This document shows positions 1 through 64,000 of a DNA stretch of 64,000 nt, piece by piece. Numbering within the stretch: the first letter of the stretch is position 1; every line of letters starts with the position of its first letter. A program made the translations under genes and the position numbers. Source of the stretch: Tenericutes bacterium MO-XQ (GTDB lineage: Bacteria > Bacillota_I > Bacilli_A > Acholeplasmatales > Acholeplasmataceae); assembly GCA_002838185.1 (NCBI GenBank), contig CP017948.1:1984001-2048000 (forward strand), given 5' to 3'. The notes under the pieces are model-generated. The model did not search any database, had not been told where the DNA came from, and worked only from the letters and a program-made list of their open reading frames with translations.

Positions 1-665
1 TCATTTCCTTTTCTAAATGCCATACCAATTGGTGATAAAGCAACAGGATCTAATAAAATTTCAGTTGTATCAGGATTTGCCAAGTGATGTCCAGCTGCAT
101 TACTAATACTCATTAAGAATACATCAGATGTACCACTAACGACTTCTAGCACTGCTGCATTAACATCATCAACTTCTCTAATCACTGGATTATTCGCAAG
201 GTCTCTAGCAATATCTAGTGGTGCAAATGTTTTAGGTCCAACAAATCTAACGCCTTCAATCGTTAGAATATCTTCTTTAGTTTCAACTTCGTTATCATCA
301 TAAAATTCTTTGTTGACTAATGAAACAAGTGGGAAATTGAAATATGGATCACTAAAATCTACAGATAAAGCTCTTTCTTCAGTAATACTCATAGAACCAA
401 TAATAACATCAATTGTATTTGCATTAAGTTCTGTAATTAATGTTCCAAATGGTAAATCTACAATTTCAACTTCTCTTCCTAAAAATTTACCAAACTCTTC
501 TGCAAGGGTTACACTAATCCCTGTAGGATTACCCTCATCATCAACAGTTTCAAATGGTGGATATGATAAGTCCATACCTACCCTTAAAACATCATCTTCA
601 CTATTACATGCAGCAAGCGTACCTACTGCAAATATCATTAATAGAATTAAAAAAATCTTTTTCAT
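1..665 (-). CDS. Amino-acid ABC transporter substrate-binding lipoprotein (C-terminus beyond window)
   Basis: This is a family 3 extracellular solute-binding lipoprotein that would capture a polar amino acid or similar small ligand for an ABC permease. The ATG at 663-665 follows a GAGGAG ribosome binding site. Residues 1-20 form a lipoprotein signal peptide with a KK n-region, a hydrophobic core and lipobox LAAC (Cys20). The mature part shows the family features VGMDLSYPPFE from residue 29 and SMSITEERA from residue 91, followed by SDPYF. The frame is open to base 1, so about 221 codons are visible and the end is missing. A relative is encoded at 27683-28471. Permease and ATPase partners are not visible on this side. 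The family is clear; the ligand is not. Confidence 0.88.
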   Translation of the reverse strand, partial: MKKIFLILLMIFAVGTLAACNSEDDVLRVGMDLSYPPFETVDDEGNPTGISVTLAEEFGKFLGREVEIVDLPFGTLITELNANTIDVIIGSMSITEERALSVDFSDPYFNFPLVSLVNKEFYDDNEVETKEDILTIEGVRFVGPKTFAPLDIARDLANNPVIREVDDVNAAVLEVVSGTSDVFLMSISNAAGHHLANPDTTEILLDPVALSPIGMAFRKGN

Positions 666-696
666 TTTTGTTCTCCTCATTATATAGTTTGTATTA

Positions 697-725
697 ATTA
701 TAAATATAATTGATTTGAAATTCAA
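697..725 (-). promoter_or_regulatory. Putative sigma-A promoter of the binding-protein gene
   Basis: On the minus strand a TATAAT -10 box (697-702) lies 17 bp from a TTGAAT -35 box (720-725). The element ends about 30 bp before the start codon at 665. Confidence 0.5.
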
Positions 726-748
726 AAAATATGCCCAACTTTATGTAA

Positions 749-771
749 AAAGAGTGTAAATTATACACCCT
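749..771 (-). terminator. Weak hairpin terminator after nqrF
   Basis: Arms 751-758 and 764-771 pair over 8 bp, with one G-U pair in the transcript, around a 5-nt loop. A short T-rich stretch follows on the minus strand. The hairpin abuts the nqrF stop codon at 772, so it would end the nqr operon before the next promoter. Confidence 0.5.
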
Positions 772-1854
772 TTAACTAAAGTTATCAAATAAAATATTGT
801 CGTCTTTCATATCATGTTTCTTTAAAACATTGATACAAGCTTTAATCATACCTGGTGATCCACATAAGTAACCTTCAACATCACTTAAATCCTTTGTATG
901 ACGATCAACAACATCAGTAATTAATCCAACATCTCCATCCCACTCATCTTCCGGAAGTGGTTCAGATAGTGCAGGAATATACTCAAAATTTGGAAACTCT
1001 TTTTCGAGTGCTCTAAACTCTTCTGTATAATATAAATCCTTTTTCGATCTTGCTCCAAAGAAATATTTAACCTTACGGTGCATTCCTTTAGCTTGTAGTG
1101 CATACAAAATTGATCTGATTGGTGCTTTACCAGATCCACCGGCAATACAGATCATATCTTTATTAGAGTCTTCTCTTAAGAAGAAATCTCCATAAGGACC
1201 TGTAATAATGATCTTATCTCCAACTTCCATTGCTTTATGAACAAATGTTGTTGCTTGTCCATTTGGAACCAAACGAATAATGAGTTCAATCTCATTTTTT
1301 TGTTTTGGATCTGATGCGATAGAATAAGCTCTAATCACTTCAATACCAGGCACTTGTATTTGCACATATTGTCCTGGTTTAAAATCAATTTCTTTAGGTT
1401 CAATTAGTTTAAATCTAACAAGTTTAATATCATAAGTTAAATCTTTGACATAAGATACTACTGTTTTATACTCCTTAGCATTTAACAATCCTTTAGGAAG
1501 TAATATCTTCATATCGCTTTTCACTTTAACTTGACAAGAAAGTCTTACACCTTCTTCTCTTTCTTCTTCACTAATAAATGGTTCTTCTGTTGGTTTTAAA
1601 TGGCCATCGCCACCAACAAGTTTAAATTTACACAATCCACAAGTCGCTTTACCACCACATGCAGATGGAATAAATATTTTTTCACTAGATAGTGTATTTA
1701 ATACTGTATCATCACCTTTAACAGGTATTTTAGTTTCATCATTGATTGTGATGACTTTTTCGCCACCACCGCCTAATAATTTTTCAACTAAAATAAGAAC
1801 TAAAGAGATGACAATAAGCACACTAACTAAAACAACCGGTAATACCCAATTCAT
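772..1854 (-). CDS. nqrF: NqrF-like NADH-oxidising subunit (2Fe-2S, FAD)
   Basis: This is the electron-input subunit of a Na+-translocating NADH:acceptor oxidoreductase, taking hydride from NADH onto FAD and passing electrons to a 2Fe-2S cluster. One N-terminal membrane helix (residues 2-24) anchors it. A ferredoxin domain has cluster ligands Cys66, Cys72, Cys75 and Cys107. A ferredoxin-reductase module follows, with the FAD motif RAYS at 175-178, the NADH-binding GGSGKAP at 239-245 and CGSPG near the C-terminus. It is 360 aa, against roughly 400 for classical NqrF. It is the last gene of the operon at 772-4568. NqrF is the only NADH-input subunit seen: there is no RnfC or RnfB homologue in the operon. 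Confidence 0.92.
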   Translation of the reverse strand: MNWVLPVVLVSVLIVISLVLILVEKLLGGGGEKVITINDETKIPVKGDDTVLNTLSSEKIFIPSACGGKATCGLCKFKLVGGDGHLKPTEEPFISEEEREEGVRLSCQVKVKSDMKILLPKGLLNAKEYKTVVSYVKDLTYDIKLVRFKLIEPKEIDFKPGQYVQIQVPGIEVIRAYSIASDPKQKNEIELIIRLVPNGQATTFVHKAMEVGDKIIITGPYGDFFLREDSNKDMICIAGGSGKAPIRSILYALQAKGMHRKVKYFFGARSKKDLYYTEEFRALEKEFPNFEYIPALSEPLPEDEWDGDVGLITDVVDRHTKDLSDVEGYLCGSPGMIKACINVLKKHDMKDDNILFDNFS

Positions 1855-1869
1855 AACATCTCCTCCTTC

Positions 1870-2442
1870 TTATACTAATCCTGTAAAGCCCATAAATGCT
1901 AATGCTAAGATACCTAAAATAATAAATACGATTGCTTTTCCTCTTAATCCTTTTGGTGGATTAGAAATTTTTGCAAGTTTTTCTCTTAAACCAGCAACTA
2001 AAATGATTGCGATCATCCAACCAACACCAGAACCAAATGAAAATGATACTGTTTCAACAAATGTATAATCTCTATTGACAAAGAATAATGAAACGGCTAA
2101 TACAACGCAGTTAACAGTAATCAGTGGTAAGAAAATACCAAATGCATTATATAATCTTGGTGAAAATTTTTCTAAGAATATTTCAAGTAATTGTACTACA
2201 GCAGCAATCGTAATAATAAATACGATTAAACTGATAAACTCAGTATTTGTAGCTAATAACAATTGATAAATTGGATAATTAATAACAGCTGTAATGGTTA
2301 CAACAAATACAACTGCAATCCCCATACCTTTAGCATTCTTAACGCTTGTAGAAATCGCAATTAAAGGACACATACCTAAAATGAATACTAACGCGATATT
2401 ATTGTTTAATATCGATGATATAAATAGTTCAAGAACGTTCAT
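1870..2442 (-). CDS. nqrE: NqrE/RnfA-like membrane subunit
   Basis: This is an integral membrane subunit of the NQR/Rnf family, with about six hydrophobic helices. With its paralogue NqrD it forms the inverted pair that holds an intramembrane iron-sulfur centre and takes part in ion translocation. The two expected half-membrane cysteines are present: Cys25 in LGMCPLIA and Cys112 in TVNCVVLAV. At 190 aa it has the usual family length. It sits 15 bp upstream of nqrF and just downstream of nqrD, with a GGAGGG ribosome binding site. By sequence alone RnfA is an equally valid name; the adjacent nqrF favours the NQR label. Confidence 0.9.
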   Translation of the reverse strand: MNVLELFISSILNNNIALVFILGMCPLIAISTSVKNAKGMGIAVVFVVTITAVINYPIYQLLLATNTEFISLIVFIITIAAVVQLLEIFLEKFSPRLYNAFGIFLPLITVNCVVLAVSLFFVNRDYTFVETVSFSFGSGVGWMIAIILVAGLREKLAKISNPPKGLRGKAIVFIILGILALAFMGFTGLV

Positions 2443-2455
2443 TTTTCATGCCCTC

Positions 2456-3082
2456 CTATATATTCGTTTCGTAATTCTTAGTCATCACTCTAATACCCCA
2501 AATCATAAGTCCTAATACAAAGAACCCACCTGGAGCCATTGTCATTGCAACCCAGTTAATCCAATCTGGTCCAACAACACGAGTACCTAAGAAAGTACCA
2601 AACGCTAATATTTCACGAACTGACGCAACAGCAACTAAAACAAGTGCATAACCTAAACCACTTGCAGCACCATCAATTAAAGAATATCTAACTGGGTTTT
2701 TAGCAGCAAACGCTTCGGCACGTCCCATAACAATACAGTTTGTAATAATAAGTCCAACATAAGCATCAAGTGAATCTGCAATTTGTGGAAAATATGATTG
2801 TAAGAATAACTGTACAATAATAACAAATGTAGAAATAATAACCATATAAGTTACCATTCTCACTTTTCCAGGAATAAAGTTTCTAATTAAAGAAACAGTT
2901 GCAGAACTTGCCATAACAACAAATGTTACACCTAAGCCCATCGCAATAGCATTTTCAACACGATTTGATACGGCTAATGCAGAACAAATCCCTAAAACTG
3001 CAATTGCAATTGGATTACTAGTAGCGACACCATCTTTAAAAATGTTAAACCATTTTTTATACTTAAGTCTAATTAATTTCAT
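2456..3082 (-). CDS. nqrD: NqrD/RnfE-like membrane subunit
   Basis: This is the partner of NqrE in the membrane core of the complex, with about six transmembrane helices in 208 aa. Cys33 (LGICSALAV) and Cys116 (ITNCIVMGRAEAFA) match the conserved cysteines that bind the intramembrane iron-sulfur cluster. The stretch NCIVMGRAEAFAAKNP is highly characteristic of the NqrD/RnfE family. The start has a GGGGGATGAT ribosome binding site. It lies between nqrC and nqrE, 12-13 bp from each, and is clearly cotranscribed with them. Confidence 0.92.
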   Translation of the reverse strand: MKLIRLKYKKWFNIFKDGVATSNPIAIAVLGICSALAVSNRVENAIAMGLGVTFVVMASSATVSLIRNFIPGKVRMVTYMVIISTFVIIVQLFLQSYFPQIADSLDAYVGLIITNCIVMGRAEAFAAKNPVRYSLIDGAASGLGYALVLVAVASVREILAFGTFLGTRVVGPDWINWVAMTMAPGGFFVLGLMIWGIRVMTKNYETNI

Positions 3083-3094
3083 ATCATCATCCCC

Positions 3095-3676
3095 CTACTC
3101 ATTTAGTGCTTGCCATGCAGCACTATATGCATCATAATTGTCATTAAGGATGATTTCAAAAGCATTAGATGTTCCTGTTGCACCAGTAATGGCATCAACT
3201 TGATTAGGTTCTGTAGCGCCTTCTTTAGTCACATCAATTGATGGCGTCATTTTGACACCAACATAATTATCTAGATATGGTCTTTCAGCAACTACACCAC
3301 CTAAACCAGGAGTTTCTTCTTGTTCTAAAATCGTAATACGAACAATGGTTTCAAAATCATCTTCTAAAGTTAATATACCAATGATTGGACCCCATAATCC
3401 GCTACCTTCAAAACGATAAGCCACTGATCCAGTTAAATCATTAACATAGAATGTATAGCCATCTTCTTCTAATATCGTAATCGTATCATCAAATACATCA
3501 TGAATATTAGTGAAGTTATACTCAATATCAAATCCATCAAGTATAGCTGATTTTAATTTTGCTTCTTTGTTAAGTTCAATACGATCCTCTGTTAATGCAT
3601 TAGCACCTAATAATAGTGCACTTGTCACTAAACCTAAAATTACGACAAATATCATCATTTTAAGATTTTGATTCAT
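3095..3676 (-). CDS. nqrC: NqrC/RnfG-like FMN-binding subunit
   Basis: This subunit carries covalent FMN on the outer face of the membrane. An N-terminal helix (residues 5-25) anchors it. The flavinylation motif DAITGATGTS near residues 160-170 matches the Dxx(S/T)GAT signal used by the ApbE flavin transferase, so covalent FMN is expected. I start it at the ATG at 3676, which has AAGGTG six bases upstream, rather than at an upstream in-frame GTG. The gene begins inside the end of nqrB. At 193 aa it is the size of RnfG rather than classical NqrC (about 260). Confidence 0.9.
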   Translation of the reverse strand: MNQNLKMMIFVVILGLVTSALLLGANALTEDRIELNKEAKLKSAILDGFDIEYNFTNIHDVFDDTITILEEDGYTFYVNDLTGSVAYRFEGSGLWGPIIGILTLEDDFETIVRITILEQEETPGLGGVVAERPYLDNYVGVKMTPSIDVTKEGATEPNQVDAITGATGTSNAFEIILNDNYDAYSAAWQALNE

Positions 3677-4568
3677 CAGCTGCACCTTCTTTCTTTTCTA
3701 CTCTAGCAAAAAACATACTGTCAATTAATGGTGCAATCGCACTCATTAATATAATTGCAAACATTGTTCCTTCTGGGAATGTTGCTAAATATCTAATTAA
3801 TACTGTAAGAAATGCAATACCTACACCAAATATAACGCGTCCCCATGGGAATAGTGGTGCAGTGGTTTCATCTGTTGCAACAAAGAATGAAACTAAAACT
3901 AAATTTCCTACAAATAGACTATTAAATGCATTATTTGGAAATCCATCTATACCAAACCATACACCAACTTGTGTGAAAACAAAAACACTTAATAAGATTG
4001 CTAGTGGAATTTTCCAATCTACAACCTTAAGGACAATAAGCACAAGACCTACAATGATAATCCCCAATCTAAATGTTTCACCAAGTGCACCAGGAGTATC
4101 TCCTAATAGCATTTGCATGAGTGTATAATCTGTTCCTACTTGATTAGCTCTAACGAGCATTGTTGGAAAATACTGTGGGAAAGAAATCGTTATAAATAAA
4201 AGTCCAACCAGTGCTGGGTTGAATACATACTTACCGCTTCCTCCAAATATACCTTTACCAAAAAACGTTCCAAACGCAGATCCTACTGCAACCATCCAAA
4301 CATGTCTTAGTTCTAATGTTGATGGAATAAGCAGTGTTAATAATAATGGATAAATCATCCATGCGCCGTCAAATTCGATTTTTCTACCTATAGAAAACAT
4401 CAATTCTACGAGAAGTGCAGTCACAAGTGAAACTGCAGCAACTACCAAGACTTGATAACCGAAGATGATCGTAGACGCAAGCACCAAAACCGATAAAGCA
4501 ATCGTCATGATTGTCAGGTTTCTTTTATCGAGTGCCTTTTTAATCACTGAGTCATAGGTTAATGTCAT
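3660..4568 (-). CDS. nqrB: NqrB/RnfD-like membrane subunit
   Basis: This is the large membrane subunit of the NQR/Rnf family, with about nine to ten helices, which carries flavin and forms part of the ion channel. Family signatures include GKYVFNPALVGLLF, GDTPGALGET and the C-terminal FAIILMSAIAPLID. The usual covalent FMN motif (Dxx(S/T)GATPL) is degenerate here: the equivalent position reads QVGTDYTLM, keeping a Thr but losing the Gly-Ala before it. At 302 aa it is RnfD-sized, shorter than NqrB (about 410). It is the first gene of the operon, and no nqrA or rnfC lies upstream. The ATG at 4568 follows GGTGAC. Confidence 0.88.
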   Translation of the reverse strand: MTLTYDSVIKKALDKRNLTIMTIALSVLVLASTIIFGYQVLVVAAVSLVTALLVELMFSIGRKIEFDGAWMIYPLLLTLLIPSTLELRHVWMVAVGSAFGTFFGKGIFGGSGKYVFNPALVGLLFITISFPQYFPTMLVRANQVGTDYTLMQMLLGDTPGALGETFRLGIIIVGLVLIVLKVVDWKIPLAILLSVFVFTQVGVWFGIDGFPNNAFNSLFVGNLVLVSFFVATDETTAPLFPWGRVIFGVGIAFLTVLIRYLATFPEGTMFAIILMSAIAPLIDSMFFARVEKKEGAADESKS

Positions 4569-4600
4569 AAAGTCACCGCTACTTTCTATATGTTTTATAA

Positions 4601-4618
4601 GTGAACTTATAAGTTCAC
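4601..4618. promoter_or_regulatory. Perfect 18-bp palindrome in the nqr leader
   Basis: GTGAACTTATAAGTTCAC is a perfect inverted repeat between the putative nqr promoter and the nqrB start. A matching half site GTTCAC sits at 4661-4666 in the promoter spacer. It looks like an operator, and the outer GTGAA/TTCAC arms recall redox-sensing Rex sites. The arms are more widely spaced than a Rex box, so the regulator is not identified. Confidence 0.55.
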
Positions 4619-4653
4619 CAAATTTATCTTTATTTTATCACAATAAACTTTCA

Positions 4654-4683
4654 AGTATAGGTTCACATGCATTTTTAGTTGAA
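4654..4683 (-). promoter_or_regulatory. Putative promoter of the nqrBCDEF operon
   Basis: On the minus strand a TATACT -10 box (4654-4659) and a TTCAAC -35 box (4678-4683) are separated by 18 bp. The spacer contains the half site GTGAAC that recurs in the palindrome downstream. Confidence 0.45.
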
Positions 4684-4723
4684 TTCTAAATAAATTTAAA
4701 TAAAAATCGAACAAAGATAAACA

Positions 4724-4758
4724 AAAAAGACCTCATTTTTTAATAATAAGGTCTTTTA
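4724..4758 (-). terminator. Rho-independent terminator of the aldh/4-TM operon
   Basis: Arms AAAAGACCT (4725-4733) and AGGTCTTTT (4749-4757) form a 9-bp stem, followed by a run of T on the minus strand. It lies about 20 bp after the stop of the gene at 4777. Confidence 0.85.
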
Positions 4759-4776
4759 ATCATATTTTCTATTGAT

Positions 4777-5301
4777 TTAAATATAAGATTTTAATTTCAT
4801 ATACTTGATGAGACTAACTACAAAAAAACTTGTAGCTAAAATACCAAGAACCCCTAGTGTAATCACCCATAATGTTTGATTCATGTTTAAAAAATCCTTA
4901 AAAACTATAATCAAACTTAATGCAGCAGATGCAACAACTGTAATGATAAAATCTCTCGATATAGATAAAACTCTTTTCTTAATATTTTCAAAATGCTCAT
5001 CACTCAAATGATCTTCATCTTCAATATCATTTTCAATTTTATAGATCAGTTCATCTATCTCTTCTTTTGCTTCTTTTTCATGCTTTTTTTCAACAGTGAA
5101 AATTGTCCAAGTTAATGTCAGAAACAATACCAAAATAACGATAATAATCCATTTTTGTTTAATGATTTCTTCAGGTAAAATGATTGCCCCAACCAAAGCA
5201 AGTCCATAAAAAAATGTATAAAAGATAGGCATAAAAACACTGACTTTATTCATGTTTTTCAATTGTTTGATCATTTTTTGATCTTCATTTAATTTTTTCA
5301 T
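4777..5301 (-). CDS. Four-helix membrane protein of unknown function
   Basis: I do not recognise this 174-aa protein. It has two pairs of predicted membrane helices (about residues 22-42, 50-70, 117-137 and 144-165). The central hydrophilic stretch is very acidic and lysine-rich (about residues 71-110). The gene overlaps the aldehyde dehydrogenase stop by 4 bp, so it is translationally coupled to it, and a strong terminator follows. The topology puts the charged loop and both ends on the same, probably cytoplasmic, side. No catalytic motif is visible. Confidence 0.75.
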   Translation of the reverse strand: MKKLNEDQKMIKQLKNMNKVSVFMPIFYTFFYGLALVGAIILPEEIIKQKWIIIVILVLFLTLTWTIFTVEKKHEKEAKEEIDELIYKIENDIEDEDHLSDEHFENIKKRVLSISRDFIITVVASAALSLIIVFKDFLNMNQTLWVITLGVLGILATSFFVVSLIKYMKLKSYI

Positions 5302-6653
5302 GGTTTTAAAATCTTTCTGATAATTTTTTCTTTACCTTTATCATATGGTGGATAAGCGAGTTTGACGTCAAAAAATGTCGTCTTTTTCGTAAATGTCTTT
5401 AAATGGGAAAATGCTATAAAACTGTACACTCCATGATATCTTGCCATACCACTATGCCCAACACCACCAAAAGGTAAATGTGGGTTTGCAACTTGCATTA
5501 ACGCTTCATTGATTGCGCCATTACCAAATGAAAGTTTAGTAAACACTTCTTTCATCATTTTTTTGTCTTCAGTAAATAAATATAAGGCGAGTGGTTTTTC
5601 TTTCGTTTTAAGAAGTTCAATGACTTTATGTGCATCCTTAAATTTGATAATCGGTAAAATAGGTCCAAAGATTTCTTCTTTCATCACTTGATCGTCCCAT
5701 GTGACATCAGTCATGATGATTGGTGATAAATAGTATCCTTCATCTTTTTTCTCATATTCAAAAACAACTTTACTTTGATTAACCAATCCTTTTAATCTTT
5801 GATGATGACGTTCATTTACTATATGCCCTAAATGATTAGCTGTTGGATATTGAGTCTCTATTTCTTTTTTCAAATATTCTATAAACTCATCGTGTACACT
5901 TTCATCTATGTATATATAGTCAGGAGCAATACATGTTTGTCCTGCATTTAATAACTTTCCGAAAATGATACGTCTTGCTGTTAATTTTAAATCCGCATCT
6001 TTTAAAACGATTGTTGGACTTTTACCACCTAGTTCTAATGTTACAGGTATTAAATGTTTACTTGCTTTTTGATATACAATTTTACCGACTTCTGTACTTC
6101 CAGTAAAAAAGATATGATCAAATTTTAAATCTAAAAGTTCACTGGTAACATTTTTGTCACCCGTAACTACCTTAATATATGATTCATCAAAATATTCATT
6201 AAACATATCTAAAATAACTTTTTCAGTATTTACTGTATATTCACTTGGTTTAATGACTGCGGTATTACCTGCAGAGATTGCACCAATTAGTGGTTCAATA
6301 ACCAATTGAAAAGGATAATTATATGGTCCAATAATTAAAACATTACCCAGTGGTTCATAAACCTTATAAGATTTAGACCCAAACATAAAAAGCGGTGTCT
6401 TTACTTTAGAAACCTTCATCCATTTTTTTAGTTTCTTTATAGCCATATTAATGGACTTATAAACAAATCCAATTTCAGTTGTATAAGCTTCAATTTCAGA
6501 TTTGTGTAAATCCTTATATAACGCATCAATCATTTTATCTTCATATGCACTAATAGCATCTTTTAATATCAGAAGCTGCTTTTTTCTAAATGCATAATCT
6601 TTTGTTTGATCTGTTAAAAAATACTTTTTTTGTTTTTCCAAAATATCTAACAT
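5298..6653 (-). CDS. Aldehyde dehydrogenase, class 3 type
   Basis: This NAD(P)-dependent aldehyde dehydrogenase should oxidise fatty or aromatic aldehydes to acids. The catalytic glutamate lies in VTLELGGKSP and the nucleophilic cysteine in GQTCIAPDYIYI. The cofactor loop is FTGSTEVGKIV. The 451-aa length and the C-terminal PPYDKGKEK end are typical of the ALDH3/YwdH group, which lacks the longer N-terminus of other classes. The start at 6653 has the strong site AGAGGTGAT. It leads a two-gene operon with the membrane protein at 4777. The -10 box TATAAT on the minus strand lies about 25 bp upstream. The natural substrate is unknown. Confidence 0.92.
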   Translation of the reverse strand: MLDILEKQKKYFLTDQTKDYAFRKKQLLILKDAISAYEDKMIDALYKDLHKSEIEAYTTEIGFVYKSINMAIKKLKKWMKVSKVKTPLFMFGSKSYKVYEPLGNVLIIGPYNYPFQLVIEPLIGAISAGNTAVIKPSEYTVNTEKVILDMFNEYFDESYIKVVTGDKNVTSELLDLKFDHIFFTGSTEVGKIVYQKASKHLIPVTLELGGKSPTIVLKDADLKLTARRIIFGKLLNAGQTCIAPDYIYIDESVHDEFIEYLKKEIETQYPTANHLGHIVNERHHQRLKGLVNQSKVVFEYEKKDEGYYLSPIIMTDVTWDDQVMKEEIFGPILPIIKFKDAHKVIELLKTKEKPLALYLFTEDKKMMKEVFTKLSFGNGAINEALMQVANPHLPFGGVGHSGMARYHGVYSFIAFSHLKTFTKKTTFFDVKLAYPPYDKGKEKIIRKILKP

Positions 6654-6721
6654 GTTATCACCTCTAAGTTAATCTTATTATATCAAATATTAGACTCTTT
6701 CTAAAAAAAGTGGCAAAAAAA

Positions 6722-6740
6722 AACCGGATAAAATCCGGTT
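6722..6740. repeat. Left copy of the 19-bp target duplication flanking the IS
   Basis: AACCGGATAAAATCCGGTT sits immediately left of the IS end and recurs at 8445-8463 immediately right of it. The repeat is itself the stem-loop of the nrdJ terminator. The left copy keeps the adjoining nine-A run (6715-6723), which is the U-tract on the minus strand. Confidence 0.92.
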
Positions 6741-6756
6741 CAGGCTGTAGACAAAG

Positions 6757-6785
6757 TACCGTATCTGAGGATATGGTATTTTTTT
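6757..6785 (+). terminator. IS-borne terminator at the left end
   Basis: Arms TACCGTATC (6757-6765) and GATATGGTA (6770-6778) form a 9-bp stem with one G-U pair and a TGAG loop, then seven T. It faces into the element and would stop outside transcription from entering the transposase. Confidence 0.75.
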
Positions 6786-6810
6786 AAAAATTATTATAAA
6801 ATATGAATAT

Positions 6811-6908
6811 GAAGATCAGTTTGGTCACTTGTAGCATAGACTACTAAAAATCGGTGTAGATAGAACTACTTAATAGACCCACGTCCGCTTCTGATCTTCT
6901 TTTTTTTA
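6811..6908 (+). ncRNA. Possible structured leader RNA/attenuator in the IS
   Basis: GAAGATCAG (6811-6819) pairs with CTGATCTTC (6891-6899), followed by eight T. Inside, GGTC (6823-6826) pairs with GACC (6876-6879). These enclose two near-identical small hairpins, GTAG-N6-CTAC, at 6831-6844 and 6856-6869. The nested arrangement looks like a multi-branched RNA ending in a terminator, upstream of the transposase. It has only been judged by eye, and I know no named RNA family that it matches. Confidence 0.4.
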
Positions 6909-6924
6909 TACAAAAGTTACTTTT

Positions 6925-6946
6925 ACCTATATATAAATATATAGGT
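6925..6946. promoter_or_regulatory. AT-rich 22-bp inverted repeat before the transposase
   Basis: Arms ACCTATATAT and ATATATAGGT are a perfect 10-bp inverted repeat around AA, 36 bp before the transposase ATG. It may overlap the transposase promoter (TAAAAT at 6954-6959 is a possible -10) or serve as a transposase binding site. Confidence 0.35.
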
Positions 6947-6981
6947 AACATGGTAAAATAATAACAAAGGTTGGTGATTTC

Positions 6982-8328
6982 ATGTTAACAAAACATCAAA
7001 TAAACAATCGCGAAAACATCTTCATCATGGACATGGATAAACTCGTTCCAAACAATCATCTAGTTAGAAAAATAGATAAAGCGATTGATTTCAGTTTTAT
7101 TTATGATATTGTAGAAAATTTATACGCAGATGATATGGGAAGACCATCTATAGACCCAGTCATTTTATTTAAGATTGTCTTTATTCAGTATTTATTTAAC
7201 ATTAGATCCATGAGAAGAACAATTGAAGAAATCGAAGTTAATGCTGCATATCGATGGTTTTTAGGATACGATTTTAATGATGTCGTTCCACACTTTTCAA
7301 CCTTTGGGAAAAACTATGTACGTCGTTTTGAAGGCACTTCTGTTTTTGAAGAGATCTTTAATACGATTTTATATCAAGCCATGAAATTAAAGCTTGTCAA
7401 AATGGATAATATATTTGTCGATGCAACACATATTAAGGCATATGCAAATAAAAGACAAGTCAATGACATTATCATCAATGATTCAACGAACCGGTATGTA
7501 GAATCTCTACAAACAGAAATCAATGAAGTTAGAGTTGAAGAAGGCAAAAAAGAAATAGATTTCAACGAAGCTAAAAAAGTAACAAAGAGCCTTACTGATC
7601 CGGACTGTGGCATGTTTCATAAAGGTGAGAAAGAAAGACAGTTAGCCTATAGTAACCAAGTGATTAGTGATGAAAACGGATGGGTATTAGCATCTCAAGT
7701 ATTTCCAGGTAACTTACACGATAGTCAAACTGGACTGGAAACAGTCATTAATTATATAGAAGCTCATGAAGAAGTTGACATGGCAGTTATGGATTCAGGG
7801 TATGATCATCCAGTATTACTTCATGAATTATTTAAACGAGGTGTTAAGCCTGTGATTCCCTATAAAAGACCTAAAGGAAGAAAAGGTGCTGGTGGATCAT
7901 CCAATATATTATATTTTACAAAACATAGATTCAAATATATTGAACTTCATGATTATTATGTTTGTCCAAATGAAAAAGTCTTAACTTATAGAGGTACCAA
8001 CAAACAAGGCTATAAAGCATATAAAACAAAAACGAAAGATTGTTTAAATTGTCCTTTTAAGACTCAGTGTACAAATCAGAAAACAAAAGTGATACTAAGA
8101 CATTTTTATGAAGCAGATAGTGAAGAAGCTAAACTGATTCGACTATCTGAGATTGGCAAAGAGGTATATCCGAAAAGAAAAACATCAGTTGAAAGGGTGT
8201 TTGGAATTTCAAAAATGAATCATTGTCTGGGATTTACGTTTCTTAGAGGACTTAGGAAAAATGAGGATCGAAGCTTCATGATTTTAAGTATGTACAATTT
8301 GAAAAAGTTAGCCACAATCATGTGGTAA
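6982..8328 (+). CDS. IS1182-family transposase
   Basis: This 448-aa DDE transposase has the N-terminal DUF772-type domain (VPNNHLVRKIDKAIDF near residue 22, then GRPSIDPVILFKIVFIQYLF near 52). A catalytic core follows, with the first aspartate in FVDATHIKAYANK near residue 150 and the second in AVMDSGYDHP near 275. A cysteine cluster (DCLNCPFKTQC near residue 355) and an acidic C-terminal region (TSVERVFGISKMNHCLGF) complete it. It appears full length and undamaged. The start has AAAGG and GGTGAT upstream. It should cut and join the 15-bp ends of the surrounding element. Confidence 0.93.
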   Translation: MLTKHQINNRENIFIMDMDKLVPNNHLVRKIDKAIDFSFIYDIVENLYADDMGRPSIDPVILFKIVFIQYLFNIRSMRRTIEEIEVNAAYRWFLGYDFNDVVPHFSTFGKNYVRRFEGTSVFEEIFNTILYQAMKLKLVKMDNIFVDATHIKAYANKRQVNDIIINDSTNRYVESLQTEINEVRVEEGKKEIDFNEAKKVTKSLTDPDCGMFHKGEKERQLAYSNQVISDENGWVLASQVFPGNLHDSQTGLETVINYIEAHEEVDMAVMDSGYDHPVLLHELFKRGVKPVIPYKRPKGRKGAGGSSNILYFTKHRFKYIELHDYYVCPNEKVLTYRGTNKQGYKAYKTKTKDCLNCPFKTQCTNQKTKVILRHFYEADSEEAKLIRLSEIGKEVYPKRKTSVERVFGISKMNHCLGFTFLRGLRKNEDRSFMILSMYNLKKLATIMW

Positions 8329-8383
8329 TATATCTGCGATTTGACTGGAATTGAGTGAAAAACTCTTTTTTTTATACTCAAAC

Positions 8384-8413
8384 AAAAAAAGAACATCTCA
8401 AAATGAGATATTC
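8384..8413 (-). terminator. IS-borne terminator facing the minus strand
   Basis: Arms 8391-8400 and 8404-8413 pair over 10 bp with one G-U pair in the minus-strand transcript, followed by seven T on that strand. It would stop nrdJ read-through entering the element. A much weaker GAGT/ACTC hairpin with eight T at 8353-8373 may end the transposase transcript on the plus strand. Confidence 0.6.
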
Positions 8414-8444
8414 TTCTTAAAAAACTGTTTTTGTCTACAGTCTG

Positions 8445-8463
8445 AACCGGATAAAATCCGGTT
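8445..8463 (-). terminator. nrdJ terminator stem cut off from its U-tract
   Basis: This right-hand copy of AACCGGATAAAATCCGGTT still forms the stem directly after nrdJ. On the minus strand it is now followed by the IS end (CAGACTG) instead of the T-run, which stayed with the copy at 6722-6740. Intrinsic termination here should be impaired. Confidence 0.8.
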
Positions 8464-8471
8464 TTAATGAT

Positions 8472-10658
8472 TTAGATTGCACATTTTTCGTATACACAGT
8501 CTGGATCACTACATTGAATACATCCTTGTTTTTTAACAAGTACGCCACCACATAGTGGACATAATTCTTTTTCAATCTTTTCAGGTGTATACCCTGATTG
8601 TGAAACAGAAATATGAGTTACATATTCTTTCGCTTCACCTTTCTTCTTGTCGAACCATTTTTCTTCAACATGTAGATGAGGTGGTGTTGCTGGATTTAAA
8701 TCTTTTGTATCTTCGTTAACGCCAGCTAAAATACCTATCTTAGCACAGCGATCTCTAAATACTGTAGCACCTTTTAATCCCTTTGACCAAGCAGTTGTAT
8801 AAATATTCATTACATCTTCAACTGTCGCACTATTATTTAAATTGAATGTTGATGAAATTGCTGTATCAACATATTTTTGAATAGTTGCTTGAACATTTGC
8901 ACGATCTTCAAAAGCAATATTTTGAGATGTGATCAAAGCCCATGCTGGTAAGTTTTCTGGTTCAACATGCATTGCTTTCGCAAGTGCAAGTGGTGTTTTT
9001 TCCCATACAGTAATTGTTTTTTCTTCTTCAAACATACTTACAATTCTTCTTGTATAGTTAATTTGGAAGAATGGCTCTACACCGCCACTTACACCAAGGA
9101 TATTAGAGATTGATCCTGTAGGAGCAATACTTAATAATCTTGAGTTTCTCATACCATATTTCTTAACAAGTTCGTCAGTATCTTTATCGATAGCTGTTTT
9201 GTAGAATGATGAACTTGAAACTTTATCATAATCAAATCTTGGGAATACACCTAACTCTTTTGCATTAAGTGCACTTGCTTTAGTTGCTGTATTAATCATT
9301 CTGCTCATAAGTTTATCTAAAAACTCTAAGAATGGTTTAGATCCATAAGGTAATTTCATAGATAAAGCTAAGTCAGCTAATCCCATAACACCTAAACCAA
9401 TTTCACGATATTCAGTCACATGTTTTCTTTGTTCAGGTAATGCATGACGATCACCTAATAATGTAAGTAATTCATCAAGTGCATAAATCATTTCTGATGT
9501 TACAAAATCAAAACGATCAAAATCATAATGAGCATCATCAGTAAATGGATTTCTAACAAATGCATTTAAATTAATACTTCCTAAATTACATGACCCATGT
9601 GCCATGAGTGGTTGTTCACCACAAGGATTGGTTGCAGTAAATCTCACATCATCATATTCACTCATGAAATGATAATCATTCATATGGTCAATGAACACAA
9701 CACCAGGGTCTCCCATTGTGTGTGCAGCATATCCGACAAGTTTTAATAATTCTTTTGCATTAACTTTCTTTTCGATAATTTCATATGGTGTTTCAAACTT
9801 CATCACCCATTCTTTATTATCTTTAGCAGCTTGCATAAAATCATCAGTTAAAGCAATCGAAATGTTTGCACCATTAACTTTACTCAAATCTAATTTAGTC
9901 GTAATAAAATCAATAATGTCTGGATGATCAATATTTAAAACTAACATTAACGCACCACGTCTAGCGTCTTGTTGTGTATTTAATGTCGTATGTGAATATT
10001 TCTCAGCGAATACCATAACACCAGGTGTAGTATTACTACTGTTATTCACCTTAGCTCCTTTAGGACGAATATTTGATAAATTCATCCCTTGACCGCCACC
10101 GTAGCTATATGTTCTAGCGATTTGATAATCAACCTTATAAATACTTTCTAAGTTATCTTGTGGGTCTTCTGTAACATAACAGTTAGATCCAGTAATATTA
10201 CCTTCTCTACCAATCGCATATAAATTACGACCACCGAAGATCGCTTCTTTTTTTCTTAAAATTTTTTCTAAAGATGATTTTCCTAAACTAATTCTTTTTA
10301 AGAAATCTTTTTTATCTTCACCTTTGATCAAATATTTTTGTAGAATCAAATCCTGTCTTTCATCGTTATCAGACCATGGGTTTTCTCGATCATGTTTTTG
10401 TTTTTCACGATATTTGATATACGCTCTAGCAGCTTCAAACTGCTTAGATTGCATTAAAAAGTCTTCAACGTCATCTTGAATACGTTCAATGTTGACATCT
10501 TCATCCTTTTTATAGCTCTTTGTGATTTTCTCAGCTTGCTTTTGACAGTCTTCTAAAGTAAAGTTCGCACCTACCCCTTTATAGGCTTTAAACATTGCTA
10601 AAGCAATCTTGTTGAAATCAAAGAGTTCCTTTGCCCCATTACGTTTTACTACATACAT
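8472..10658 (-). CDS. nrdJ: Adenosylcobalamin-dependent ribonucleotide reductase (class II)
   Basis: This enzyme reduces ribonucleotides to deoxyribonucleotides with a B12-derived radical. Residues 1-90 are an ATP-cone allosteric domain (YVVKRNGAKELFDFNKIA). The catalytic barrel shows GSNCYVTEDP near residue 153, GGGQGMNLSNIRPKGAKV, RRGALMLVLNIDHPDI, the active-site finger NPCGEQPL near 343 and SNILGVSGGVEPFF. The last 30 residues carry a cysteine cluster (CPLCGG, CIQCSDPDC, EKC) that should relay electrons from thioredoxin. No separate radical subunit gene is nearby, in line with class II. At 728 aa it is typical of the Thermotoga/clostridial type. Its terminator was split by the IS downstream. 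Confidence 0.92.
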   Translation of the reverse strand: MYVVKRNGAKELFDFNKIALAMFKAYKGVGANFTLEDCQKQAEKITKSYKKDEDVNIERIQDDVEDFLMQSKQFEAARAYIKYREKQKHDRENPWSDNDERQDLILQKYLIKGEDKKDFLKRISLGKSSLEKILRKKEAIFGGRNLYAIGREGNITGSNCYVTEDPQDNLESIYKVDYQIARTYSYGGGQGMNLSNIRPKGAKVNNSSNTTPGVMVFAEKYSHTTLNTQQDARRGALMLVLNIDHPDIIDFITTKLDLSKVNGANISIALTDDFMQAAKDNKEWVMKFETPYEIIEKKVNAKELLKLVGYAAHTMGDPGVVFIDHMNDYHFMSEYDDVRFTATNPCGEQPLMAHGSCNLGSINLNAFVRNPFTDDAHYDFDRFDFVTSEMIYALDELLTLLGDRHALPEQRKHVTEYREIGLGVMGLADLALSMKLPYGSKPFLEFLDKLMSRMINTATKASALNAKELGVFPRFDYDKVSSSSFYKTAIDKDTDELVKKYGMRNSRLLSIAPTGSISNILGVSGGVEPFFQINYTRRIVSMFEEEKTITVWEKTPLALAKAMHVEPENLPAWALITSQNIAFEDRANVQATIQKYVDTAISSTFNLNNSATVEDVMNIYTTAWSKGLKGATVFRDRCAKIGILAGVNEDTKDLNPATPPHLHVEEKWFDKKKGEAKEYVTHISVSQSGYTPEKIEKELCPLCGGVLVKKQGCIQCSDPDCVYEKCAI

Positions 10659-10683
10659 ACTTATCTACACCCCTTAATTTTCT

Positions 10684-10721
10684 ATACTAGCATTGTATCA
10701 TATTATGAACTAGTATGTTAA
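10684..10721 (-). promoter_or_regulatory. nrdJ promoter with flanking inverted repeat
   Basis: On the minus strand a TTAACA -35 box (10716-10721) lies 18 bp from a TACAAT -10 box (10692-10697). The arms ATACTAG (10684-10690) and CTAGTAT (10710-10716) bracket the -10 region, 19 bp apart, and could be an operator. No NrdR-like box or cobalamin riboswitch is evident. The rest of the 10659-10897 gap is plain AT-rich sequence plus the terminator at its right end. Confidence 0.4.
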
Positions 10722-10856
10722 GATTTTTTCAATGAAAATACTTTCATTAAAAACAGAAAAAATATAAACAAATTGGATATCGCATAACTATCCTTTTTAC
10801 CCTATTGTTTACATTATAGACGTATATAGTTTTAAGTTCAAAATATTTGCTCGAAG

Positions 10857-10889
10857 AAAAAGAGCTAATCAGAAAAATCTGTTTAGCTC
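10857..10889 (-). terminator. Terminator of the RND-TetR operon
   Basis: GAGCTAA (10862-10868) pairs with TTAGCTC (10883-10889), with an inner CAGA/TCTG stem and an AAAA loop. A run of T follows on the minus strand. Confidence 0.8.
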
Positions 10890-10897
10890 AATAAAAT

Positions 10898-11482
10898 TTA
10901 TAACGTAAATGTTTTAAAAACCTCATCATAAATTAGAATTAATAATTCATCTTCAGTCAAATCCGTTTGATCATTAATGTATTGAAATAACAGTCCATTA
11001 ATTAAAGCTTGGATGACATAACCTCTTGTTTTATCTTGTTTAAATGGAGGTGTTATGATTTGTTGTTCAACTCCCATTTTAAATATACTAAGGAATCTTT
11101 CTTCCATCTTTGATTTTATTTCATCTAGCTTATCATCAAAAGTTGATTGATTCGGATAATTGATTTGATGATGTTTATTCATAATTGTTTCTATGATGTT
11201 TTTTGCATCTTTCATTGCATCTAAAATCATCTTAACCTGTTCAATAAAAGCATCTCTAAACTGCGTTGATTTAAGCGGTTGTGTTAATAAGTTCTCATAG
11301 TAATTAAACATAAACATATACGTATCAGAAACTAACTCATCTTTATTTGAAAAATATTCATAAACAGTAGATTTACCAATCTCAGCTTTTTTAGCAATCT
11401 CAGATAACGATACTTGCGAAATATCTTTATCCTCTTTAATAAAATCAATCATAGTTTCTATGATTTTATCTTTAGTTTGCAT
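10898..11482 (-). CDS. TetR/AcrR-family repressor
   Basis: This regulator probably represses the RND exporter that shares its transcript. The N-terminal 50 residues hold the TetR helix-turn-helix (QVSLSEIAKKAEIGKSTVYEYFSNKDEL). The rest is a helical ligand-binding domain. I place the start at 11482 because AGAGGAG lies eight bases upstream; a longer frame reaches 11524 but has no such site. The start overlaps the RND stop by 11 bp. An 8-bp-arm palindrome over the operon promoter at 14864-14883 is the likely operator, giving autoregulation. It is 194 aa, typical for the family. Confidence 0.9.
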   Translation of the reverse strand: MQTKDKIIETMIDFIKEDKDISQVSLSEIAKKAEIGKSTVYEYFSNKDELVSDTYMFMFNYYENLLTQPLKSTQFRDAFIEQVKMILDAMKDAKNIIETIMNKHHQINYPNQSTFDDKLDEIKSKMEERFLSIFKMGVEQQIITPPFKQDKTRGYVIQALINGLLFQYINDQTDLTEDELLILIYDEVFKTFTL

Positions 11483-14400
11483 CTTTAATCTCCTCTTTAA
11501 TAACCTTTCTATTAAAGACAGCATAAATCGCTGGTACTACAACTAAAGTTAAGATGGTTGCGTATACTAAACCACCAATAGCAGTGATCGCCATAGGTTG
11601 TAATAATTCAGATCCTTCACCAATACCTAAAGCCATAACAAATAAAGCTAAGATTGTAGTCAATGCAGTCATAAAGATTGGTCTTAATCTTGTTTTTCCT
11701 GCTTCTACGATAGCATCTTTAACACCATAACCTTGTTCCCTAAGTTTATTGATATAATCAATCAATACAATACCGTTATTTACAACGACACCAACTAAGA
11801 TAATGAGTCCCATAATGGATACCATAGACAGGTTCATGTTGGTTACAAATAATGCAATAAAACCTCCTGTAAACGCTAATGGGATTGTAGCTAAAATGAT
11901 GAGTGGATAAACAAGAGATTGGAACTGAATTGCCATAATCATGTAAACAAGTAAAATTGCAACAACAGCAGCTATCACTAAATCTTCTACTGCTTGCATA
12001 ATCTCTTCATTTTCACCCACAAATTCTATATCATAACCACTACCATAATTTTCAAAGTCACCTTCAATATATTGATTGACTTGTTCTGTAACATCAGAAC
12101 TAATCAAAGTTACATTAAACCCTTCTTCAACTTGTGCAGTTACTGTTAAATAACGATTTGTTCCATCTGTATAGATCGTTTGAAAACCTGTGATTTTATC
12201 AATACTTGTTACGCTCGTTTCAACATTATTTAAATCATATAAAGGAGCAACCGCTAAACTTTCTAACGATGGGTTTACTGCATCCATAGGGTTAAGTACA
12301 ACAACACCGTTATCAACTTTTAAATATGGATTAACAATGAATTGGATAGGTGTTCCTGGAACATATGTTGGCAGTAAGAAGTTTGGTACATAAATACTCA
12401 TTTGAGAATCTGTTTGATATGTTTCAATCATATCTCTAGTACTATCATCAAATAGTTTTACGCCACCTAAAAACGTTAAATAATCTCCAAATAAATCTAA
12501 ACTAAATCCTTCTAATGCCTCACTAGGGATATTTAAATCATAAGTAATCCCTTCGATTTGAACAGTAACAGCATCATTTGCTGTGAGTCCTGATAAATTA
12601 TCAAATAGGTATTCAAGATTTTTGTTCACATCATCAAGTGTTAAACCATAGACCATAGCTTGATCTTGATTGACAGTTAACTTAACATTATCACTACCTT
12701 GGTTAACACCATTATCAATTTCAACAACGTGATCGACATTTTGTAAAATATTAGAGATATCAGTTGATATTTCTTCAAGGGTTAATAAATCATAACCACT
12801 AATTTTAATGGCTATACCTGATCCACCTGTAAGTGCACCAGCAGAATTTTGAGAACTCACATTAAAATCTAAAATATCATTTTCTGTAAGTCCTTCAATA
12901 TCGTTATATTCATAATTTTCTAATACATCTATGATTAGTGCTTCGTTATCTATGGTTGATAAAGAACGATTCGTTTTTAAATTGATTGTAAAACTAATAT
13001 CAGATCCTGATCCAAACATACTCATCATCGCCATACCACCATTATTACCAATCGTGGTTGCTACTGTTTCAACATCTTCTATATCCAAAAATACTTCAGT
13101 CAATGCATCAGCAAGATTCGCTTTACCTTGGAAAGATGTTAGACTTTGTGTTTCAATACTAATATCAATGCTTCCCTCATCTGATTCAGGAAGTAAGATA
13201 AATCCTTTTTGATAGACCACAAAAAATGAACCTAAAAGTAATAGAATAACAACAGCAAATGTTAAAGCTTTGTGTTTAATAGTAAATAACACTGATGATT
13301 CATACCACGCTTTTAATTTATGAATAACTTTGCCTTCTTTAATTTCTTTTTTATCATTTAATAACTTAGCACTCATAGATGGTACTAAAGATAATGCGAT
13401 GATTAAGCTCGCACTTAAAGCAAATGCAATGGTTAATGCCATAGACATAAACACATCACTAATAAGTCCTTCAACAAATACAATTGGTAAGAATACAGCA
13501 ACAGTAGTTAAGGTAGATGCAGTAATTGCACCAGCAACTTGTTTCGCACCTTCAATAGATGCTTCTACTTTTGATTTACCCTCTTGAATCATACGATATA
13601 TGTTTTCAATAACAACAACGGCATTATCAACAAGCATACCAATTGCAAGCGCCATACCGCCCATAGAAACTAGATTCAATGTAATATTTGAGAAATACAT
13701 AAGCATAAATGCTGCAACTACTGAAATAGGTATAGCTAAGCCAATAATCAGCGTTGGTTTAATATCTTTTAAGAATACAAATAGTACGATGATTGCTAAG
13801 ATACCACCAAAGATAATGTTTTGAACAACGGTGCTAATTGATTGATTAATGTACTCTCCTTGATCAAGTAAAATCATGTATTCTGCATCCGGATTGTTTT
13901 CCACAATCTCATTTAGTGCAGCAATAATATTATCAGATGCTTCAGTGATTCCAATATCATTTTGTTTTTGAAATGATATTTGTATGCCTTGTTGACCATT
14001 GATTTTAGAATAGCTTTCTTCAGATGCATCAATATATTTAATACCGTCAACAATCGCTAACTCAGAAAGTTTTATGACTTCAGCTCCATCATAAGTAATA
14101 GCCAAATTTTCAATAGCTTCTATCGTTTGTGGTTGATCCCCAAGATAAAGCATTCTAATTTCACCTTGATCAAGTGCAACACCAACAAGACCACCTACAT
14201 TTTGTTCTTCTATAATGGTTAATACATCAGTTTGAGTAAGGCCATAAGTAGTTAGCTTTGTTTGATCAAGTCTTACTTGTAAAACAACATCCGCATCACC
14301 AGCGATCGATACATCAGCAACCCCAGGAATACTGTTAAGTTCAGTTAATATATCTTTATTGATCCACTCTGTATTACGGATTAAAATTTCTTCATCAGTT

Positions 14401-14840
14401 AAATCTTCGTTATATGTTTTAAAAAGTGTTACTGTCATAACAGGTAGCATGTCAGGTGATATTCTTAGAATTCTTGTTTGATCAACACCATCTGCAAAAT
14501 TAATGTTATTCAAGTTTTCACGCATCTCAATAACAACTGCATCCATATTGGTTCCATCTGCAAAAGTGACAATCGAAAGAGCGAAGTTTTCATAACTCAT
14601 AGACTCTACTTCTTCAAAATTACCGATGGTAGCAACCGTAGATTCAATCTTATCTGTGACTTCTCTTTCTAGAGTCTCAGGATTTTCTCCAGGGTATGCA
14701 GTAATGGTTACAACAAAAGGTAACTCAATATCTGGAAATAAAGTTAATGGAAGTCTGGTTAAAGAAAATGCTCCTAACACAATAATGATTAAGACACCCA
14801 TTAATACTGTAATTGGTTTTTTTACACTGTAATTGCTCAT
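11472..14840 (-). CDS. RND-family efflux transporter
   Basis: This proton-driven exporter of the AcrB/SwrC type would pump drugs, lipids or peptides out. The N-terminus KKPITVLMGVLIIIVLGAFS is the first helix. Two sets of six helices frame two large external loops. The motif GMALAIGMLVDNAVVVIENIYR marks helix 4 and its proton-relay Asp, and a second conserved block is GLIILVGVVVNNGIVLIDYIN. It is 1122 aa, longer than the usual 1030-1060; an extra segment of roughly 80 residues seems to lie in the second external loop. No membrane-fusion protein gene is adjacent, as expected for a single-membrane cell. The start has AAGGAG upstream. Confidence 0.93.
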   Translation of the reverse strand: MSNYSVKKPITVLMGVLIIIVLGAFSLTRLPLTLFPDIELPFVVTITAYPGENPETLEREVTDKIESTVATIGNFEEVESMSYENFALSIVTFADGTNMDAVVIEMRENLNNINFADGVDQTRILRISPDMLPVMTVTLFKTYNEDLTDEEILIRNTEWINKDILTELNSIPGVADVSIAGDADVVLQVRLDQTKLTTYGLTQTDVLTIIEEQNVGGLVGVALDQGEIRMLYLGDQPQTIEAIENLAITYDGAEVIKLSELAIVDGIKYIDASEESYSKINGQQGIQISFQKQNDIGITEASDNIIAALNEIVENNPDAEYMILLDQGEYINQSISTVVQNIIFGGILAIIVLFVFLKDIKPTLIIGLAIPISVVAAFMLMYFSNITLNLVSMGGMALAIGMLVDNAVVVIENIYRMIQEGKSKVEASIEGAKQVAGAITASTLTTVAVFLPIVFVEGLISDVFMSMALTIAFALSASLIIALSLVPSMSAKLLNDKKEIKEGKVIHKLKAWYESSVLFTIKHKALTFAVVILLLLGSFFVVYQKGFILLPESDEGSIDISIETQSLTSFQGKANLADALTEVFLDIEDVETVATTIGNNGGMAMMSMFGSGSDISFTINLKTNRSLSTIDNEALIIDVLENYEYNDIEGLTENDILDFNVSSQNSAGALTGGSGIAIKISGYDLLTLEEISTDISNILQNVDHVVEIDNGVNQGSDNVKLTVNQDQAMVYGLTLDDVNKNLEYLFDNLSGLTANDAVTVQIEGITYDLNIPSEALEGFSLDLFGDYLTFLGGVKLFDDSTRDMIETYQTDSQMSIYVPNFLLPTYVPGTPIQFIVNPYLKVDNGVVVLNPMDAVNPSLESLAVAPLYDLNNVETSVTSIDKITGFQTIYTDGTNRYLTVTAQVEEGFNVTLISSDVTEQVNQYIEGDFENYGSGYDIEFVGENEEIMQAVEDLVIAAVVAILLVYMIMAIQFQSLVYPLIILATIPLAFTGGFIALFVTNMNLSMVSIMGLIILVGVVVNNGIVLIDYINKLREQGYGVKDAIVEAGKTRLRPIFMTALTTILALFVMALGIGEGSELLQPMAITAIGGLVYATILTLVVVPAIYAVFNRKVIKEEIKDAN

Positions 14841-14863
14841 AAATTTCTCCTTGTTATTTGTTT

Positions 14864-14883
14864 CCGACCGACCGTTCGGTCGG
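14864..14883. promoter_or_regulatory. TetR-type operator upstream of the RND operon
   Basis: Arms CCGACCGA and TCGGTCGG form a perfect 8-bp inverted repeat around CCGT. It is strikingly GC-rich in an AT-rich gap, and lies just downstream of the -10 box where a bound repressor would block transcription. Confidence 0.8.
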
Positions 14884-14894
14884 CTCTAGATTTG

Positions 14895-14923
14895 ATTATA
14901 CCAAATCATATTTATCAATGCAA
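14895..14923 (-). promoter_or_regulatory. Promoter of the RND-TetR operon
   Basis: On the minus strand a TTGCAT -35 box (14918-14923) lies 17 bp from a consensus TATAAT -10 box (14895-14900). The operator at 14864-14883 covers the start-site region. Confidence 0.7.
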
Positions 14924-15015
14924 CTATAATGTGTAATTTCATGAAATACCATAATTTACAAATCACTTTCTATTTTCTAAATTTTAATGTAAACTCTTAT
15001 GTAGGAAGTGATAAC

Positions 15016-15717
15016 ATGAATATTTCAAACATCTTAAAACTATATTTTAAAAAACAACCTGTGACCTTTGTTTTACTCGCACTTAATACGATTATGTTTT
15101 TTGTAGTACTTTTTAATGGAGGATTTGATACAGCTTCATTAACAGCAAATGGTGGTTTAAAACCAATACTTGTCACAGAAAATCAAGAATACTATAGATT
15201 GCTTGTAGCAATGTTTTTGCATGCAGGATTCCTACATTTTTTCATGAATTCCTATTTTTTACTTTATTTAGGAGGATTTACTGAACGATTACTTGGAAGT
15301 GTACGATATGGGATTTTATATATGATTAGTGGTTTAGGATCATCGATTGCTGTTTGGTTATTTAGTGATCCAAATACCGTTACCATCGGAGCGAGTGGTG
15401 CATTATACGGAATTATGGGTGGTTTACTCATATTGACATTCTTAAAACCTAATTGGTTTCATCCGATGGCTATTAGATCTATTAGAGCTATATCATTAAT
15501 TAATATTTTAATTACATTCGCTCTTGGTGGTGTATTAAGTTTTTGGGGTCATATGGGCGGACTTATCATCGGTATCATTATTACTTATCTTTTCATCCCA
15601 GATTACCCAAACTCAAGAACAAGATATAAAGAGCATACAAACATGAGGCAAACCAGTGATGGTCGAATCATTATTGATATGGATGATGTTTCTGATGATG
15701 ATATTTATCAAAATTAA
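15016..15717 (+). CDS. Rhomboid-family intramembrane serine protease
   Basis: This polytopic protease cleaves other proteins within their membrane helices. About six helices are seen. The catalytic serine is in TIGASGALYGIMGG and the catalytic histidine in FWGHMGGLIIG; the supporting HAGFLHFFMNSYFL motif is also present. The C-terminal 45 residues are a hydrophilic tail rich in Asp. I start at 15016 (AGGAAGTG upstream), giving 233 aa; an upstream extension to 14929 lacks a ribosome site and is unlikely. It is the first plus-strand gene after the divergent RND operon. Substrates are unknown. Confidence 0.9.
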   Translation: MNISNILKLYFKKQPVTFVLLALNTIMFFVVLFNGGFDTASLTANGGLKPILVTENQEYYRLLVAMFLHAGFLHFFMNSYFLLYLGGFTERLLGSVRYGILYMISGLGSSIAVWLFSDPNTVTIGASGALYGIMGGLLILTFLKPNWFHPMAIRSIRAISLINILITFALGGVLSFWGHMGGLIIGIIITYLFIPDYPNSRTRYKEHTNMRQTSDGRIIIDMDDVSDDDIYQN

Positions 15718-15767
15718 GAGCCATCAGTTCTATATTACATATCATATTTCAATTTGATTAAAAAAAT

Positions 15768-15796
15768 AAGAGTTGTGAGAAATCACAACTCTTTTT
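15768..15796. terminator. Bidirectional terminator between rhomboid and ABC exporter
   Basis: AAGAGTTGTGA (15768-15778) pairs with TCACAACTCTT (15783-15793) around GAAA. T-runs on both strands serve the convergent genes. Confidence 0.9.
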
Positions 15797-15799
15797 AAT

Positions 15800-18103
15800 T
15801 TATTCTGTTCTAAGTGCAACCACAGGATCTCTCTTAGCCGCAATTCTACTAGGAAACAATCCAGCAATTAACGTTAAGATTGTTGATAAAACAACTAAGA
15901 ATAATGCATGAACAACTAGCAATGATGCAAATCCAGGCTCATCAATAAAGTTTTCTACGATCACATTAATTGGAATAATTAATAGATATGCAATAACGAT
16001 TCCAAAGATACCAGCCGTAAATCCGATAAGCAATGTTTCTGCATTAAAGATTCTTGATATATCTTTTTTTCTAGCACCTAAACTTCGCATAATACCAATT
16101 TCTTTTGTTCTTTCAACAACTGATACGTAAGTAATAATACCAATCATCACAGAAGATACTACAAGGGATATTGCCGCAAACGCTGTTAATATAATCGTAA
16201 TTGTATTAATCAACCCTTGAATTGTAGATGATATCGATTCAGCTAAATCAGTATAAATGATTTGATCGACTTCATCTTTACCTACATTGTATACATCTAT
16301 ATATGCCTTAATCTCATCTTTATCATCAAATGATACAGGATAAATTTGTATACCGACAGGTGTATCATCACCACCAATTAATCTCAAGACTTGATCATAA
16401 GTGATTTGTGAGTTAAATGGTAATCCTGTCAACACATTTGTGTTAGGACTTGCGATTTGTGCAGTGACAATATTAGAACTTTTTTCTATATCTAATAACG
16501 TATTTGTTAAATCAGATGTATATCCAACGCCAGTATCTAAGATTTCAGAAGATGCATCTGCTTTTACTCTTAATATACCTGAAATCGATAAAGTGATTGA
16601 AGAGGCATCGTTATACATCACTTCATAATCAGTGCTTGGTATGTAAACTCCAGATACTTCTCGGTAGTAAACATCGTTTAAAACCACTTTGAATGTTTGA
16701 CCAATCAAATCGGAAGACTCATAATCATCTTCAATCGATATCCCTAGATTTTCTAATAATGATAAATCCACTCGGTTCCTTTCATCGACAATCAAAACAA
16801 CATCTTGATAGTCCGTTGGATAATTTCCATAAAGCACATCATATTGAGATTCTATGAATGTCTGGTTATTAGGCATTTCATTAAAATATGAACTTCCTCC
16901 AAAAAATGGATTACCAGAACTTGTTGTTTGAACTTTGATATATCCACCATTATCAGATAAGTTAACAATGTTTAGCATAATACCTCTAGTATATGAAATA
17001 GAATTATAATAACTATTATCCATATCTTCTAGATATTCGATAAATTCAGGTGTAATGATATTTTCGTGTTGAGTTAAGCTCGATGTTTGGTCATATGGAT
17101 AAAATACATCATCTTCGATAAACTCTAAATCAGGTCTAGGGTTTGTGACTTCTTCAGGTGGACCAAACTGTACAACGGTTTGATCTACAGTAATTGGGAA
17201 ACCTGCAAGCGTATCAGATTGAATACTGCTTGTGTATTCAGTCATCCCATTTGAGATTGCTAAAACAAGTGCAATCCCAATAATACCAATACTTCCTGCA
17301 ATCGCAGTAATAATTGTTCTACCTTTTTTAGTCAGTAAGTTTTTAAAACTTGTTTTAATCGCAGTTGCATAAGACATTGATGTTCTTTGATTCATCAATT
17401 TTTCTTTTTTATCTTCTTTATTTAAATCAGCAGGTCTTGAATCATCTGTAACAAGTCCATCAAGTAAATGAACAATGCGATCGCTATACTCATTTGCGAT
17501 TTCAGAGTTATGCGTAACCATAATCACCAGTCTATCTTTTGATATCTTTTGAATGAGTCTCATGATTTGTCCACTTGTTTCACTATCTAATGCACCAGTA
17601 GGTTCATCAGCTAATAAAATCTTCGGATTATTGACCAAAGCTCTTGCAATCGCAACTCTTTGCATTTGTCCACCAGACAATTGATTAGGTCTTTTATATA
17701 GATGTTCTTCTAATCCAACTTCAATCAAAACTTGTTGTGCACGTTCTTTTCTTTCTTTTGGCGATACACCTGCAAGTCTTAAAGACATCTCAACATTATC
17801 TAAAACAGATAAATGAGATATCAAGTTATACGTTTGAAAAACGAAACCAATCGTTGCGTTACGATAAGCATCCCAATCTTGATCTTTAAAGTTTTTTGTA
17901 GACTTACCTTCGATTAACAAATCACCGCTTGTATATCTATCTAGACCACCAATAATATTAAGCATTGTTGTTTTCCCACATCCTGATGGACCTAAAATAG
18001 AAACAAACTCATTTTCTTTGAATTCTAAATCTATACCTTTTAATGCTGGAAAAGGTTTGCCAGCAAGCATATAATCTTTTTTAATATTTTTTAATTGCAA
18101 CAT
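15800..18103 (-). CDS. MacB-like ABC exporter, ATPase-permease fusion
   Basis: One polypeptide joins an N-terminal ATPase (residues 1-230) to a FtsX/MacB-type permease. The ATPase has Walker A GPSGCGKT near residue 38, the signature LSGGQMQRVAIARAL and Walker B ILLADEPTGALD. The permease begins with a helix near residue 265, then a large extracytoplasmic domain, then three C-terminal helices with SLGARKKDISRIF between two of them. Such proteins act by mechanotransmission to export peptides or lipoproteins. I use the ATG at 18103 rather than an upstream GTG that sits too close to AAGGAT. It appears to be a single-gene unit. Confidence 0.9.
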   Translation of the reverse strand: MLQLKNIKKDYMLAGKPFPALKGIDLEFKENEFVSILGPSGCGKTTMLNIIGGLDRYTSGDLLIEGKSTKNFKDQDWDAYRNATIGFVFQTYNLISHLSVLDNVEMSLRLAGVSPKERKERAQQVLIEVGLEEHLYKRPNQLSGGQMQRVAIARALVNNPKILLADEPTGALDSETSGQIMRLIQKISKDRLVIMVTHNSEIANEYSDRIVHLLDGLVTDDSRPADLNKEDKKEKLMNQRTSMSYATAIKTSFKNLLTKKGRTIITAIAGSIGIIGIALVLAISNGMTEYTSSIQSDTLAGFPITVDQTVVQFGPPEEVTNPRPDLEFIEDDVFYPYDQTSSLTQHENIITPEFIEYLEDMDNSYYNSISYTRGIMLNIVNLSDNGGYIKVQTTSSGNPFFGGSSYFNEMPNNQTFIESQYDVLYGNYPTDYQDVVLIVDERNRVDLSLLENLGISIEDDYESSDLIGQTFKVVLNDVYYREVSGVYIPSTDYEVMYNDASSITLSISGILRVKADASSEILDTGVGYTSDLTNTLLDIEKSSNIVTAQIASPNTNVLTGLPFNSQITYDQVLRLIGGDDTPVGIQIYPVSFDDKDEIKAYIDVYNVGKDEVDQIIYTDLAESISSTIQGLINTITIILTAFAAISLVVSSVMIGIITYVSVVERTKEIGIMRSLGARKKDISRIFNAETLLIGFTAGIFGIVIAYLLIIPINVIVENFIDEPGFASLLVVHALFLVVLSTILTLIAGLFPSRIAAKRDPVVALRTE

Positions 18104-18161
18104 GTCTTTCACATCCTTTTTTTATTCACTTCATATTTTAACAGTTAATTAGGATTTGTAT

Positions 18162-18184
18162 AAAAAAACGCTCAAGAAGAGCGT
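18162..18184 (-). terminator. Terminator after pdxR
   Basis: ACGCTC (18168-18173) pairs with GAGCGT (18179-18184), followed by seven T on the minus strand. Confidence 0.75.
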
Positions 18185-18190
18185 CTTTTA

Positions 18191-19576
18191 TCACAATTTT
18201 ACATATTGTTTACATACATTTAATAAGCGCTTAAACCCTGTCTCTAACTCGCTCATTGATATACCTGCATAACCGACAACAAGATTCACTTCTTCAGTTT
18301 TATGATGAGGTGCATTTTTATAGGATTTAACGCCTGAAACATTGATATTGTTTATTTTTAGTTTATCAATGATCATATCTTCACTCATCTTTGATTTAAA
18401 TGAAAGAATAAAGTGAAGTCCTGATTCATATCCACTAATCCTAAAATCATTTTCGCTTTTTAAGATGTTTAAGATGATATCAAGCTTTTGTTTATAGATT
18501 TTCATCATGCGGTGTAAATGTCTAGTAAAAGATCCAGTATGCATAAACTTATATAAGATGTATTGTTCAAAACTAGGAACTGTACATCTATGATACATAG
18601 ATATTTTGGTAAAATTATTTAATAAAGGTTTTGGTAAAACAACGTAAGCAACTCTAAATGAAGGTGCTAGAGATTTAGAAAATGTGTTCATGTAAATCAC
18701 TTTATCTAATGCATCTAATCCTTTAAGAGCTTCTATTGGTTTACCTTGATATTTAAACTCACTATCATAATCGTCTTCTATGATATATCTTCCTTTTTTC
18801 TCATATGCCCAGTTAAGTAATTCTTTTTTTCTTTGAATGCTCATAGTGACACCTAAAGGATATTGATGGGAAGGTACAACATGAACGACATTGACATTAG
18901 TTTTCTTCAACTCACTTACAATTAATCCATTGTGATCGACATCAATCATATCAACAGTTATGTCTAATGTGTTTAATACATGATAAATCTTAGGATAAGC
19001 CGGATCTTCAATCGCATATCTTTGAGATCTTCCCAATAATTCTATGACAATACTTAATAACTGATTACTACTTGAACCAATAAGGATTTGCTTAGGATCT
19101 ATTTCAATCCCGCGATATATATCAATATGCTTTGCGATTTCTACACGCAAATCGTATAGTCCCATTGGATCTACATCATTAAGCATTTGATGATGTTGTT
19201 CGGATAGTACTTCTCTTGCAAGTTTTGCCCATACTTGATTTGGAAAATGTTCAGTATCTACATAGCTTGTACTAAAATCATAATCATAAGTTAGCTTTTC
19301 TTTTTCTAATAAGTTGTATACTTTATTGTTTTTAGCAGGTTTAAATAAAGTTACTTTTTTACCAACAAAATATCCTTTTTTTTCAATACTATATACATAT
19401 CCCTCATCCATAAGTTGAACATATGCTTTTTCGACAGTTAAAGGACTTACTTTAAATTGCTCAGCAAGTTTTCTTTTAGAAGGCATCAAATCATTTTCAT
19501 CTAGAATATCTTTTTCTATTAAATGCTTTAAGTGATCATATATCTCTTCATATAGATATGTTTTTTTATAACCCAT
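18191..19576 (-). CDS. pdxR: PdxR-type MocR regulator (GntR HTH plus aminotransferase fold)
   Basis: This is a MocR-family transcription factor that senses pyridoxal 5'-phosphate and typically activates pdxST. A GntR winged helix occupies residues 1-75 ([20 protein letters not shown]). A fold-type I aminotransferase domain follows, with the PLP lysine in [16 protein letters not shown] start at the ATG at 19576, with AGGTGG seven bases upstream. The gene is divergent from pdxST, with three CTGGT boxes between them, which strongly supports the PdxR assignment. Confidence 0.9.
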
Positions 19577-19587
19577 CAAATCACCAC

Positions 19588-19647
19588 CTGGTATATATAT
19601 TTTATCATAATCTGGTTATTTAAGTATACCAGATTAGTTGCTATAAT
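19588..19647. promoter_or_regulatory. pdxR-pdxST divergent control region with three CTGGT boxes
   Basis: CTGGTATA (19588-19595) and CTGGTTAT (19612-19619) are direct repeats; TATACCAG (19625-19632) is the inverted version. The pdxS -10 box TATAAT is at 19642-19647, and its -35 region (TTTAAG) is poor, as expected of an activated promoter. The direct plus inverted boxes match the kind of site used by MocR dimers. Confidence 0.65.
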
Positions 19648-19675
19648 AGAAATGGAAAAACAAGGAGGTTATATT

Positions 19676-20551
19676 ATGAATAAAGAAAGATTTACATTAA
19701 ACAAAGAACTAGCTCAAATGTTAAAAGGCGGCGTCATCATGGACGTTTCAACACCTGAGCAAGCAAAGATAGCTGAAGCTGCTGGTGCAGTTGCAGTCAT
19801 GGCGTTAGAACGTATACCAGCTGATATTAGAGCTGCTGGTGGTATTTCAAGAATGAGTGATCCAAAACTTATTAAGGAAATTCAAAAAGCAGTTAGTATT
19901 CCTGTGATGGCAAAGGTTAGAATTGGTCATTTTGCAGAAGCACAAATATTAGAAGCATTAGAAATAGATTACATTGATGAATCAGAAGTGTTATCACCTG
20001 CTGATGATTTATATCATATCAACAAACATGAGTTTAAAGCACCATTTGTCTGTGGCGCTAAAAACTTATCTGAAGCACTTAGAAGAATTTCTGAAGGTGC
20101 ATCCATGATCAGAACTAAAGGTGAACCAGGCACTGGCGATATCATTCAAGCTGTTCGTCATATGAGATTAATCCAAAAGGAAATTAGAGATATTGCGGCA
20201 CTTAGAAAAGATGAACTCTTCACACTTCAAAAAACAATGGGTATTTCTTTAGACTTAATCGAGTATGTCCATGAACACAAAAAATTACCAGTTGTTAATT
20301 TTGCAGCTGGTGGTATTGCAACACCTGCAGATGCAGCATTAATGATGCAACTCGGTGCTGAAGGTGTATTTGTAGGCTCAGGTATTTTCAAGTCTAACAA
20401 TCCTAAAAAGCGTGCAGAAGCAATCGTTAAAGCAGTTACTAATTATAACAACCCTAAAATCTTAGCTGAAGTTTCTGAAGATTTAGGAGAAGCTATGGTT
20501 GGTATCAATGAAGATGAAATTAAATTAATTATGAGTCAAAGAGGCATCTAA
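19676..20551 (+). CDS. pdxS: Pyridoxal 5'-phosphate synthase, lyase subunit
   Basis: PdxS builds PLP from ribose 5-phosphate, glyceraldehyde 3-phosphate and ammonia supplied by PdxT. The TIM-barrel protein shows [30 protein letters not shown], the reactive lysine in [10 protein letters not shown] and the phosphate loop [13 protein letters not shown]. The ATG at 19676 has a consensus AGGAGG seven bases upstream; a longer frame from 19652 would include that site and is rejected. The product is 291 aa, the normal length. Its stop overlaps the pdxT start (TAATG). Confidence 0.97.
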
Positions 20552-21114
20552 TGAACATAGGGGTTATGGCATTACAAGGCGCATTCATAGAACACAAAGA
20601 AAAACTGGATGCACTTGGCATAGATAATTTCTACATTAGAAATCTTGAAGATTTAAAAAAGCATAAGGATGGACTGATTCTTCCTGGAGGAGAGTCAACA
20701 GCAATGTATAAACTTCTAACTGAACTTCATATGTTTGATGAGTTAAAGCAACAGATCGAAAGTGGGCTACCTACATTTGGAACATGTGCTGGGCTAATAT
20801 TACTTGCTAAAACCTTAACTAATCAAGAACATGCATTCTTAAAAGTGATGGATGTTGCAGTCACAAGAAATGCTTATGGTAGACAACTATCTAGTTTCAT
20901 CACACATGATTTGTTTAACAATAAAAAAATACCTATGGTATTTATTAGAGCACCATACATTGAATCAGCAGGTGATGATGTAGAAATCTTATCAGTGGTT
21001 AATGATAAGATTGTTGCAGCTAGACAAAACCACTTATTAGGTACAGCATTTCATCCAGAACTTGCAGATAATTTAACCATACATAAATATTTCATTGGTA
21101 TGATCAAAAAGTAA
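20551..21114 (+). CDS. pdxT: Pyridoxal 5'-phosphate synthase, glutaminase subunit
   Basis: PdxT hydrolyses glutamine and channels ammonia to PdxS. It is a class I glutamine amidotransferase: the GGESTAMYKLL loop, the nucleophile Cys in FGTCAGLILLA, and the His-Glu pair in AFHPEL near the C-terminus are all present. At 187 aa it is full length. It is translationally coupled to pdxS by a one-base TAATG overlap and followed by a strong terminator. Confidence 0.97.
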   Translation: MNIGVMALQGAFIEHKEKLDALGIDNFYIRNLEDLKKHKDGLILPGGESTAMYKLLTELHMFDELKQQIESGLPTFGTCAGLILLAKTLTNQEHAFLKVMDVAVTRNAYGRQLSSFITHDLFNNKKIPMVFIRAPYIESAGDDVEILSVVNDKIVAARQNHLLGTAFHPELADNLTIHKYFIGMIKK

Positions 21115-21116
21115 AA

Positions 21117-21146
21117 AATACTTAGGATTATTCATCCTAAGTATTT
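21117..21146. terminator. Bidirectional terminator after pdxT
   Basis: AATACTTAGGAT (21117-21128) pairs perfectly with ATCCTAAGTATT (21134-21145). Poly-T on both sides serves pdxT and the convergent gene at 21137, whose end overlaps the stem. Confidence 0.9.
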
Positions 21147-21817
21147 TTATTTTTTCTCTTTATTTTTGATAAAATTTTCTTTAATTTCAAAACAACTCTT
21201 GCTCTTAATTCTCTTCTTTTTATCTTTTTTTCTATCTTTTCTTTCTTTTTAAATAGCATTTCTTCGTGCTTGATTTTTTGTCTTTGTAGTTTGATTTCTT
21301 TTGCGTGTTGTTCTAAATCTTCTTTAATTTTAGCTTTAATCTGATTTCTAATATCTCTAGATTTTGTTTTACTAGTTATCCCTAATGAATCTGTAACATA
21401 AACATATAATGAACTAACTTTTTTGTTTCCCTTATTGATATCAGATACTATATTTTTTAAAGTCTCCATTTCAATCTGTGTAGATAGAAAGTCTCTTGAA
21501 GATATAACCACCTTATGATCTTGTGGTAAATCTTTTTGAAGCAAGTATGACTTGTAGAAATCTATGTTTCTACCTTGATATAAGAATCCAAAACTTGATA
21601 ATCTCACATCATTTATGTTTCTATTAAAGATATTAATGATGAATAATTTGTTCTTATCAATCGCATCGACCCTAAAGTCTGCTTTAATATGGAATTTTTT
21701 ATTAGAAAAATACAGTGCGAAATATTTATTAAATCCCAACAATAAAATCATTAAAATAATAACTATTGCAAATAAAACAATTGATATAATTTCAAAATTC
21801 TCGACTAAAAATTCCAT
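21137..21817 (-). CDS. Membrane-anchored basic coiled-coil protein, function unknown
   Basis: I do not recognise a family. The 226-aa protein has one N-terminal membrane helix (residues 9-30), then a region of about 110 residues rich in beta-type sequence (FIINIFNRNINDVRLSSFGF). A long, strongly basic helical tail follows (residues 155-226; many Lys/Arg with heptad-like spacing). It begins 4 bp after the XRE regulator gene ends, so the two are cotranscribed. The basic tail could bind nucleic acid or acidic lipids; this is inference. Confidence 0.75.
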   Translation of the reverse strand: MEFLVENFEIISIVLFAIVIILMILLLGFNKYFALYFSNKKFHIKADFRVDAIDKNKLFIINIFNRNINDVRLSSFGFLYQGRNIDFYKSYLLQKDLPQDHKVVISSRDFLSTQIEMETLKNIVSDINKGNKKVSSLYVYVTDSLGITSKTKSRDIRNQIKAKIKEDLEQHAKEIKLQRQKIKHEEMLFKKKEKIEKKIKRRELRARVVLKLKKILSKIKRKNKNT

Positions 21818-21821
21818 ATAC

Positions 21822-23120
21822 TTACTTTTCCTTTCTTATAAAAAAATCAATGATGTTGTTTATTTTTTTAAATGTTGTTAAATTATAGTATTTTTCATCA
21901 ATCCTTGCACCTTGTTCAATTAAGTAAATTATCATTGTTGTGTTTTCTGTATCAACTACACTTAATAAATAATCCAGATCATTTTGATTCATATGTGGTA
22001 TTAACTCATCTAGTATCACATGTATACTATATTTTATAGCACTTTCACCTATTTTTCTGAAGTTCAACTCATCATGAAATTCTCTAATTAGTTTCACACT
22101 TGTCTCAACTAAATCATTTCGGATCATGGCTTCTACTATCTTAGTTAAATCTGTATAAAGTTTCTTTTCTATAAAGATATCAATTAGATTTATATTCTTT
22201 AAATCTATAATTTCAATAAACCCTTTTTGTACGTCTATTGAAACTTTTTTAAGCCATGATATTTCTTCGTTAAATTTCCTATCTAAGTATAATGTTAATC
22301 CCTCAATAAATCCATAGCTCTTAAAGGTATTTATGATATATAAAAACTGACTATCCTTGTATGAAGTTTTAAGAAAAACTTCAAAAACTTTTAGCAGTTT
22401 ATATTGAGCGATAACATTAATGGCATCTGTTTTACTTAAATAGCCTAAATCAATGTCTCTACTAAAAATTCTTTTTTTATCAAACAACTGTGGTTTATAT
22501 AAAAATATTTTTTCTACTATTGATTCATACTTATCTTGATTTAATAACCCCCATAGTTTAAGTTTATATGTGTCATCTTTGATAAGAAATGTCTTATTAA
22601 GTATTTTATATTTTTCTATATATTTAAATGGTTCACTTATATCGTTCTCTAACATAAAAATAATAGTATCTAAATAAAGTTGACATGCTCGATGATACTT
22701 TTCATCAACGAATGAGACATCATTATCATCTAAATATTTAAACATTTCAATGTTTTTTGATTCAATGATATAATCAACAAGGACTTTGCCATAGAGATCA
22801 GGTTGATCAATGATTAAATTTTCTAGTTTAGTTGACTTAAAAACATCAAGGCTCTTATTAACAACTTTTTTATATTCAGAGATTACTTCTTCATCTTCAC
22901 TCGACTTTGTGTTTAATAAATCATCTAAACTAGTATCAAACAACTTTGCAATATTAATTAGATTTTGAATATCAAATGATGATTTACCTCTTAGATTTTG
23001 AGAAACTGCAGATTTAGATATATTTAACTTGTTTGCAAGATCATCTTGTGTCATCTTATGTTTCTTTAGTAAATCTTTTATATACGCCCCAACTTTTACA
23101 TTATCGATAACTTCAGGCAT
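21822..23120 (-). CDS. XRE-family HTH protein with helical-repeat C-terminus
   Basis: Residues 10-65 are a Cro/CI-type helix-turn-helix (MTQDDLANKLNISKSAVSQN). The remaining 360 residues are helical and look like degenerate ankyrin-type or similar repeats, with the clearest unit near the end (TTMIIYLIEQGARIDEKYYN). This suggests a DNA-binding regulator with a protein-interaction or sensing domain, though the repeat assignment is weak. It is first in a two-gene operon with the membrane protein at 21137. Four TTAACT motifs occur upstream and may be its own binding sites. Confidence 0.8.
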   Translation of the reverse strand: MPEVIDNVKVGAYIKDLLKKHKMTQDDLANKLNISKSAVSQNLRGKSSFDIQNLINIAKLFDTSLDDLLNTKSSEDEEVISEYKKVVNKSLDVFKSTKLENLIIDQPDLYGKVLVDYIIESKNIEMFKYLDDNDVSFVDEKYHRACQLYLDTIIFMLENDISEPFKYIEKYKILNKTFLIKDDTYKLKLWGLLNQDKYESIVEKIFLYKPQLFDKKRIFSRDIDLGYLSKTDAINVIAQYKLLKVFEVFLKTSYKDSQFLYIINTFKSYGFIEGLTLYLDRKFNEEISWLKKVSIDVQKGFIEIIDLKNINLIDIFIEKKLYTDLTKIVEAMIRNDLVETSVKLIREFHDELNFRKIGESAIKYSIHVILDELIPHMNQNDLDYLLSVVDTENTTMIIYLIEQGARIDEKYYNLTTFKKINNIIDFFIRKEK

Positions 23121-23132
23121 TCTACCGCCTCC

Positions 23133-23260
23133 CTTAACTTTATTATAGTCTAATTATCTAATTTATAAAAGACGTTGTTTCTTAACTACAGATTAACTTA
23201 GTAGTTTATTATATCATTTGAAATATAAATATTTTTTTCAAAGTTCATTCTTGCTTAACT
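23133..23260. promoter_or_regulatory. Repeated TTAACT motifs upstream of the XRE gene
   Basis: CTTAACT at 23133-23139 and 23181-23187, ATTAACT at 23192-23198 and CTTAACT at 23254-23260 recur in the same orientation. TATAAT on the minus strand at 23142-23147 is the likely -10 box. In such AT-rich DNA chance repetition is possible. Confidence 0.3.
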
Positions 23261-23300
23261 TTATTTGTATATATACACTAAAAAATATAAACAAAAAGTA

Positions 23301-23324
23301 AAAAACCTTAGGAAATCCCTAAGG
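23301..23324 (-). terminator. Terminator after htpG
   Basis: CCTTAGG (23306-23312) pairs with CCTAAGG (23318-23324) around AAATC, with T-rich sequence following on the minus strand. Confidence 0.85.
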
Positions 23325-23332
23325 CTTTTATC

Positions 23333-25204
23333 TTATTTAGAAGATTCAATCATTAACTTCACTAAGTTATTTGAAAATTCAGTTGGATCTTCAATTGGAA
23401 GTCCTTCAATAAGCATTGCTTGATGATATAAAAGTGATGCATACTCATCAATTTTATTGCTGTCTTTTTGAAAAACACTTTCCACTGCTCTAAACAAATC
23501 ATGATCAGGATTAATTTCTAAAATCTTTTCTGCTTTAATATCTTGTTGATTTGGCATCGATTTTAAAATCTTTTCCATCTCTAAACTAAGTCCTTCACCA
23601 GAAACTAAACACACTGGTGAATCTTTAAGTCTAGCCGTTAATTTAACATCTTTGACTTTGTCTTTTAATGCTTTCTTTAATGCTTTTAATATATCTTTAT
23701 GTTCTTTTTCTTTTACTTTTAAATCTTCTTTTTTTGTATCATCTACAAAATCTGCTTCACCTTGTTGAACAGATTTAAATGGTACTTCATCATAACTATT
23801 TAAGATTTGAATCATGAACTCATCAATCTCATCAGTAAAGAGTAAAACTTCATACCCTTTTTCTTTCATCATGTCCATTTGTGGTAGATTTAAAATACTT
23901 TGTTTTGATTTTCCTGTTGCATAATAAATTGCTTTTTGATCTTCTGGCTTTCTTTCAATATATTCTTTAAAAGTAACATAATCATCTGATTGAGATGTTT
24001 TAAACATAATTAAATCTTTTAAAGTATCTTTATGAATACCAAATTGATCATAGACACCATACTTAAGTGTATTTTTATATGCTTCATAAAAATCGATATA
24101 AAGTTCTCTTTCATTTTTAAGCATATTTTCTAATTCATTTTTGATTTTCTTCTCTAGATGAGAAGCTATCTTTTTCACTTGTCTATTTTGTTGTAGTAAC
24201 TCTCTAGAAATATTTAGTGATAAATCTGCAGAATCCACTAGACCTTTAACAAATTTAAAGTGATCTGGAAGAAGGTCTTTATTCTTATCTTGAATAAACA
24301 CACCTTTTGAATATAGTTGTAATCCCTTCTCATACTTCTCGCTATAAAAATCATAAGCAGGTTTTTTAGGAATAAACAACATCGCGGTATAAGTAAGCAT
24401 ACCTTCAACTTTTGTATGAATCACCTTTAAAGGATCTTCATAATCTCCAAATTGATGTTTATAAAAGTCGTTCATTTCTTCATCTTTGATGTCTGACTTT
24501 TGTCTTTTCCAAATTGGAATCATTTGGTTTAATGTTTCTTTTTCTAATTTAGGTTTTTTGTCATCACCGTTATCAACCATGATGTTGATTGGGTATCTAA
24601 CATAATCAGAATATTTCTTAACCAATGATCTTAAAGTGTATGTTTCTAAATATGTAGAATAATCTTCTTCATTTTCTTTATCATCTTCATGAAGATATAA
24701 AACAATTCTTGTGCCTACGTCTTCTTTTTCAATTTCATCAATCGTATAAGATGACTCACCTTTTGAAGACCATTTATATCCAGTATCAGCATATGGACTT
24801 CTTGTATAAACCTCTACTTTATTAGAAACCATAAATGCTGAGTAGAAACCAACACCAAATTGCCCAATAATATCAATATCTTCTTTTTCTAATTTTTCTA
24901 AGAATTGTTTAGATCCACTTTGAGCAATCGTTCCTAAGTTTTCAATTAACTCAGCTTCAGTAAACCCAATTCCATTATCTCTAATGGTAAGTGTTCTACT
25001 TTCTTTATTTGGTTCTAACCAAATTTCATATTCTGCTGATGATACTTTATCATCAGTAAGTGATACATAATGTCTCTTATCGATTGCATCACTTGCGTTA
25101 GAAATCAATTCTCTTAAAAAGATTTCTTTTTGTGTGTAAATTGAATGTGTCATTAAATGCAATAATTTTTGTGATTCTGTCTTAAATTGTTTTGTCTTTG
25201 ACAT
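23333..25204 (-). CDS. htpG: Hsp90 chaperone HtpG
   Basis: HtpG is the bacterial Hsp90, an ATP-driven dimeric chaperone. The N-terminal GHKL ATPase shows LRELISNASDAIDK, the ATP-lid residues DNGIGF and GQFGVGFYSAFMV. The middle domain holds GVFIQDKNKDLLPDHFKFVKGLVDS and the catalytic arginine region SLNISRELLQQNR. The C-terminal dimerisation domain ends the 623-aa protein, a normal length. It has GGAGG upstream and lies 44 bp behind ridA in the same operon. No CIRCE element is present, so HrcA control at this locus is unlikely. Confidence 0.97.
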   Translation of the reverse strand: MSKTKQFKTESQKLLHLMTHSIYTQKEIFLRELISNASDAIDKRHYVSLTDDKVSSAEYEIWLEPNKESRTLTIRDNGIGFTEAELIENLGTIAQSGSKQFLEKLEKEDIDIIGQFGVGFYSAFMVSNKVEVYTRSPYADTGYKWSSKGESSYTIDEIEKEDVGTRIVLYLHEDDKENEEDYSTYLETYTLRSLVKKYSDYVRYPINIMVDNGDDKKPKLEKETLNQMIPIWKRQKSDIKDEEMNDFYKHQFGDYEDPLKVIHTKVEGMLTYTAMLFIPKKPAYDFYSEKYEKGLQLYSKGVFIQDKNKDLLPDHFKFVKGLVDSADLSLNISRELLQQNRQVKKIASHLEKKIKNELENMLKNERELYIDFYEAYKNTLKYGVYDQFGIHKDTLKDLIMFKTSQSDDYVTFKEYIERKPEDQKAIYYATGKSKQSILNLPQMDMMKEKGYEVLLFTDEIDEFMIQILNSYDEVPFKSVQQGEADFVDDTKKEDLKVKEKEHKDILKALKKALKDKVKDVKLTARLKDSPVCLVSGEGLSLEMEKILKSMPNQQDIKAEKILEINPDHDLFRAVESVFQKDSNKIDEYASLLYHQAMLIEGLPIEDPTEFSNNLVKLMIESSK

Positions 25205-25248
25205 TTTATCGCCTCCATTAAAAATTGTAGTAAATTTAAGTATCTATG

Positions 25249-25626
25249 TCAAGATTTTTGTGCAATCACATCAATTTCAATAAGACCATTTTTTGGCAAT
25301 CTTGAAACTTCTATGGTAGATCTAGCTGGTTTATGCTCTTTAAAGAAGTTTTGATATATTTCATTGACAGTTGTAAACACTGATAAATCTTTTAAATATA
25401 TAGTGACTTTACACACATCTGTGATTTTAAAATCTTCTGACGTTAGGATTGCTTCTATATTTTTTAATACTTGTTTGGTTTGTCCTTCAATATCATTTGA
25501 TACAAACTCTTGAGTATTGGGATCAATACCCAATTGTCCAGAGGTATATAATGTTTTTTGTTCTAATATTGCTTGACTATATGGTCCGATTGCTTCTGGT
25601 GCTTCTTTTGTGTGTACATATTTCAT
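25249..25626 (-). CDS. ridA: RidA-family enamine/imine deaminase
   Basis: RidA hydrolyses reactive 2-aminoacrylate-type enamines released by PLP enzymes, protecting them from damage. The 125-aa protein has IGPYSQAILEQKTLYTSGQLG, the substrate-binding arginine in KPARSTIEVSRLP and the terminal LIEIDVIA strand. Its start overlaps the end of the broken gtrA gene (ATGA). It lies between gtrA and htpG in one operon. Confidence 0.93.
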   Translation of the reverse strand: MKYVHTKEAPEAIGPYSQAILEQKTLYTSGQLGIDPNTQEFVSNDIEGQTKQVLKNIEAILTSEDFKITDVCKVTIYLKDLSVFTTVNEIYQNFFKEHKPARSTIEVSRLPKNGLIEIDVIAQKS

Positions 25627-26045
25627 GCTCTTTTCTCCTTTGGTATTCTTGTGTTCATTTGATTTTTATAGATAAACTGTCTTGAGTACAAAAACTCAGT
25701 AACAAAATTGATGATCATAGTTCCACCTAAAACGATATACTCATTAATGTTCATTCTAACTAATGCAGTTCCCCACCACGTGGATAGTGGTGTAAATATT
25801 AAATAAAAAATAAATATTTTAGTCATTGCGATGGGTACATTGTTAGCTGATTTAAATGTGAATCTTCGATTAATAGTAAAGTTCCATATGACTGATAGTG
25901 TTAGTGCTGTTAAATATGATGGCCAATATGGTGCATGAGCTAACTCAAATATCAATGTGAAAGACAGGATTTATATGATACCCGCTGAAATAGAAAAGCC
26001 TGTAAATTTTAAAAATTGAATCATATCTGAATATTTTATTTTCAT
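25623..26045 (-). pseudogene. GtrA-like membrane protein gene broken by an in-frame stop
   Basis: The frame begins at ATG 26045, coupled to the pfkB stop by an ATGA overlap, and reads MKIKYSDMIQFLKFTGFSIS then AGII. A TAA at 25971-25973 interrupts it at codon 25. The same frame then continues with 117 further codons (ILSFTLIFELAHAPYWPSYL ... WNFTINRRFTFK), a typical four-helix GtrA-family protein linked to polyprenyl-sugar transfer. The family pattern suggests the stop replaced a Gln codon (CAA to TAA), though that is inference. Only a TTG at 25955 could restart translation, and it has no clear ribosome site. A sequencing error or a very recent mutation would look the same. Confidence 0.8.
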
Positions 26046-26950
26046 TGGATTTTTACGATGTTAATTTTCTCCTTAATTTCAGTTTCATGCTCAATATCTG
26101 CAATATACGATAGACTTGTATATGCTGCGTCAATTAAAGCTTCTTCTAGAGACTTCTTATATTTTGAACTTAAGAATCCAGCAAGTAGTGCGTCACCAGC
26201 TCCTACAGTTTGATTGACTTTTATATCAGGCACTGTAATCTTATAACAATGTTCTTTTGAAACATATAAAGATCCTTGTTTACCTAAACTAACAATTACT
26301 TCTAAAACTCCAGACTCTATAATACTTAAAGCTTCTTCTATGATCTCTTTATCCGAGGATAGTTTTTTATTTGTATAATATTCTAGCTCCTCAAGATTAG
26401 GTTTGATGATATGGGGACTTGCGGTCAGCCCTACTTTCAACCAATCTTTTGAAGTATCCAATACTATCTCCCTACATAAAGGTTTTAATGTCTCAATCAT
26501 GACTTTATAAACATCGACGTCATAATTAATCGGTGCACTACCTGAAATGACTAAAACATCATTTTTTTTAATGATTGACTTTAATAACATAATCAGTTCA
26601 TCTAATTTAGTTAACTCTATATGTGGGCCTGCTTCATTGATTTCATAGGTAGACATTTTTGCTTGATCAAATATTTTTAAGTTTTCCCTTGTTTCTTTAT
26701 CAACATGGACAAATTGGTGATCAATATGTGCTTTTGACATAGCCTTTTCAATAAACTTCCCGTTTCCACCACCAACAATGCCTGTAACAAAAGTTTTTTC
26801 TCCAAGGTTTTTTAATACTTTAGAAATATTTATACCTTTACCACCTGCAAGTTTTCTTTTATCAAGTAGTTTAACATGTTTTTCTGATTCAAGATTTTTG
26901 ACATCTATCATCACATCAATTGCAGGATTCAATGTTACTGTAATAAACAC
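26042..26950 (-). CDS. PfkB-family phosphofructokinase (FruK/LacC type)
   Basis: This sugar kinase of the ribokinase-like fold most resembles 1-phosphofructokinase or tagatose-6-phosphate kinase. It has the N-terminal TVTLNPAIDV, the GGKGINISKVLKNLG nucleotide/sugar signature, HIIKPNLEELE and the catalytic VGAGDALLAGF. I favour the GTG at 26950 as start because AGAGGTGAT lies four bases upstream, the same spacing as at the 29485 helicase gene; an ATG at 26956 would overlap that site. The product is 302 aa. No PTS gene is adjacent, so the phosphosugar substrate is not settled. Confidence 0.88.
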   Translation of the reverse strand: MFITVTLNPAIDVMIDVKNLESEKHVKLLDKRKLAGGKGINISKVLKNLGEKTFVTGIVGGGNGKFIEKAMSKAHIDHQFVHVDKETRENLKIFDQAKMSTYEINEAGPHIELTKLDELIMLLKSIIKKNDVLVISGSAPINYDVDVYKVMIETLKPLCREIVLDTSKDWLKVGLTASPHIIKPNLEELEYYTNKKLSSDKEIIEEALSIIESGVLEVIVSLGKQGSLYVSKEHCYKITVPDIKVNQTVGAGDALLAGFLSSKYKKSLEEALIDAAYTSLSYIADIEHETEIKEKINIVKIQ

Positions 26951-27005
26951 AAGCATCACCTCTTATATCTATTATATTACTTTAACACTTATATTGAAAG
27001 CATAC

Positions 27006-27037
27006 AAAAAAACACCTTGATCAATGATCAAAGTGTT
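27006..27037 (-). terminator. Terminator overlapping the permease stop codon
   Basis: AACACCTTGATC (27011-27022) and GATCAAAGTGTT (27026-27037) form a 12-bp stem with one G-U pair on the minus strand, then seven T. Confidence 0.85.
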
Positions 27038-27683
27038 ATACAGTGTTATCCATAAAATCAAATTTATTTTCCAGTTTTTTAAAAATTCTGATAATGATAT
27101 AACTGATTAGTAAATAGAAAACAGCAGCTAAGAAAAACGGTGATATTGTGAAATCTCTAGATACGATTTCTTTTACATTTCTCATTAAATCTGAAATAGC
27201 AATCACTGTCACCAATGATGTATCTTTAATGAGCGTTATTACTTCATTTGTAATGGTTGGCATTTCTTTTCTAATCGCTTGTGGCATAATGACATGTCTA
27301 TAAGTTAAATATCTTGAAGCACCCATCACTTGAGCACTTTCTTCTTGATCTTTTGGTAAAGATTCAATACCCGCTCTTAAGATTTCTGTGAAATATGCTG
27401 CATAATTGAGTATAAACGCAATATACGCGACCATCATTCTATCTACAGCTATTCCAAATGCAGGTAACCCAAACATAAAAAAGAAAAGTTGTAACATGAG
27501 TGGCGTTCCTCTAAATAACCATGTGTAAAAAGAAATAAAGCGACGATAAACAATATTTAAACGATAAGTCATTGCGATTAAAATACTTATAGGAAAAGAG
27601 AAAGCGAGTGTCACAAAGAATATTCTAAGTGAGACACTAGCTCCGCTTCCTAAGTATTTAATGGTTTCGATCAAGTACTCCAT
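27036..27683 (-). CDS. Amino-acid ABC transporter permease
   Basis: This is a HisM/GlnP-type inner-membrane permease with about five helices in 215 aa. The family start GSGASVSLRIFFVTLAFSF and the ATPase-contact loop (EILRAGIESLPKDQEESAQV, then MGASRYLTYRHVIMPQA) are clear. Its start overlaps the binding-protein stop by one base (TAATG), so the two are a coupled pair. A strong terminator follows at once, so the matching ATPase must be encoded elsewhere. Confidence 0.93.
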   Translation of the reverse strand: MEYLIETIKYLGSGASVSLRIFFVTLAFSFPISILIAMTYRLNIVYRRFISFYTWLFRGTPLMLQLFFFMFGLPAFGIAVDRMMVAYIAFILNYAAYFTEILRAGIESLPKDQEESAQVMGASRYLTYRHVIMPQAIRKEMPTITNEVITLIKDTSLVTVIAISDLMRNVKEIVSRDFTISPFFLAAVFYLLISYIIIRIFKKLENKFDFMDNTV

Positions 27684-28471
27684 TATGATAAGAAAATATC
27701 TTCGTCAAACCAATTTTCAGAGATTTGTGCAGCTTTTCCATCTGCAACCATCTCAGCTAATACTTCATTGATCTTATCTCTTAAATTTGCTGATTCTAAT
27801 CTAAATCCTATACCATACTCTTCTTCACCAAAGTTATCTTCTAAAGCTGCATATACTCCTGAATTTTGACTCATGATATATCTACCCATAATTTCATCAA
27901 TAACTACAGCATCTACAGTTCCATTTTGAAGTTCTAATAAAGCTGCATTATATGTATCAAATTTCACAAGTTCACCTAAATCATCAACAATAGCACTTGC
28001 ATTGACTGCGTCTTCTGCTGCACTTGATATTTGAACGCCTAATGTAGATCCAATTAAATCATCCATAGTTGTTATATCAGATCCTGCCTTAACCATAATC
28101 ATTTGAGTGTTTGCAAGATAGGCATTAGAAAAAGCCATTTCTTCCAATCTTGATTCAGTAATGGTTAAACCATTCCAAATCATATCGATAGTCCCTGCAT
28201 TTAGTTCTAAAACTTTTGCGTCCCAGTCAATCGGTTGAAATCTAACTTCAACACCTAAACGTTCTCCGACCTCTTTAGCTAAATCAACATCAAATCCCAC
28301 AAGATTACCATCGTTATCTCTAAAACCCATTGGCGCAAACGTATCATCTAATCCAACAATCATGTACCCTCTTGATTCAATATCTTCCCATGTTTGTGGC
28401 ATCTCAGATCCACAAGCTGAAAGACCAAGCACCCCTAAAATAGCAACTAAAATTAATAATATTTTTTTCAT
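27683..28471 (-). CDS. Amino-acid ABC transporter substrate-binding lipoprotein
   Basis: This family 3 solute-binding lipoprotein is 262 aa. Its signal peptide ends in the lipobox LSAC (Cys20). The mature domain has MIVGLDDTFAPMGFRDNDGN, NLVGFDVDLAKEVGERLGV, TITESRLEEMAFSNAYL and the hinge/ligand motif LGVQISSAAEDAV. It delivers its ligand to the permease at 27036. It is a relative of the partial protein at 1-665 but clearly distinct from it. Confidence 0.93.
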   Translation of the reverse strand: MKKILLILVAILGVLGLSACGSEMPQTWEDIESRGYMIVGLDDTFAPMGFRDNDGNLVGFDVDLAKEVGERLGVEVRFQPIDWDAKVLELNAGTIDMIWNGLTITESRLEEMAFSNAYLANTQMIMVKAGSDITTMDDLIGSTLGVQISSAAEDAVNASAIVDDLGELVKFDTYNAALLELQNGTVDAVVIDEIMGRYIMSQNSGVYAALEDNFGEEEYGIGFRLESANLRDKINEVLAEMVADGKAAQISENWFDEDIFLS

Positions 28472-28552
28472 ATGTGTTCACCTCTGTTTCCTATTATATT
28501 TCAACGCTTTATTATTGTAAAGTGCTAAATTCATGAAAACGTTTTTAAGCAT

Positions 28553-28575
28553 AAAAAAAGTTGCTTTCGCAACTT
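28553..28575 (-). terminator. Terminator after yerC
   Basis: AAGTTGC (28558-28564) and GCAACTT (28569-28575) pair around TTTC, then seven T on the minus strand. Confidence 0.85.
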
Positions 28576-28593
28576 CCTTTGTATTGTAATATT

Positions 28594-28893
28594 CTATTTT
28601 TTCTCGGTTTTATTAAACAATGTATGATATCCTTCTGCACCGTAAGTAAGAGATTTCGCTACTCTTGAAATGGTTGCTGTTGAGGCTTTTGTTTCTTTAA
28701 CAATATCTTGATATGAATGCTTTTCCTGAAGCATTTTAGCAACTTTCAATCTTTGAGCCATATCAAAAACTTCTTTGATTGTACAAAGATCCTCGAAGAA
28801 ACGATAACATTCTTCAACAGTTTCTAATTTTAACATCATTTCGAATAAATCATCTATGTCTTGATTTGCAAATTTTGATTTATAACTCATCAT
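28594..28893 (-). CDS. yerC: TrpR-like YerC/YecD family regulator
   Basis: This is a 99-aa small DNA-binding protein of the YerC/YecD group, related to TrpR. The helix-turn-helix lies in YQDIVKETKASTATISRVAK, and the end YGAEGYHTLFNK is diagnostic of the family. Members are common in Firmicutes; their regulon is poorly known. Two adjacent ATGs follow AAGGTG, and either could be used. It forms its own unit, with a terminator behind it. Confidence 0.88.
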   Translation of the reverse strand: MMSYKSKFANQDIDDLFEMMLKLETVEECYRFFEDLCTIKEVFDMAQRLKVAKMLQEKHSYQDIVKETKASTATISRVAKSLTYGAEGYHTLFNKTEKK

Positions 28894-28943
28894 AACACCT
28901 TCTTTGCTTTATTATATCATCAAACTAAATTTTTTCCTATAAG

Positions 28944-28965
28944 AAAAAAGTCTCTTTCGAGACTT
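28944..28965 (-). terminator. Terminator after the osmC/ohr pseudogene
   Basis: AAGTCTC (28948-28954) and GAGACTT (28959-28965) pair around TTTC, then six T on the minus strand. Confidence 0.8.
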
Positions 28966-28971
28966 CTATCA

Positions 28972-29381
28972 TTAAATGAACTCAACTTCAACATTTCCTT
29001 GAATTGCTTTTGAATATGGGCAAAATCCTCTAGCCATTTCTACAAATATCTCTTGTGTTTTATCATCTACACCTTTGATTCTTGCTTCAACAACTAATTT
29101 AAATCTAAACCCTTCATTTGGAATTGCCATTAGTTAGTTTCTGCTTTGACATATAAATCTTCATACTGAACTTTTGCGTTTTGTAACAAGTACTCTAGTG
29201 AGCTTGCAAAACATGAACTATATCCTACAGAAAATAATTCTTCTGGATTCGTACCTTCTAGTCCTTTACCTCCTATTTCGTTTGGTTTAGCTAGCTTATA
29301 TGTCATACCGCTATTGGTATCTCTGATTTCACCGTTTCTTCCACCATATGTGGTTGCTGTTCTTGAAAGAAATTCTTTCAT
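28972..29381 (-). pseudogene. OsmC/Ohr-family peroxidase gene with a frameshift
   Basis: Ohr/OsmC proteins reduce organic hydroperoxides with two cysteines. The first part (29130-29381) encodes the N-terminal half with TTYGGRNGEIR and the peroxidatic Cys in GYSSCFASSLEYLL, then stops at 29130-29132. The second half follows in another frame from the ATG at 29130 (PNEGFRFKLVVEARIKGVDD ... MARGFCPYSKAIQGNVEVEF), with the second Cys in CPYS. The junction needs one added base (or two removed) near 29133 to join them. The TAATG overlap could in principle allow two separate halves to be made. Either a real lesion or a one-base sequencing error is possible. Confidence 0.82.
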
Positions 29382-29484
29382 AGTTTCACGTTCCTTTTTA
29401 TACCTTAATTATAACATTTACCCGATTTTCATTCAAAAGATTGGCTCTTTTAAAGTATAATGGGTATAGAAAGAGGTGATCACT

Positions 29485-31824
29485 TTGAAAGAGTTTCGTA
29501 TAGCTGTAAGAGATATCGTTTCTTTTTTATATGCAAGTGGTGATCTATCAAGTGAAACCTTTCAAAACGTCTCTGCATTAGAGGGAACAAAAGCTCATCA
29601 ATATGTGCAAAGTCACTATACCTCAGAAGATCAAAGCGAAATTTCTATTTCGCTTATGTATGAAAAAAATGATTATCTATTATATCTTAACGGTAGAATG
29701 GATGGATTAATTAGACAAGAAAATATTTATGTACTTGATGAGATCAAATCGACAAGAAAAAATATATTTGATGAAACCTTCACCTATAATTTAGAGCATC
29801 TAGCACAACTTAAATTTTACGCTTACATGTATATGAAAAATGAACAGTTAACTGACATGGAAGGTAGAATTACATATATTCAAATTTCTGATTATAAAAC
29901 ACGTTATTTTAACTTTACGTTTTACTTAAGAGATCTTGAAGCGTTTATCAATGATTCCATCGAAGAGTATTTAGAGTGGATTAGTATTATAGAGCACTAT
30001 CAAAGACAAAAGTTTGATAGTATCGAAACTTTGTCATTTCCATTTGATACATATAGAAGAGGTCAAAGAGAGATGATGGCTGCGGTTTATCAAACCATCA
30101 AAGATAAAGATATATTATATGCGATCGCACCGACTGGTATCGGAAAAACGATGGCATCATTATTCTCTTCGATTAAAGCTTTAGATAATGACAGACAAAA
30201 AATATTTTACACAACAGCAAAAACGCAAGGTAAAACCATCGCGCTTGATGCAATCAATCTACTCAAAGATAAAGGATTAACAATTAAAGCATTAGAAATT
30301 ACTGCGAAAGATACCACTTGTTTCTTAGAAAAAAGGAATTGTGATCCAAATGTTTGTCCATTCGCGAAAGGTTTTTTCGATCGCTTAAAGGACGCAACCA
30401 TTGATATCTTTTCCAATGAAGATATCCTTGATAGACAAACTATAGAATCTTATGCGAAAAAACATGAGATATGTCCATTCGAATATAGTTTATATGTATC
30501 TTATTTCGTAGATATTATTATTTGTGATTATAATTATGTTTTTGACCCAAGAGTACATTTAGTCAGATACTTTGATGAATTTAACTATCAACCACTACTT
30601 CTCGTAGATGAAGCTCATAACATGATTCAAAGATCAAGAGATATGTATAGCGCAACTATCTTTAAATCTGATTTAATCAAACTCAGAAGATTGGGAAGTA
30701 AACTTAAGCCTTCAATTAAACACGCTATTAAAAAAGTGCTTGATGCATTAACGGTCTATGAAGACAGATTAACTTATGCTTATTTCTTATCTGATAAAGA
30801 TATCGATGAAACTGTTTATGATACGATAAGAAACCTGCTCACAAAAATTGAAAACAGTTTAAAAGAAAACTCTAAATATAATAATAAAACACAAATCTTA
30901 GACATATATTTCACTTTTTTAGCATTTGTTAAAATTTATGAATATTATGGAGAAACCTATTTAACCAACATATATAAAGATCGAGATGAAGATCTAATTG
31001 TTGAACTTAGATGTTTAGATGCTTCAAAATATATCTTAGATACACTTGAAAACAAAGCTTACGGTTCAACTTTCTTTAGTGCCACTCTTCATCCCATTGA
31101 ATATTATAAGAAGTTAATTAGTCAAGATGTTGGTGAGACGCTTAAAATCAAGTCACCATTTCCTCCTGAACATTTAAACCTTGTTTTATATAACTCAGTA
31201 TCCACAAGATATAAAGATAGAGATAACTCATTAGATGAAGTCATTAAAATCATCAAAGAAACCGTTCAAGCAAAAAAAGGAAACTACATCGCATTTTTCC
31301 CTTCTTATCAGTATTTAAATCAAGTTTATGAAAAATTATCCTCAGATGATATTGAAATCATGCTTCAAGAAAAAGATATGGGGCACTTTGAGAGACATCA
31401 AACCATTGATACGTTTAGATCAAATAGTGAAACATCAAGGTTAGGATTATTCGTTATGGGTGGTATGTTTTCTGAAGGCATCGATTACATTGGTGATATG
31501 TTATCTGGAGTTATTGTCGTTGGTGTTGGTCTGCCTATGATCAACGAACTTAATAATCAGTTAAAAGATTATTATGATCAAGCATTTAATAAAGGCTTCG
31601 ATTATGCTTACCAGTATCCAGGAATGAACAAAGTCATTCAGGCAGTTGGAAGAGTCATCAGAACAGAAAATGATAAAGGAGTCGCAATACTTATCGATGA
31701 TAGGTTTGATACCTCTTACTATAGAAAACTATTTCCTATTGAATGGAAATCATATAATCGCATTTCTTCAATTAAGAATCTAAAAAAAGCATTATCAGAG
31801 TTCTGGAAAATAAATCAAAAATAA
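29485..31824 (+). CDS. PD-(D/E)XK nuclease fused to an XPD/DinG-type helicase
   Basis: The first 180 residues look like a Cas4/RecB-type PD-(D/E)XK nuclease domain: GRMDGLI then VLDEIKSTRKN near residue 83 gives the D...(E)xK core. A superfamily 2 helicase follows, with Walker A APTGIGKT near 215, DEAH near 373 and QAVGRVIRTENDKG near the end. Four cysteines (TTC, RNC, NVC, EICPF) match the Fe-S domain of XPD/DinG helicases. Such proteins unwind DNA 5' to 3' in repair. I start at TTG 29485, with AGAGGTGAT four bases upstream; the in-frame GTG at 29476 lies inside that site. The product is about 779 aa. Confidence 0.87.
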   Translation: MKEFRIAVRDIVSFLYASGDLSSETFQNVSALEGTKAHQYVQSHYTSEDQSEISISLMYEKNDYLLYLNGRMDGLIRQENIYVLDEIKSTRKNIFDETFTYNLEHLAQLKFYAYMYMKNEQLTDMEGRITYIQISDYKTRYFNFTFYLRDLEAFINDSIEEYLEWISIIEHYQRQKFDSIETLSFPFDTYRRGQREMMAAVYQTIKDKDILYAIAPTGIGKTMASLFSSIKALDNDRQKIFYTTAKTQGKTIALDAINLLKDKGLTIKALEITAKDTTCFLEKRNCDPNVCPFAKGFFDRLKDATIDIFSNEDILDRQTIESYAKKHEICPFEYSLYVSYFVDIIICDYNYVFDPRVHLVRYFDEFNYQPLLLVDEAHNMIQRSRDMYSATIFKSDLIKLRRLGSKLKPSIKHAIKKVLDALTVYEDRLTYAYFLSDKDIDETVYDTIRNLLTKIENSLKENSKYNNKTQILDIYFTFLAFVKIYEYYGETYLTNIYKDRDEDLIVELRCLDASKYILDTLENKAYGSTFFSATLHPIEYYKKLISQDVGETLKIKSPFPPEHLNLVLYNSVSTRYKDRDNSLDEVIKIIKETVQAKKGNYIAFFPSYQYLNQVYEKLSSDDIEIMLQEKDMGHFERHQTIDTFRSNSETSRLGLFVMGGMFSEGIDYIGDMLSGVIVVGVGLPMINELNNQLKDYYDQAFNKGFDYAYQYPGMNKVIQAVGRVIRTENDKGVAILIDDRFDTSYYRKLFPIEWKSYNRISSIKNLKKALSEFWKINQK

Positions 31825-31860
31825 AAACATCTGCCTATTTAAAATAAGCAGATGTTTTTT
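31824..31860. terminator. Bidirectional terminator between helicase and SecB-like gene
   Basis: AAAACATCTGC (31824-31834) and GCAGATGTTTT (31848-31858) form an 11-bp stem with T-runs on both strands. Confidence 0.88.
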
Positions 31861-32276
31861 TAGATTTTATCTTTAAATAGTATATTACTATTCATCACCG
31901 GTAAAATATATGGTGGTACATTTGAATTAGCTGTAATCGTTGTTACTAACGCTCTTATATAAGGGTATAATACCGAAGTTGCGTTCGTCTTAGCAATCGG
32001 ATATAGTTTTTCATCTTCCCATCTCGTAAATAAGAATTTTCCTGAAATCTGTACATCCATATAAAAAGGAAGTCCATTGTGATCATCATCAAATGACACA
32101 GATAATGACATCGTAAATGTGTTATCATCTATTCTTGTCATCTCTCTATCAAACTTAGGGACAACTTTAATTTTTGGATGTTCCTTTACATCAAAGTCTT
32201 TATTGAGAATAAAAGAAACTTTATCCACCGAATACCCAATTAATCTAATTAATATATTTTGTTTCTGATCCATCAT
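31860..32276 (-). CDS. SecB-like chaperone fold protein
   Basis: The 138-aa protein resembles SecB, the tetrameric export chaperone. The C-terminal block LYPYIRALVTTITANSNVPP then YILPVMNSNILF matches the SecB signature, a Tyr-Pro-Tyr-x-Arg helix followed by the Pro-rich strand. The N-terminal half is alternating beta-type sequence. Classical SecB is proteobacterial; in Gram-positives SecB-like proteins are scattered and some act as chaperones of toxin-antitoxin pairs. No toxin gene is next to it. It lies 12 bp behind an alpha/beta hydrolase in the same operon. Its true client is unknown. Confidence 0.65.
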   Translation of the reverse strand: MMDQKQNILIRLIGYSVDKVSFILNKDFDVKEHPKIKVVPKFDREMTRIDDNTFTMSLSVSFDDDHNGLPFYMDVQISGKFLFTRWEDEKLYPIAKTNATSVLYPYIRALVTTITANSNVPPYILPVMNSNILFKDKI

Positions 32277-32288
32277 AACGCCTTCTTT

Positions 32289-33398
32289 CTAATCCTGTTC
32301 TAAATATTCAACAATCTTTAAAAGTACATCTTCTTTATCCAAAAACTCGTTGTGTGCTGTTTGATCAACAATATAAAATTCATAGATGTCATCAAATGCT
32401 AAAGATAATTTTTCAGATATCTCAAATGGTATAGTTTTATCTGATCTAGATGCGATGATCAAAGGTTTAACCTCAACACCCGAAGCATTGCTTTGAGAAT
32501 CAAACTCTTCAACAATCAAATCACTTAATACCCCTTTAAATATTGGAACATATGTATTAAATAAATCTTTGATACTTGAATATGGGGCAATCAATATAAG
32601 TCCCTTAACATCATATGTAGACGCAATATAAGTAGCTACACCCGTTCCAATAGAATATCCATAAATGTATATTTCATCTTGATCCACATAATCTAGCTGA
32701 TAAACATACTCATAAACTGCTTTACTCATTTCTCGCATAGAATGATCTCTAGGAATGCCTTCACTTAAGCCATACCCTGGATAATCAATCATGATAAACT
32801 GATATCCTTCAAAATGATCAAATATATGTTCCATATACATATAATAAAAGGTTTGTGCAGATGATTCTCCATTGCCAGCAAAATAGATAATGGTCGGTAA
32901 GACTTGGTCTTCATCAATATTTCCAAGCCCTTGATATGTAAGTTGATTGTTCTCATCAAAAATCTCAAAAGTCTCATACTTATCTAATGCCATAAGTTTA
33001 TCATATGCATAAGTACTATGATTTGGGTGATATAGAATGATAGGTTGTGCAAACACAATCATACCAGCTATGATTGTCAATAAACCAACAACAATCATCA
33101 TAGCATAAAGGTATGGATGCTTCTTCATTTTAAATAAATAACGAAGCTTAAACTGTGGCAATCCCTTATTATTTCTAACAATCTTTATGCTGATAAATAT
33201 CACTAACAATAAAAGATAAATTATCAAAGAAATGTGAGTCATCAAAGTCAACTCAACATACCATGGTGCACTATACACTTCATCATAGCTTAATATGTTT
33301 AAATAAATATCATAAACCCAGGATAAGAAACTGAGATTAACACCTATTTTTATTAGGAATTCAACGATTTGTATTGGATGATATGTTTTATTTTTCAT
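32289..33398 (-). CDS. Membrane-anchored alpha/beta hydrolase
   Basis: The N-terminal 125 residues hold three predicted membrane helices, and the rest is an alpha/beta hydrolase. The nucleophile serine lies in IYGYSIGTGVATYIA, preceded by MIDYPGYGLSEG, with an Asp in ASRSDKTIPFE and the histidine in TAHNEFLDKED. The active site fits the Bem46/YfhR-type serine hydrolases, so an esterase or lipase activity at the membrane is likely; the substrate is unknown. Its start overlaps the end of the enoyl-CoA hydratase-like gene by 11 bp. Confidence 0.88.
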   Translation of the reverse strand: MKNKTYHPIQIVEFLIKIGVNLSFLSWVYDIYLNILSYDEVYSAPWYVELTLMTHISLIIYLLLLVIFISIKIVRNNKGLPQFKLRYLFKMKKHPYLYAMMIVVGLLTIIAGMIVFAQPIILYHPNHSTYAYDKLMALDKYETFEIFDENNQLTYQGLGNIDEDQVLPTIIYFAGNGESSAQTFYYMYMEHIFDHFEGYQFIMIDYPGYGLSEGIPRDHSMREMSKAVYEYVYQLDYVDQDEIYIYGYSIGTGVATYIASTYDVKGLILIAPYSSIKDLFNTYVPIFKGVLSDLIVEEFDSQSNASGVEVKPLIIASRSDKTIPFEISEKLSLAFDDIYEFYIVDQTAHNEFLDKEDVLLKIVEYLEQD

Positions 33399-34473
33399 AA
33401 GGTTTTATAAGCTCATCAATGAGATGAGGTTTTTCGATATCAAAATTAAACAAAGCATAAATATCAACTGGATTAACATCATTGATTTTTTGGGGTTGAT
33501 AATCAAATCGTTGATCTTTATCAACTAAAAGTGATCTTACACCTTCTTTGAAATCGTGTGTTTTAATCACGTGTTCACTAAATAGTTGTTCAAACTTAAA
33601 ACATTCTAATAACGACAAGTGTCTAGTTCTCTCAAGCATTTCTAATGTGAAACTCATTGCGGATGGAGACATCTCTAAAAACTTGCTCTTAAGTTCTTTT
33701 TCAAAAGGATTATCTAAATCAATTGCTTGCATCATTTCATTTAGAGTTGATTTAGAAAAAATATTATCTATACTTACTATATGTTTTTCAATATCTGATG
33801 TATGTCCAAAATGATGAAATTTATCTAACAACATGGATACATCCTCTTTGATATTATTATTATTAAACTTTAATGAAAACAGTGCTTCTTCTACCTCTAA
33901 CCATTGATTATGTATAACTACATAATCAGCAATATTTAAATAAAACAAATCATTAGATGTTAATACTGGTCCAAGGATACCTATGTATTTACCAACATGA
34001 TGTGGAAGTTGATTTAAAAAATAACTTGCTCCTACATCTGGAAAAAATCCTATTTTTGTTTCTGGCATCGCAAACTTCACACGTTCAGATACAACAAAGT
34101 ATGTCGATCCAATAGAAAGACCAACACCACCACCAAAAACATAGCCGTCAATATAAGTTAGAATAGGTTTTGGATATGTTTGAATCATATAATCCATCGC
34201 ATATTGTTTAGATAAGTAAACTTTAGGATATTCATGATCATGATTAATACTATGCTCATAAAGAGACTTTACATCGCCTCCTGCACAAAATGACTTTGGA
34301 TGATTTGATGAAAGATATACCATATAAATATCATCTTGATTTTTCCACTTTATTAAAGTGTGTGTTATGGTATTTATCATTTCTAAAGAAAGTGCATTTA
34401 AAGCATTTAATCTATTCAGTTTAATCCATCCTATATGGTTTTTCTCTTCAATGATTATTTGATTTGATGTCAT
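33388..34473 (-). CDS. Enoyl-CoA hydratase/3-hydroxyisobutyryl-CoA hydrolase family enzyme
   Basis: This 361-aa crotonase-fold protein is longer than simple enoyl-CoA hydratases and matches the 3-hydroxyisobutyryl-CoA hydrolase group. FCAGGDVKSLYE forms the oxyanion region; VFGGGVGLSIGSTYFV and the catalytic MPETKIGFFPDVGASYFL are well conserved. The C-terminus has the group's FEQLFSEHVIKTHDFKEGVR. It may hydrolyse or hydrate a short acyl-CoA in valine or fatty-acid metabolism, but the other genes of such a pathway are not seen here. It begins a three-gene operon with the hydrolase and the SecB-like protein. Confidence 0.88.
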   Translation of the reverse strand: MTSNQIIIEEKNHIGWIKLNRLNALNALSLEMINTITHTLIKWKNQDDIYMVYLSSNHPKSFCAGGDVKSLYEHSINHDHEYPKVYLSKQYAMDYMIQTYPKPILTYIDGYVFGGGVGLSIGSTYFVVSERVKFAMPETKIGFFPDVGASYFLNQLPHHVGKYIGILGPVLTSNDLFYLNIADYVVIHNQWLEVEEALFSLKFNNNNIKEDVSMLLDKFHHFGHTSDIEKHIVSIDNIFSKSTLNEMMQAIDLDNPFEKELKSKFLEMSPSAMSFTLEMLERTRHLSLLECFKFEQLFSEHVIKTHDFKEGVRSLLVDKDQRFDYQPQKINDVNPVDIYALFNFDIEKPHLIDELIKPYEK

Positions 34474-34549
34474 TTCCTATATACCCTTTCTCATCTGATC
34501 TTTACATCTATTTTAACATGTTTAAGACCTTATAACTCCTATATCAAAT

Positions 34550-34572
34550 AAAAAGACTCTCAAAGAGTCTTT
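34550..34572 (-). terminator. Terminator after the membrane GGDEF gene
   Basis: AAAGACTCT (34552-34560) and AGAGTCTTT (34564-34572) form a 9-bp stem with a CAA loop, then T-rich sequence on the minus strand. Confidence 0.8.
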
Positions 34573-34575
34573 AAA

Positions 34576-36219
34576 TTAATTTTTTGTTCTATATTTTTCT
34601 TTATCTTTATACATCTTTTGATCTGCTCGTTTAACTAAATCTTTCGGTTTCATATCTTTATCAGCTTGATATGCTGCGATACCATAAGAAACACTAAATT
34701 TATATGGCTTTTCATTATTATACTGATCAATTAAATCATTGAATTGTGTTGATTGCTGTTGATACAGTTTGTTTGTAACTCCAACGAAAATACAACTAAA
34801 CTCATCACCACCAATACGATAACATTTGCCGAGTTCTCCAAATGTTTTTTCAATCATCTGATAACCATCAACAATCATTTGATCACCAATATCGTGTCCG
34901 TAATTATCATTAATTGTCTTTAAATCATTGAAATCAAAATAAACTAACTTTAATTGTCTCTTACTTTGCTGGTGACTGAATATTAAATCAAGATCTTCTT
35001 CAAAAGCATGTCTGTTTTTGCTTCCAGTCAATCGATCAATATATGCCATTTTTTCTAGAGTTTCTCTTTCAACCCTTATATGATAATTCTTATTTAATAT
35101 CATAATATATCTTGAGAATAAAACAATCATGAATATAACAACAACACCTTGAACAAAAACAGATATTAAATCAAAATCTTCTAATACAAATGACGCAAAT
35201 TCCATAAATCCAATAAATGCGAAGATACCAAAATATGTAATAAACGTTTTTGTTGATTGATGTTTTGGATGTTTCTTAAGATGAATCAAAAGTAGAATAA
35301 AAGTTACTATAACTTCTATAACAAGCGATATTTGAGTGATAAACACGCTTTGGAAAAATCCAAATATGCCAAATTGTTGTAATAATACAATGCTAATGAA
35401 TAAAATAAATGAATACACAATAATAATATGATAAATTTTAGTATATTCTTTTAATAAGATTCTCTTCAAATAAACAGCCATAGGTATAGGAAGCAGAGCA
35501 AGCGCATAATAAGAAAGTGCTCCTAATATATATTGACTATCCAATAGAATCTGCAGTGTTCTAGATTCGGATAGCATCCACAATGACAAAATAATCGCAA
35601 ACAATCCTAAATATACAACATCATTATCCTTAATTTTGTCTACAAATAAACTAATAAATGCAATCGCTAATCCGATGACAAATGTAATAAGTCCTATGAC
35701 AAAGCCCTGGCCATAGTTAATAAATATATGCGCATTAAGATCATTATATGAACCATAATATATCTCATTAACTTTACCACTCATTGCCTCATAAGGAGTA
35801 TGAAGAAAAACTGTGAGTTCTAATCCATCACTATCCGCTGGAACAGGAATATAGTGCCATAAGCTAGCATAAGGGATACTAGAATCTTCTTCTCTTAAAT
35901 CATGTGAATAAATGATGTTCCCACCAATCGCAACCACGACATCTTGTAAAGATCCTCTGATCAATAAATATTGTGGATGTTTAAAATCTTCTGGTAGAAT
36001 CAATGAAAATCCATGTGTTTCATTTGGCTCTAAATCAAAATCATAAGGCAAATCAAAAAAAGTATTAGTCGCATGATCTTTCCATCCTTCGGATAGAGGA
36101 TTTGAATCTAATATATTCATTCGATGTTCCCCATGATTATAGATTAAACCTAATATGATAAACACTGTTAGAATCAATCCAATAATTATGAGTGTTCTAT
36201 ATCTGTAAACTGTTTTCAT
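34576..36219 (-). CDS. Membrane diguanylate cyclase (sensor plus GGDEF)
   Basis: The protein probably makes cyclic di-GMP in response to an outside signal. Residues 1-25 are a membrane helix. An extracytoplasmic domain of about 150 residues follows, then about seven further helices (residues 175-375), giving a 7TM sensor layout. The C-terminal GGDEF domain has DRLTGSKNRHAFEEDL and the active-site RIGGDEF. No RxxD inhibitory site is seen just before GGDEF. A second GGDEF gene lies upstream at 36297. No EAL or HD-GYP phosphodiesterase is present in the window. Confidence 0.9.
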   Translation of the reverse strand: MKTVYRYRTLIIIGLILTVFIILGLIYNHGEHRMNILDSNPLSEGWKDHATNTFFDLPYDFDLEPNETHGFSLILPEDFKHPQYLLIRGSLQDVVVAIGGNIIYSHDLREEDSSIPYASLWHYIPVPADSDGLELTVFLHTPYEAMSGKVNEIYYGSYNDLNAHIFINYGQGFVIGLITFVIGLAIAFISLFVDKIKDNDVVYLGLFAIILSLWMLSESRTLQILLDSQYILGALSYYALALLPIPMAVYLKRILLKEYTKIYHIIIVYSFILFISIVLLQQFGIFGFFQSVFITQISLVIEVIVTFILLLIHLKKHPKHQSTKTFITYFGIFAFIGFMEFASFVLEDFDLISVFVQGVVVIFMIVLFSRYIMILNKNYHIRVERETLEKMAYIDRLTGSKNRHAFEEDLDLIFSHQQSKRQLKLVYFDFNDLKTINDNYGHDIGDQMIVDGYQMIEKTFGELGKCYRIGGDEFSCIFVGVTNKLYQQQSTQFNDLIDQYNNEKPYKFSVSYGIAAYQADKDMKPKDLVKRADQKMYKDKEKYRTKN

Positions 36220-36296
36220 AGATACTCCCTTTAAGCATTTAAGAAAAGTATAAAATAAAATGCTTTTTATGTCAATTTAAAAGACAAATTTCATAG

Positions 36297-38315
36297 TCAA
36301 TCCCTATGATAAAATCTCGCTTTACATTCATACAGATATTTATCTGCTCTTTTTTGGACATCAACGATACGATCGTATTTATCCAGTCGTTTGTTAAACC
36401 CAACAGAAACGCTTAATGGCAATCCAAATAGATTCATTTTGTTAATTTTATCTTTAATTTGATTTTTAACTTCACTTAAGTCTATATCCCTTTCATATAA
36501 GATAACAAACTCATCCCCACCAATGCGACAAACTGTTGCATCACTTGCAATCTCTTCAATTACAGAACTTACTTTTTGTATGAGTTGATCCCCCACATGA
36601 TGTCCAAATGTATCATTGAATTTCTTTAGTTCGTTGATATCCAATAACATTAAACTTATAGGTAAATCTTTTTGATCTAATCGATTGATATAACTTTCAT
36701 AGTATCTTCTATTGTATAAACCAGTTAAATAATCATGATAGGATAAGTATTCAATCTCTTTTGTCTTTTCAATACGTTCTGAGATATCTCTAAATACAAT
36801 AACCACACCATCTTCAACACCATTAATATCTTCAATTGGTGATGCAGAATATTCAATAGAAAATCTTTCATTTTTTTGATTAATTAATACGCCTTGTTTT
36901 ACTTGAATAGTTTTTTTACTATCAATTACTTTTAATGCAATATTTTCAAAGCATTCTTTTTGATTAATGTCTTCTACCTTAAAGTAATAATCAAGTGGTT
37001 TTCCTATGATAAATTTAGAACGTTCATCAAAGAAAGCTTTGGCTACAGGATTAATCATCGTAATATTACCTTCATGATCAGTCGCAATAATACCATCACC
37101 TACAGAAAATAACGTTTTTTTAAACGTGTCTCTTTCAAGTGATAAAGTTTCTTCTAGTTGTTTTTGATCAGTAATGTCCCTTGCTGTTCCAGAAAAACCA
37201 ATGATTTGTCCATGTTCATCTTTAATACTCACAGCATTCGTACTAAAGTATCTCCACGAACCATCTTCATGTCTTAATCGATAAGTTGTAATTTCTAGTC
37301 TTTTATCTTTTTCTTTAATTTCCTTTAAAAAATTCCCAAGCTTCTTTACATCATCTGGATGAATATATGGCACAAATGATCGATGTAAAGTTTCCTCGAT
37401 TGAATGCCCTAAAAGTCTTTCCCAAGCTTTAGATATAAATGTAACATTGTTATCTAAATCCAACGTATAAATAATGTCATAGCTACTTTCAATCAAATCT
37501 TTATATCTTCTTTCATCTTCCGCAAGTCTAAGTTCAAGTTCTTTAGATGCTGTAATATCGTGATGTGTACCAACCATAACAAGTGGTTGATGATTTTTAT
37601 CCCAATCAATGATTTTACCACGATCTAACACCCAAACGTAAGATCCATTTTTATGAATCATTCTAAATGTATTTTCATAATATTCTTCTTTTTGATCTAT
37701 CGCTTTTTGAACTGTCTCAAGTGCAAACTTAGCATCATCAGGATGCATTAAACTGATCCATGTATCAATATTAATTGGAGAAAGCTCCTCTAATGTATAG
37801 CCGACTAACTCTGCCCATCTTTCATTAAAGACAGTTTCCCCGGATTGAATATTCCAATACCAAGTTGCTGTATTGGTTGCACTAATATAATCTTCTTTAC
37901 TTTCTTGATTTATATTTAAATAAGTATATGTCTTTGTGAGTTCATCCGCATTTATACTAAACCCTGAAACTTCTATGTGATGATCAACTTTTTTAATGAT
38001 ACCTTTACTGTAATACCAATGGTAAGAAAGGTCTTTATGCTTAAATCTTTGTAATGTTGTAAACTGATTTTCATCTGATTTTATAGTTGATGTTATTAAT
38101 TTGAGCATACGATTTTGTTCATTTTGATGCCATATATGTGACCAATTGCTAAAAGCGCCCCCTAAATCATCATATCCTAAAAATTTTTTTCCTCTATCAG
38201 AGATAAAAAAGAGATCCTTATCTGCATCCCATCTCCAAAAGACAATATCAGCTGTATCAACAGTTTTTAATCTAAAATCATCATGGTTGACATTTTTAAA
38301 ATCAATATCGCTCAT
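36297..38315 (-). CDS. Multi-PAS diguanylate cyclase
   Basis: This soluble 672-aa signalling protein has four PAS-type sensor domains. They start with WRWDADKDLFFISDRGKKFL (about residue 28), ATWYWNIQSGETVFNERW (about 150), YDIIYTLDLDNNVTFISKAW (about 278) and VGDGIIATDHEGNITMINPV (about 408). The C-terminal GGDEF domain has DYLTGLYNRRYYESYI and RIGGDEFVILY, an intact active site. No inhibitory RxxD is visible. No membrane helix is seen, so it senses cytoplasmic conditions such as redox or a bound cofactor. Confidence 0.92.
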   Translation of the reverse strand: MSDIDFKNVNHDDFRLKTVDTADIVFWRWDADKDLFFISDRGKKFLGYDDLGGAFSNWSHIWHQNEQNRMLKLITSTIKSDENQFTTLQRFKHKDLSYHWYYSKGIIKKVDHHIEVSGFSINADELTKTYTYLNINQESKEDYISATNTATWYWNIQSGETVFNERWAELVGYTLEELSPINIDTWISLMHPDDAKFALETVQKAIDQKEEYYENTFRMIHKNGSYVWVLDRGKIIDWDKNHQPLVMVGTHHDITASKELELRLAEDERRYKDLIESSYDIIYTLDLDNNVTFISKAWERLLGHSIEETLHRSFVPYIHPDDVKKLGNFLKEIKEKDKRLEITTYRLRHEDGSWRYFSTNAVSIKDEHGQIIGFSGTARDITDQKQLEETLSLERDTFKKTLFSVGDGIIATDHEGNITMINPVAKAFFDERSKFIIGKPLDYYFKVEDINQKECFENIALKVIDSKKTIQVKQGVLINQKNERFSIEYSASPIEDINGVEDGVVIVFRDISERIEKTKEIEYLSYHDYLTGLYNRRYYESYINRLDQKDLPISLMLLDINELKKFNDTFGHHVGDQLIQKVSSVIEEIASDATVCRIGGDEFVILYERDIDLSEVKNQIKDKINKMNLFGLPLSVSVGFNKRLDKYDRIVDVQKRADKYLYECKARFYHRD

Positions 38316-38448
38316 AAAACCACCACGCTTCTTAAGATTATTTTATCATAGATAAAAAGAAGAGATTCTTAAGATTTCCTTAACAAATGCTTCATTTTTA
38401 GATTTTTATCTGATATTCACTAAAATTTTCATATACAGTTTACTTTTC

Positions 38449-38477
38449 TTGACAGATGCTTTAAAATAGATGTATAC
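38449..38477 (+). promoter_or_regulatory. Ferredoxin gene promoter
   Basis: A consensus TTGACA (38449-38454) lies 18 bp before TATACG (38473-38478), or 17 bp before GTATAC. It ends about 20 bp before the ferredoxin start. Confidence 0.6.
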
Positions 38478-38497
38478 GGAGATGGAGGATTGATAAT

Positions 38498-38665
38498 ATG
38501 CCAAGAAGAATAACAGATGTTTGTATTGCATGCGGCGCATGCCAAGCTGAATGTCCTGTTGATTGTATCTCTGAAGGTGATATCTACGTCATCGACGAAG
38601 ATATTTGCATTGATTGTGGTGCATGCCAAGAGGTTTGTCCAACGGACGCTATTATCGAAGTATAA
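38498..38665 (+). CDS. Small 2[4Fe-4S] ferredoxin
   Basis: This short 55-aa electron carrier has the classic bacterial clostridial-type pattern: CIACGACQAECP and CIDCGACQEVCP, each a CxxCxxCxxxCP cluster motif, separated by an acidic linker (ISEGDIYVIDED). It would serve low-potential electron transfer in fermentative metabolism. The start follows GGAGG by nine bases. It has its own promoter and terminator. The flanking IS begins directly after the terminator. Confidence 0.95.
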   Translation: MPRRITDVCIACGACQAECPVDCISEGDIYVIDEDICIDCGACQEVCPTDAIIEV

Positions 38666-38680
38666 TTGCTTAGACAGAGC

Positions 38681-38718
38681 AAAAAAAGAACACCTACTTT
38701 TTAGGTGTTCTTTTTTTT
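38681..38718. terminator. Ferredoxin terminator
   Basis: AAGAACACCTA (38686-38696) pairs with TAGGTGTTCTT (38702-38712), then eight T. A run of A upstream makes it usable in both directions. Confidence 0.9.
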
Positions 38719-38794
38719 AGATATATAAATAATTATATGGCAAGAGATAGGCTATAAAATATTATGTGGTATACCATACGATTTTTTAAAGGCC
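38719..38794. repeat. Left-end repeat copies of the ISL3-type element
   Basis: Three related units occur here. One (38719-38741, ending TTATATGGC) and a second (38750-38769, GGCTATAAAATATTATGTGG) read inward. A third (38774-38794, CCATACGATTTTTTAAAGGCC) points the opposite way, like the right-end copies. The second and third can pair as a hairpin around TATA. Confidence 0.6.
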
Positions 38795-38869
38795 TTTTTT
38801 CTTTGTATAAAAAAGAAAACCTCTTTTATAATATAAGTAATTGTCATAACTTATAATAAGGAGGTTTTC

Positions 38870-40162
38870 ATGCATGATTATACCATAGATTTATTATATT
38901 TAAATCTTGTAGGAAAAGATATTGAATCTTTAGAAACAAGACTTGAACAAGAAAGACTTATCATTGAGCTCAAGTTAAAATCAAAACAGCAATTATGTCC
39001 AATATGTCAATCTGAAGACTTACGTTTTTTAGGATATACTTATAAAAAGATTATACACTCAATTTCTACGCATCAACCCTGTCTTATTAGATTTCATCAA
39101 AGAAGATATAGATGTAAAATATGCCATAAAACATTTAGTGAATGTAATCCATTTACCAAACCATATGGGAATCTAAGTTTATATACCAGAGTAAAGATCC
39201 TAAATTATTTAAAATCAGGTGATCATACGTTTACAGCAACCGCAGAGCACTACAATGTGTCCATTCAAACCGTTTTAAATCTATTTGATGAGAGTGTTGA
39301 ATCCCATAGAAGACGACTACCTAAAGTCATTAGTATTGATGAATTTTATACAGCAAAGATGAACAAATACAAATATGCTTGTGTGCTCTATGATTTCATA
39401 GATCATAAAATCATAGATGTACTAGCAACAAGAAGAAAAAGTTACTTAATCGATTATTTCTCTCGCATTTCACAAGGAGAAAGAGCGGGTGTTGAAGTCT
39501 TTATTATAGATATGTGGGAATCTTATAGAGACGCCATTAAACTTTCTTTTCCAAATGCAAAAATAGCTGTAGATTCATTTCACGTGATTAGAACATTAAA
39601 TTCAGCCATTGATCGGATACGAATTGATACGATGAACCTTTATAAACAACACAAAAGTGGTCCTGCTTATGAAGATATGTATTATTATATGCTAAAGAAA
39701 TTTAGTTATTTCTTCTTGAAGGGATATGAGGATATCACAGACAAATACATCAAAATTCATAAAATCAATCGATATTGGCATAAGTCAGACATATTAAACT
39801 ATTTACTATCAATTGATAAAACATTATCATCTGCATATCGGTTAAAAGAAAGATATAGGGAGTTCAACTTAACAGCAACTTATGACGAAGCTGGTGATGA
39901 ACTCTATACCCTCATAGAAGCTTTTAGAAATCATGCACATCCACAAATGAGGACTTTTGGACATACACTGATGAAATGGGAAACTGAAATCATAAACTCA
40001 TTTATGATTTATGATGATAGACGCATTTCTAATGGACCTATAGAATCTACTAATAATAAAATAAAAACAATCATTAAAACAGCTAATGGCATAAAAAAAT
40101 TTACAAGGCTAAGAAATAGGATCATGTATAGCATTAATAAAGATATACCATTTAAAAATTGA
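38870..40162 (+). CDS. ISL3-family transposase
   Basis: This 430-aa DDE transposase has an N-terminal zinc-binding region (CPICQSEDL, then CKICHKTFSEC) and a helix-turn-helix (TFTATAEHYNVSIQTVLNLF). The catalytic core has VISIDEFYTAK, FIIDMWESYRDA, AVDSFHVIRTLN and the terminal ISNGPIESTNNKIKTIIK. It is full length and undamaged. AAGGAGG lies seven bases before the ATG, and TATAAT at 38826-38831 is the probable -10 box. Confidence 0.93.
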   Translation: MHDYTIDLLYLNLVGKDIESLETRLEQERLIIELKLKSKQQLCPICQSEDLRFLGYTYKKIIHSISTHQPCLIRFHQRRYRCKICHKTFSECNPFTKPYGNLSLYTRVKILNYLKSGDHTFTATAEHYNVSIQTVLNLFDESVESHRRRLPKVISIDEFYTAKMNKYKYACVLYDFIDHKIIDVLATRRKSYLIDYFSRISQGERAGVEVFIIDMWESYRDAIKLSFPNAKIAVDSFHVIRTLNSAIDRIRIDTMNLYKQHKSGPAYEDMYYYMLKKFSYFFLKGYEDITDKYIKIHKINRYWHKSDILNYLLSIDKTLSSAYRLKERYREFNLTATYDEAGDELYTLIEAFRNHAHPQMRTFGHTLMKWETEIINSFMIYDDRRISNGPIESTNNKIKTIIKTANGIKKFTRLRNRIMYSINKDIPFKN

Positions 40163-40186
40163 TAATGATTTGAGTTATGACAAGAT

Positions 40187-40216
40187 AAAAGGACTCACCA
40201 AATGATGAGTCCTTTT
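40187..40216 (+). terminator. Terminator after the ISL3 transposase
   Basis: AAAAGGACTCA (40187-40197) and TGAGTCCTTTT (40206-40216) form an 11-bp stem with an 8-nt loop, ending in TTTT. Confidence 0.8.
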
Positions 40217-40220
40217 GACT

Positions 40221-40304
40221 GCCATACGATTTTTTATAGCCTATTTTGCCATATAATTTTTTATAGCCCTATTATGTGTTCGCCACATTATTTTTTAAAG
40301 GGCC
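40221..40304. repeat. Three tandem right-end repeat copies
   Basis: GCCATACGATTTTTTATAGC (40221-40240, followed by C), GCCATATAATTTTTTATAGC (40248-40267, followed by CC) and a third at 40282-40304 (GCCACATTATTTTTTAAAGG, then GCC) are in the same orientation, 27 and 34 bp apart. They mirror the copies at 38719-38769. Confidence 0.7.
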
Positions 40305-40307
40305 TTT

Positions 40308-41029
40308 TTATATTTTACTTCCTGCTTGTTGATCTACAATTACGATAACATTTGGATGAAGCTGTAATATCGATGCAGGCAGTTCTTCAGTGACTTCTCC
40401 ATGCACCATTTTGTAAATTGCATTAGCTTTTTCTTTACCACTTGCCATAAGAATGATTTGTTTACTTCTCATGATATTTTTTATACCCATTGTAATCGCA
40501 TATTTTGGAACTTCATCGATGTTATTAAAAAATCTCATGTTATCTTTTCGAGTTTGTTCATCTAATTCAACGATAAATGTCTCATTTCCAAAAGGTGTAC
40601 CTGGTTCATTAAAACCAATATGTCCATTACTTCCAATACCTAATATTTAAATATCGATTGTATGCTTTTTAAGATCTTTATTATACGCTCCAGCTTGCTC
40701 ATCGATTCTTGAGATATCGTTATTCGGTATATGAATATGTTCATCTTTCATATCTACTTTAGAAAACAAGTTTTTATACATATATTGGTAATAACTTTGA
40801 GGATGATTTCTCTCAATACCAATATATTCATCTAGGTTATAACTCACTACATTTTTAAAACTTATTTAATCTTTTCATATGCTTCAATCAATTTTTGATA
40901 AAGTCCGATCGGGGTAGAACCGGTTGCTAAACCTAAAACTGAATTTGATTTTTGTTTTAATTGCTCGACAAGAATTTCACTTGCTTTTTGACAAATTTCT
41001 ATATAACTTTTTGTTTTAATAATCTGCAT
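40308..41029 (-). pseudogene. nagB: Glucosamine-6-phosphate deaminase gene, two lesions
   Basis: NagB converts glucosamine 6-phosphate to fructose 6-phosphate and ammonia. The gene starts at ATG 41029 and shows GLATGSTPIGLYQKLIEAY, then shifts frame near 40865. In the new frame it reads ISFKNVVSYNLDEYIGIERN up to a TAA at 40647-40649. The same frame then resumes with [16 protein letters not shown] and runs to 40308. So there is one frameshift and one in-frame stop (probably a Gln codon, CAA to TAA). The catalytic motifs survive, so the loss looks recent. Two independent lesions make a simple sequencing error unlikely. Confidence 0.9.
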
Positions 41030-41043
41030 TCTTTTATTCCTAT

Positions 41044-41889
41044 CTATCTTACATATTTTTTAAAAATTTCATAAATCCTTTTTTCTTTATTTGAAGCATC
41101 TTGATGATTATAAAGTATGCACTCAGCATTTATGGCATCGATCATGCATAGTTGTGATATGCGTGAACTTGATTCCTCATCGTTAAATGCATCTTTTGAT
41201 TTATATGTGATTACTACATAATCAGATAACTCTGCAAGTAATGAATTGGGTTCACTTGTAATAACAACAAGTGTTATTTTTTGTTCTTTTGCAAGTAATG
41301 CTGCGCTTATTAATTCTTTGGTTCTGCCAGAATTTGAAATCAAAATAACCAAATCTTTATCGCTCATGAACGTCTGATCAATCATTTGATTATGAAATTC
41401 ATCATTTGCTACACAAGACCTACCAAGCATTTTTAGTTTTAATTCTAAGTCTTTACTGACCAAATATGAGTTCCCTTTACCAAATACCAAAATTTTTTTT
41501 GCATTCATGATTATTTTGGCAATATTCTTTATTTTTTCTTGATCGAAAATAGCTGATGTTGCTTTTAATGCTTGTATGTGCTGCTTAATTATTGATAAAC
41601 TTATAGGTTCCTCACCCTCAATAAATTCACTAGAGAAGACTTGTTTTTTGATTAACTCTGTTTTAGATTTTGCTAAGATATAATCAATCTTAAAGTCTTT
41701 AAACCCAGAAAATCCTAATTTTTTGCACATTCTGACTACTGAAGAGGCAGATGTGTATGTTTCATCAGCGATTCTTTCAACATTAAAATCAGATATTGCA
41801 ATTTTGTGATTCATGATATAGTCCAATATAACTTTTTCAGATATACTCAAGTTTTCTCTTGCATTAATTAGCTTTTTGATAAAACTCAT
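41044..41889 (-). CDS. RpiR/MurR-family sugar-responsive regulator
   Basis: This regulator joins an N-terminal RpiR helix-turn-helix (NVERIADETYTSASSVVRMC, then KKLGFSGFKDFK) to a SIS sugar-phosphate-binding domain (KILVFGKGNSYLVSKDLELK; LVILISNSGRTKELI). It is 281 aa and intact. It lies between the broken nagB and an intact deacetylase gene, so it most likely controlled amino-sugar use by sensing a phosphosugar. The start follows AGGGGTG. Its operator is not evident. Confidence 0.92.
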   Translation of the reverse strand: MSFIKKLINARENLSISEKVILDYIMNHKIAISDFNVERIADETYTSASSVVRMCKKLGFSGFKDFKIDYILAKSKTELIKKQVFSSEFIEGEEPISLSIIKQHIQALKATSAIFDQEKIKNIAKIIMNAKKILVFGKGNSYLVSKDLELKLKMLGRSCVANDEFHNQMIDQTFMSDKDLVILISNSGRTKELISAALLAKEQKITLVVITSEPNSLLAELSDYVVITYKSKDAFNDEESSSRISQLCMIDAINAECILYNHQDASNKEKRIYEIFKKYVR

Positions 41890-41973
41890 AGATTCACCCC
41901 TAGATATTTTTTCACATATTAAAGTATGCTTAAATTATACCATTTATTATCTAAAAAAGTGATATATGACCAG

Positions 41974-42822
41974 TTAAAGCATTTTTGAAATCCTATCTTG
42001 AACATCTTTTTTAAAGCGTTCAATATATTCTAAAACATATGTCGTAATATCTAATTCATCATTTATAATAAGAGGTGTCAAATCCATTGCTAAGCTTACA
42101 GCATTTGATTTATCAACAAAATGTGATTCACTAAATGTTGCATTTGCAAGTCTTCTGCCGAGTGCAGCTAAATCATAACGCTTACCACCGACAATTTGGG
42201 AGTCAAATACTTCAACTAAACTTTCAGCTAAATTCGGATGACCACTCACATCAAAGCTAACCTTCTCTTTATCAACCATCCAATCAAGATTTCTCCACAC
42301 CTCACATCCATAAACTTTTTCTGGACGATTCTTTTTATCCATCTTTCTTAAAGCTCTAATTACTTTTGTTGTTACACCGATATGAGTATCATGTTTGTCT
42401 GCTAGATTATGGGTGTATAAAACTTTAGGTTTTGCGTGATTTAATAGCATAAGCATCTCATCAACAATCTCAGTATTTTTAGGATTTTTAACTTCTTTAC
42501 TTGGATGATCAAGTAATGCAAGTGCTCCAAACTCACCAATAAATGCTGCTTTTTTTTGTTCAAGTTTTCTAATTGCAATCATATCTTCGTCTGTATAGTT
42601 TTTATACTCTCCATCTCTAGCACTGCCAGATCCGTTGGTTACAACAACTCCAAAGAACCATTCGTTAGGACTGTTGAAACTTTTTAAGATGCCATCATAT
42701 GCCATGATTTCAATATCATCTTGATGTGCAGCAATAGACATATAAGTTGTGCGGTTAATCGCTTCATCTATTGGTTTTCCATCAAACACGAAAAACTCTG
42801 CGGTTGGTTTCAATAATTTCAT
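41974..42822 (-). CDS. PIG-L/LmbE-family N-deacetylase
   Basis: This is a zinc-dependent deacetylase of the LmbE/PIG-L fold, acting on N-acetylated sugars such as GlcNAc derivatives. The zinc motif is SIAAHQDDIEIMAYDG (here AHQDD in place of the common AHPDD), with the second ligand region in YTHNLADKHDTHIGVT. It is 282 aa and intact. It starts 14 bp after the ROK gene and precedes the RpiR regulator and nagB. This suggests a route of deacetylation, phosphorylation and deamination of an amino sugar, using a PIG-L enzyme rather than NagA. Confidence 0.85.
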   Translation of the reverse strand: MKLLKPTAEFFVFDGKPIDEAINRTTYMSIAAHQDDIEIMAYDGILKSFNSPNEWFFGVVVTNGSGSARDGEYKNYTDEDMIAIRKLEQKKAAFIGEFGALALLDHPSKEVKNPKNTEIVDEMLMLLNHAKPKVLYTHNLADKHDTHIGVTTKVIRALRKMDKKNRPEKVYGCEVWRNLDWMVDKEKVSFDVSGHPNLAESLVEVFDSQIVGGKRYDLAALGRRLANATFSESHFVDKSNAVSLAMDLTPLIINDELDITTYVLEYIERFKKDVQDRISKML

Positions 42823-42836
42823 TTAATCCACTTCTT

Positions 42837-44236
42837 TCATTTTATTTTTGGAAGACTTGCTGCCGCAATTGATTGCCCAACACGTCTTGATTTTTCATCT
42901 GGTAGTTGTAAATTGATTGTTTGATACAACTCTTTAAACTCTTGTTTTAATACTTCTTTAGCCCACTTAATAATTAAGTCTCCACCTATACCTGAAGTTA
43001 CTCTTCCTAAGATTAAAACATGCTTCATTGGATAAAACTTTTGATAAAATCCTAGACCGTATCCCAAATAAATACCGATGGTTCTAAAAATCTCAAGTGC
43101 GCCCTCATGATGATCCTCAGCTAAATTCTGAACGACTTTTAATTTTTCTGCTGGTGATAAATCTTCTTCAAAATCTATATGTGCTTGAGGTGCTAATTTG
43201 ATGACAGCATCTTGTGAAAAGTAACTGACACCACATCCATAATCCCCAGACCATTCATCAATTTGAGCTCATTATTAAAGTCGACAGGAACGAAACATAA
43301 CTCGTTTAACCATCCAGTAATATGTCCTTGATGATCTACATATCCTGCAGCTTGTGATGTACCCATCGCTATACCTAATACTTCATTATCATCTAAACTC
43401 ATTGCGCCTGCTAATGCAGTGACATCTCCATCGTTTGCAACTTCAATAGGAATATCACCCATGTCTTTTGCGATATCAATATAAATGTTCTTAATATGTT
43501 TTTCATATAAGTCATCTGGTACTTGTCTAAATAGTGATGCTACCTTAGCTTGATTATCGATATAAACACCTGCACTAGAAACACCAATACCATCAACACG
43601 TTCCATCTTGGATGCTGCTCTTAAGATAGAGTCTTTAATACCATTGATATGATACATGGGATCGCTATTTGTTTTAGGATGCCATATCACTTCTTCACTA
43701 AATATGGTTTCACCGTTGACAACAGCTGATACTTTTCTGTCAGAACCGCCTGCATCAAAACCAATACGATAACCGTCTAAGTGTTTACCTATAGCTTTTG
43801 CTTGCTCGATTTCTTCAAGTTTATCATCTTTACCTAAGATAATAACATCAAATGGATGTTCATAGATACGTTCCATGAATACTACATCAAATGTTCTAAG
43901 TCCTTCATTTGAAAAAGTTGTTTTAATAAAATCTCCTAATGCTTTAGGACCTTTAAATAGTATTTGATATCCACCTTTTGTCCATAGTAATGATTTAATT
44001 AAACGTTCAACATAAAACTCATTTTGATTTATTTGCGCATTTGATGCACCAAATACTACAGTATCATATACCGAAATATCTTGATCACTTCTTTTGAGCC
44101 CAATTGTGATTTTTTCATAATCTTCTGTTTGCTTAACTGCTTCTTCAAAAGCTTCTATCGCAAGTATGGCTGGCTTGAAATTGGGATCTAAAGGTGTGCT
44201 TAGTTTTGGATTTTTATTGTATTTAAATGACTCCAT
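42837..44236 (-). pseudogene. ROK-family sugar kinase gene with a frameshift
   Basis: The first 347 codons (44236 down to 43193) hold an unusual N-terminal extension of about 130 residues, then the ROK core with the phosphate loop YRIGFDAGGSDRK, VDGIGVSSAGVYID and VANDGDVTALAGA. Near 43265 the frame is lost; the continuation in another frame reads IDEWSGDYGCGVSYFSQDAV and runs to GRVTSGIGGDLIIKWAKEVL with a stop at 42837. One added base (or two removed) near 43265 would join them. The gene would have phosphorylated an amino sugar or related sugar. A sequencing error remains possible. Confidence 0.85.
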
Positions 44237-44336
44237 ATCATCACCCTGCTTTCACAGTTATCTTACATGTAAACATGTAAAAAAACAATCCGTCTTTTAT
44301 CGAATATTGGCTTTTATCACATTTGAAAAAAATTTT

Positions 44337-45551
44337 TCATGTATGGTTAATAATATGTGATGCCGCAAGATGTCCAGTTGATAATGCAATGGTAATATTA
44401 TAACCACCAATAGGTCCATGAAGATCAGTAACTTCACCAATAAAATACAAATGCTTTATAGCTTTAACTTCCATAGATTTAGGATCTAAAACTTTCGTAT
44501 CTATACCACCTTTATTCACATATGCCTTTTCTTTATCTTCAACTTTATCTATAACAACTTCAAAAGCTGTAAGCATATCTAATATACGGTTTAAATCTTG
44601 TTTTTTAGTTTCTGCCACTTTCTTTTTTTCTATATTCAATGTTTCATAAATAACATCTATGATCTTTTTAGTGGTAAATGATTCTAGTTGTTTATGCACA
44701 TATGAAGCGCCATCTGATTGTAGATGCTCCAATATCTCTTCTTTTGTTTTATCTACAAAAGAGAATGTTAGTAATGATGATCCATGTTCTTGAATATCAG
44801 CATATATAAACTCAGATAAATGCATGACTACTGGACCACTTAATCCAAAATGAGTAAACAGTAAATCTCCTTGATAAGAGGTTTTCTGCTTTTTAATCGT
44901 AACAACTCTTTTAGGTAGCGATACACCTTGTAAAGCTTTATATGATGATTTAATTTGTGAGGAGTAGATATGTGTCTCAGCTGGTGTGAATGGAAAATAA
45001 TTGATGTTTAAGTGTTTAGCAAAAACAAGTCCATCTCCACTACTTCCAGTTGATGGAAAACTATTAGATCCGGTTGCAACCACAACATGCTTTGCATAAA
45101 AAACATCTGTTTTTGTAACCACTTTAAATATATCTTCTTCTTGATGAAGTTCTTTAACCGCTTGTTGGTATTTGATATGATTTGGTTTTATATCTTTAAT
45201 GAGTGCTTCTAAAACACTTAAGCTTTTTTCTGTTTCTGGAAAATATTTAAAATTGTTTTCTAAAACAAGTCTTAATCCATGTAAGTCAAAAAACCGAATC
45301 ACATCTTGTCCGCTGAACTGAGTAAGTGCGCTATATAAAAAACGTTTGTGTTTAAATGTTAGTGTATCAATGAAATCTCTAATCGAAAGGTGATTGGTTA
45401 CATTACATCTTCTACCACCTGTTAATAAAAGTTTCTTCCCACACTTCTCGTTTTTTTCCAGAAGTAAATAATTTATGTTGTTTTTTTCTAATACGTTGGC
45501 TGCCATCAATCCAGCAGGTCCACCACCGATGATGATTGTATGATATATCAT
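44337..45551 (-). CDS. HI0933/BaiN-family FAD-dependent oxidoreductase
   Basis: This is a 404-aa flavoprotein of the HI0933 group, predicted to use NAD(P)H and FAD. It has IIGGGPAGLMAANVLEKNN for the dinucleotide fold, KKLLLTGGRRCNVTNH, VVATGSNSFPSTGSSGDGLV and the C-terminal GPIGGYNITIALSTGHLAA. Its reaction is not settled; related proteins reduce bile-acid intermediates or other enones. The end is 16 bp from the window's rightmost ROK promoter region, and its start overlaps the SGNH hydrolase stop by 4 bp. Confidence 0.92.
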   Translation of the reverse strand: MIYHTIIIGGGPAGLMAANVLEKNNINYLLLEKNEKCGKKLLLTGGRRCNVTNHLSIRDFIDTLTFKHKRFLYSALTQFSGQDVIRFFDLHGLRLVLENNFKYFPETEKSLSVLEALIKDIKPNHIKYQQAVKELHQEEDIFKVVTKTDVFYAKHVVVATGSNSFPSTGSSGDGLVFAKHLNINYFPFTPAETHIYSSQIKSSYKALQGVSLPKRVVTIKKQKTSYQGDLLFTHFGLSGPVVMHLSEFIYADIQEHGSSLLTFSFVDKTKEEILEHLQSDGASYVHKQLESFTTKKIIDVIYETLNIEKKKVAETKKQDLNRILDMLTAFEVVIDKVEDKEKAYVNKGGIDTKVLDPKSMEVKAIKHLYFIGEVTDLHGPIGGYNITIALSTGHLAASHIINHT

Positions 45552-46150
45552 AAGTTTTGTCCTTCTAAGTATTGTTTTAAAACATCTGTAATCACTTGAT
45601 ATCCTTCTGGAGTCGGATGAATACCATCATAAAATAAATGTTCTCCTGACATTAAAACAAGCTGTTTTTCAATATCATTCTTAATATCAATTACATCTAA
45701 ATGATATGCTTTTGCAATGTCATCTACATATGTTCTATATTTATCAACATCTTGAAGAATATCTAAAGTAACTTGTCCAATAGGAAGTACAAATGGTTTA
45801 ATCAAAACGATTTTAGTCTTTTTATGTGCATCCATAATTTGCTTGATTAGTTTAGTGTAATCTTTTGAAAATGTATCAAATGATGATTCAAATCCTAATA
45901 AATAAGGTAACCATGCATCATTGACTCCAATCCAAATGAAACACATATCTGGATCTAGTGATATAACGTCTTCATTTACTCTCATGAGTAAATCTTTAAT
46001 ACGTTGTCCACCAATACCTTTGTTATAAAAACTAATATGTCTAAATATATTTTGAAGCGAAAAAACAAAACCTTGACCAAGGTCTTTATCGTTTTTCAAT
46101 TGTCTGTGTGCTTCAGTAACACTGTCACCAAAGAAAACTATTTTCGTCAT
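45548..46150 (-). CDS. SGNH/GDSL-family hydrolase
   Basis: This esterase-like protein has all four SGNH blocks: the nucleophile serine in FFGDSVTEAH, the glycine in NKGIGGQRIKD, the asparagine in WIGVNDAWLPYL and the Asp-His pair in YDGIHPTPEGYQ. It has no signal peptide, so it acts in the cytoplasm. I place the start at 46150, with AGGTGAT upstream, giving 200 aa; a longer frame to 46171 includes that site. It is coupled to the flavoprotein downstream by an ATGA overlap. Confidence 0.9.
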   Translation of the reverse strand: MTKIVFFGDSVTEAHRQLKNDKDLGQGFVFSLQNIFRHISFYNKGIGGQRIKDLLMRVNEDVISLDPDMCFIWIGVNDAWLPYLLGFESSFDTFSKDYTKLIKQIMDAHKKTKIVLIKPFVLPIGQVTLDILQDVDKYRTYVDDIAKAYHLDVIDIKNDIEKQLVLMSGEHLFYDGIHPTPEGYQVITDVLKQYLEGQNL

Positions 46151-46193
46151 TTCATCACCTATTACTATCATAACAAAGTTTTCCCCAATTATG

Positions 46194-46226
46194 AAAAAAA
46201 AGATTAGAAGAAATCTTCTAATCTTT
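46194..46226 (-). terminator. Terminator after the first lipoprotein gene
   Basis: AAAGATTAGAAG (46199-46210) and CTTCTAATCTTT (46215-46226) form a perfect 12-bp stem with an AAAT loop, then a T-run on the minus strand. Confidence 0.9.
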
Positions 46227-46236
46227 GATCTAATAA

Positions 46237-47265
46237 TTAAAACATACCTAATGGGAATTCCGTGAGCTCGTAATCATCTAAATCATTTGGCATCTTAGGC
46301 ATTTCAACAAACATGTCAAATACCATAGTTCCAGTTATATCAATACTCATGCCATCTTCTTCACCAGAAATATTAAACTGATATCCCATTTTAGTCATCT
46401 TGTCATCTTCAATGACGAATGCAACTTCTAATTCAAACGCTGTAAACATTTCAAGTGGCATTTCAAACTCATTAATTTTATTTTCAACATAATCATCATT
46501 TGACCAATTTGTAGTATCATACATTGCATCTAACATATCATACGCATGATCTAAGATGCCTTGTTTTGTGATATCAATATAAACTGTAGTTTCTCCACCA
46601 CTTTGGTAAACTTTTAACATCTCTGCATCAAGCATAACAGCAATCATTTCGCTATCTGATATTGCTTGGTCTATATCAATTCCAGCATCCACATAATCAT
46701 CAAGTAAATCTTCAGGATTAGTAAATAATTCATCCCACATAGTTTGTGTAATACCTAGATTCATCTTATACTTACCGTTATCTAACACTTCTGTGCTACT
46801 TTCTAAATCTGCCTCATAATACAAGTATTGATCTGTAAAATAAGCATTTAAAGATCCTTTTAAAGATTCTTCTTCATCTAATGAACTATCATTAACATAT
46901 GTAGTGCTCACATTTAAATCAATCTCATTTTCAGATAACATTTTTACTTCAGTAATATCATCATGCATGAACATATATGTTTTTGATGAAATTGTACCAT
47001 CTATACTTGTTTCTGCAAACTTAGTGTTTGACCAAAAATCCATCATTTCATTGACTGCAGAAATTTCTAAGTCAATGGATAACATCATTGCTTCTTCAGT
47101 TTCTGTTTCCATATTAACTGCTGATAAAAGCGTTGTCACTTCTTCAGCTGACATTTCTACTTGATTATTTTCGTTGATTTCAGGAAAATCACCTTGACCT
47201 TCACCACAACCTACCATTAATACTACAGCAGCAAACAAAACTAACATACTAATAATTTTTCTTAT
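46237..47265 (-). CDS. Secreted lipoprotein, paralogue of the next gene; probable ATA start
   Basis: I do not recognise a functional family. It is an acidic lipoprotein of about 342 aa, with lipobox VGCG and a beta-rich body. It is a paralogue of the protein at 47332: both share GDFPEINEN/GEFPEINEN after the lipid Cys, the TDQYLYY block and the end MPNDLDDYELTEFPL. A perfect GGAGGG (47271-47276) lies five bases before ATA at 47263-47265, exactly where the paralogue has ATG. Starting there gives a signal peptide with an RK n-region, which the next ATG (47247) would lack. So translation probably begins at ATA, or is reduced. Confidence 0.75.
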   Translation of the reverse strand: MRKIISMLVLFAAVVLMVGCGEGQGDFPEINENNQVEMSAEEVTTLLSAVNMETETEEAMMLSIDLEISAVNEMMDFWSNTKFAETSIDGTISSKTYMFMHDDITEVKMLSENEIDLNVSTTYVNDSSLDEEESLKGSLNAYFTDQYLYYEADLESSTEVLDNGKYKMNLGITQTMWDELFTNPEDLLDDYVDAGIDIDQAISDSEMIAVMLDAEMLKVYQSGGETTVYIDITKQGILDHAYDMLDAMYDTTNWSNDDYVENKINEFEMPLEMFTAFELEVAFVIEDDKMTKMGYQFNISGEEDGMSIDITGTMVFDMFVEMPKMPNDLDDYELTEFPLGMF

Positions 47266-47296
47266 TTTTTCCCTCCATATTGAGTATCGTATATAT

Positions 47297-47302
47297 ATTA
47301 TA
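47297..47302 (-). promoter_or_regulatory. Extended -10 of the first lipoprotein gene
   Basis: TGTTATAAT on the minus strand is an extended -10 box. The surrounding bases (AGTTCCTTTTTTGTTATAAT) are identical to those in front of the paralogue, so the duplication included the promoter. Confidence 0.6.
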
Positions 47303-47331
47303 ACAAAAAAGGAACTATATGTTTTGGATTT

Positions 47332-48360
47332 CTAAAATAAATTTAACGGAATTTCGGTCAGTTCATACTCATCTAAATCATTTGGCATCTTAGGCATATC
47401 AACAAGCATATCAAACACAAACGTTCCGGATATTTCTATTTTTACACCATTATCCATTATATATGCATAAACCTGACAACCTATTTTTGTGATTTGATTA
47501 TCTTCTATGACAAATGCGATCTTAGATTCTATGAACTCAAACATGTCAAGTGGAATCTCAAAATTGTTTATTTTATGATTATTAAAATCTGAAGTAGTCC
47601 AGGCTGAAGTATCATACATACCATTCAGTAGCTGATATGCGTGATCTAATAGATCATTCTTCTTTGTATCCAAAACAATCGTTGTCTTATTTTTATTTTG
47701 ATAGACTTTGATCATCTCAGAGGCATACAAAGCATTGAGCATTTTCTTGTTATCTATATGAGCTAGTGCATTAAAATCGATGTTAGTAAAACCATCAAAT
47801 GTGTCATCAGTATTAACAAAAAAGTCATCCCATATTGATTGTGTAATGGCAACATTCATTTGATACTTACCATTATCAATAAACATAGATCCGCCTTTTA
47901 AATCTGCGTTATAATACAAATATTGATCTGTAAAATATGTATCAAATGTTCCAGTTACTCTTTGTTCCTCATTTAGAGACGAATCTTCAAAATCTGTACT
48001 TTTTATTAAACCATCAATCACATTTTTTGATATTATTTGAACTTTTTTAATGTCGTCTGATAAAGAAATGTATGTCTTTGATTGAATATTTATGTCTGCT
48101 GTGTTTTCTGCTATTTTTGTAAATGTCCATATGTCCATATATTCTTCTATAACCGAAATATCCAAGTTCATTGATAATAACATTGTGTCTAATGACTGTG
48201 TTTGGTTCTCAATGGAAGTAAGAACATTTTCTAGTTCTTCAGTGGTCATAAAAACTTCTTCATTTTCATTAATCTCTGGAAATTCCCCTTGATTTTCTCC
48301 GCAACCTACCATTAAAACCGCAGTTGAAATTATAACAAATATGCTAATTATCTTTTTCAT
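47332..48360 (-). CDS. Secreted lipoprotein, second tandem paralogue
   Basis: This is a 342-aa lipoprotein with signal MKKIISIFVIISTAVLMVGC. I use the ATG at 48360, preceded by GGAGGGG; a frame starting 12 bases earlier includes that site. The mature part is acidic and full of Asp, Asn and Ser, and its sequence suggests a beta-rich fold. Length and layout match the neighbour at 46237 throughout, with clear but incomplete identity, so the pair arose by tandem duplication some time ago. The function is unknown; a surface binding role is only a guess. Confidence 0.82.
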   Translation of the reverse strand: MKKIISIFVIISTAVLMVGCGENQGEFPEINENEEVFMTTEELENVLTSIENQTQSLDTMLLSMNLDISVIEEYMDIWTFTKIAENTADINIQSKTYISLSDDIKKVQIISKNVIDGLIKSTDFEDSSLNEEQRVTGTFDTYFTDQYLYYNADLKGGSMFIDNGKYQMNVAITQSIWDDFFVNTDDTFDGFTNIDFNALAHIDNKKMLNALYASEMIKVYQNKNKTTIVLDTKKNDLLDHAYQLLNGMYDTSAWTTSDFNNHKINNFEIPLDMFEFIESKIAFVIEDNQITKIGCQVYAYIMDNGVKIEISGTFVFDMLVDMPKMPNDLDEYELTEIPLNLF

Positions 48361-48390
48361 AGTCCCCTCCAAATGAAATATCGTATAAAT

Positions 48391-48396
48391 ATTATA
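48391..48396 (-). promoter_or_regulatory. Extended -10 of the second lipoprotein gene
   Basis: TGTTATAAT on the minus strand, in the same surrounding sequence as at 47297-47302. Its upstream side overlaps the terminator of the preceding gene. Confidence 0.6.
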
Positions 48397-48422
48397 ACAA
48401 AAAAGGAACTAAAAAGTTCCTT
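48397..48422 (-). terminator. Terminator after the acidic 182-aa protein gene
   Basis: AAGGAACT (48403-48410) and AGTTCCTT (48415-48422) pair around AAAA, then a T-run on the minus strand. A one-armed remnant of the same sequence (AAGGAACT) sits at 47309-47316. Confidence 0.75.
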
Positions 48423-48427
48423 CTCTT

Positions 48428-48976
48428 TTATAAAATTCCTAATTCATCAGCGATTTCTAAGAAAATATCATTAACTGGAAAATATTCAACATCCATTTTG
48501 TTAAATATTTCATAAGTCATATGGTCAAGTTTTTCAAACATATCTTCAGATACTTCTTCTTTATTTTGAAGTATTTTTGTGAGTTCTTCTTCAAAATCGA
48601 TTAAATCAGCCATATCACTTTCATCATAATCATCAGCGCTAGCAAGTTCATTTTGAAAATCAATTGCTGCTAAAAGTAAATTAATATCTTTAGCTCTTAG
48701 TTCTAATGATTTATAATCATTTTGATATGGTTTTAATAATTCAGTAATCGTTTCAATTTGATCAAACAGGTAATAAAATCCTGTTTCAAATATTTGATCT
48801 TCATCCTCCGAAAAATTAGGTTCGTCAATCAGTTTGTCATAAAGATAATCAGTGACATCTAAAACGTGTTTAAAACGTATCATTAAATCGGAATTGTTTT
48901 CAGTCAAATATTTTAATAAATCATGGTTTTCAATTTTCCAATTTGCATACTCATGATACTTTAATTCGTCACGCAT
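48428..48976 (-). CDS. Acidic helical protein of unknown function
   Basis: I do not recognise this 182-aa protein. It is strongly acidic, appears all-helical and has no signal peptide, membrane helix or Cys pair. Motif-like blocks such as DYLYDKLIDEPNFSEDEDQI and EYFPVNDIFLEIADELGIL suggest a helical bundle. It begins 18 bp after fba ends and may be cotranscribed with it. AGGTGAAATC precedes the ATG. Confidence 0.75.
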   Translation of the reverse strand: MRDELKYHEYANWKIENHDLLKYLTENNSDLMIRFKHVLDVTDYLYDKLIDEPNFSEDEDQIFETGFYYLFDQIETITELLKPYQNDYKSLELRAKDINLLLAAIDFQNELASADDYDESDMADLIDFEEELTKILQNKEEVSEDMFEKLDHMTYEIFNKMDVEYFPVNDIFLEIADELGIL

Positions 48977-48994
48977 GATTTCACCTCAACAATA

Positions 48995-49858
48995 CTATGC
49001 TTTGTTTTTTGATCCAAACATTTCAACTTTTTCTGTAACTACTTTCTTCATTGCATCGCAACCTGGAGCAAGTAATTTTCTTGGATCGAATCCTTTACCT
49101 TCTAAATCTTTACCAGCTTCGATATACTTACGAGTAGCATCTGCGAAAGCTAACTGTAATTCAGTGTTTACATTAATTTTTGAAACACCTAAAGAAATTG
49201 CTTTTTTAACTTGATCAGCTGGAATACCAGTTCCACCATGAAGTACTAAAGGAATACCACCAGTAACTTCTTGAACTTGTTTTAAGACTTCAAAATTTAA
49301 ACCTTTCCAGTTTTCTGGATATTTACCATGGATATTACCAATACCTGCAGCAAACATATCTACGCCTGTTTCTGCAATCTTGCGGCATTCTTCTGGATCT
49401 GCGATTTCACCTTCACCAATAACACCATCTTCTTCGCCACCAATTGAACCAACTTCTGCTTCAACTGATACACCTTTTGCATGACATGCAGCTACAACTT
49501 CTTTAGTCTTAGCTAAGTTTTCTTCAAAGTCATAATGAGAACCATCAAACATAATTGAAGTAAAGCCAGCTTCTAAAGCTTTGAATGCTCCTTCATATGT
49601 TCCATGATCTAAATGTACTGCAACTGGTACAGTTACATTGTAGAATTCATCTAATGCTTTAACCATAGCCATAACTGTTTTAAAACCACCCATGTATTTA
49701 GCTGCACCTTCTGATACACCTAAGATTACTGGAGATTTTAACTCGTTAACTGTTTGTAAAACTGTTTTTGTCCATTCTAAATTATTAATATTAATTTGAG
49801 CAACACCATAACCTTCTTTGTGTGCTTTAATTAACATTTCTCTTGCTGATACTAACAT
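48995..49858 (-). CDS. fba: Class II fructose-bisphosphate aldolase
   Basis: This zinc enzyme cleaves fructose 1,6-bisphosphate in glycolysis. Metal ligands are seen in VAVHLDHGTYEG, EAEVGSIGGEEDG, GNIHGKYP and LVLHGGTGIP; the phosphate-binding region is INVNTELQLAFADATR. It is 287 aa, typical of the bacterial class IIB enzymes. It lies between pyrG and the acidic 182-aa gene. A clear AGGAGG precedes the ATG. Confidence 0.96.
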   Translation of the reverse strand: MLVSAREMLIKAHKEGYGVAQININNLEWTKTVLQTVNELKSPVILGVSEGAAKYMGGFKTVMAMVKALDEFYNVTVPVAVHLDHGTYEGAFKALEAGFTSIMFDGSHYDFEENLAKTKEVVAACHAKGVSVEAEVGSIGGEEDGVIGEGEIADPEECRKIAETGVDMFAAGIGNIHGKYPENWKGLNFEVLKQVQEVTGGIPLVLHGGTGIPADQVKKAISLGVSKINVNTELQLAFADATRKYIEAGKDLEGKGFDPRKLLAPGCDAMKKVVTEKVEMFGSKNKA

Positions 49859-49913
49859 TTTATATTCCTCCTTGAATTTTTATCACTTATATTATATTAC
49901 AATTACCTACTTA

Positions 49914-51563
49914 TTACAATCGATAACCGTTGTGTAAACGTTTGTCAAAACCATATTTTTTTAAACTATTTTTAATAGATGCACCAATAAAATCTCTAAA
50001 CAGTGGATGAGGTCTTAAAGGTCTTGATAAAAACTCTGGATGAAACTGAACTGCAATAAACCATGGATGGTTTTTTAGTTCAACGATTTCAACTAAATGA
50101 TAGTCTTTATTAAACCCTGAAATCATCATATCACTTTGTTCAAATACATCTAAATATTTGTTATTAAACTCATAACGATGACGGTGTCTTTCCTTAATGA
50201 CGTTTGCTTCATATGCATCATATGTTTTTGTATGTTTCTTTAAATCACAGTCATATAAACCAAGTCTTAATGTTCCACCTAAGTCTTCGTCTGTTTCTCT
50301 TCCTCTTTGCAGTGAGATGACAGGATGTGGTGTTTTTTCATCGATTTCAGTTGAGTTCGCACCTACTAAATTTAACACATTTTGAGCATACTCTATGACT
50401 GCAAGTTGCATGCCATAACAAATACCAAAAAATGGAATATTATTTTTTCTAGCATAAGTGATTGCGGCGATTTTTCCTTTTGTTGCGCGATGGCCAAATC
50501 CACCTGGAACTAAAATACCATCACAATCCTTCACATGTTTTTCAATGTTTGATTCATCAACTTCTTCAGCATCAATCCATTTAATTTCAACATGTTTTTT
50601 ATGGAAATATCCTGCGTGTTTTAAACTCTCTGAAACTGATAAATAAGCATCATGAAGTTTAACATATTTACCCACTAAACCAATGGTAATTTTACCTTCA
50701 AGATGTTTGATACGATCTACTAACTCATACCAAGGTTTGACATCAGCAGGTTCTAATTGATCGTATCCAAAATGTTTTAAAATCCAATCATCAATATGTT
50801 GTTCATGCATCTTTGTGATCACTTCATAAAGCACATCGACATCAAGTGACTCAAACACAGCATGTTCATCTACATCACAAAATAACGCAATCTTATCCTT
50901 AACATCTTGCTCAATCGGTTTTTCACTTCTTAAAACAATAATATCTGGATGTATCCCCAAACTCATCAGTTCCTTAACACTATGTTGTGTTGGTTTTGTT
51001 TTGATTTCATTTGCTGCTTTTAAATATGGTACTAATGTATTGTGGATATATAAAGTATTGCTAAAACCAAAATCGTGTCTAGCTTGTCTAATGGCTTCTA
51101 AAAAAGGTAAAGACTCGATATCACCAACTGTGCCACCAATTTCAGTGATCACAACATCTGGATTTGTATGTTTTGCGACATCTTTTAATTTCTTTTTTAT
51201 TTGGTCAGTAATATGGGGAATCACCTGAACGGTTGCACCTAAATAATCGCCACGACGTTCTCTTTTTAGTACAGATTGATAAATCTTACCAGTTGTTATA
51301 CTTGAATGCTTATTTAAGTTCTCATCAATAAATCTTTCATAATGACCTAAATCTAAATCCGTTTCTGCACCATCATCGGTCACAAAAACCTCTCCATGTT
51401 GAAGTGGACTCATCGTTCCTGGATCTACATTGATGTATGGATCAAATTTTTGCATGAAAACTTTAAGTCCTCTACTCTTTAATAATTGTCCGATTGCAGA
51501 AGCTGTTATCCCCTTACCTAAGCTTGAAACAACCCCACCTGTTACAAATATATATTTAGCCAT
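49914..51563 (-). CDS. pyrG: CTP synthase
   Basis: PyrG makes CTP from UTP, ATP and glutamine. The synthase half has [20 protein letters not shown], the Walker-like region and [17 protein letters not shown]. The glutaminase half has the nucleophile Cys in [17 protein letters not shown] and the His-Glu pair in [12 protein letters not shown]. It is 549 aa, normal length. Its leader carries a G-run start site and a terminator, the arrangement of CTP-controlled attenuation known from Bacillus pyrG. Confidence 0.97.
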
Positions 51564-51584
51564 TTCTTATCCTCCTAAAAAATA

Positions 51585-51659
51585 TAAAAGAGTCCCCTCA
51601 TTTAGGAGACTCTTTGGTGTGCCCTTGTTTATTATATCAAAAACAAAAACATCATACAA
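51585..51659 (-). promoter_or_regulatory. pyrG promoter and CTP-responsive attenuator leader
   Basis: On the minus strand TTGTAT (51654-51659) lies 17 bp from TATAAT (51631-51636). Six bases further on the transcript would start with GGGC (51624-51621). About 10 nt later a terminator forms from AAAGAGTC (51587-51594) and GACTCTTT (51608-51615), with an inner CCT/AGG pairing and T-rich tail. In Bacillus, low CTP makes RNA polymerase stutter at the GGG, and the extra G residues pair with the pyrimidine-rich 5' strand of the terminator (here containing TCTCCT) to prevent termination. All parts of that layout are present. Confidence 0.75.
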
Positions 51660-51667
51660 TCATATTT

Positions 51668-52291
51668 TTATATTTCTTTAGAATAATACGGCTCATCTTT
51701 ATAGGTTGTTAAAACAAAACCCATCTTTTCAAGATATTTATTATGTTTTTCATGACCTGGTTTTGTGAATAAGGTTTTGTATCCTTGGTCTACAAATACT
51801 TGTTTTTTCTTTGTATAGATATATTCAGCAATTTTAAAATCACGATACATTGGTGTTGTATAATCCACCCAAATATCTAATTTATCATCTGTCATAGGTT
51901 TTCCGATAAATAATCCTGCAGGTACTGCGTTTCTATATACAAAAAACTTAATTAATCCTTTTTGATTAATGTCATGAGATAAATTAATAAATTCAGACAT
52001 ATCTTTTTTATATACATCTATGAAGTGTTCAAAGTATGCATGATCTTGAATTGGAATCAATTCAAATAAATCTTTTTTACTGTAAATTTGATATAAATAG
52101 TATGTATTTACTAAGACAATACCTAAATTCATGATTGCAACAGGATAAGAACTAATTAATACCCCATAAATCGCAAAAATTAATGATCCTGTTAAATTTA
52201 TCCATCGAAGTCTTTTCACACTACTCATCACTAAAGATATTAAAACAATTAAACTTGCGATATATCCAATCCATTCAACTAAACTTGGCAT
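51668..52291 (-). CDS. YgjV-like membrane domain fused to a GNAT-like domain
   Basis: The N-terminal 75 residues hold three membrane helices resembling the YgjV family (VEWIGYIASLIVLISLVMSS, INLTGSLIFAIYGVLIS). The C-terminal 120 residues look like an acetyltransferase fold, with EHFIDVYKKDMSEF, FKIAEYIYTKKKQVFVDQG and the closing KHNKYLEKMGFVLTTY typical of GNAT proteins. Together it would be a membrane-tethered acyltransferase of unknown substrate. The GNAT part lacks a clear Q/RxxGxG/A acetyl-CoA loop, so activity is uncertain. Confidence 0.75.
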   Translation of the reverse strand: MPSLVEWIGYIASLIVLISLVMSSVKRLRWINLTGSLIFAIYGVLISSYPVAIMNLGIVLVNTYYLYQIYSKKDLFELIPIQDHAYFEHFIDVYKKDMSEFINLSHDINQKGLIKFFVYRNAVPAGLFIGKPMTDDKLDIWVDYTTPMYRDFKIAEYIYTKKKQVFVDQGYKTLFTKPGHEKHNKYLEKMGFVLTTYKDEPYYSKEI

Positions 52292-52318
52292 ATTATCATT
52301 CCTTTCTTTTAATAGGAT

Positions 52319-52344
52319 AAAAAGAGCGTGCTAAGCACACGCTC
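52319..52344 (-). terminator. Terminator after rpoE
   Basis: GAGCGTG (52324-52330) and CACGCTC (52338-52344) form a GC-rich stem, followed by five T on the minus strand. Confidence 0.8.
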
Positions 52345-52349
52345 ATTGA

Positions 52350-52907
52350 TTAATCTTCGTCATACATATCTTCGTAGTCATCCATGATTTCGTTATAATC
52401 ATCTTCATCATAATCATTATCAAACTCGATTTCAAGATCATCATCTGCATCATCTTCATCGGTTGATTTGATTGGTAATTCTACATCAATATATGCTTTT
52501 TCTTCCTTGATTTCTTCGTCTTCTTCCTCTTCTTCATCTTCATCATCGTCATCATCTTTTTCTTCTTCTTTTTCTTCGATGTCTTCGATGTCAAATTCGG
52601 TGAAGTCTAAGTCTTCTTCAACGTCTTCTTCCTCTTCTTCAGGTGTGACAAAGGCATAGCCGTCTTTATCCCACATTTCCAAGTTTCTTTCTTTCAAGTC
52701 CCATTTATCTTCGCCCACATATACGAACTTAGCACTTTGTGTAATATCCATATAAAGTTGTGTTAAGCGATCTACATCATCATCTGAAACATTCTTAATT
52801 TCTTTAATCTGTTTGATGATGTCATGTATTGAAATAGGCTCGCTATTTTCTTTTAACAAATGCTCAACAATATCGATCATTGACATTGATTTTAATTTAT
52901 CGTTCAT
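52350..52907 (-). CDS. rpoE: RNA polymerase delta subunit
   Basis: The delta subunit binds RNA polymerase of low-GC Gram-positives and helps it recycle and release nucleic acid. The N-terminal 90 residues are the folded HARE-type domain (SMIDIVEHLLKENSEPISIH; SAKFVYVGEDKWDLKE). The rest is an almost pure Asp/Glu tail, the diagnostic delta feature. It is 185 aa. The gene stands alone between the recR group and the membrane GNAT-like gene. Confidence 0.93.
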   Translation of the reverse strand: MNDKLKSMSMIDIVEHLLKENSEPISIHDIIKQIKEIKNVSDDDVDRLTQLYMDITQSAKFVYVGEDKWDLKERNLEMWDKDGYAFVTPEEEEEDVEEDLDFTEFDIEDIEEKEEEKDDDDDEDEEEEEDEEIKEEKAYIDVELPIKSTDEDDADDDLEIEFDNDYDEDDYNEIMDDYEDMYDED

Positions 52908-52966
52908 TTTTGCCTCCTAAAACCGTATATATTGTAAACGATTCATCCTTATTTTGCAAGTTATTT

Positions 52967-53251
52967 CTATGATAATCTAGTTAAAATGAGTACAATTGCC
53001 AAAATAACTGCTAAAACAACGAATAATTTCAACATTTTTTTCACAAATGATAATACTCCTAAGACAATAATAATACCCAAGAATACAATACCAACAATTT
53101 TAATAATTTCAGGCAATGGTACAATAAATTCTTGATACAAGCTAATTAATTTCCCATCTATATCTAGTGTGTCTTGTAAAAATGAATTAAATTTGTCATA
53201 TAGATTTAGAAGAAATCCTTTAATTGTATCCCATAATGAGAAATTTAACAT
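52967..53251 (-). CDS. Small membrane protein of unknown function
   Basis: I do not recognise this 94-aa protein. It has an amphipathic N-terminal third (WDTIKGFLLNLYDKFNSFLQ) and one or two C-terminal membrane helices (from about residue 52: VGIVFLGIIIVLGVLSFV and LFVVLAVILAIVLILT). It starts 11 bp after recR, so it seems to be cotranscribed with the dnaX-ybaB-recR group. RBS AGGAGG lies upstream of the ATG. Confidence 0.75.
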   Translation of the reverse strand: MLNFSLWDTIKGFLLNLYDKFNSFLQDTLDIDGKLISLYQEFIVPLPEIIKIVGIVFLGIIIVLGVLSFVKKMLKLFVVLAVILAIVLILTRLS

Positions 53252-53262
53252 GGACAGACCTC

Positions 53263-53853
53263 CTAATATTTCATTCTGTTTTCAACAGCCTTGCTTAAAG
53301 TTAACTCATCTGCATACTTTAAGTCAGCTCCAACAGGTAGACCTGATGCGAGTCTTGTAATCTTTAATGTATCACTTTCATACAAAGATTTCAAAAATTT
53401 TGCAGTCATTTCCCCTTCTACAGTTCCATTGGTCGCAATAATCATTTCATGAGCATGTTTCATACGCTCTGATAAAGAATCAATGTTTAAATCTTTATCC
53501 GTAATACCTCTTGAAAAATCTATGAGACCACCTAAGACATGGTAGACACCTTGATAGCTGTTCATTTTTTCTAAAATAAATACATCTTTAGCATCCGCAA
53601 CCACCATAATCTGGTTTTGATCTCTTGTTTCATCAGCGCAGACATCGCATAAATCACGATCAGTTAGCATATGGCAAACAGGACATGTCTTTATTTCTGA
53701 TTTTAGTCTCTTTAAATGATCACTAAACGATATGATTTGTTCATCATCCATATCAGAAACTAAGAATAAAGCTAATCGTTCAGCGGTTTTTTCACCAATC
53801 CCTGGTAATTTTTGAAAATCATCCATGATTTTCTGTAAAATTTTCGGAATCAT
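53263..53853 (-). CDS. recR: Recombination protein RecR
   Basis: RecR works with RecO and RecF to load RecA at gaps. It shows the N-terminal helix-hairpin-helix LPGIGEKTAERLALFL, the C4 zinc motif CPVCHMLTDRDLCDVC and a Toprim domain (IMVVADAKDVFILEK; GTVEGEMTAKFL). The 196-aa length is standard. It overlaps the ybaB stop by one base, as in the usual dnaX-ybaB-recR order. Confidence 0.97.
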   Translation of the reverse strand: MIPKILQKIMDDFQKLPGIGEKTAERLALFLVSDMDDEQIISFSDHLKRLKSEIKTCPVCHMLTDRDLCDVCADETRDQNQIMVVADAKDVFILEKMNSYQGVYHVLGGLIDFSRGITDKDLNIDSLSERMKHAHEMIIATNGTVEGEMTAKFLKSLYESDTLKITRLASGLPVGADLKYADELTLSKAVENRMKY

Positions 53854-54143
53854 TAGAATCCAAAACCACCCATGCCACCAGTAAATTGGCCCATTGTTTC
53901 TTCTTGTTCTTTATCGATTTGTTTTAATGCATCATTTACAGCTAATAAAATTGCATCTTGAAGTAAATCAACTTCTTCTAAGACTTCAGGGTTGATTTGA
54001 ACATCAATCACTTGTCTTGTGCCTTGCATAATCACTGTAACACCACTAGCTTTACCGAAAAATTCTTTTCTTTCTAAAGCTTCTTGTGCTTCCATCATTT
54101 GTTTTTGAATTTTTTTAAGTTTGTTTAACATATTTGGATTCAT
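53853..54143 (-). CDS. YbaB/EbfC nucleoid-associated protein
   Basis: This small dimeric DNA-binding protein is 96 aa. The core MLNKLKKIQKQMMEAQEALE and VTVIMQGTRQVIDVQINPEV match the family, and the Gly/Phe-rich end (GGMGGFGF) is usual. It sits between dnaX and recR in the conserved order, separated from dnaX by one base. Confidence 0.96.
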   Translation of the reverse strand: MNPNMLNKLKKIQKQMMEAQEALERKEFFGKASGVTVIMQGTRQVIDVQINPEVLEEVDLLQDAILLAVNDALKQIDKEQEETMGQFTGGMGGFGF

Positions 54144-54144
54144 A

Positions 54145-55791
54145 TTATTGCTCCTTCACTTTTACTTTTTCACCAAAATACTCTTTTGCTAAATTAAGTG
54201 TTTCTGATGATCTTTTTTCTTCTTTTAAATCTTTATATAGTTTTAAATCATGTGGCGGTAATTTTGGTTTCTTTTGTCCCTTGTGCCACAAATCCGTATA
54301 AATTTCTTTAATGACAAGCCAATCAGATTTTAATATTGCATAAAATCCTTTAATTAAATCATTTTTGTTATTGATGATTTCTAGAACTTGTTCATAAACT
54401 TCTGGATCATACATCTGTTTACACATATTTAGATCATCATAGACAATGAGCATTTCATCAGAAACAGCTTCGAGTGTGCCTTGATAAAGTAAATATGCAG
54501 CCATTTTTAAATGATCTTTAGGATAATCCTTAAGATAAGGCCATCCTTTTTGAAGTGTTTGTTTTTTATCCTTATCGCCATGATTTAATATTTTCTCAAC
54601 ATCTTTTATCGTCACCAAAGGCTCTAAATGGGTCGTTTGAACAGTTCTAACTTGTGTCTTTGATTGTTCCTTCAAATCTTGAATAGATGCCTTTAAATCT
54701 AAAATAGTCGCTTCAAAATCAATTTGTTTAATTGTTTGATGCTCCATCATTTTAATTAAAGCTAATTCAACATATGCACGCTTTTGATGTGTCCATTTAA
54801 TGTCTTGAGATAATTTATTTAAGACTTCTAAATAATAATAGATTTTCTCAATTGGAAATACACTAAGTAAATCTGAATATTTAGGCAAGTCTACCTTCAT
54901 TGTTTTTTCTAATAATATATCTCTAAGTGCCAAAATTAAATCTGTAACAATTCTGCTAATTTCTTTGCCTTCTGCAATTAAGTCTTTTAAAATAACAATC
55001 GCTTTTGAAACTTCTTTATTGACAATTGCTAGCAATATTTCTTTAAGTGCAGTTCTTGAAACTGATCCAGAGACTTGATGGACATCTTCTTCAGTGATTT
55101 CTTCATCTGCATAAGATATCGCTTGGTCTAATAAGCTAATCGCATCTCTTAATCCACCTTCAGCATTTTCAGCAATCGCAACCGCTGCATCTTCAGTGAT
55201 TGATATTTGTTCTTTGCCAACAATTTCATTTAGTTTTTCAACCATGTCCCTAGTTTCAATATTTTTAAAATCAAAACGTTGACATCTTGATAAAATCGTT
55301 GGTGGGATTTTATGAACTTCCGTAGTCGCTAAAATAAATATCACATGTTTTGGTGGTTCTTCTAATGTTTTTAAAAGTGCATTAAACGCACCTGTTGTTA
55401 ACATATGAACTTCATCTATAATATAAACTTTAAACTTGCCAACTGATGGCATGTATTTAACTTTATCTCTAAGTTCTCTAATTTCATCGACACCGTTATT
55501 TGATGCAGCATCAATTTCTATGACATCAGGGATATCTCCACGATCAATGCCTTTACAGACATCGCACTTATTACATGGGCTTCCATGTACAGGAGATAAA
55601 CAGTTTACAGCTTTCGCAAATATTTTTGCAATAGAGGTTTTCCCAGTCCCTCTTGGACCGCTAAAAAGATAGGCATGTTGAATCTTATCATGCATAAGTG
55701 CATTTTGTAATGTTTTGATAATGACTTTTTGACCAGCAACTTCTTCAAAAGATTTCGGTCTGTACGCTCTATATAATGCTACATATGCCAT
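54145..55791 (-). CDS. dnaX: DNA polymerase III gamma/tau subunit
   Basis: DnaX is the clamp-loader ATPase. The AAA+ region holds Walker A FSGPRGTGKTSIAKIF, the zinc-binding cysteines in CLSPVHGSPCNKCDVC, Walker B VYIIDEVHMLT and the arginine finger ILSRCQRFDFK. A tau-like C-terminal part follows (residues 370-548). I start at 55791 because AAGGGTGG lies eight bases upstream; the earlier ATG at 55803 is directly adjacent to that site. No programmed frameshift slip site was noticed. Confidence 0.95.
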   Translation of the reverse strand: MAYVALYRAYRPKSFEEVAGQKVIIKTLQNALMHDKIQHAYLFSGPRGTGKTSIAKIFAKAVNCLSPVHGSPCNKCDVCKGIDRGDIPDVIEIDAASNNGVDEIRELRDKVKYMPSVGKFKVYIIDEVHMLTTGAFNALLKTLEEPPKHVIFILATTEVHKIPPTILSRCQRFDFKNIETRDMVEKLNEIVGKEQISITEDAAVAIAENAEGGLRDAISLLDQAISYADEEITEEDVHQVSGSVSRTALKEILLAIVNKEVSKAIVILKDLIAEGKEISRIVTDLILALRDILLEKTMKVDLPKYSDLLSVFPIEKIYYYLEVLNKLSQDIKWTHQKRAYVELALIKMMEHQTIKQIDFEATILDLKASIQDLKEQSKTQVRTVQTTHLEPLVTIKDVEKILNHGDKDKKQTLQKGWPYLKDYPKDHLKMAAYLLYQGTLEAVSDEMLIVYDDLNMCKQMYDPEVYEQVLEIINNKNDLIKGFYAILKSDWLVIKEIYTDLWHKGQKKPKLPPHDLKLYKDLKEEKRSSETLNLAKEYFGEKVKVKEQ

Positions 55792-55847
55792 AAATTCATC
55801 CACCCTTTCTATCTTTTTTATTATAACATATATGATATGTTAATAGG

Positions 55848-57194
55848 TTATTTTCCTAAGCAAAATTTCGAGAATAATTCGTTTAATAAATCATCTTGAT
55901 AATACTCGCCTAATATTTCACCTAGTGACTTCCATGCTTGAGTTAAATCGATTGCATAAACATCAACTGGCATATCAAAATCAATTGATGTTAAAACGTT
56001 TTGTAAAGATGCTCTAGCTTCCTTAACTTTTTGTATATGTCTAACGTTTGATAAGTAATTAAAATCTCTAGAATCGATATCTTCTAATGATAGCAGTTTT
56101 AAAATAGCTTTTTCCAAATCTTTTAATCCTTCTTTGGTTAAGGTTGATATTGGTAATACTTCTTCTAATTGTAAAGCTTTCGGTAAATCCGATTTATTCG
56201 CAATAATTAACCTTTTCTTGTCTATGGTTAAATCAAGCAAGTCTTTATCTTCTTTTGAAATTGCTTTACTTTGATCTAATACTAGAAGTACAAGTTCAGC
56301 TTCAGAAATTGCTTTTTTAGAGCGCTTTACACCAATTTTCTCTACAACATCTTCGGTCTCTCTAATCCCTGCAGTATCTATGAGTTTCAGAGTTACTCCA
56401 CTAACATTAATGTATGCTTCAATCGTATCTCTAGTTGTACCTTCTATATCAGTTACAATCGCTTTTTCTTCATTTAATAAAGCATTGAGTAAACTAGATT
56501 TTCCAACATTTGGTTTACCGACTATAGCTGTTTTTACACCATCTCTAATGAGTTGGTTTTTCTCTGATTCTCTTAGTAAATCATTAATCTCAATAATTAA
56601 TGCTTCTGTCTTTGGTTTAATAATTTCTTTGCTCATGATGATTGCATCATCGTATTCTGGATAATCAATGTTAACTTCTATTTGTGCAATGATTGTTAAT
56701 AGTTTTGAACGTAGATTTCTAATGAGTCTAGATGTTTCTTTTTGAACACCTAAGTTTGCAATTCTTAATGCTTTTTCACTTTTAGCATGAATCAAATCCA
56801 TGATGGATTCAGCTTCAACTAAATCGATTCTACCATTAAGATATGCGCGCTCACTAAACTCCCCTGGTTCAGCTAATCTAATATTCATATCTAAAATTCG
56901 ATCCAAAACTTTTTGCGTGATTAAAATACCCCCATGTGTAGATACTTCAACTGTATTTTCAGCAGTAAAAGATCTGGGAGCTTTCATCACTGTAACCATT
57001 ACTTCGTCTAATATGGATTCATCTTCATTTAAGACATGACCATAATGGACGGTGTGGGATTTAACTTTTGTTAAATCTTTTCCTTTAAATATTTTATTGA
57101 ATTCTAAAATTGCAGTGTCACCTGAAATTCTAATAACTGAAATGCCTGCAGTCCCAAAGGCTGTAGCTATTGCAGCTATGTTTTCTAAATTCAT
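55848..57194 (-). CDS. mnmE: tRNA modification GTPase MnmE
   Basis: MnmE with MnmG installs the cmnm5 group on the wobble uridine of certain tRNAs. The N-terminal formyl-folate-binding region has GISVIRISGDTAI and HGGILITQKVLD. The G domain has AIVGKPNVGKSSLLNALL, TTRDT and LIDTAGIRETEDVVEKIG and NKSDLP. The C-terminal FCLGK keeps the catalytic cysteine. At 448 aa it is normal. It is last in a five-gene operon that starts at 60466. Confidence 0.97.
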   Translation of the reverse strand: MNLENIAAIATAFGTAGISVIRISGDTAILEFNKIFKGKDLTKVKSHTVHYGHVLNEDESILDEVMVTVMKAPRSFTAENTVEVSTHGGILITQKVLDRILDMNIRLAEPGEFSERAYLNGRIDLVEAESIMDLIHAKSEKALRIANLGVQKETSRLIRNLRSKLLTIIAQIEVNIDYPEYDDAIIMSKEIIKPKTEALIIEINDLLRESEKNQLIRDGVKTAIVGKPNVGKSSLLNALLNEEKAIVTDIEGTTRDTIEAYINVSGVTLKLIDTAGIRETEDVVEKIGVKRSKKAISEAELVLLVLDQSKAISKEDKDLLDLTIDKKRLIIANKSDLPKALQLEEVLPISTLTKEGLKDLEKAILKLLSLEDIDSRDFNYLSNVRHIQKVKEARASLQNVLTSIDFDMPVDVYAIDLTQAWKSLGEILGEYYQDDLLNELFSKFCLGK

Positions 57195-57718
57195 GATTTA
57201 TTTTCACTTTCACTTTCGGGTTTTTCTTGTTTTGCCTGAGGTTTAAATGGATTAAATCCTCTAACAATATCTCTAACAAGTACTAAAATAACCATAAATA
57301 ATCCTAAGATGGTTCCTACTAATATATATCCACTACCTAAGATTAAACCAACCATTGCAGTTACCCAAATGGTTGTGGCTGTTGTAATACCTTTAACAAC
57401 GTGCGCTTGGTCTTTGATGATTACACCTGCACCGACAAAACCAATACCAGTAACGACTTGTGCAATGACTCTTTGTTGTTCTGGGCCGATGTTTAATCCA
57501 CCTTGAGCTAGTCCTACTTGATACTCAAACATAAGTCTTTGCATGATTGCAATGCCTGCTGATCCCATAGCAACTAAAATGTGTGATGATAACCCTGCTG
57601 CTTTACCAACATTTTGTCTTTCTAAGCCTACAAATGCTGATATTAAATATGTAAGTACTAAAGGCAACATGATTTTTACTAATATTTCTTCTAATGACAA
57701 ATTTAAATCTAATATCAT
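57191..57718 (-). CDS. MgtC/SapB-family membrane protein
   Basis: This is a 175-aa MgtC/SapB-type protein with about four helices (SAFVGLERQNVGKAAGLSSH; GIGFVGAGVIIKDQAHVVKG; TTATTIWVTAMVGLILGSG). MgtC proteins affect Mg2+ homeostasis and ATP synthase activity. It overlaps both neighbours by 4 bp, so it belongs to the DHH-ttcA-mnmE operon, with no other Mg2+ gene nearby. A charged tail (KQEKPESESENKS) ends it. Confidence 0.92.
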   Translation of the reverse strand: MILDLNLSLEEILVKIMLPLVLTYLISAFVGLERQNVGKAAGLSSHILVAMGSAGIAIMQRLMFEYQVGLAQGGLNIGPEQQRVIAQVVTGIGFVGAGVIIKDQAHVVKGITTATTIWVTAMVGLILGSGYILVGTILGLFMVILVLVRDIVRGFNPFKPQAKQEKPESESENKS

Positions 57719-58581
57719 GATTTTTTCTCCCTTTCTTCGTAAATCTGGTTAAAATGTATTTTTTCATTATTTTTTACATAACCTAAAATGGCATCGACAT
57801 TGACATTAGTTGCTGCTGTGTAAATGGATTGATCAATATCTGGATTGATTTTTCTTAGATTATCGATCAACTCTTTGATTTCTCTTCGTTTAGAACTTGT
57901 CTTTTCTGCAACAACAGTACAACCGCAATTCATCGATTGTATACCACTTTTTTTAATCCATCTGATAATATCTTTTTCTTTGACCAGCATCATCGGTCTG
58001 ATGAGCTCTATATCCTCAAAATTATCTGCCTTAATTTTAGGAACCATAGTTTTAAACTGTCCACCGTAAAACATATTAAGTAAGGTTGTTTCAATGACAT
58101 CATCGAAATGATGTCCAAGTGCTAGTTTATTACATCCTAGCTCTTTTGCTGCGTTATATAAGAATCCTCTTCTCATTCTTGCACACATATAGCATGGATT
58201 TTCTTTAGCAATTTTTCCAACAACTTTAAATATTTCCGAATGCCTAATCTCAAGTGGAATATTTAGATATTTACAGTTATTTTCTAAGAGTTCGCGATTG
58301 ACATCTCTAAATCCCGGATCCATTGATAAGAAGACAACTTCAAATGGTATTTTATTATGTTTTTTTAGTTCTTGAAATAGTTTAGCAAGAATTAAGCTAT
58401 CTTTACCACCTGATATACCAACAGCAATCCTATCACCTGGTTCTACAAGGTTATATTCATTTATTGTTTTTACAAAAGGTCTAAAGATATCTTTTTTATA
58501 TGTAGTTACCAAACTTTTTTCTATCTCTAAAAGTGGTGCTTTAGGATTTTCAACGATAATCGTTTGACACTCTTGAATCAT
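57715..58581 (-). CDS. TtcA-like PP-loop tRNA thiolation enzyme
   Basis: This ATP-pyrophosphatase resembles TtcA, which makes 2-thiocytidine in tRNA using an Fe-S cluster. The PP-loop is AVGISGGKDSLILAKLF. The cluster cysteines lie in NPCYMCARMRRGFLY and the later NCGCTVV. GHHFDDVIETTLLNMFYGG is also typical. It is 288 aa. It overlaps mgtC and starts 3 bp after the second DHH gene, in the same operon. Confidence 0.88.
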   Translation of the reverse strand: MIQECQTIIVENPKAPLLEIEKSLVTTYKKDIFRPFVKTINEYNLVEPGDRIAVGISGGKDSLILAKLFQELKKHNKIPFEVVFLSMDPGFRDVNRELLENNCKYLNIPLEIRHSEIFKVVGKIAKENPCYMCARMRRGFLYNAAKELGCNKLALGHHFDDVIETTLLNMFYGGQFKTMVPKIKADNFEDIELIRPMMLVKEKDIIRWIKKSGIQSMNCGCTVVAEKTSSKRREIKELIDNLRKINPDIDQSIYTAATNVNVDAILGYVKNNEKIHFNQIYEEREKKS

Positions 58582-58584
58582 ATG

Positions 58585-59526
58585 TTAAGCCTCTTCGTTG
58601 TAATCTTTAACAACTGCTTCACAGTCTTTGATAAAATCGTTTAATTGATCCCAATTTTCTAATCTACATCCTGCTGCCTTCGCGTGTCCGCCACCACCAT
58701 ATTGGTTAGCTAATTCATTGATTGTTGGTCCATTTGATCTTAGTCTAATTCTAATTTCATTTGGATATTCAATGAATAATGCCCATACAGGAAAACCATC
58801 AATACCTGATAATAAATTAACAACAGATGCTGCTTGTTCATCTGAAACATTATATTTTTCAATAATATCTCTTGTCATTTTTAAATAGATAAAACCATTA
58901 GCGGTTTCAAAATTAGAGTAGACATAACCTTTAAGTGCCGCCATTTCTAATGTATCTCTGCTTAATTTTGAGTCGATATATTCCACATCTACACCTTTAG
59001 ATAATAACATACCTGCAAGTTGATGTGTAATATTCGAAACACCTCTATATCTAAATCTACCTGTATCAGTAACGATACCTGTATAAAGTGCGATTGCACC
59101 TTCTTTAGATAATTTTAACTCATTTTGATATGTGTAATAAAAATAAGCAATCATTTGAGCACATGATGGGAAATTTGTTTGAACCCATCTTAAGTCACCA
59201 TAATTATCCACTGCAATATGATGGTCAATTTTAATTAAATATTTTCCCATATTATATCTCGGATCACTGATGCGTTCTGCTGTTGCTGTATCCACAACAA
59301 TCACAAGTGCATCCACATATTTATCATCAGTAATTGTGTCTACCTTACCTACATAATCAACAAAGTCTGATGTTTGTCCAACAACGTAGACCTCCTTTTG
59401 TGGAAAAGATGATTTAATAATATCTTTTAATCCAAATTGTGCTCCATAACAATCTCCATCTGGACGTTTGTGTCCGTGGATGATTATCGTCTCATATTCT
59501 TTAATTTTATTTAGTATTTTTTGCAT
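58585..59526 (-). CDS. DHH-family phosphoesterase (NrnA-like), second copy
   Basis: NrnA-type DHH/DHHA1 proteins degrade nano-RNA and dephosphorylate pAp. Motifs: HGHKRPDGDCYGAQ, VVDTATAERI, the DHH box in KIDHHIAVDNYG, TDTGRFRYRGVS and the C-terminal GGGHAKAAGCR. I prefer the ATG at 59526 over an upstream start at 59547; both lie within the end of the previous gene. It forms a tandem pair with the gene at 59507, whose residues match throughout but are clearly diverged. Confidence 0.92.
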   Translation of the reverse strand: MQKILNKIKEYETIIIHGHKRPDGDCYGAQFGLKDIIKSSFPQKEVYVVGQTSDFVDYVGKVDTITDDKYVDALVIVVDTATAERISDPRYNMGKYLIKIDHHIAVDNYGDLRWVQTNFPSCAQMIAYFYYTYQNELKLSKEGAIALYTGIVTDTGRFRYRGVSNITHQLAGMLLSKGVDVEYIDSKLSRDTLEMAALKGYVYSNFETANGFIYLKMTRDIIEKYNVSDEQAASVVNLLSGIDGFPVWALFIEYPNEIRIRLRSNGPTINELANQYGGGGHAKAAGCRLENWDQLNDFIKDCEAVVKDYNEEA

Positions 59527-60466
59527 AGTTCTTCGCCCTTTCATCAAAATCTTTTAATACTAATTCTACTTCATCCCAATCTTTTAAACTCGCACCACAA
59601 GCATTGTTATGCCCGCCACCACCGTATTTCTTAGCGATATCTACAATTGTAATACCTCTTGATCTAAACTCACCTACAATAACGTTATTTTCAACATCTT
59701 CAGTGAAATTTACCCAAATAGGTACTTCTATGATTCCAGCCATTTGATTAACCATACCTCTTGAGATACTTTGAAAATCTAAACCACTTTCTTCAATAAC
59801 TGATCGATCATTTTTACGATAAGCAACATTGTTTTCAGTGAGTTCAAAGTTTTGAAATAACTGTTTGGTCTTTCTTTTCTTTAGAGGTTCTGTGTATATA
59901 TAATCATAAAATGATTGTGTATCTGGTTGAAATTGATTAATGTATGACGCTAATTCAAAGGTTTGCGATGGATTAGCCATATATAAAAATCTACCTGTAT
60001 CAGTGACCATACCTCCATAAAGGTAAGTGGCAGCTTCAGAGGTGATTTTATACTCAAAAGTTCTAGCTAAATCAACAATCATTTCAGCTGCTGATGCAAA
60101 TGATGGATCTTTATAGAAAATGGATACATTTGATACATCCGTATCATTTTGATGATGATCAATAATGATAATATCCTTAGCTAATTGATATCTACCATCT
60201 GAAATCATTCTCGTGACTGAGACATCTGTGATAATTGCTAAACTATCTTGATAAACATCATCTTTAATATCATCCATTTTTGCTAAATAACTCATATCAT
60301 TTAAATCACCAACAACATATATTTCTTTGTTAGGATAATTTTCTTTAAGTAATAAAGAAAGTCCATATTGTGAGCCAATAGCATCCATATCTGGCCTTTG
60401 GTGTCTGTGAATAATAATCGTGTGATAAGATTCTATCATGCGCTTTATTTCGTGTTTAATATTCAT
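59507..60466 (-). CDS. DHH-family phosphoesterase (NrnA-like), first copy
   Basis: This is the 319-aa paralogue of the next gene. It has HRHQRPDMDAIGSQYGLS, ITDVSVTRMI, the DHH box in IIDHHQNDTDVS, TDTGRFLYMANP and GGGHNNACGASLKD. It leads the DHH-DHH-ttcA-mgtC-mnmE operon. Such enzymes also clear pGpG, the product of cyclic di-GMP breakdown, which may link to the two GGDEF proteins in this window. Possibly each copy has its own substrate, such as RNA or DNA short oligonucleotides. Confidence 0.92.
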   Translation of the reverse strand: MNIKHEIKRMIESYHTIIIHRHQRPDMDAIGSQYGLSLLLKENYPNKEIYVVGDLNDMSYLAKMDDIKDDVYQDSLAIITDVSVTRMISDGRYQLAKDIIIIDHHQNDTDVSNVSIFYKDPSFASAAEMIVDLARTFEYKITSEAATYLYGGMVTDTGRFLYMANPSQTFELASYINQFQPDTQSFYDYIYTEPLKKRKTKQLFQNFELTENNVAYRKNDRSVIEESGLDFQSISRGMVNQMAGIIEVPIWVNFTEDVENNVIVGEFRSRGITIVDIAKKYGGGGHNNACGASLKDWDEVELVLKDFDERAKNYAKNTK

Positions 60467-60514
60467 GTTAATTCCTTTCTTTTACAGATTATAATAGTAT
60501 ATCATATATGGATT

Positions 60515-60541
60515 AAAAAAGCGATTATTCATCGCTTTTTT
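60515..60541 (-). terminator. Terminator overlapping the end of the 274-aa membrane protein gene
   Basis: AAAAGCGAT (60517-60525) and ATCGCTTTT (60531-60539) pair around TATTC, with a T-run on the minus strand. Confidence 0.8.
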
Positions 60542-61349
60542 TATCATTTTGTAATCTTTCAATATCTTGCTTTAAGCCTTCAGTTGCTTGGTCTTTGCCT
60601 AATGTCTTCTTCTTTCTCATAAAGATTAAAACATACCCAATGACGACAACTACTAAGTAGATAATCACATTTCTAATGACTAAGTTTTGAACATCAATAA
60701 CTAAAGGTTCTTTATAAGTAACACCTTCAATATCTACTGTAGGCACTTCGTTGTTTGTGTCTACATAAGATTGTAATAGTGCACCTACTGTAAGCATATC
60801 TTCAGTTAAGTCAATATCTAGTGTTAATAAAACTTCTCCATCTTTTTCAAATACGATTTGGTCGATATCTTGAAATACATCATCTTCTGTAAACTGTCTT
60901 CTCATGATTAAAGATCCTTGTGTATCTGGATGAAAGATGGCATATAAACCTTGATTATATAAATTAAATCCTGTATATATAACCTCAAAATCTTCACCTG
61001 ATTGGATTTTTACATCAAAAAACTCTGGTAAATGTGTCCCACTTTTTTGAACCATTAAAAATTGAAATCCCTCAATTGCTAAAAGCTCATCATTTGCTTC
61101 AGTGATGTGTGCTGCATTATAAACCAGTACAAGATACTCATTGTCATCTATAGTTAATGTTTCTTCGAAAACTGGTGTTTCATTAAAGTAAGCTGATGAT
61201 ATAAAATCTGTATATGTTTCATTTGCTAAGGTTTCTTCGGTGATTGCTAAAACTTCTCTAGATCTATAGTATTCATCGGTGATGGTTGCAACTAGCATTA
61301 ACCCTACAGCAACAATCAACCCATATATAATACGATTTACTATTTTCAT
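60525..61349 (-). CDS. Bitopic membrane protein of unknown function
   Basis: I do not recognise this 274-aa protein. It has membrane helices at both ends (about residues 7-24 and 226-245), with a 200-residue acidic, beta-rich domain between them that would face outside, and a lysine/glutamate-rich cytoplasmic tail. The region EEVLLTLDIDLTEDMLTVG (residues 170-190) shows no known catalytic motif. It begins 4 bp after the PASTA-LTD-SNase lipoprotein gene and is cotranscribed with it, so it might assist that surface protein. Confidence 0.75.
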   Translation of the reverse strand: MKIVNRIIYGLIVAVGLMLVATITDEYYRSREVLAITEETLANETYTDFISSAYFNETPVFEETLTIDDNEYLVLVYNAAHITEANDELLAIEGFQFLMVQKSGTHLPEFFDVKIQSGEDFEVIYTGFNLYNQGLYAIFHPDTQGSLIMRRQFTEDDVFQDIDQIVFEKDGEVLLTLDIDLTEDMLTVGALLQSYVDTNNEVPTVDIEGVTYKEPLVIDVQNLVIRNVIIYLVVVVIGYVLIFMRKKKTLGKDQATEGLKQDIERLQNDKKSDE

Positions 61350-61353
61350 AGGA

Positions 61354-62790
61354 TTATTTCCACATACCTAATTCGTTTTCTTGAGCATAAGCTTCTGCAT
61401 TTTTAAACCATTGATCAAGTGAAATACCATTAAACACTAAAGCTTGTGTAGGATCTGAATAGTTATTTTGAGAATATCCCATTTTAACAACCATATAATT
61501 GACTAAAATGTCGTCTGCCCAAACTAAACCTAAATGTCTTTGATAAGTATCTCTAATACCTGATACTGGATCATGTTGAATATAAACATGTTCTGCATTT
61601 TCTAATAAACTTGCTACATAGTTTTTAGCATCAGTTGCTAGTGTACCTGATCCTGTTTCAAGTGTATCAATACCAATAAATCTAACGCGATCATTATCTT
61701 CAAAACCTGGTGTAAAGTATGCTGTGTCACCATCATTATTCCAAATGTATTCAACTTCTACTACGCCACCTGGTTGTGTATAATAATCTAATGCTTTATA
61801 AATATCTTCTAATACAAATGTATCTGGGTAAGAAACTGGATGTGAACCAAACATTTCAAAGTTATCAACTGCATAAACTCCCCACTGGGAAAGTTCAAAC
61901 GTGGACTTAGCTTCAGAAACAAACATGTGTCTGACAAATGTTCTGTCATTTGCATAAAGTAAGCCTGAACCGATTGTTCCAAAGACATCTGTATTTTCAC
62001 CATTATAATAGGTAAGTGCTATAGCTTCTCTACCAATAAATACTAAATCTTGTGATTCCATATCTGCCAGCAACAATATTTCAGCACTACTTGCTGAACT
62101 TGCAATAATGAATGTTTCGCCAGCTGCTATTGTTCCTGTAAGTGGAATTTCTATTTCTTGAGTTTCAGTAACCAGTCTTTTATAAATAGTTAATGAAAAA
62201 TTTCCTAAGTCGATGGCTTCTTCTGTCGTATTATAAAGTTCGATCATCTTAGAATCATCAGAGCCTTCATAATACTTAGATATGATAAGTCCAGTTTCTG
62301 GAATAATGAGTTCTTCTGCTATATAAACAACAATTTCGCTATTATTATTTACGATATCTCCAGCTTCTAAACCATCTTCATATTGAACAAATAAACCTTC
62401 TGCAACATCGTTTGTTTCAATGGTTTGGATTTCTATAATAAGTGTTGGAAACTTTTGGAAGCTTGCATATATTTGAGATTGTGTTTTCCCAGTTAAATCT
62501 GGAAGTACATTGGCAAATTTCGCAAACTGAACAACAACTTGTGTACCTGGTTCAACTGCTTGACCAGCTTCAAATCCTTCTCCATAAGAAACAAAAGTTC
62601 CTTCTGTTATATCAATATTAATGACATCTTCAATAGATGTTTGTAATCCTAATCCAGACATAATATTTACTACTTCTTGTTTTGATTTTCCTGTTAAATC
62701 TGGGAGGGTTAATCCTTCATCTTCTTGACATGCAGCAACCGTTAATAAAGACAAGATTGCTACAACTAATACTACTATTTTTTTTATCAT
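61354..62790 (-). CDS. Surface lipoprotein with PASTA, LTD and SNase domains
   Basis: A lipoprotein signal (MIKKIVVLVVAILSLLTVAAC) anchors it outside the membrane. Two PASTA-like repeats follow (LPDLTGKSKQEVVNIMSGLG; LPDLTGKTQSQIYASF, residues 25-160), then a lamin-tail domain (GLIISKYYEGSDDSKMIELY, about 165-310), then a thermonuclease domain (345-478). The nuclease keeps VRFIGIDTLE (Arg, Asp, Thr, Glu in catalytic positions; Pro to Leu in DTPE) and the second Arg in DTYQRHLGLVWA. It should cut extracellular DNA or RNA. I start at 62790, with AGGAGA nine bases before; two other in-frame ATGs lie upstream. Confidence 0.88.
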   Translation of the reverse strand: MIKKIVVLVVAILSLLTVAACQEDEGLTLPDLTGKSKQEVVNIMSGLGLQTSIEDVINIDITEGTFVSYGEGFEAGQAVEPGTQVVVQFAKFANVLPDLTGKTQSQIYASFQKFPTLIIEIQTIETNDVAEGLFVQYEDGLEAGDIVNNNSEIVVYIAEELIIPETGLIISKYYEGSDDSKMIELYNTTEEAIDLGNFSLTIYKRLVTETQEIEIPLTGTIAAGETFIIASSASSAEILLLADMESQDLVFIGREAIALTYYNGENTDVFGTIGSGLLYANDRTFVRHMFVSEAKSTFELSQWGVYAVDNFEMFGSHPVSYPDTFVLEDIYKALDYYTQPGGVVEVEYIWNNDGDTAYFTPGFEDNDRVRFIGIDTLETGSGTLATDAKNYVASLLENAEHVYIQHDPVSGIRDTYQRHLGLVWADDILVNYMVVKMGYSQNNYSDPTQALVFNGISLDQWFKNAEAYAQENELGMWK

Positions 62791-62904
62791 AATCATACAT
62801 CTCCTAAAGTTAGTGTGCATTAAATATTATATCACAATAAGGGGTTTAATCCTATATTTATGTGAAGGATTTTAAAATCTGGTTTTTATAAAAAACCAAG
62901 AAAA

Positions 62905-62936
62905 AAAGTGGTTCCGTTAAGAAACGAAACCACTTT
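62905..62936 (-). terminator. Terminator after the LTD-repeat gene
   Basis: AAAGTGGTT (62905-62913) and AACCACTTT (62928-62936) pair, with an inner CGTT/AACG stem; a T-run follows on the minus strand. Confidence 0.85.
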
Positions 62937-62963
62937 ATATCAAAATCTAAATGTCAATAAAAA

Positions 62964-64000
62964 TTATGATACTGTATGAGAACCTAAATTGCTAAATGTA
63001 TCTTCTGGATGTACAACCCATTCAGTTTCAGTAAATGTAGCATTTGGCATAGTGATTGCTGCATCACGTACTAATGTATAATTTGCTGTAGAACCAGTGC
63101 CTACTGTCCATGATGAACCTGGATCAACACCGATAACACCAATAACATCAATAACAACACCATCTTTTAATAATGCAACTGCATCATCGCCATTCCAGTT
63201 TGGAACACTTGGATAAGCAAAATTAACATCTGCAACATCTAAGATAGCTTGAACAGCACTTGAATTTGCGATAACAAACACATCGCCAGCTGCTAATGTA
63301 CCTGTCATATCATATGTTTGTGATGCTTCTGCACTACCATTTGAATATAATGCTAATGAATAAGGAGTTAAATCTACATCTGCTCCAGTTGGATTATAAA
63401 TTTCTAATGCTTTATTACTTGATGATCCTTCAATATATTCAGAAATGAATAAATCTGGTTGAGGAGGAACTACCATTGTATGTGAGCCTAAATACATAAA
63501 TGTATCAACATCATATACAACCCATTCTTCAGGAGTAAATGTAGTGTTAGGTCCGATAACTGATTCTGCACGAACTAGTGTATTATCGGCAGTATCGCCT
63601 GTACCAACAGTCCATGCTGAGCCTGGATCTTCTCCAACAACACCAAATACATCAATAACTACACCATTTTTAAGAAGTTCAACTGCATCATCACCATTAA
63701 AGAATGTAACTGATGATGTAATATCGCCTTCATCTGAAATAGCAGCAACTGCTGATGAGTTATAAATAACATATACATCGCCATTAGCTAATGTTCCAGT
63801 TAGTGCTAGTGTATTATTTGGAGTTGAAGCGCCATTTGAATATTGATTAATTGAGTAAATTGATAAATCAACATCTGCGCCAGTTCCATTAAAGATTTCT
63901 AATGCTTTATTGCTTGAAGACCCTTCGATATATTCTGAGAAGAATAAGTCTAGGGCACCAGAAACTGGTGTTTCTGGTACGCCTACTAATACTTCAAACA
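62964..64000 (-). CDS. Surface protein with repeated lamin-tail domains (N-terminus beyond window)
   Basis: The frame is open from base 64000 to the stop at 62964, about 345 codons, so the start lies outside. Two LTD modules of about 165 residues are visible, each beginning with a form of LFISEYIEGSSSNKALEIYN and sharing GDDAVALLKDGVVIDVIG / GDDAVELLKNGVVIDVFG and DPGSSWTVGTG. LTD domains of this type occur in secreted nucleases and other extracellular proteins. The catalytic part, if any, would be further upstream. It is followed by a terminator and by the SNase lipoprotein operon. An internal ATG at 63497 is not the start. Confidence 0.88.
   Translation of the reverse strand, partial: FEVLVGVPETPVSGALDLFFSEYIEGSSSNKALEIFNGTGADVDLSIYSINQYSNGASTPNNTLALTGTLANGDVYVIYNSSAVAAISDEGDITSSVTFFNGDDAVELLKNGVVIDVFGVVGEDPGSAWTVGTGDTADNTLVRAESVIGPNTTFTPEEWVVYDVDTFMYLGSHTMVVPPQPDLFISEYIEGSSSNKALEIYNPTGADVDLTPYSLALYSNGSAEASQTYDMTGTLAAGDVFVIANSSAVQAILDVADVNFAYPSVPNWNGDDAVALLKDGVVIDVIGVIGVDPGSSWTVGTGSTANYTLVRDAAITMPNATFTETEWVVHPEDTFSNLGSHTVS

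Follow-up and report, generated by a model that had tools for sequence, protein, structure and literature searches.

Elements of an IS1182 group probably use the hairpin of intrinsic terminators as their insertion target, which is the best explanation of the results as a whole. The joining points of these insertion sequences (IS) are symmetric about the hairpin axis and fall at the stem foot or close to it. As a result, the whole hairpin is copied and one copy is found on each side of the IS. For the hairpin copy that transcription meets first, the U-tract is now on the other side of the IS.

The element that led to this result, here called the window IS, is found in a 64,000-nucleotide stretch of contig CP017948.1 from Tenericutes bacterium MO-XQ (the window), and all positions given for it are those of this stretch. 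It is a 1,704-bp insertion sequence at 6741-8444 (plus strand), and the 2.16-Mb MO-XQ genome has nine copies of it. Mariniplasma anaerobium (Acholeplasmataceae) is a close relative of MO-XQ, and genome G004, which belongs to the same genus, matches NZ_AP024413.1, a plasmid of M. anaerobium. The window IS has a single ORF at 6982-8328 (plus strand), whose profile matches identify a 448-aa transposase: it scores 370 bits against the IS1182 model NF033551, which has a cut-off of 270, and matches both PF05598 (DUF772) and PF13751 (DDE_Tnp_1_6) over their cut-offs. The 15-bp terminal inverted repeats share CAGRCTGTAGACAAA at both ends, being CAGGCTGTAGACAAA at 6741-6755 (plus strand) and CAGACTGTAGACAAA at 8430-8444 (minus strand), and the element is assigned to the IS1182 family by its transposase, these repeats and the single ORF.

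A structured leader (6811-6907, plus strand) lies upstream of the transposase gene, after the left IS end. It is predicted as a multibranched RNA with GAAGATCAG/CTGATCTTC as its closing helix and a T8 run behind it, and of its 18 predicted pairs six have double compensatory changes in a comparison of four relatives. The exact core of the leader is present only in IS copies in the genomes searched, and an Rfam search of the window IS and the leader gave no significant match. The leader is possibly an attenuator or a small RNA. Targeting by a guide RNA, an idea prompted by this leader, was rejected, as the targets are alike in structure only and not in sequence, and the leader was found only in the Mariniplasma/Acholeplasma versions of the IS. 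A 26-bp palindrome, TTACCTATATATAAATATATAGGTAA, is located at 6923-6948, just 5' of the transposase start, and is mostly kept in four relatives; it is possibly an operator or promoter element.

The terminator that the window IS has split served nrdJ, which encodes a B12-dependent ribonucleotide reductase (8472-10658, minus strand). The end of the gene, at 8472, is separated by 8 bp from the right hairpin copy. The initial annotation of this DNA had read the 19-bp duplication around the IS as the whole stem-loop of the nrdJ terminator, and this is borne out: repeat comparison places AACCGGATAAAATCCGGTT at 6722-6740 (left or far copy) and at 8445-8463 (right or nrdJ-side copy) with 100% identity, each copy is a complete hairpin and both adjoin the 15-bp terminal repeats. 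The nrdJ-side copy runs into the IS end, as had also been described, being followed on the minus strand by two T, which are part of the repeat, and then by CAGACTGTAG. The far copy keeps the nine-base T-run of the original terminator (T9 at 6715-6723, minus strand), of which two T are within the duplication. In a d'Aubenton-Carafa-type score, the intact terminator reaches 26.2 and the nrdJ-side copy, which has lost its U-tract, -41.7. Any read-through would enter a codirectional aldehyde-dehydrogenase-like gene located downstream (5298-6653, minus strand). The terminator facing nrdJ inside the right end of the IS is found exactly where the initial annotation placed it, at 8384-8413 on the minus strand, with the hairpin GAATATCTCATTTTGAGATGTTC at 8413-8391 and T7 at 8390-8384; its predicted score of 23.4, against 26.2 for the intact nrdJ terminator, makes it a credible candidate replacement. 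A second inward-facing terminator, which had been overlooked, is predicted at the left end (6757-6785, plus strand), where the hairpin TACCGTATC-TGAG-GATATGGTA with T7 has a score of 10.4.

Eight of the nine MO-XQ copies are flanked by a duplication of the whole hairpin, whose sequence differs from site to site. Six of them have clean and exact duplications of 19-28 bp, while L002 and L003 have a 27-bp duplication with one mismatch between the repeats and, having identical flanks, are counted as one site. The ninth copy, L009, has a flank altered by a second IS, called IS-B. The L003 and L002 copies lie at about 1623.8 kb and 1722.8 kb of G000:C1, 98,930 bp apart, and a further shared match is found at the same offset (1650.9/1749.8 kb); this sequence pattern suggests a large duplication in the chromosome or in the assembly, which may be connected with the contamination estimate of 6.92%.

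Whole-hairpin duplication is a behaviour of the family and not of the window IS only. Relatives with transposases 37-97% identical show it in Mariniplasma, other Mollicutes, Clostridia (Alkalithermobacter), E. faecium, E. faecalis, Cytobacillus firmus, Rhizobium and Vibrio penaeicida. Outside MO-XQ, three duplications are found in genome G003, three in G004 and one in G021, to which are added five MAG/Clostridia contigs, L042 and L056, and cases in E. faecium, V. penaeicida, E. faecalis, Cytobacillus (35 bp), Rhizobium (26 bp) and ISEfa7 (25 bp). A Desulforamulus insertion split over two contigs is left out of the set of 27 insertions analysed. Three ISEfa7 copies (L104, L105 and L146) have no duplication, perhaps as a result of rearrangement. 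Four other copies (L021, L051, L052 and L055) have different complete hairpins on the left and on the right; judged by their flanks, they likely arose by recombination between IS copies, which makes them markers of rearrangement. No clear hairpin duplication was found in the ISCfr1-type and other proteobacterial IS1182 elements sampled.

Orthologous sites that are free of the IS hold one hairpin each and not two, so the duplication is made by the insertion. In G003, a close relative of MO-XQ, the gap between nrdJ and the aldehyde-dehydrogenase-like gene has a single hairpin with T8, the L005 site has an identical single hairpin, and the asnS site has one hairpin, AAATAAGTGCTAAACAGCACTTATTT. 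The reverse case is the L027 site of G003, which is empty in the MO-XQ genome.

Among the 27 insertions, the duplication is 17-36 bp long (median 24). Its centre coincides with the hairpin axis in 23, and the remaining four deviate from it by no more than 0.5 bp. Self-symmetry, defined as at least 75% of positions paired about the centre, is present in 19 of 23 duplications and in 2% of random segments of the window. The duplication tends to be longer where the G:C core of the stem spans more base pairs (Spearman 0.66, p 2e-4, n=27), a measure picked after raw hairpin length had failed; the raw length including flanking A/T pairs correlates only weakly because the flanking A and T runs pair. 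All 27 sites are at a gene 3' end, with 13 convergent, 12 codirectional and two with one side unknown, and none of them is divergent or inside a gene. The targeting of terminators that had been proposed from the nrdJ site alone therefore extends to the other copies of the IS, which consistently prefer hairpins at gene 3' ends. In 45 of 46 directions, the hairpin that transcription reaches first has a lower predicted score once the IS is inserted.

IS-B is a second IS1182-like group in MO-XQ, with a 500-aa transposase that scores 252 bits, slightly below the cut-off of 270. Its copies L133, L134, L135 and L136 are located at 125 kb, 1966 kb, 1283 kb and 2057.6 kb of G000:C1 and have the ends GGGACTGTAAAGAAA/GAGCCTGTAAAGAAA. 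In the tree it belongs to a clade separate from the window-type IS; this tree, from which three rows dropped out because of strand, supports only the separation of the replacing and ISCfr1-type groups from the duplicating elements, not a single clade of the latter. IS-B carries inward terminators like the window IS, but differs from it in clade, in its ends and in the removal of the hairpin without duplication, an outcome known from IS1272. Typically, the left flank of IS-B ends in an A-run, the right flank begins with a T-run and the hairpin has disappeared, and one IS-B site that is empty in G003 has a hairpin there. From these junctions, IS-B appears to insert at terminators and to replace the hairpin instead of duplicating it. 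Both types meet at asnS (L009/L136), where the order is flank, A7, IS-B, TT, window-type IS, hairpin AAATAAGTGCTATCTAGCACTTATTT and asnS. The simplest history suggested by this arrangement begins with duplication of the hairpin by the window-type IS, after which IS-B replaced the left copy and the right copy survived. The asnS terminator of M. anaerobium, in genome G004, has an independent insertion of a window-type IS in the opposite orientation. The 93-kb contig G000:C2 has both ends inside IS-B transposase fragments (L137 and L138), and may represent either a circle or a part of the chromosome that was interrupted at a copy of IS-B.

Inward terminators were scored in 13 representative elements, taking the best one at most 70 nt from each end and dinucleotide shuffles as control. 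The score is above zero at the left end in ten of 13 elements and at the right end in ten of 13, where shuffles lead one to expect 0.0 and 0.05, and it is below zero in three of 13 at each end; the Alkalithermobacter element has no right-end terminator. For the two ends of the window IS, none of 40 shuffles reaches zero at either end. The sequences of the IS-end stems diverge between relatives; their structure and their place directly after the terminal repeat stay, and the Rhizobium element, in spite of being GC-rich, has an inward terminator at each end. Three ISCfr1-type IS1182 elements, a small control, have none. Among the relatives, the predicted inward terminators of the two ends form a conserved and non-random trait.

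In the proposed mechanism, the transposase would recognise the folded hairpin and attack the 5' feet of the stem. These feet would lie close together in a four-way junction, and the length of the duplication would therefore vary with the hairpin. Recognition of a cruciform is what we infer for the target, and other routes to the same geometry have to be weighed. A hairpin formed by single-stranded DNA, the lagging strand for instance, is a less likely target, although insertion is seen in both orientations and cruciform extrusion from duplex DNA is poor for stems as short as 7-10 bp: the duplication is symmetric on both strands, which a double-stranded four-way junction explains most simply. 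A variable staggered cut with a strong preference for palindromes is a less probable alternative to cruciform recognition. That the IS inserts without targeting, and that copies persist at gene ends because they are harmful elsewhere, agrees with every site being an intergenic 3' end but has very little probability, since selection cannot place the ends of the duplication within 0.5 bp of axis symmetry in 27 of 27 cases and since one asnS terminator was struck twice independently. That two terminator hairpins existed before the IS landed between them has nothing found in its favour and is practically excluded by the single hairpin at the same place in IS-free relatives, and by copies that match each other yet differ between sites.

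Once the IS is inserted by such hairpin-directed attack, its inward terminators would stop the transcripts that pass the damaged host terminator and would shield the transposase gene from transcription entering in the sense or antisense direction. At nrdJ they would keep the transcripts short and spare the downstream gene, either as a side effect of this shielding or as a further function, and the far copy with its T9 would be a second barrier before that gene. The initial annotation saw in this a self-repair that could soften the effect on the host. The predicted presence of replacement terminators at both ends supports this part of the claim, but the simplest reason for them is protection of the IS from incoming transcription, and relief of the host may be a by-product. 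A stricter alternative is as likely as not; in it the inward hairpins serve the IS only, as insulation of the transposase or as part of a transposase-binding region, and the sparing of the host is incidental. The hairpins face inward at both ends of nearly all relatives and adjoin the 15-bp terminal repeat, the left stem is made from the terminal repeat itself in L050, L052, ISEfa7 and L107, and terminator sites receive heavy incoming transcription. However, the scores of the IS ends resemble those of the displaced terminators (23.4 and 26.2 at nrdJ), the T-tracts are needless for a pure protein-binding role, and the two functions do not exclude each other.

A wider reading is moderately favoured, in which a cross-phylum IS1182 group is specialised for terminators by structure-guided duplication of hairpins, by a duplication length set by the target and by matched inward terminators that compensate the damage. 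Duplicating and replacing would then be two branches of one reaction, carried out by two related IS groups in one genome and side by side at asnS.

Some IS1182 members are known to target palindromes (Siguier 2015, as cited in PMC4923244), and this behaviour is represented here by 27 insertions into hairpins. Targeting of hairpins and terminators has been published for IS1272 and TnSha1 of Staphylococcus (PMC4923244, PMC5678879), which resemble the window IS in having an IS1182-family transposase, hairpin targets, many of them confirmed terminators, no primary sequence consensus and both orientations. IS1272 deletes the hairpin and makes no target duplication, whereas the window IS and its relatives keep and duplicate the whole hairpin in the 27 flanked insertions examined; both hairpin copies of the window IS are complete and the duplications of 17-36 bp recur across these insertions, so it is not an IS1272-type replacing element. 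No description of inward terminators at both ends is found in the parts considered of the IS1272 and TnSha1 accounts (PMC4923244, PMC5678879).

In the Wan 2017 model (PMC5678879), IS1272 attacks the 3' feet and the hairpin is deleted, while in a hypothetical pathway b (Fig 13) attack at the 5' feet of the cruciform would duplicate the whole stem-loop. The symmetric duplication of the whole stem-loop by window-type IS, with no shift from the axis in 23 of 27 and one of at most 0.5 bp in the others, fits the prediction of pathway b, which is a side branch of the IS1272 model there and is here the rule for a group across several phyla. ISEfa7, an IS1182-like element of Enterococcus plasmids, has a transposase 45% identical to that of the window IS and shares its CAGACTGTAGACAAA ends. 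It too carries an inward terminator at each end, and in pELF_AA94 it is flanked by a hairpin duplication of 25 bp; it differs from the window IS in that several copies are without duplication. In the open-access literature (subscription papers and ISfinder being outside the search), whole-hairpin duplication is found only as the hypothetical pathway of Wan 2017 and not as a rule, and neither paired inward terminators nor both modes in one genome were found described. The novelty of these three features is provisional.

Group IIC introns likewise insert at intrinsic terminator hairpins, but do so beside the stem by RNA-based retrohoming, with no hairpin duplication and no DDE transposase. DDE transposases normally make duplications of fixed length because it is the protein that determines how far apart the two cuts are. 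In the present group the length varies with a folded feature of the target, and structure-directed insertion can therefore be put to a direct test, using a defined transposase and hairpins made to design. Because the IS inserts round gene-end hairpins, copies them and carries predicted stop signals of its own, it would break the terminator of a gene and could supply a spare. Split terminators of this kind are to be reckoned with in terminator annotation and in the analysis of read-through, and the paired inward terminators suggest how an IS can occupy heavily transcribed intergenic sites while staying quiet and nearly harmless.
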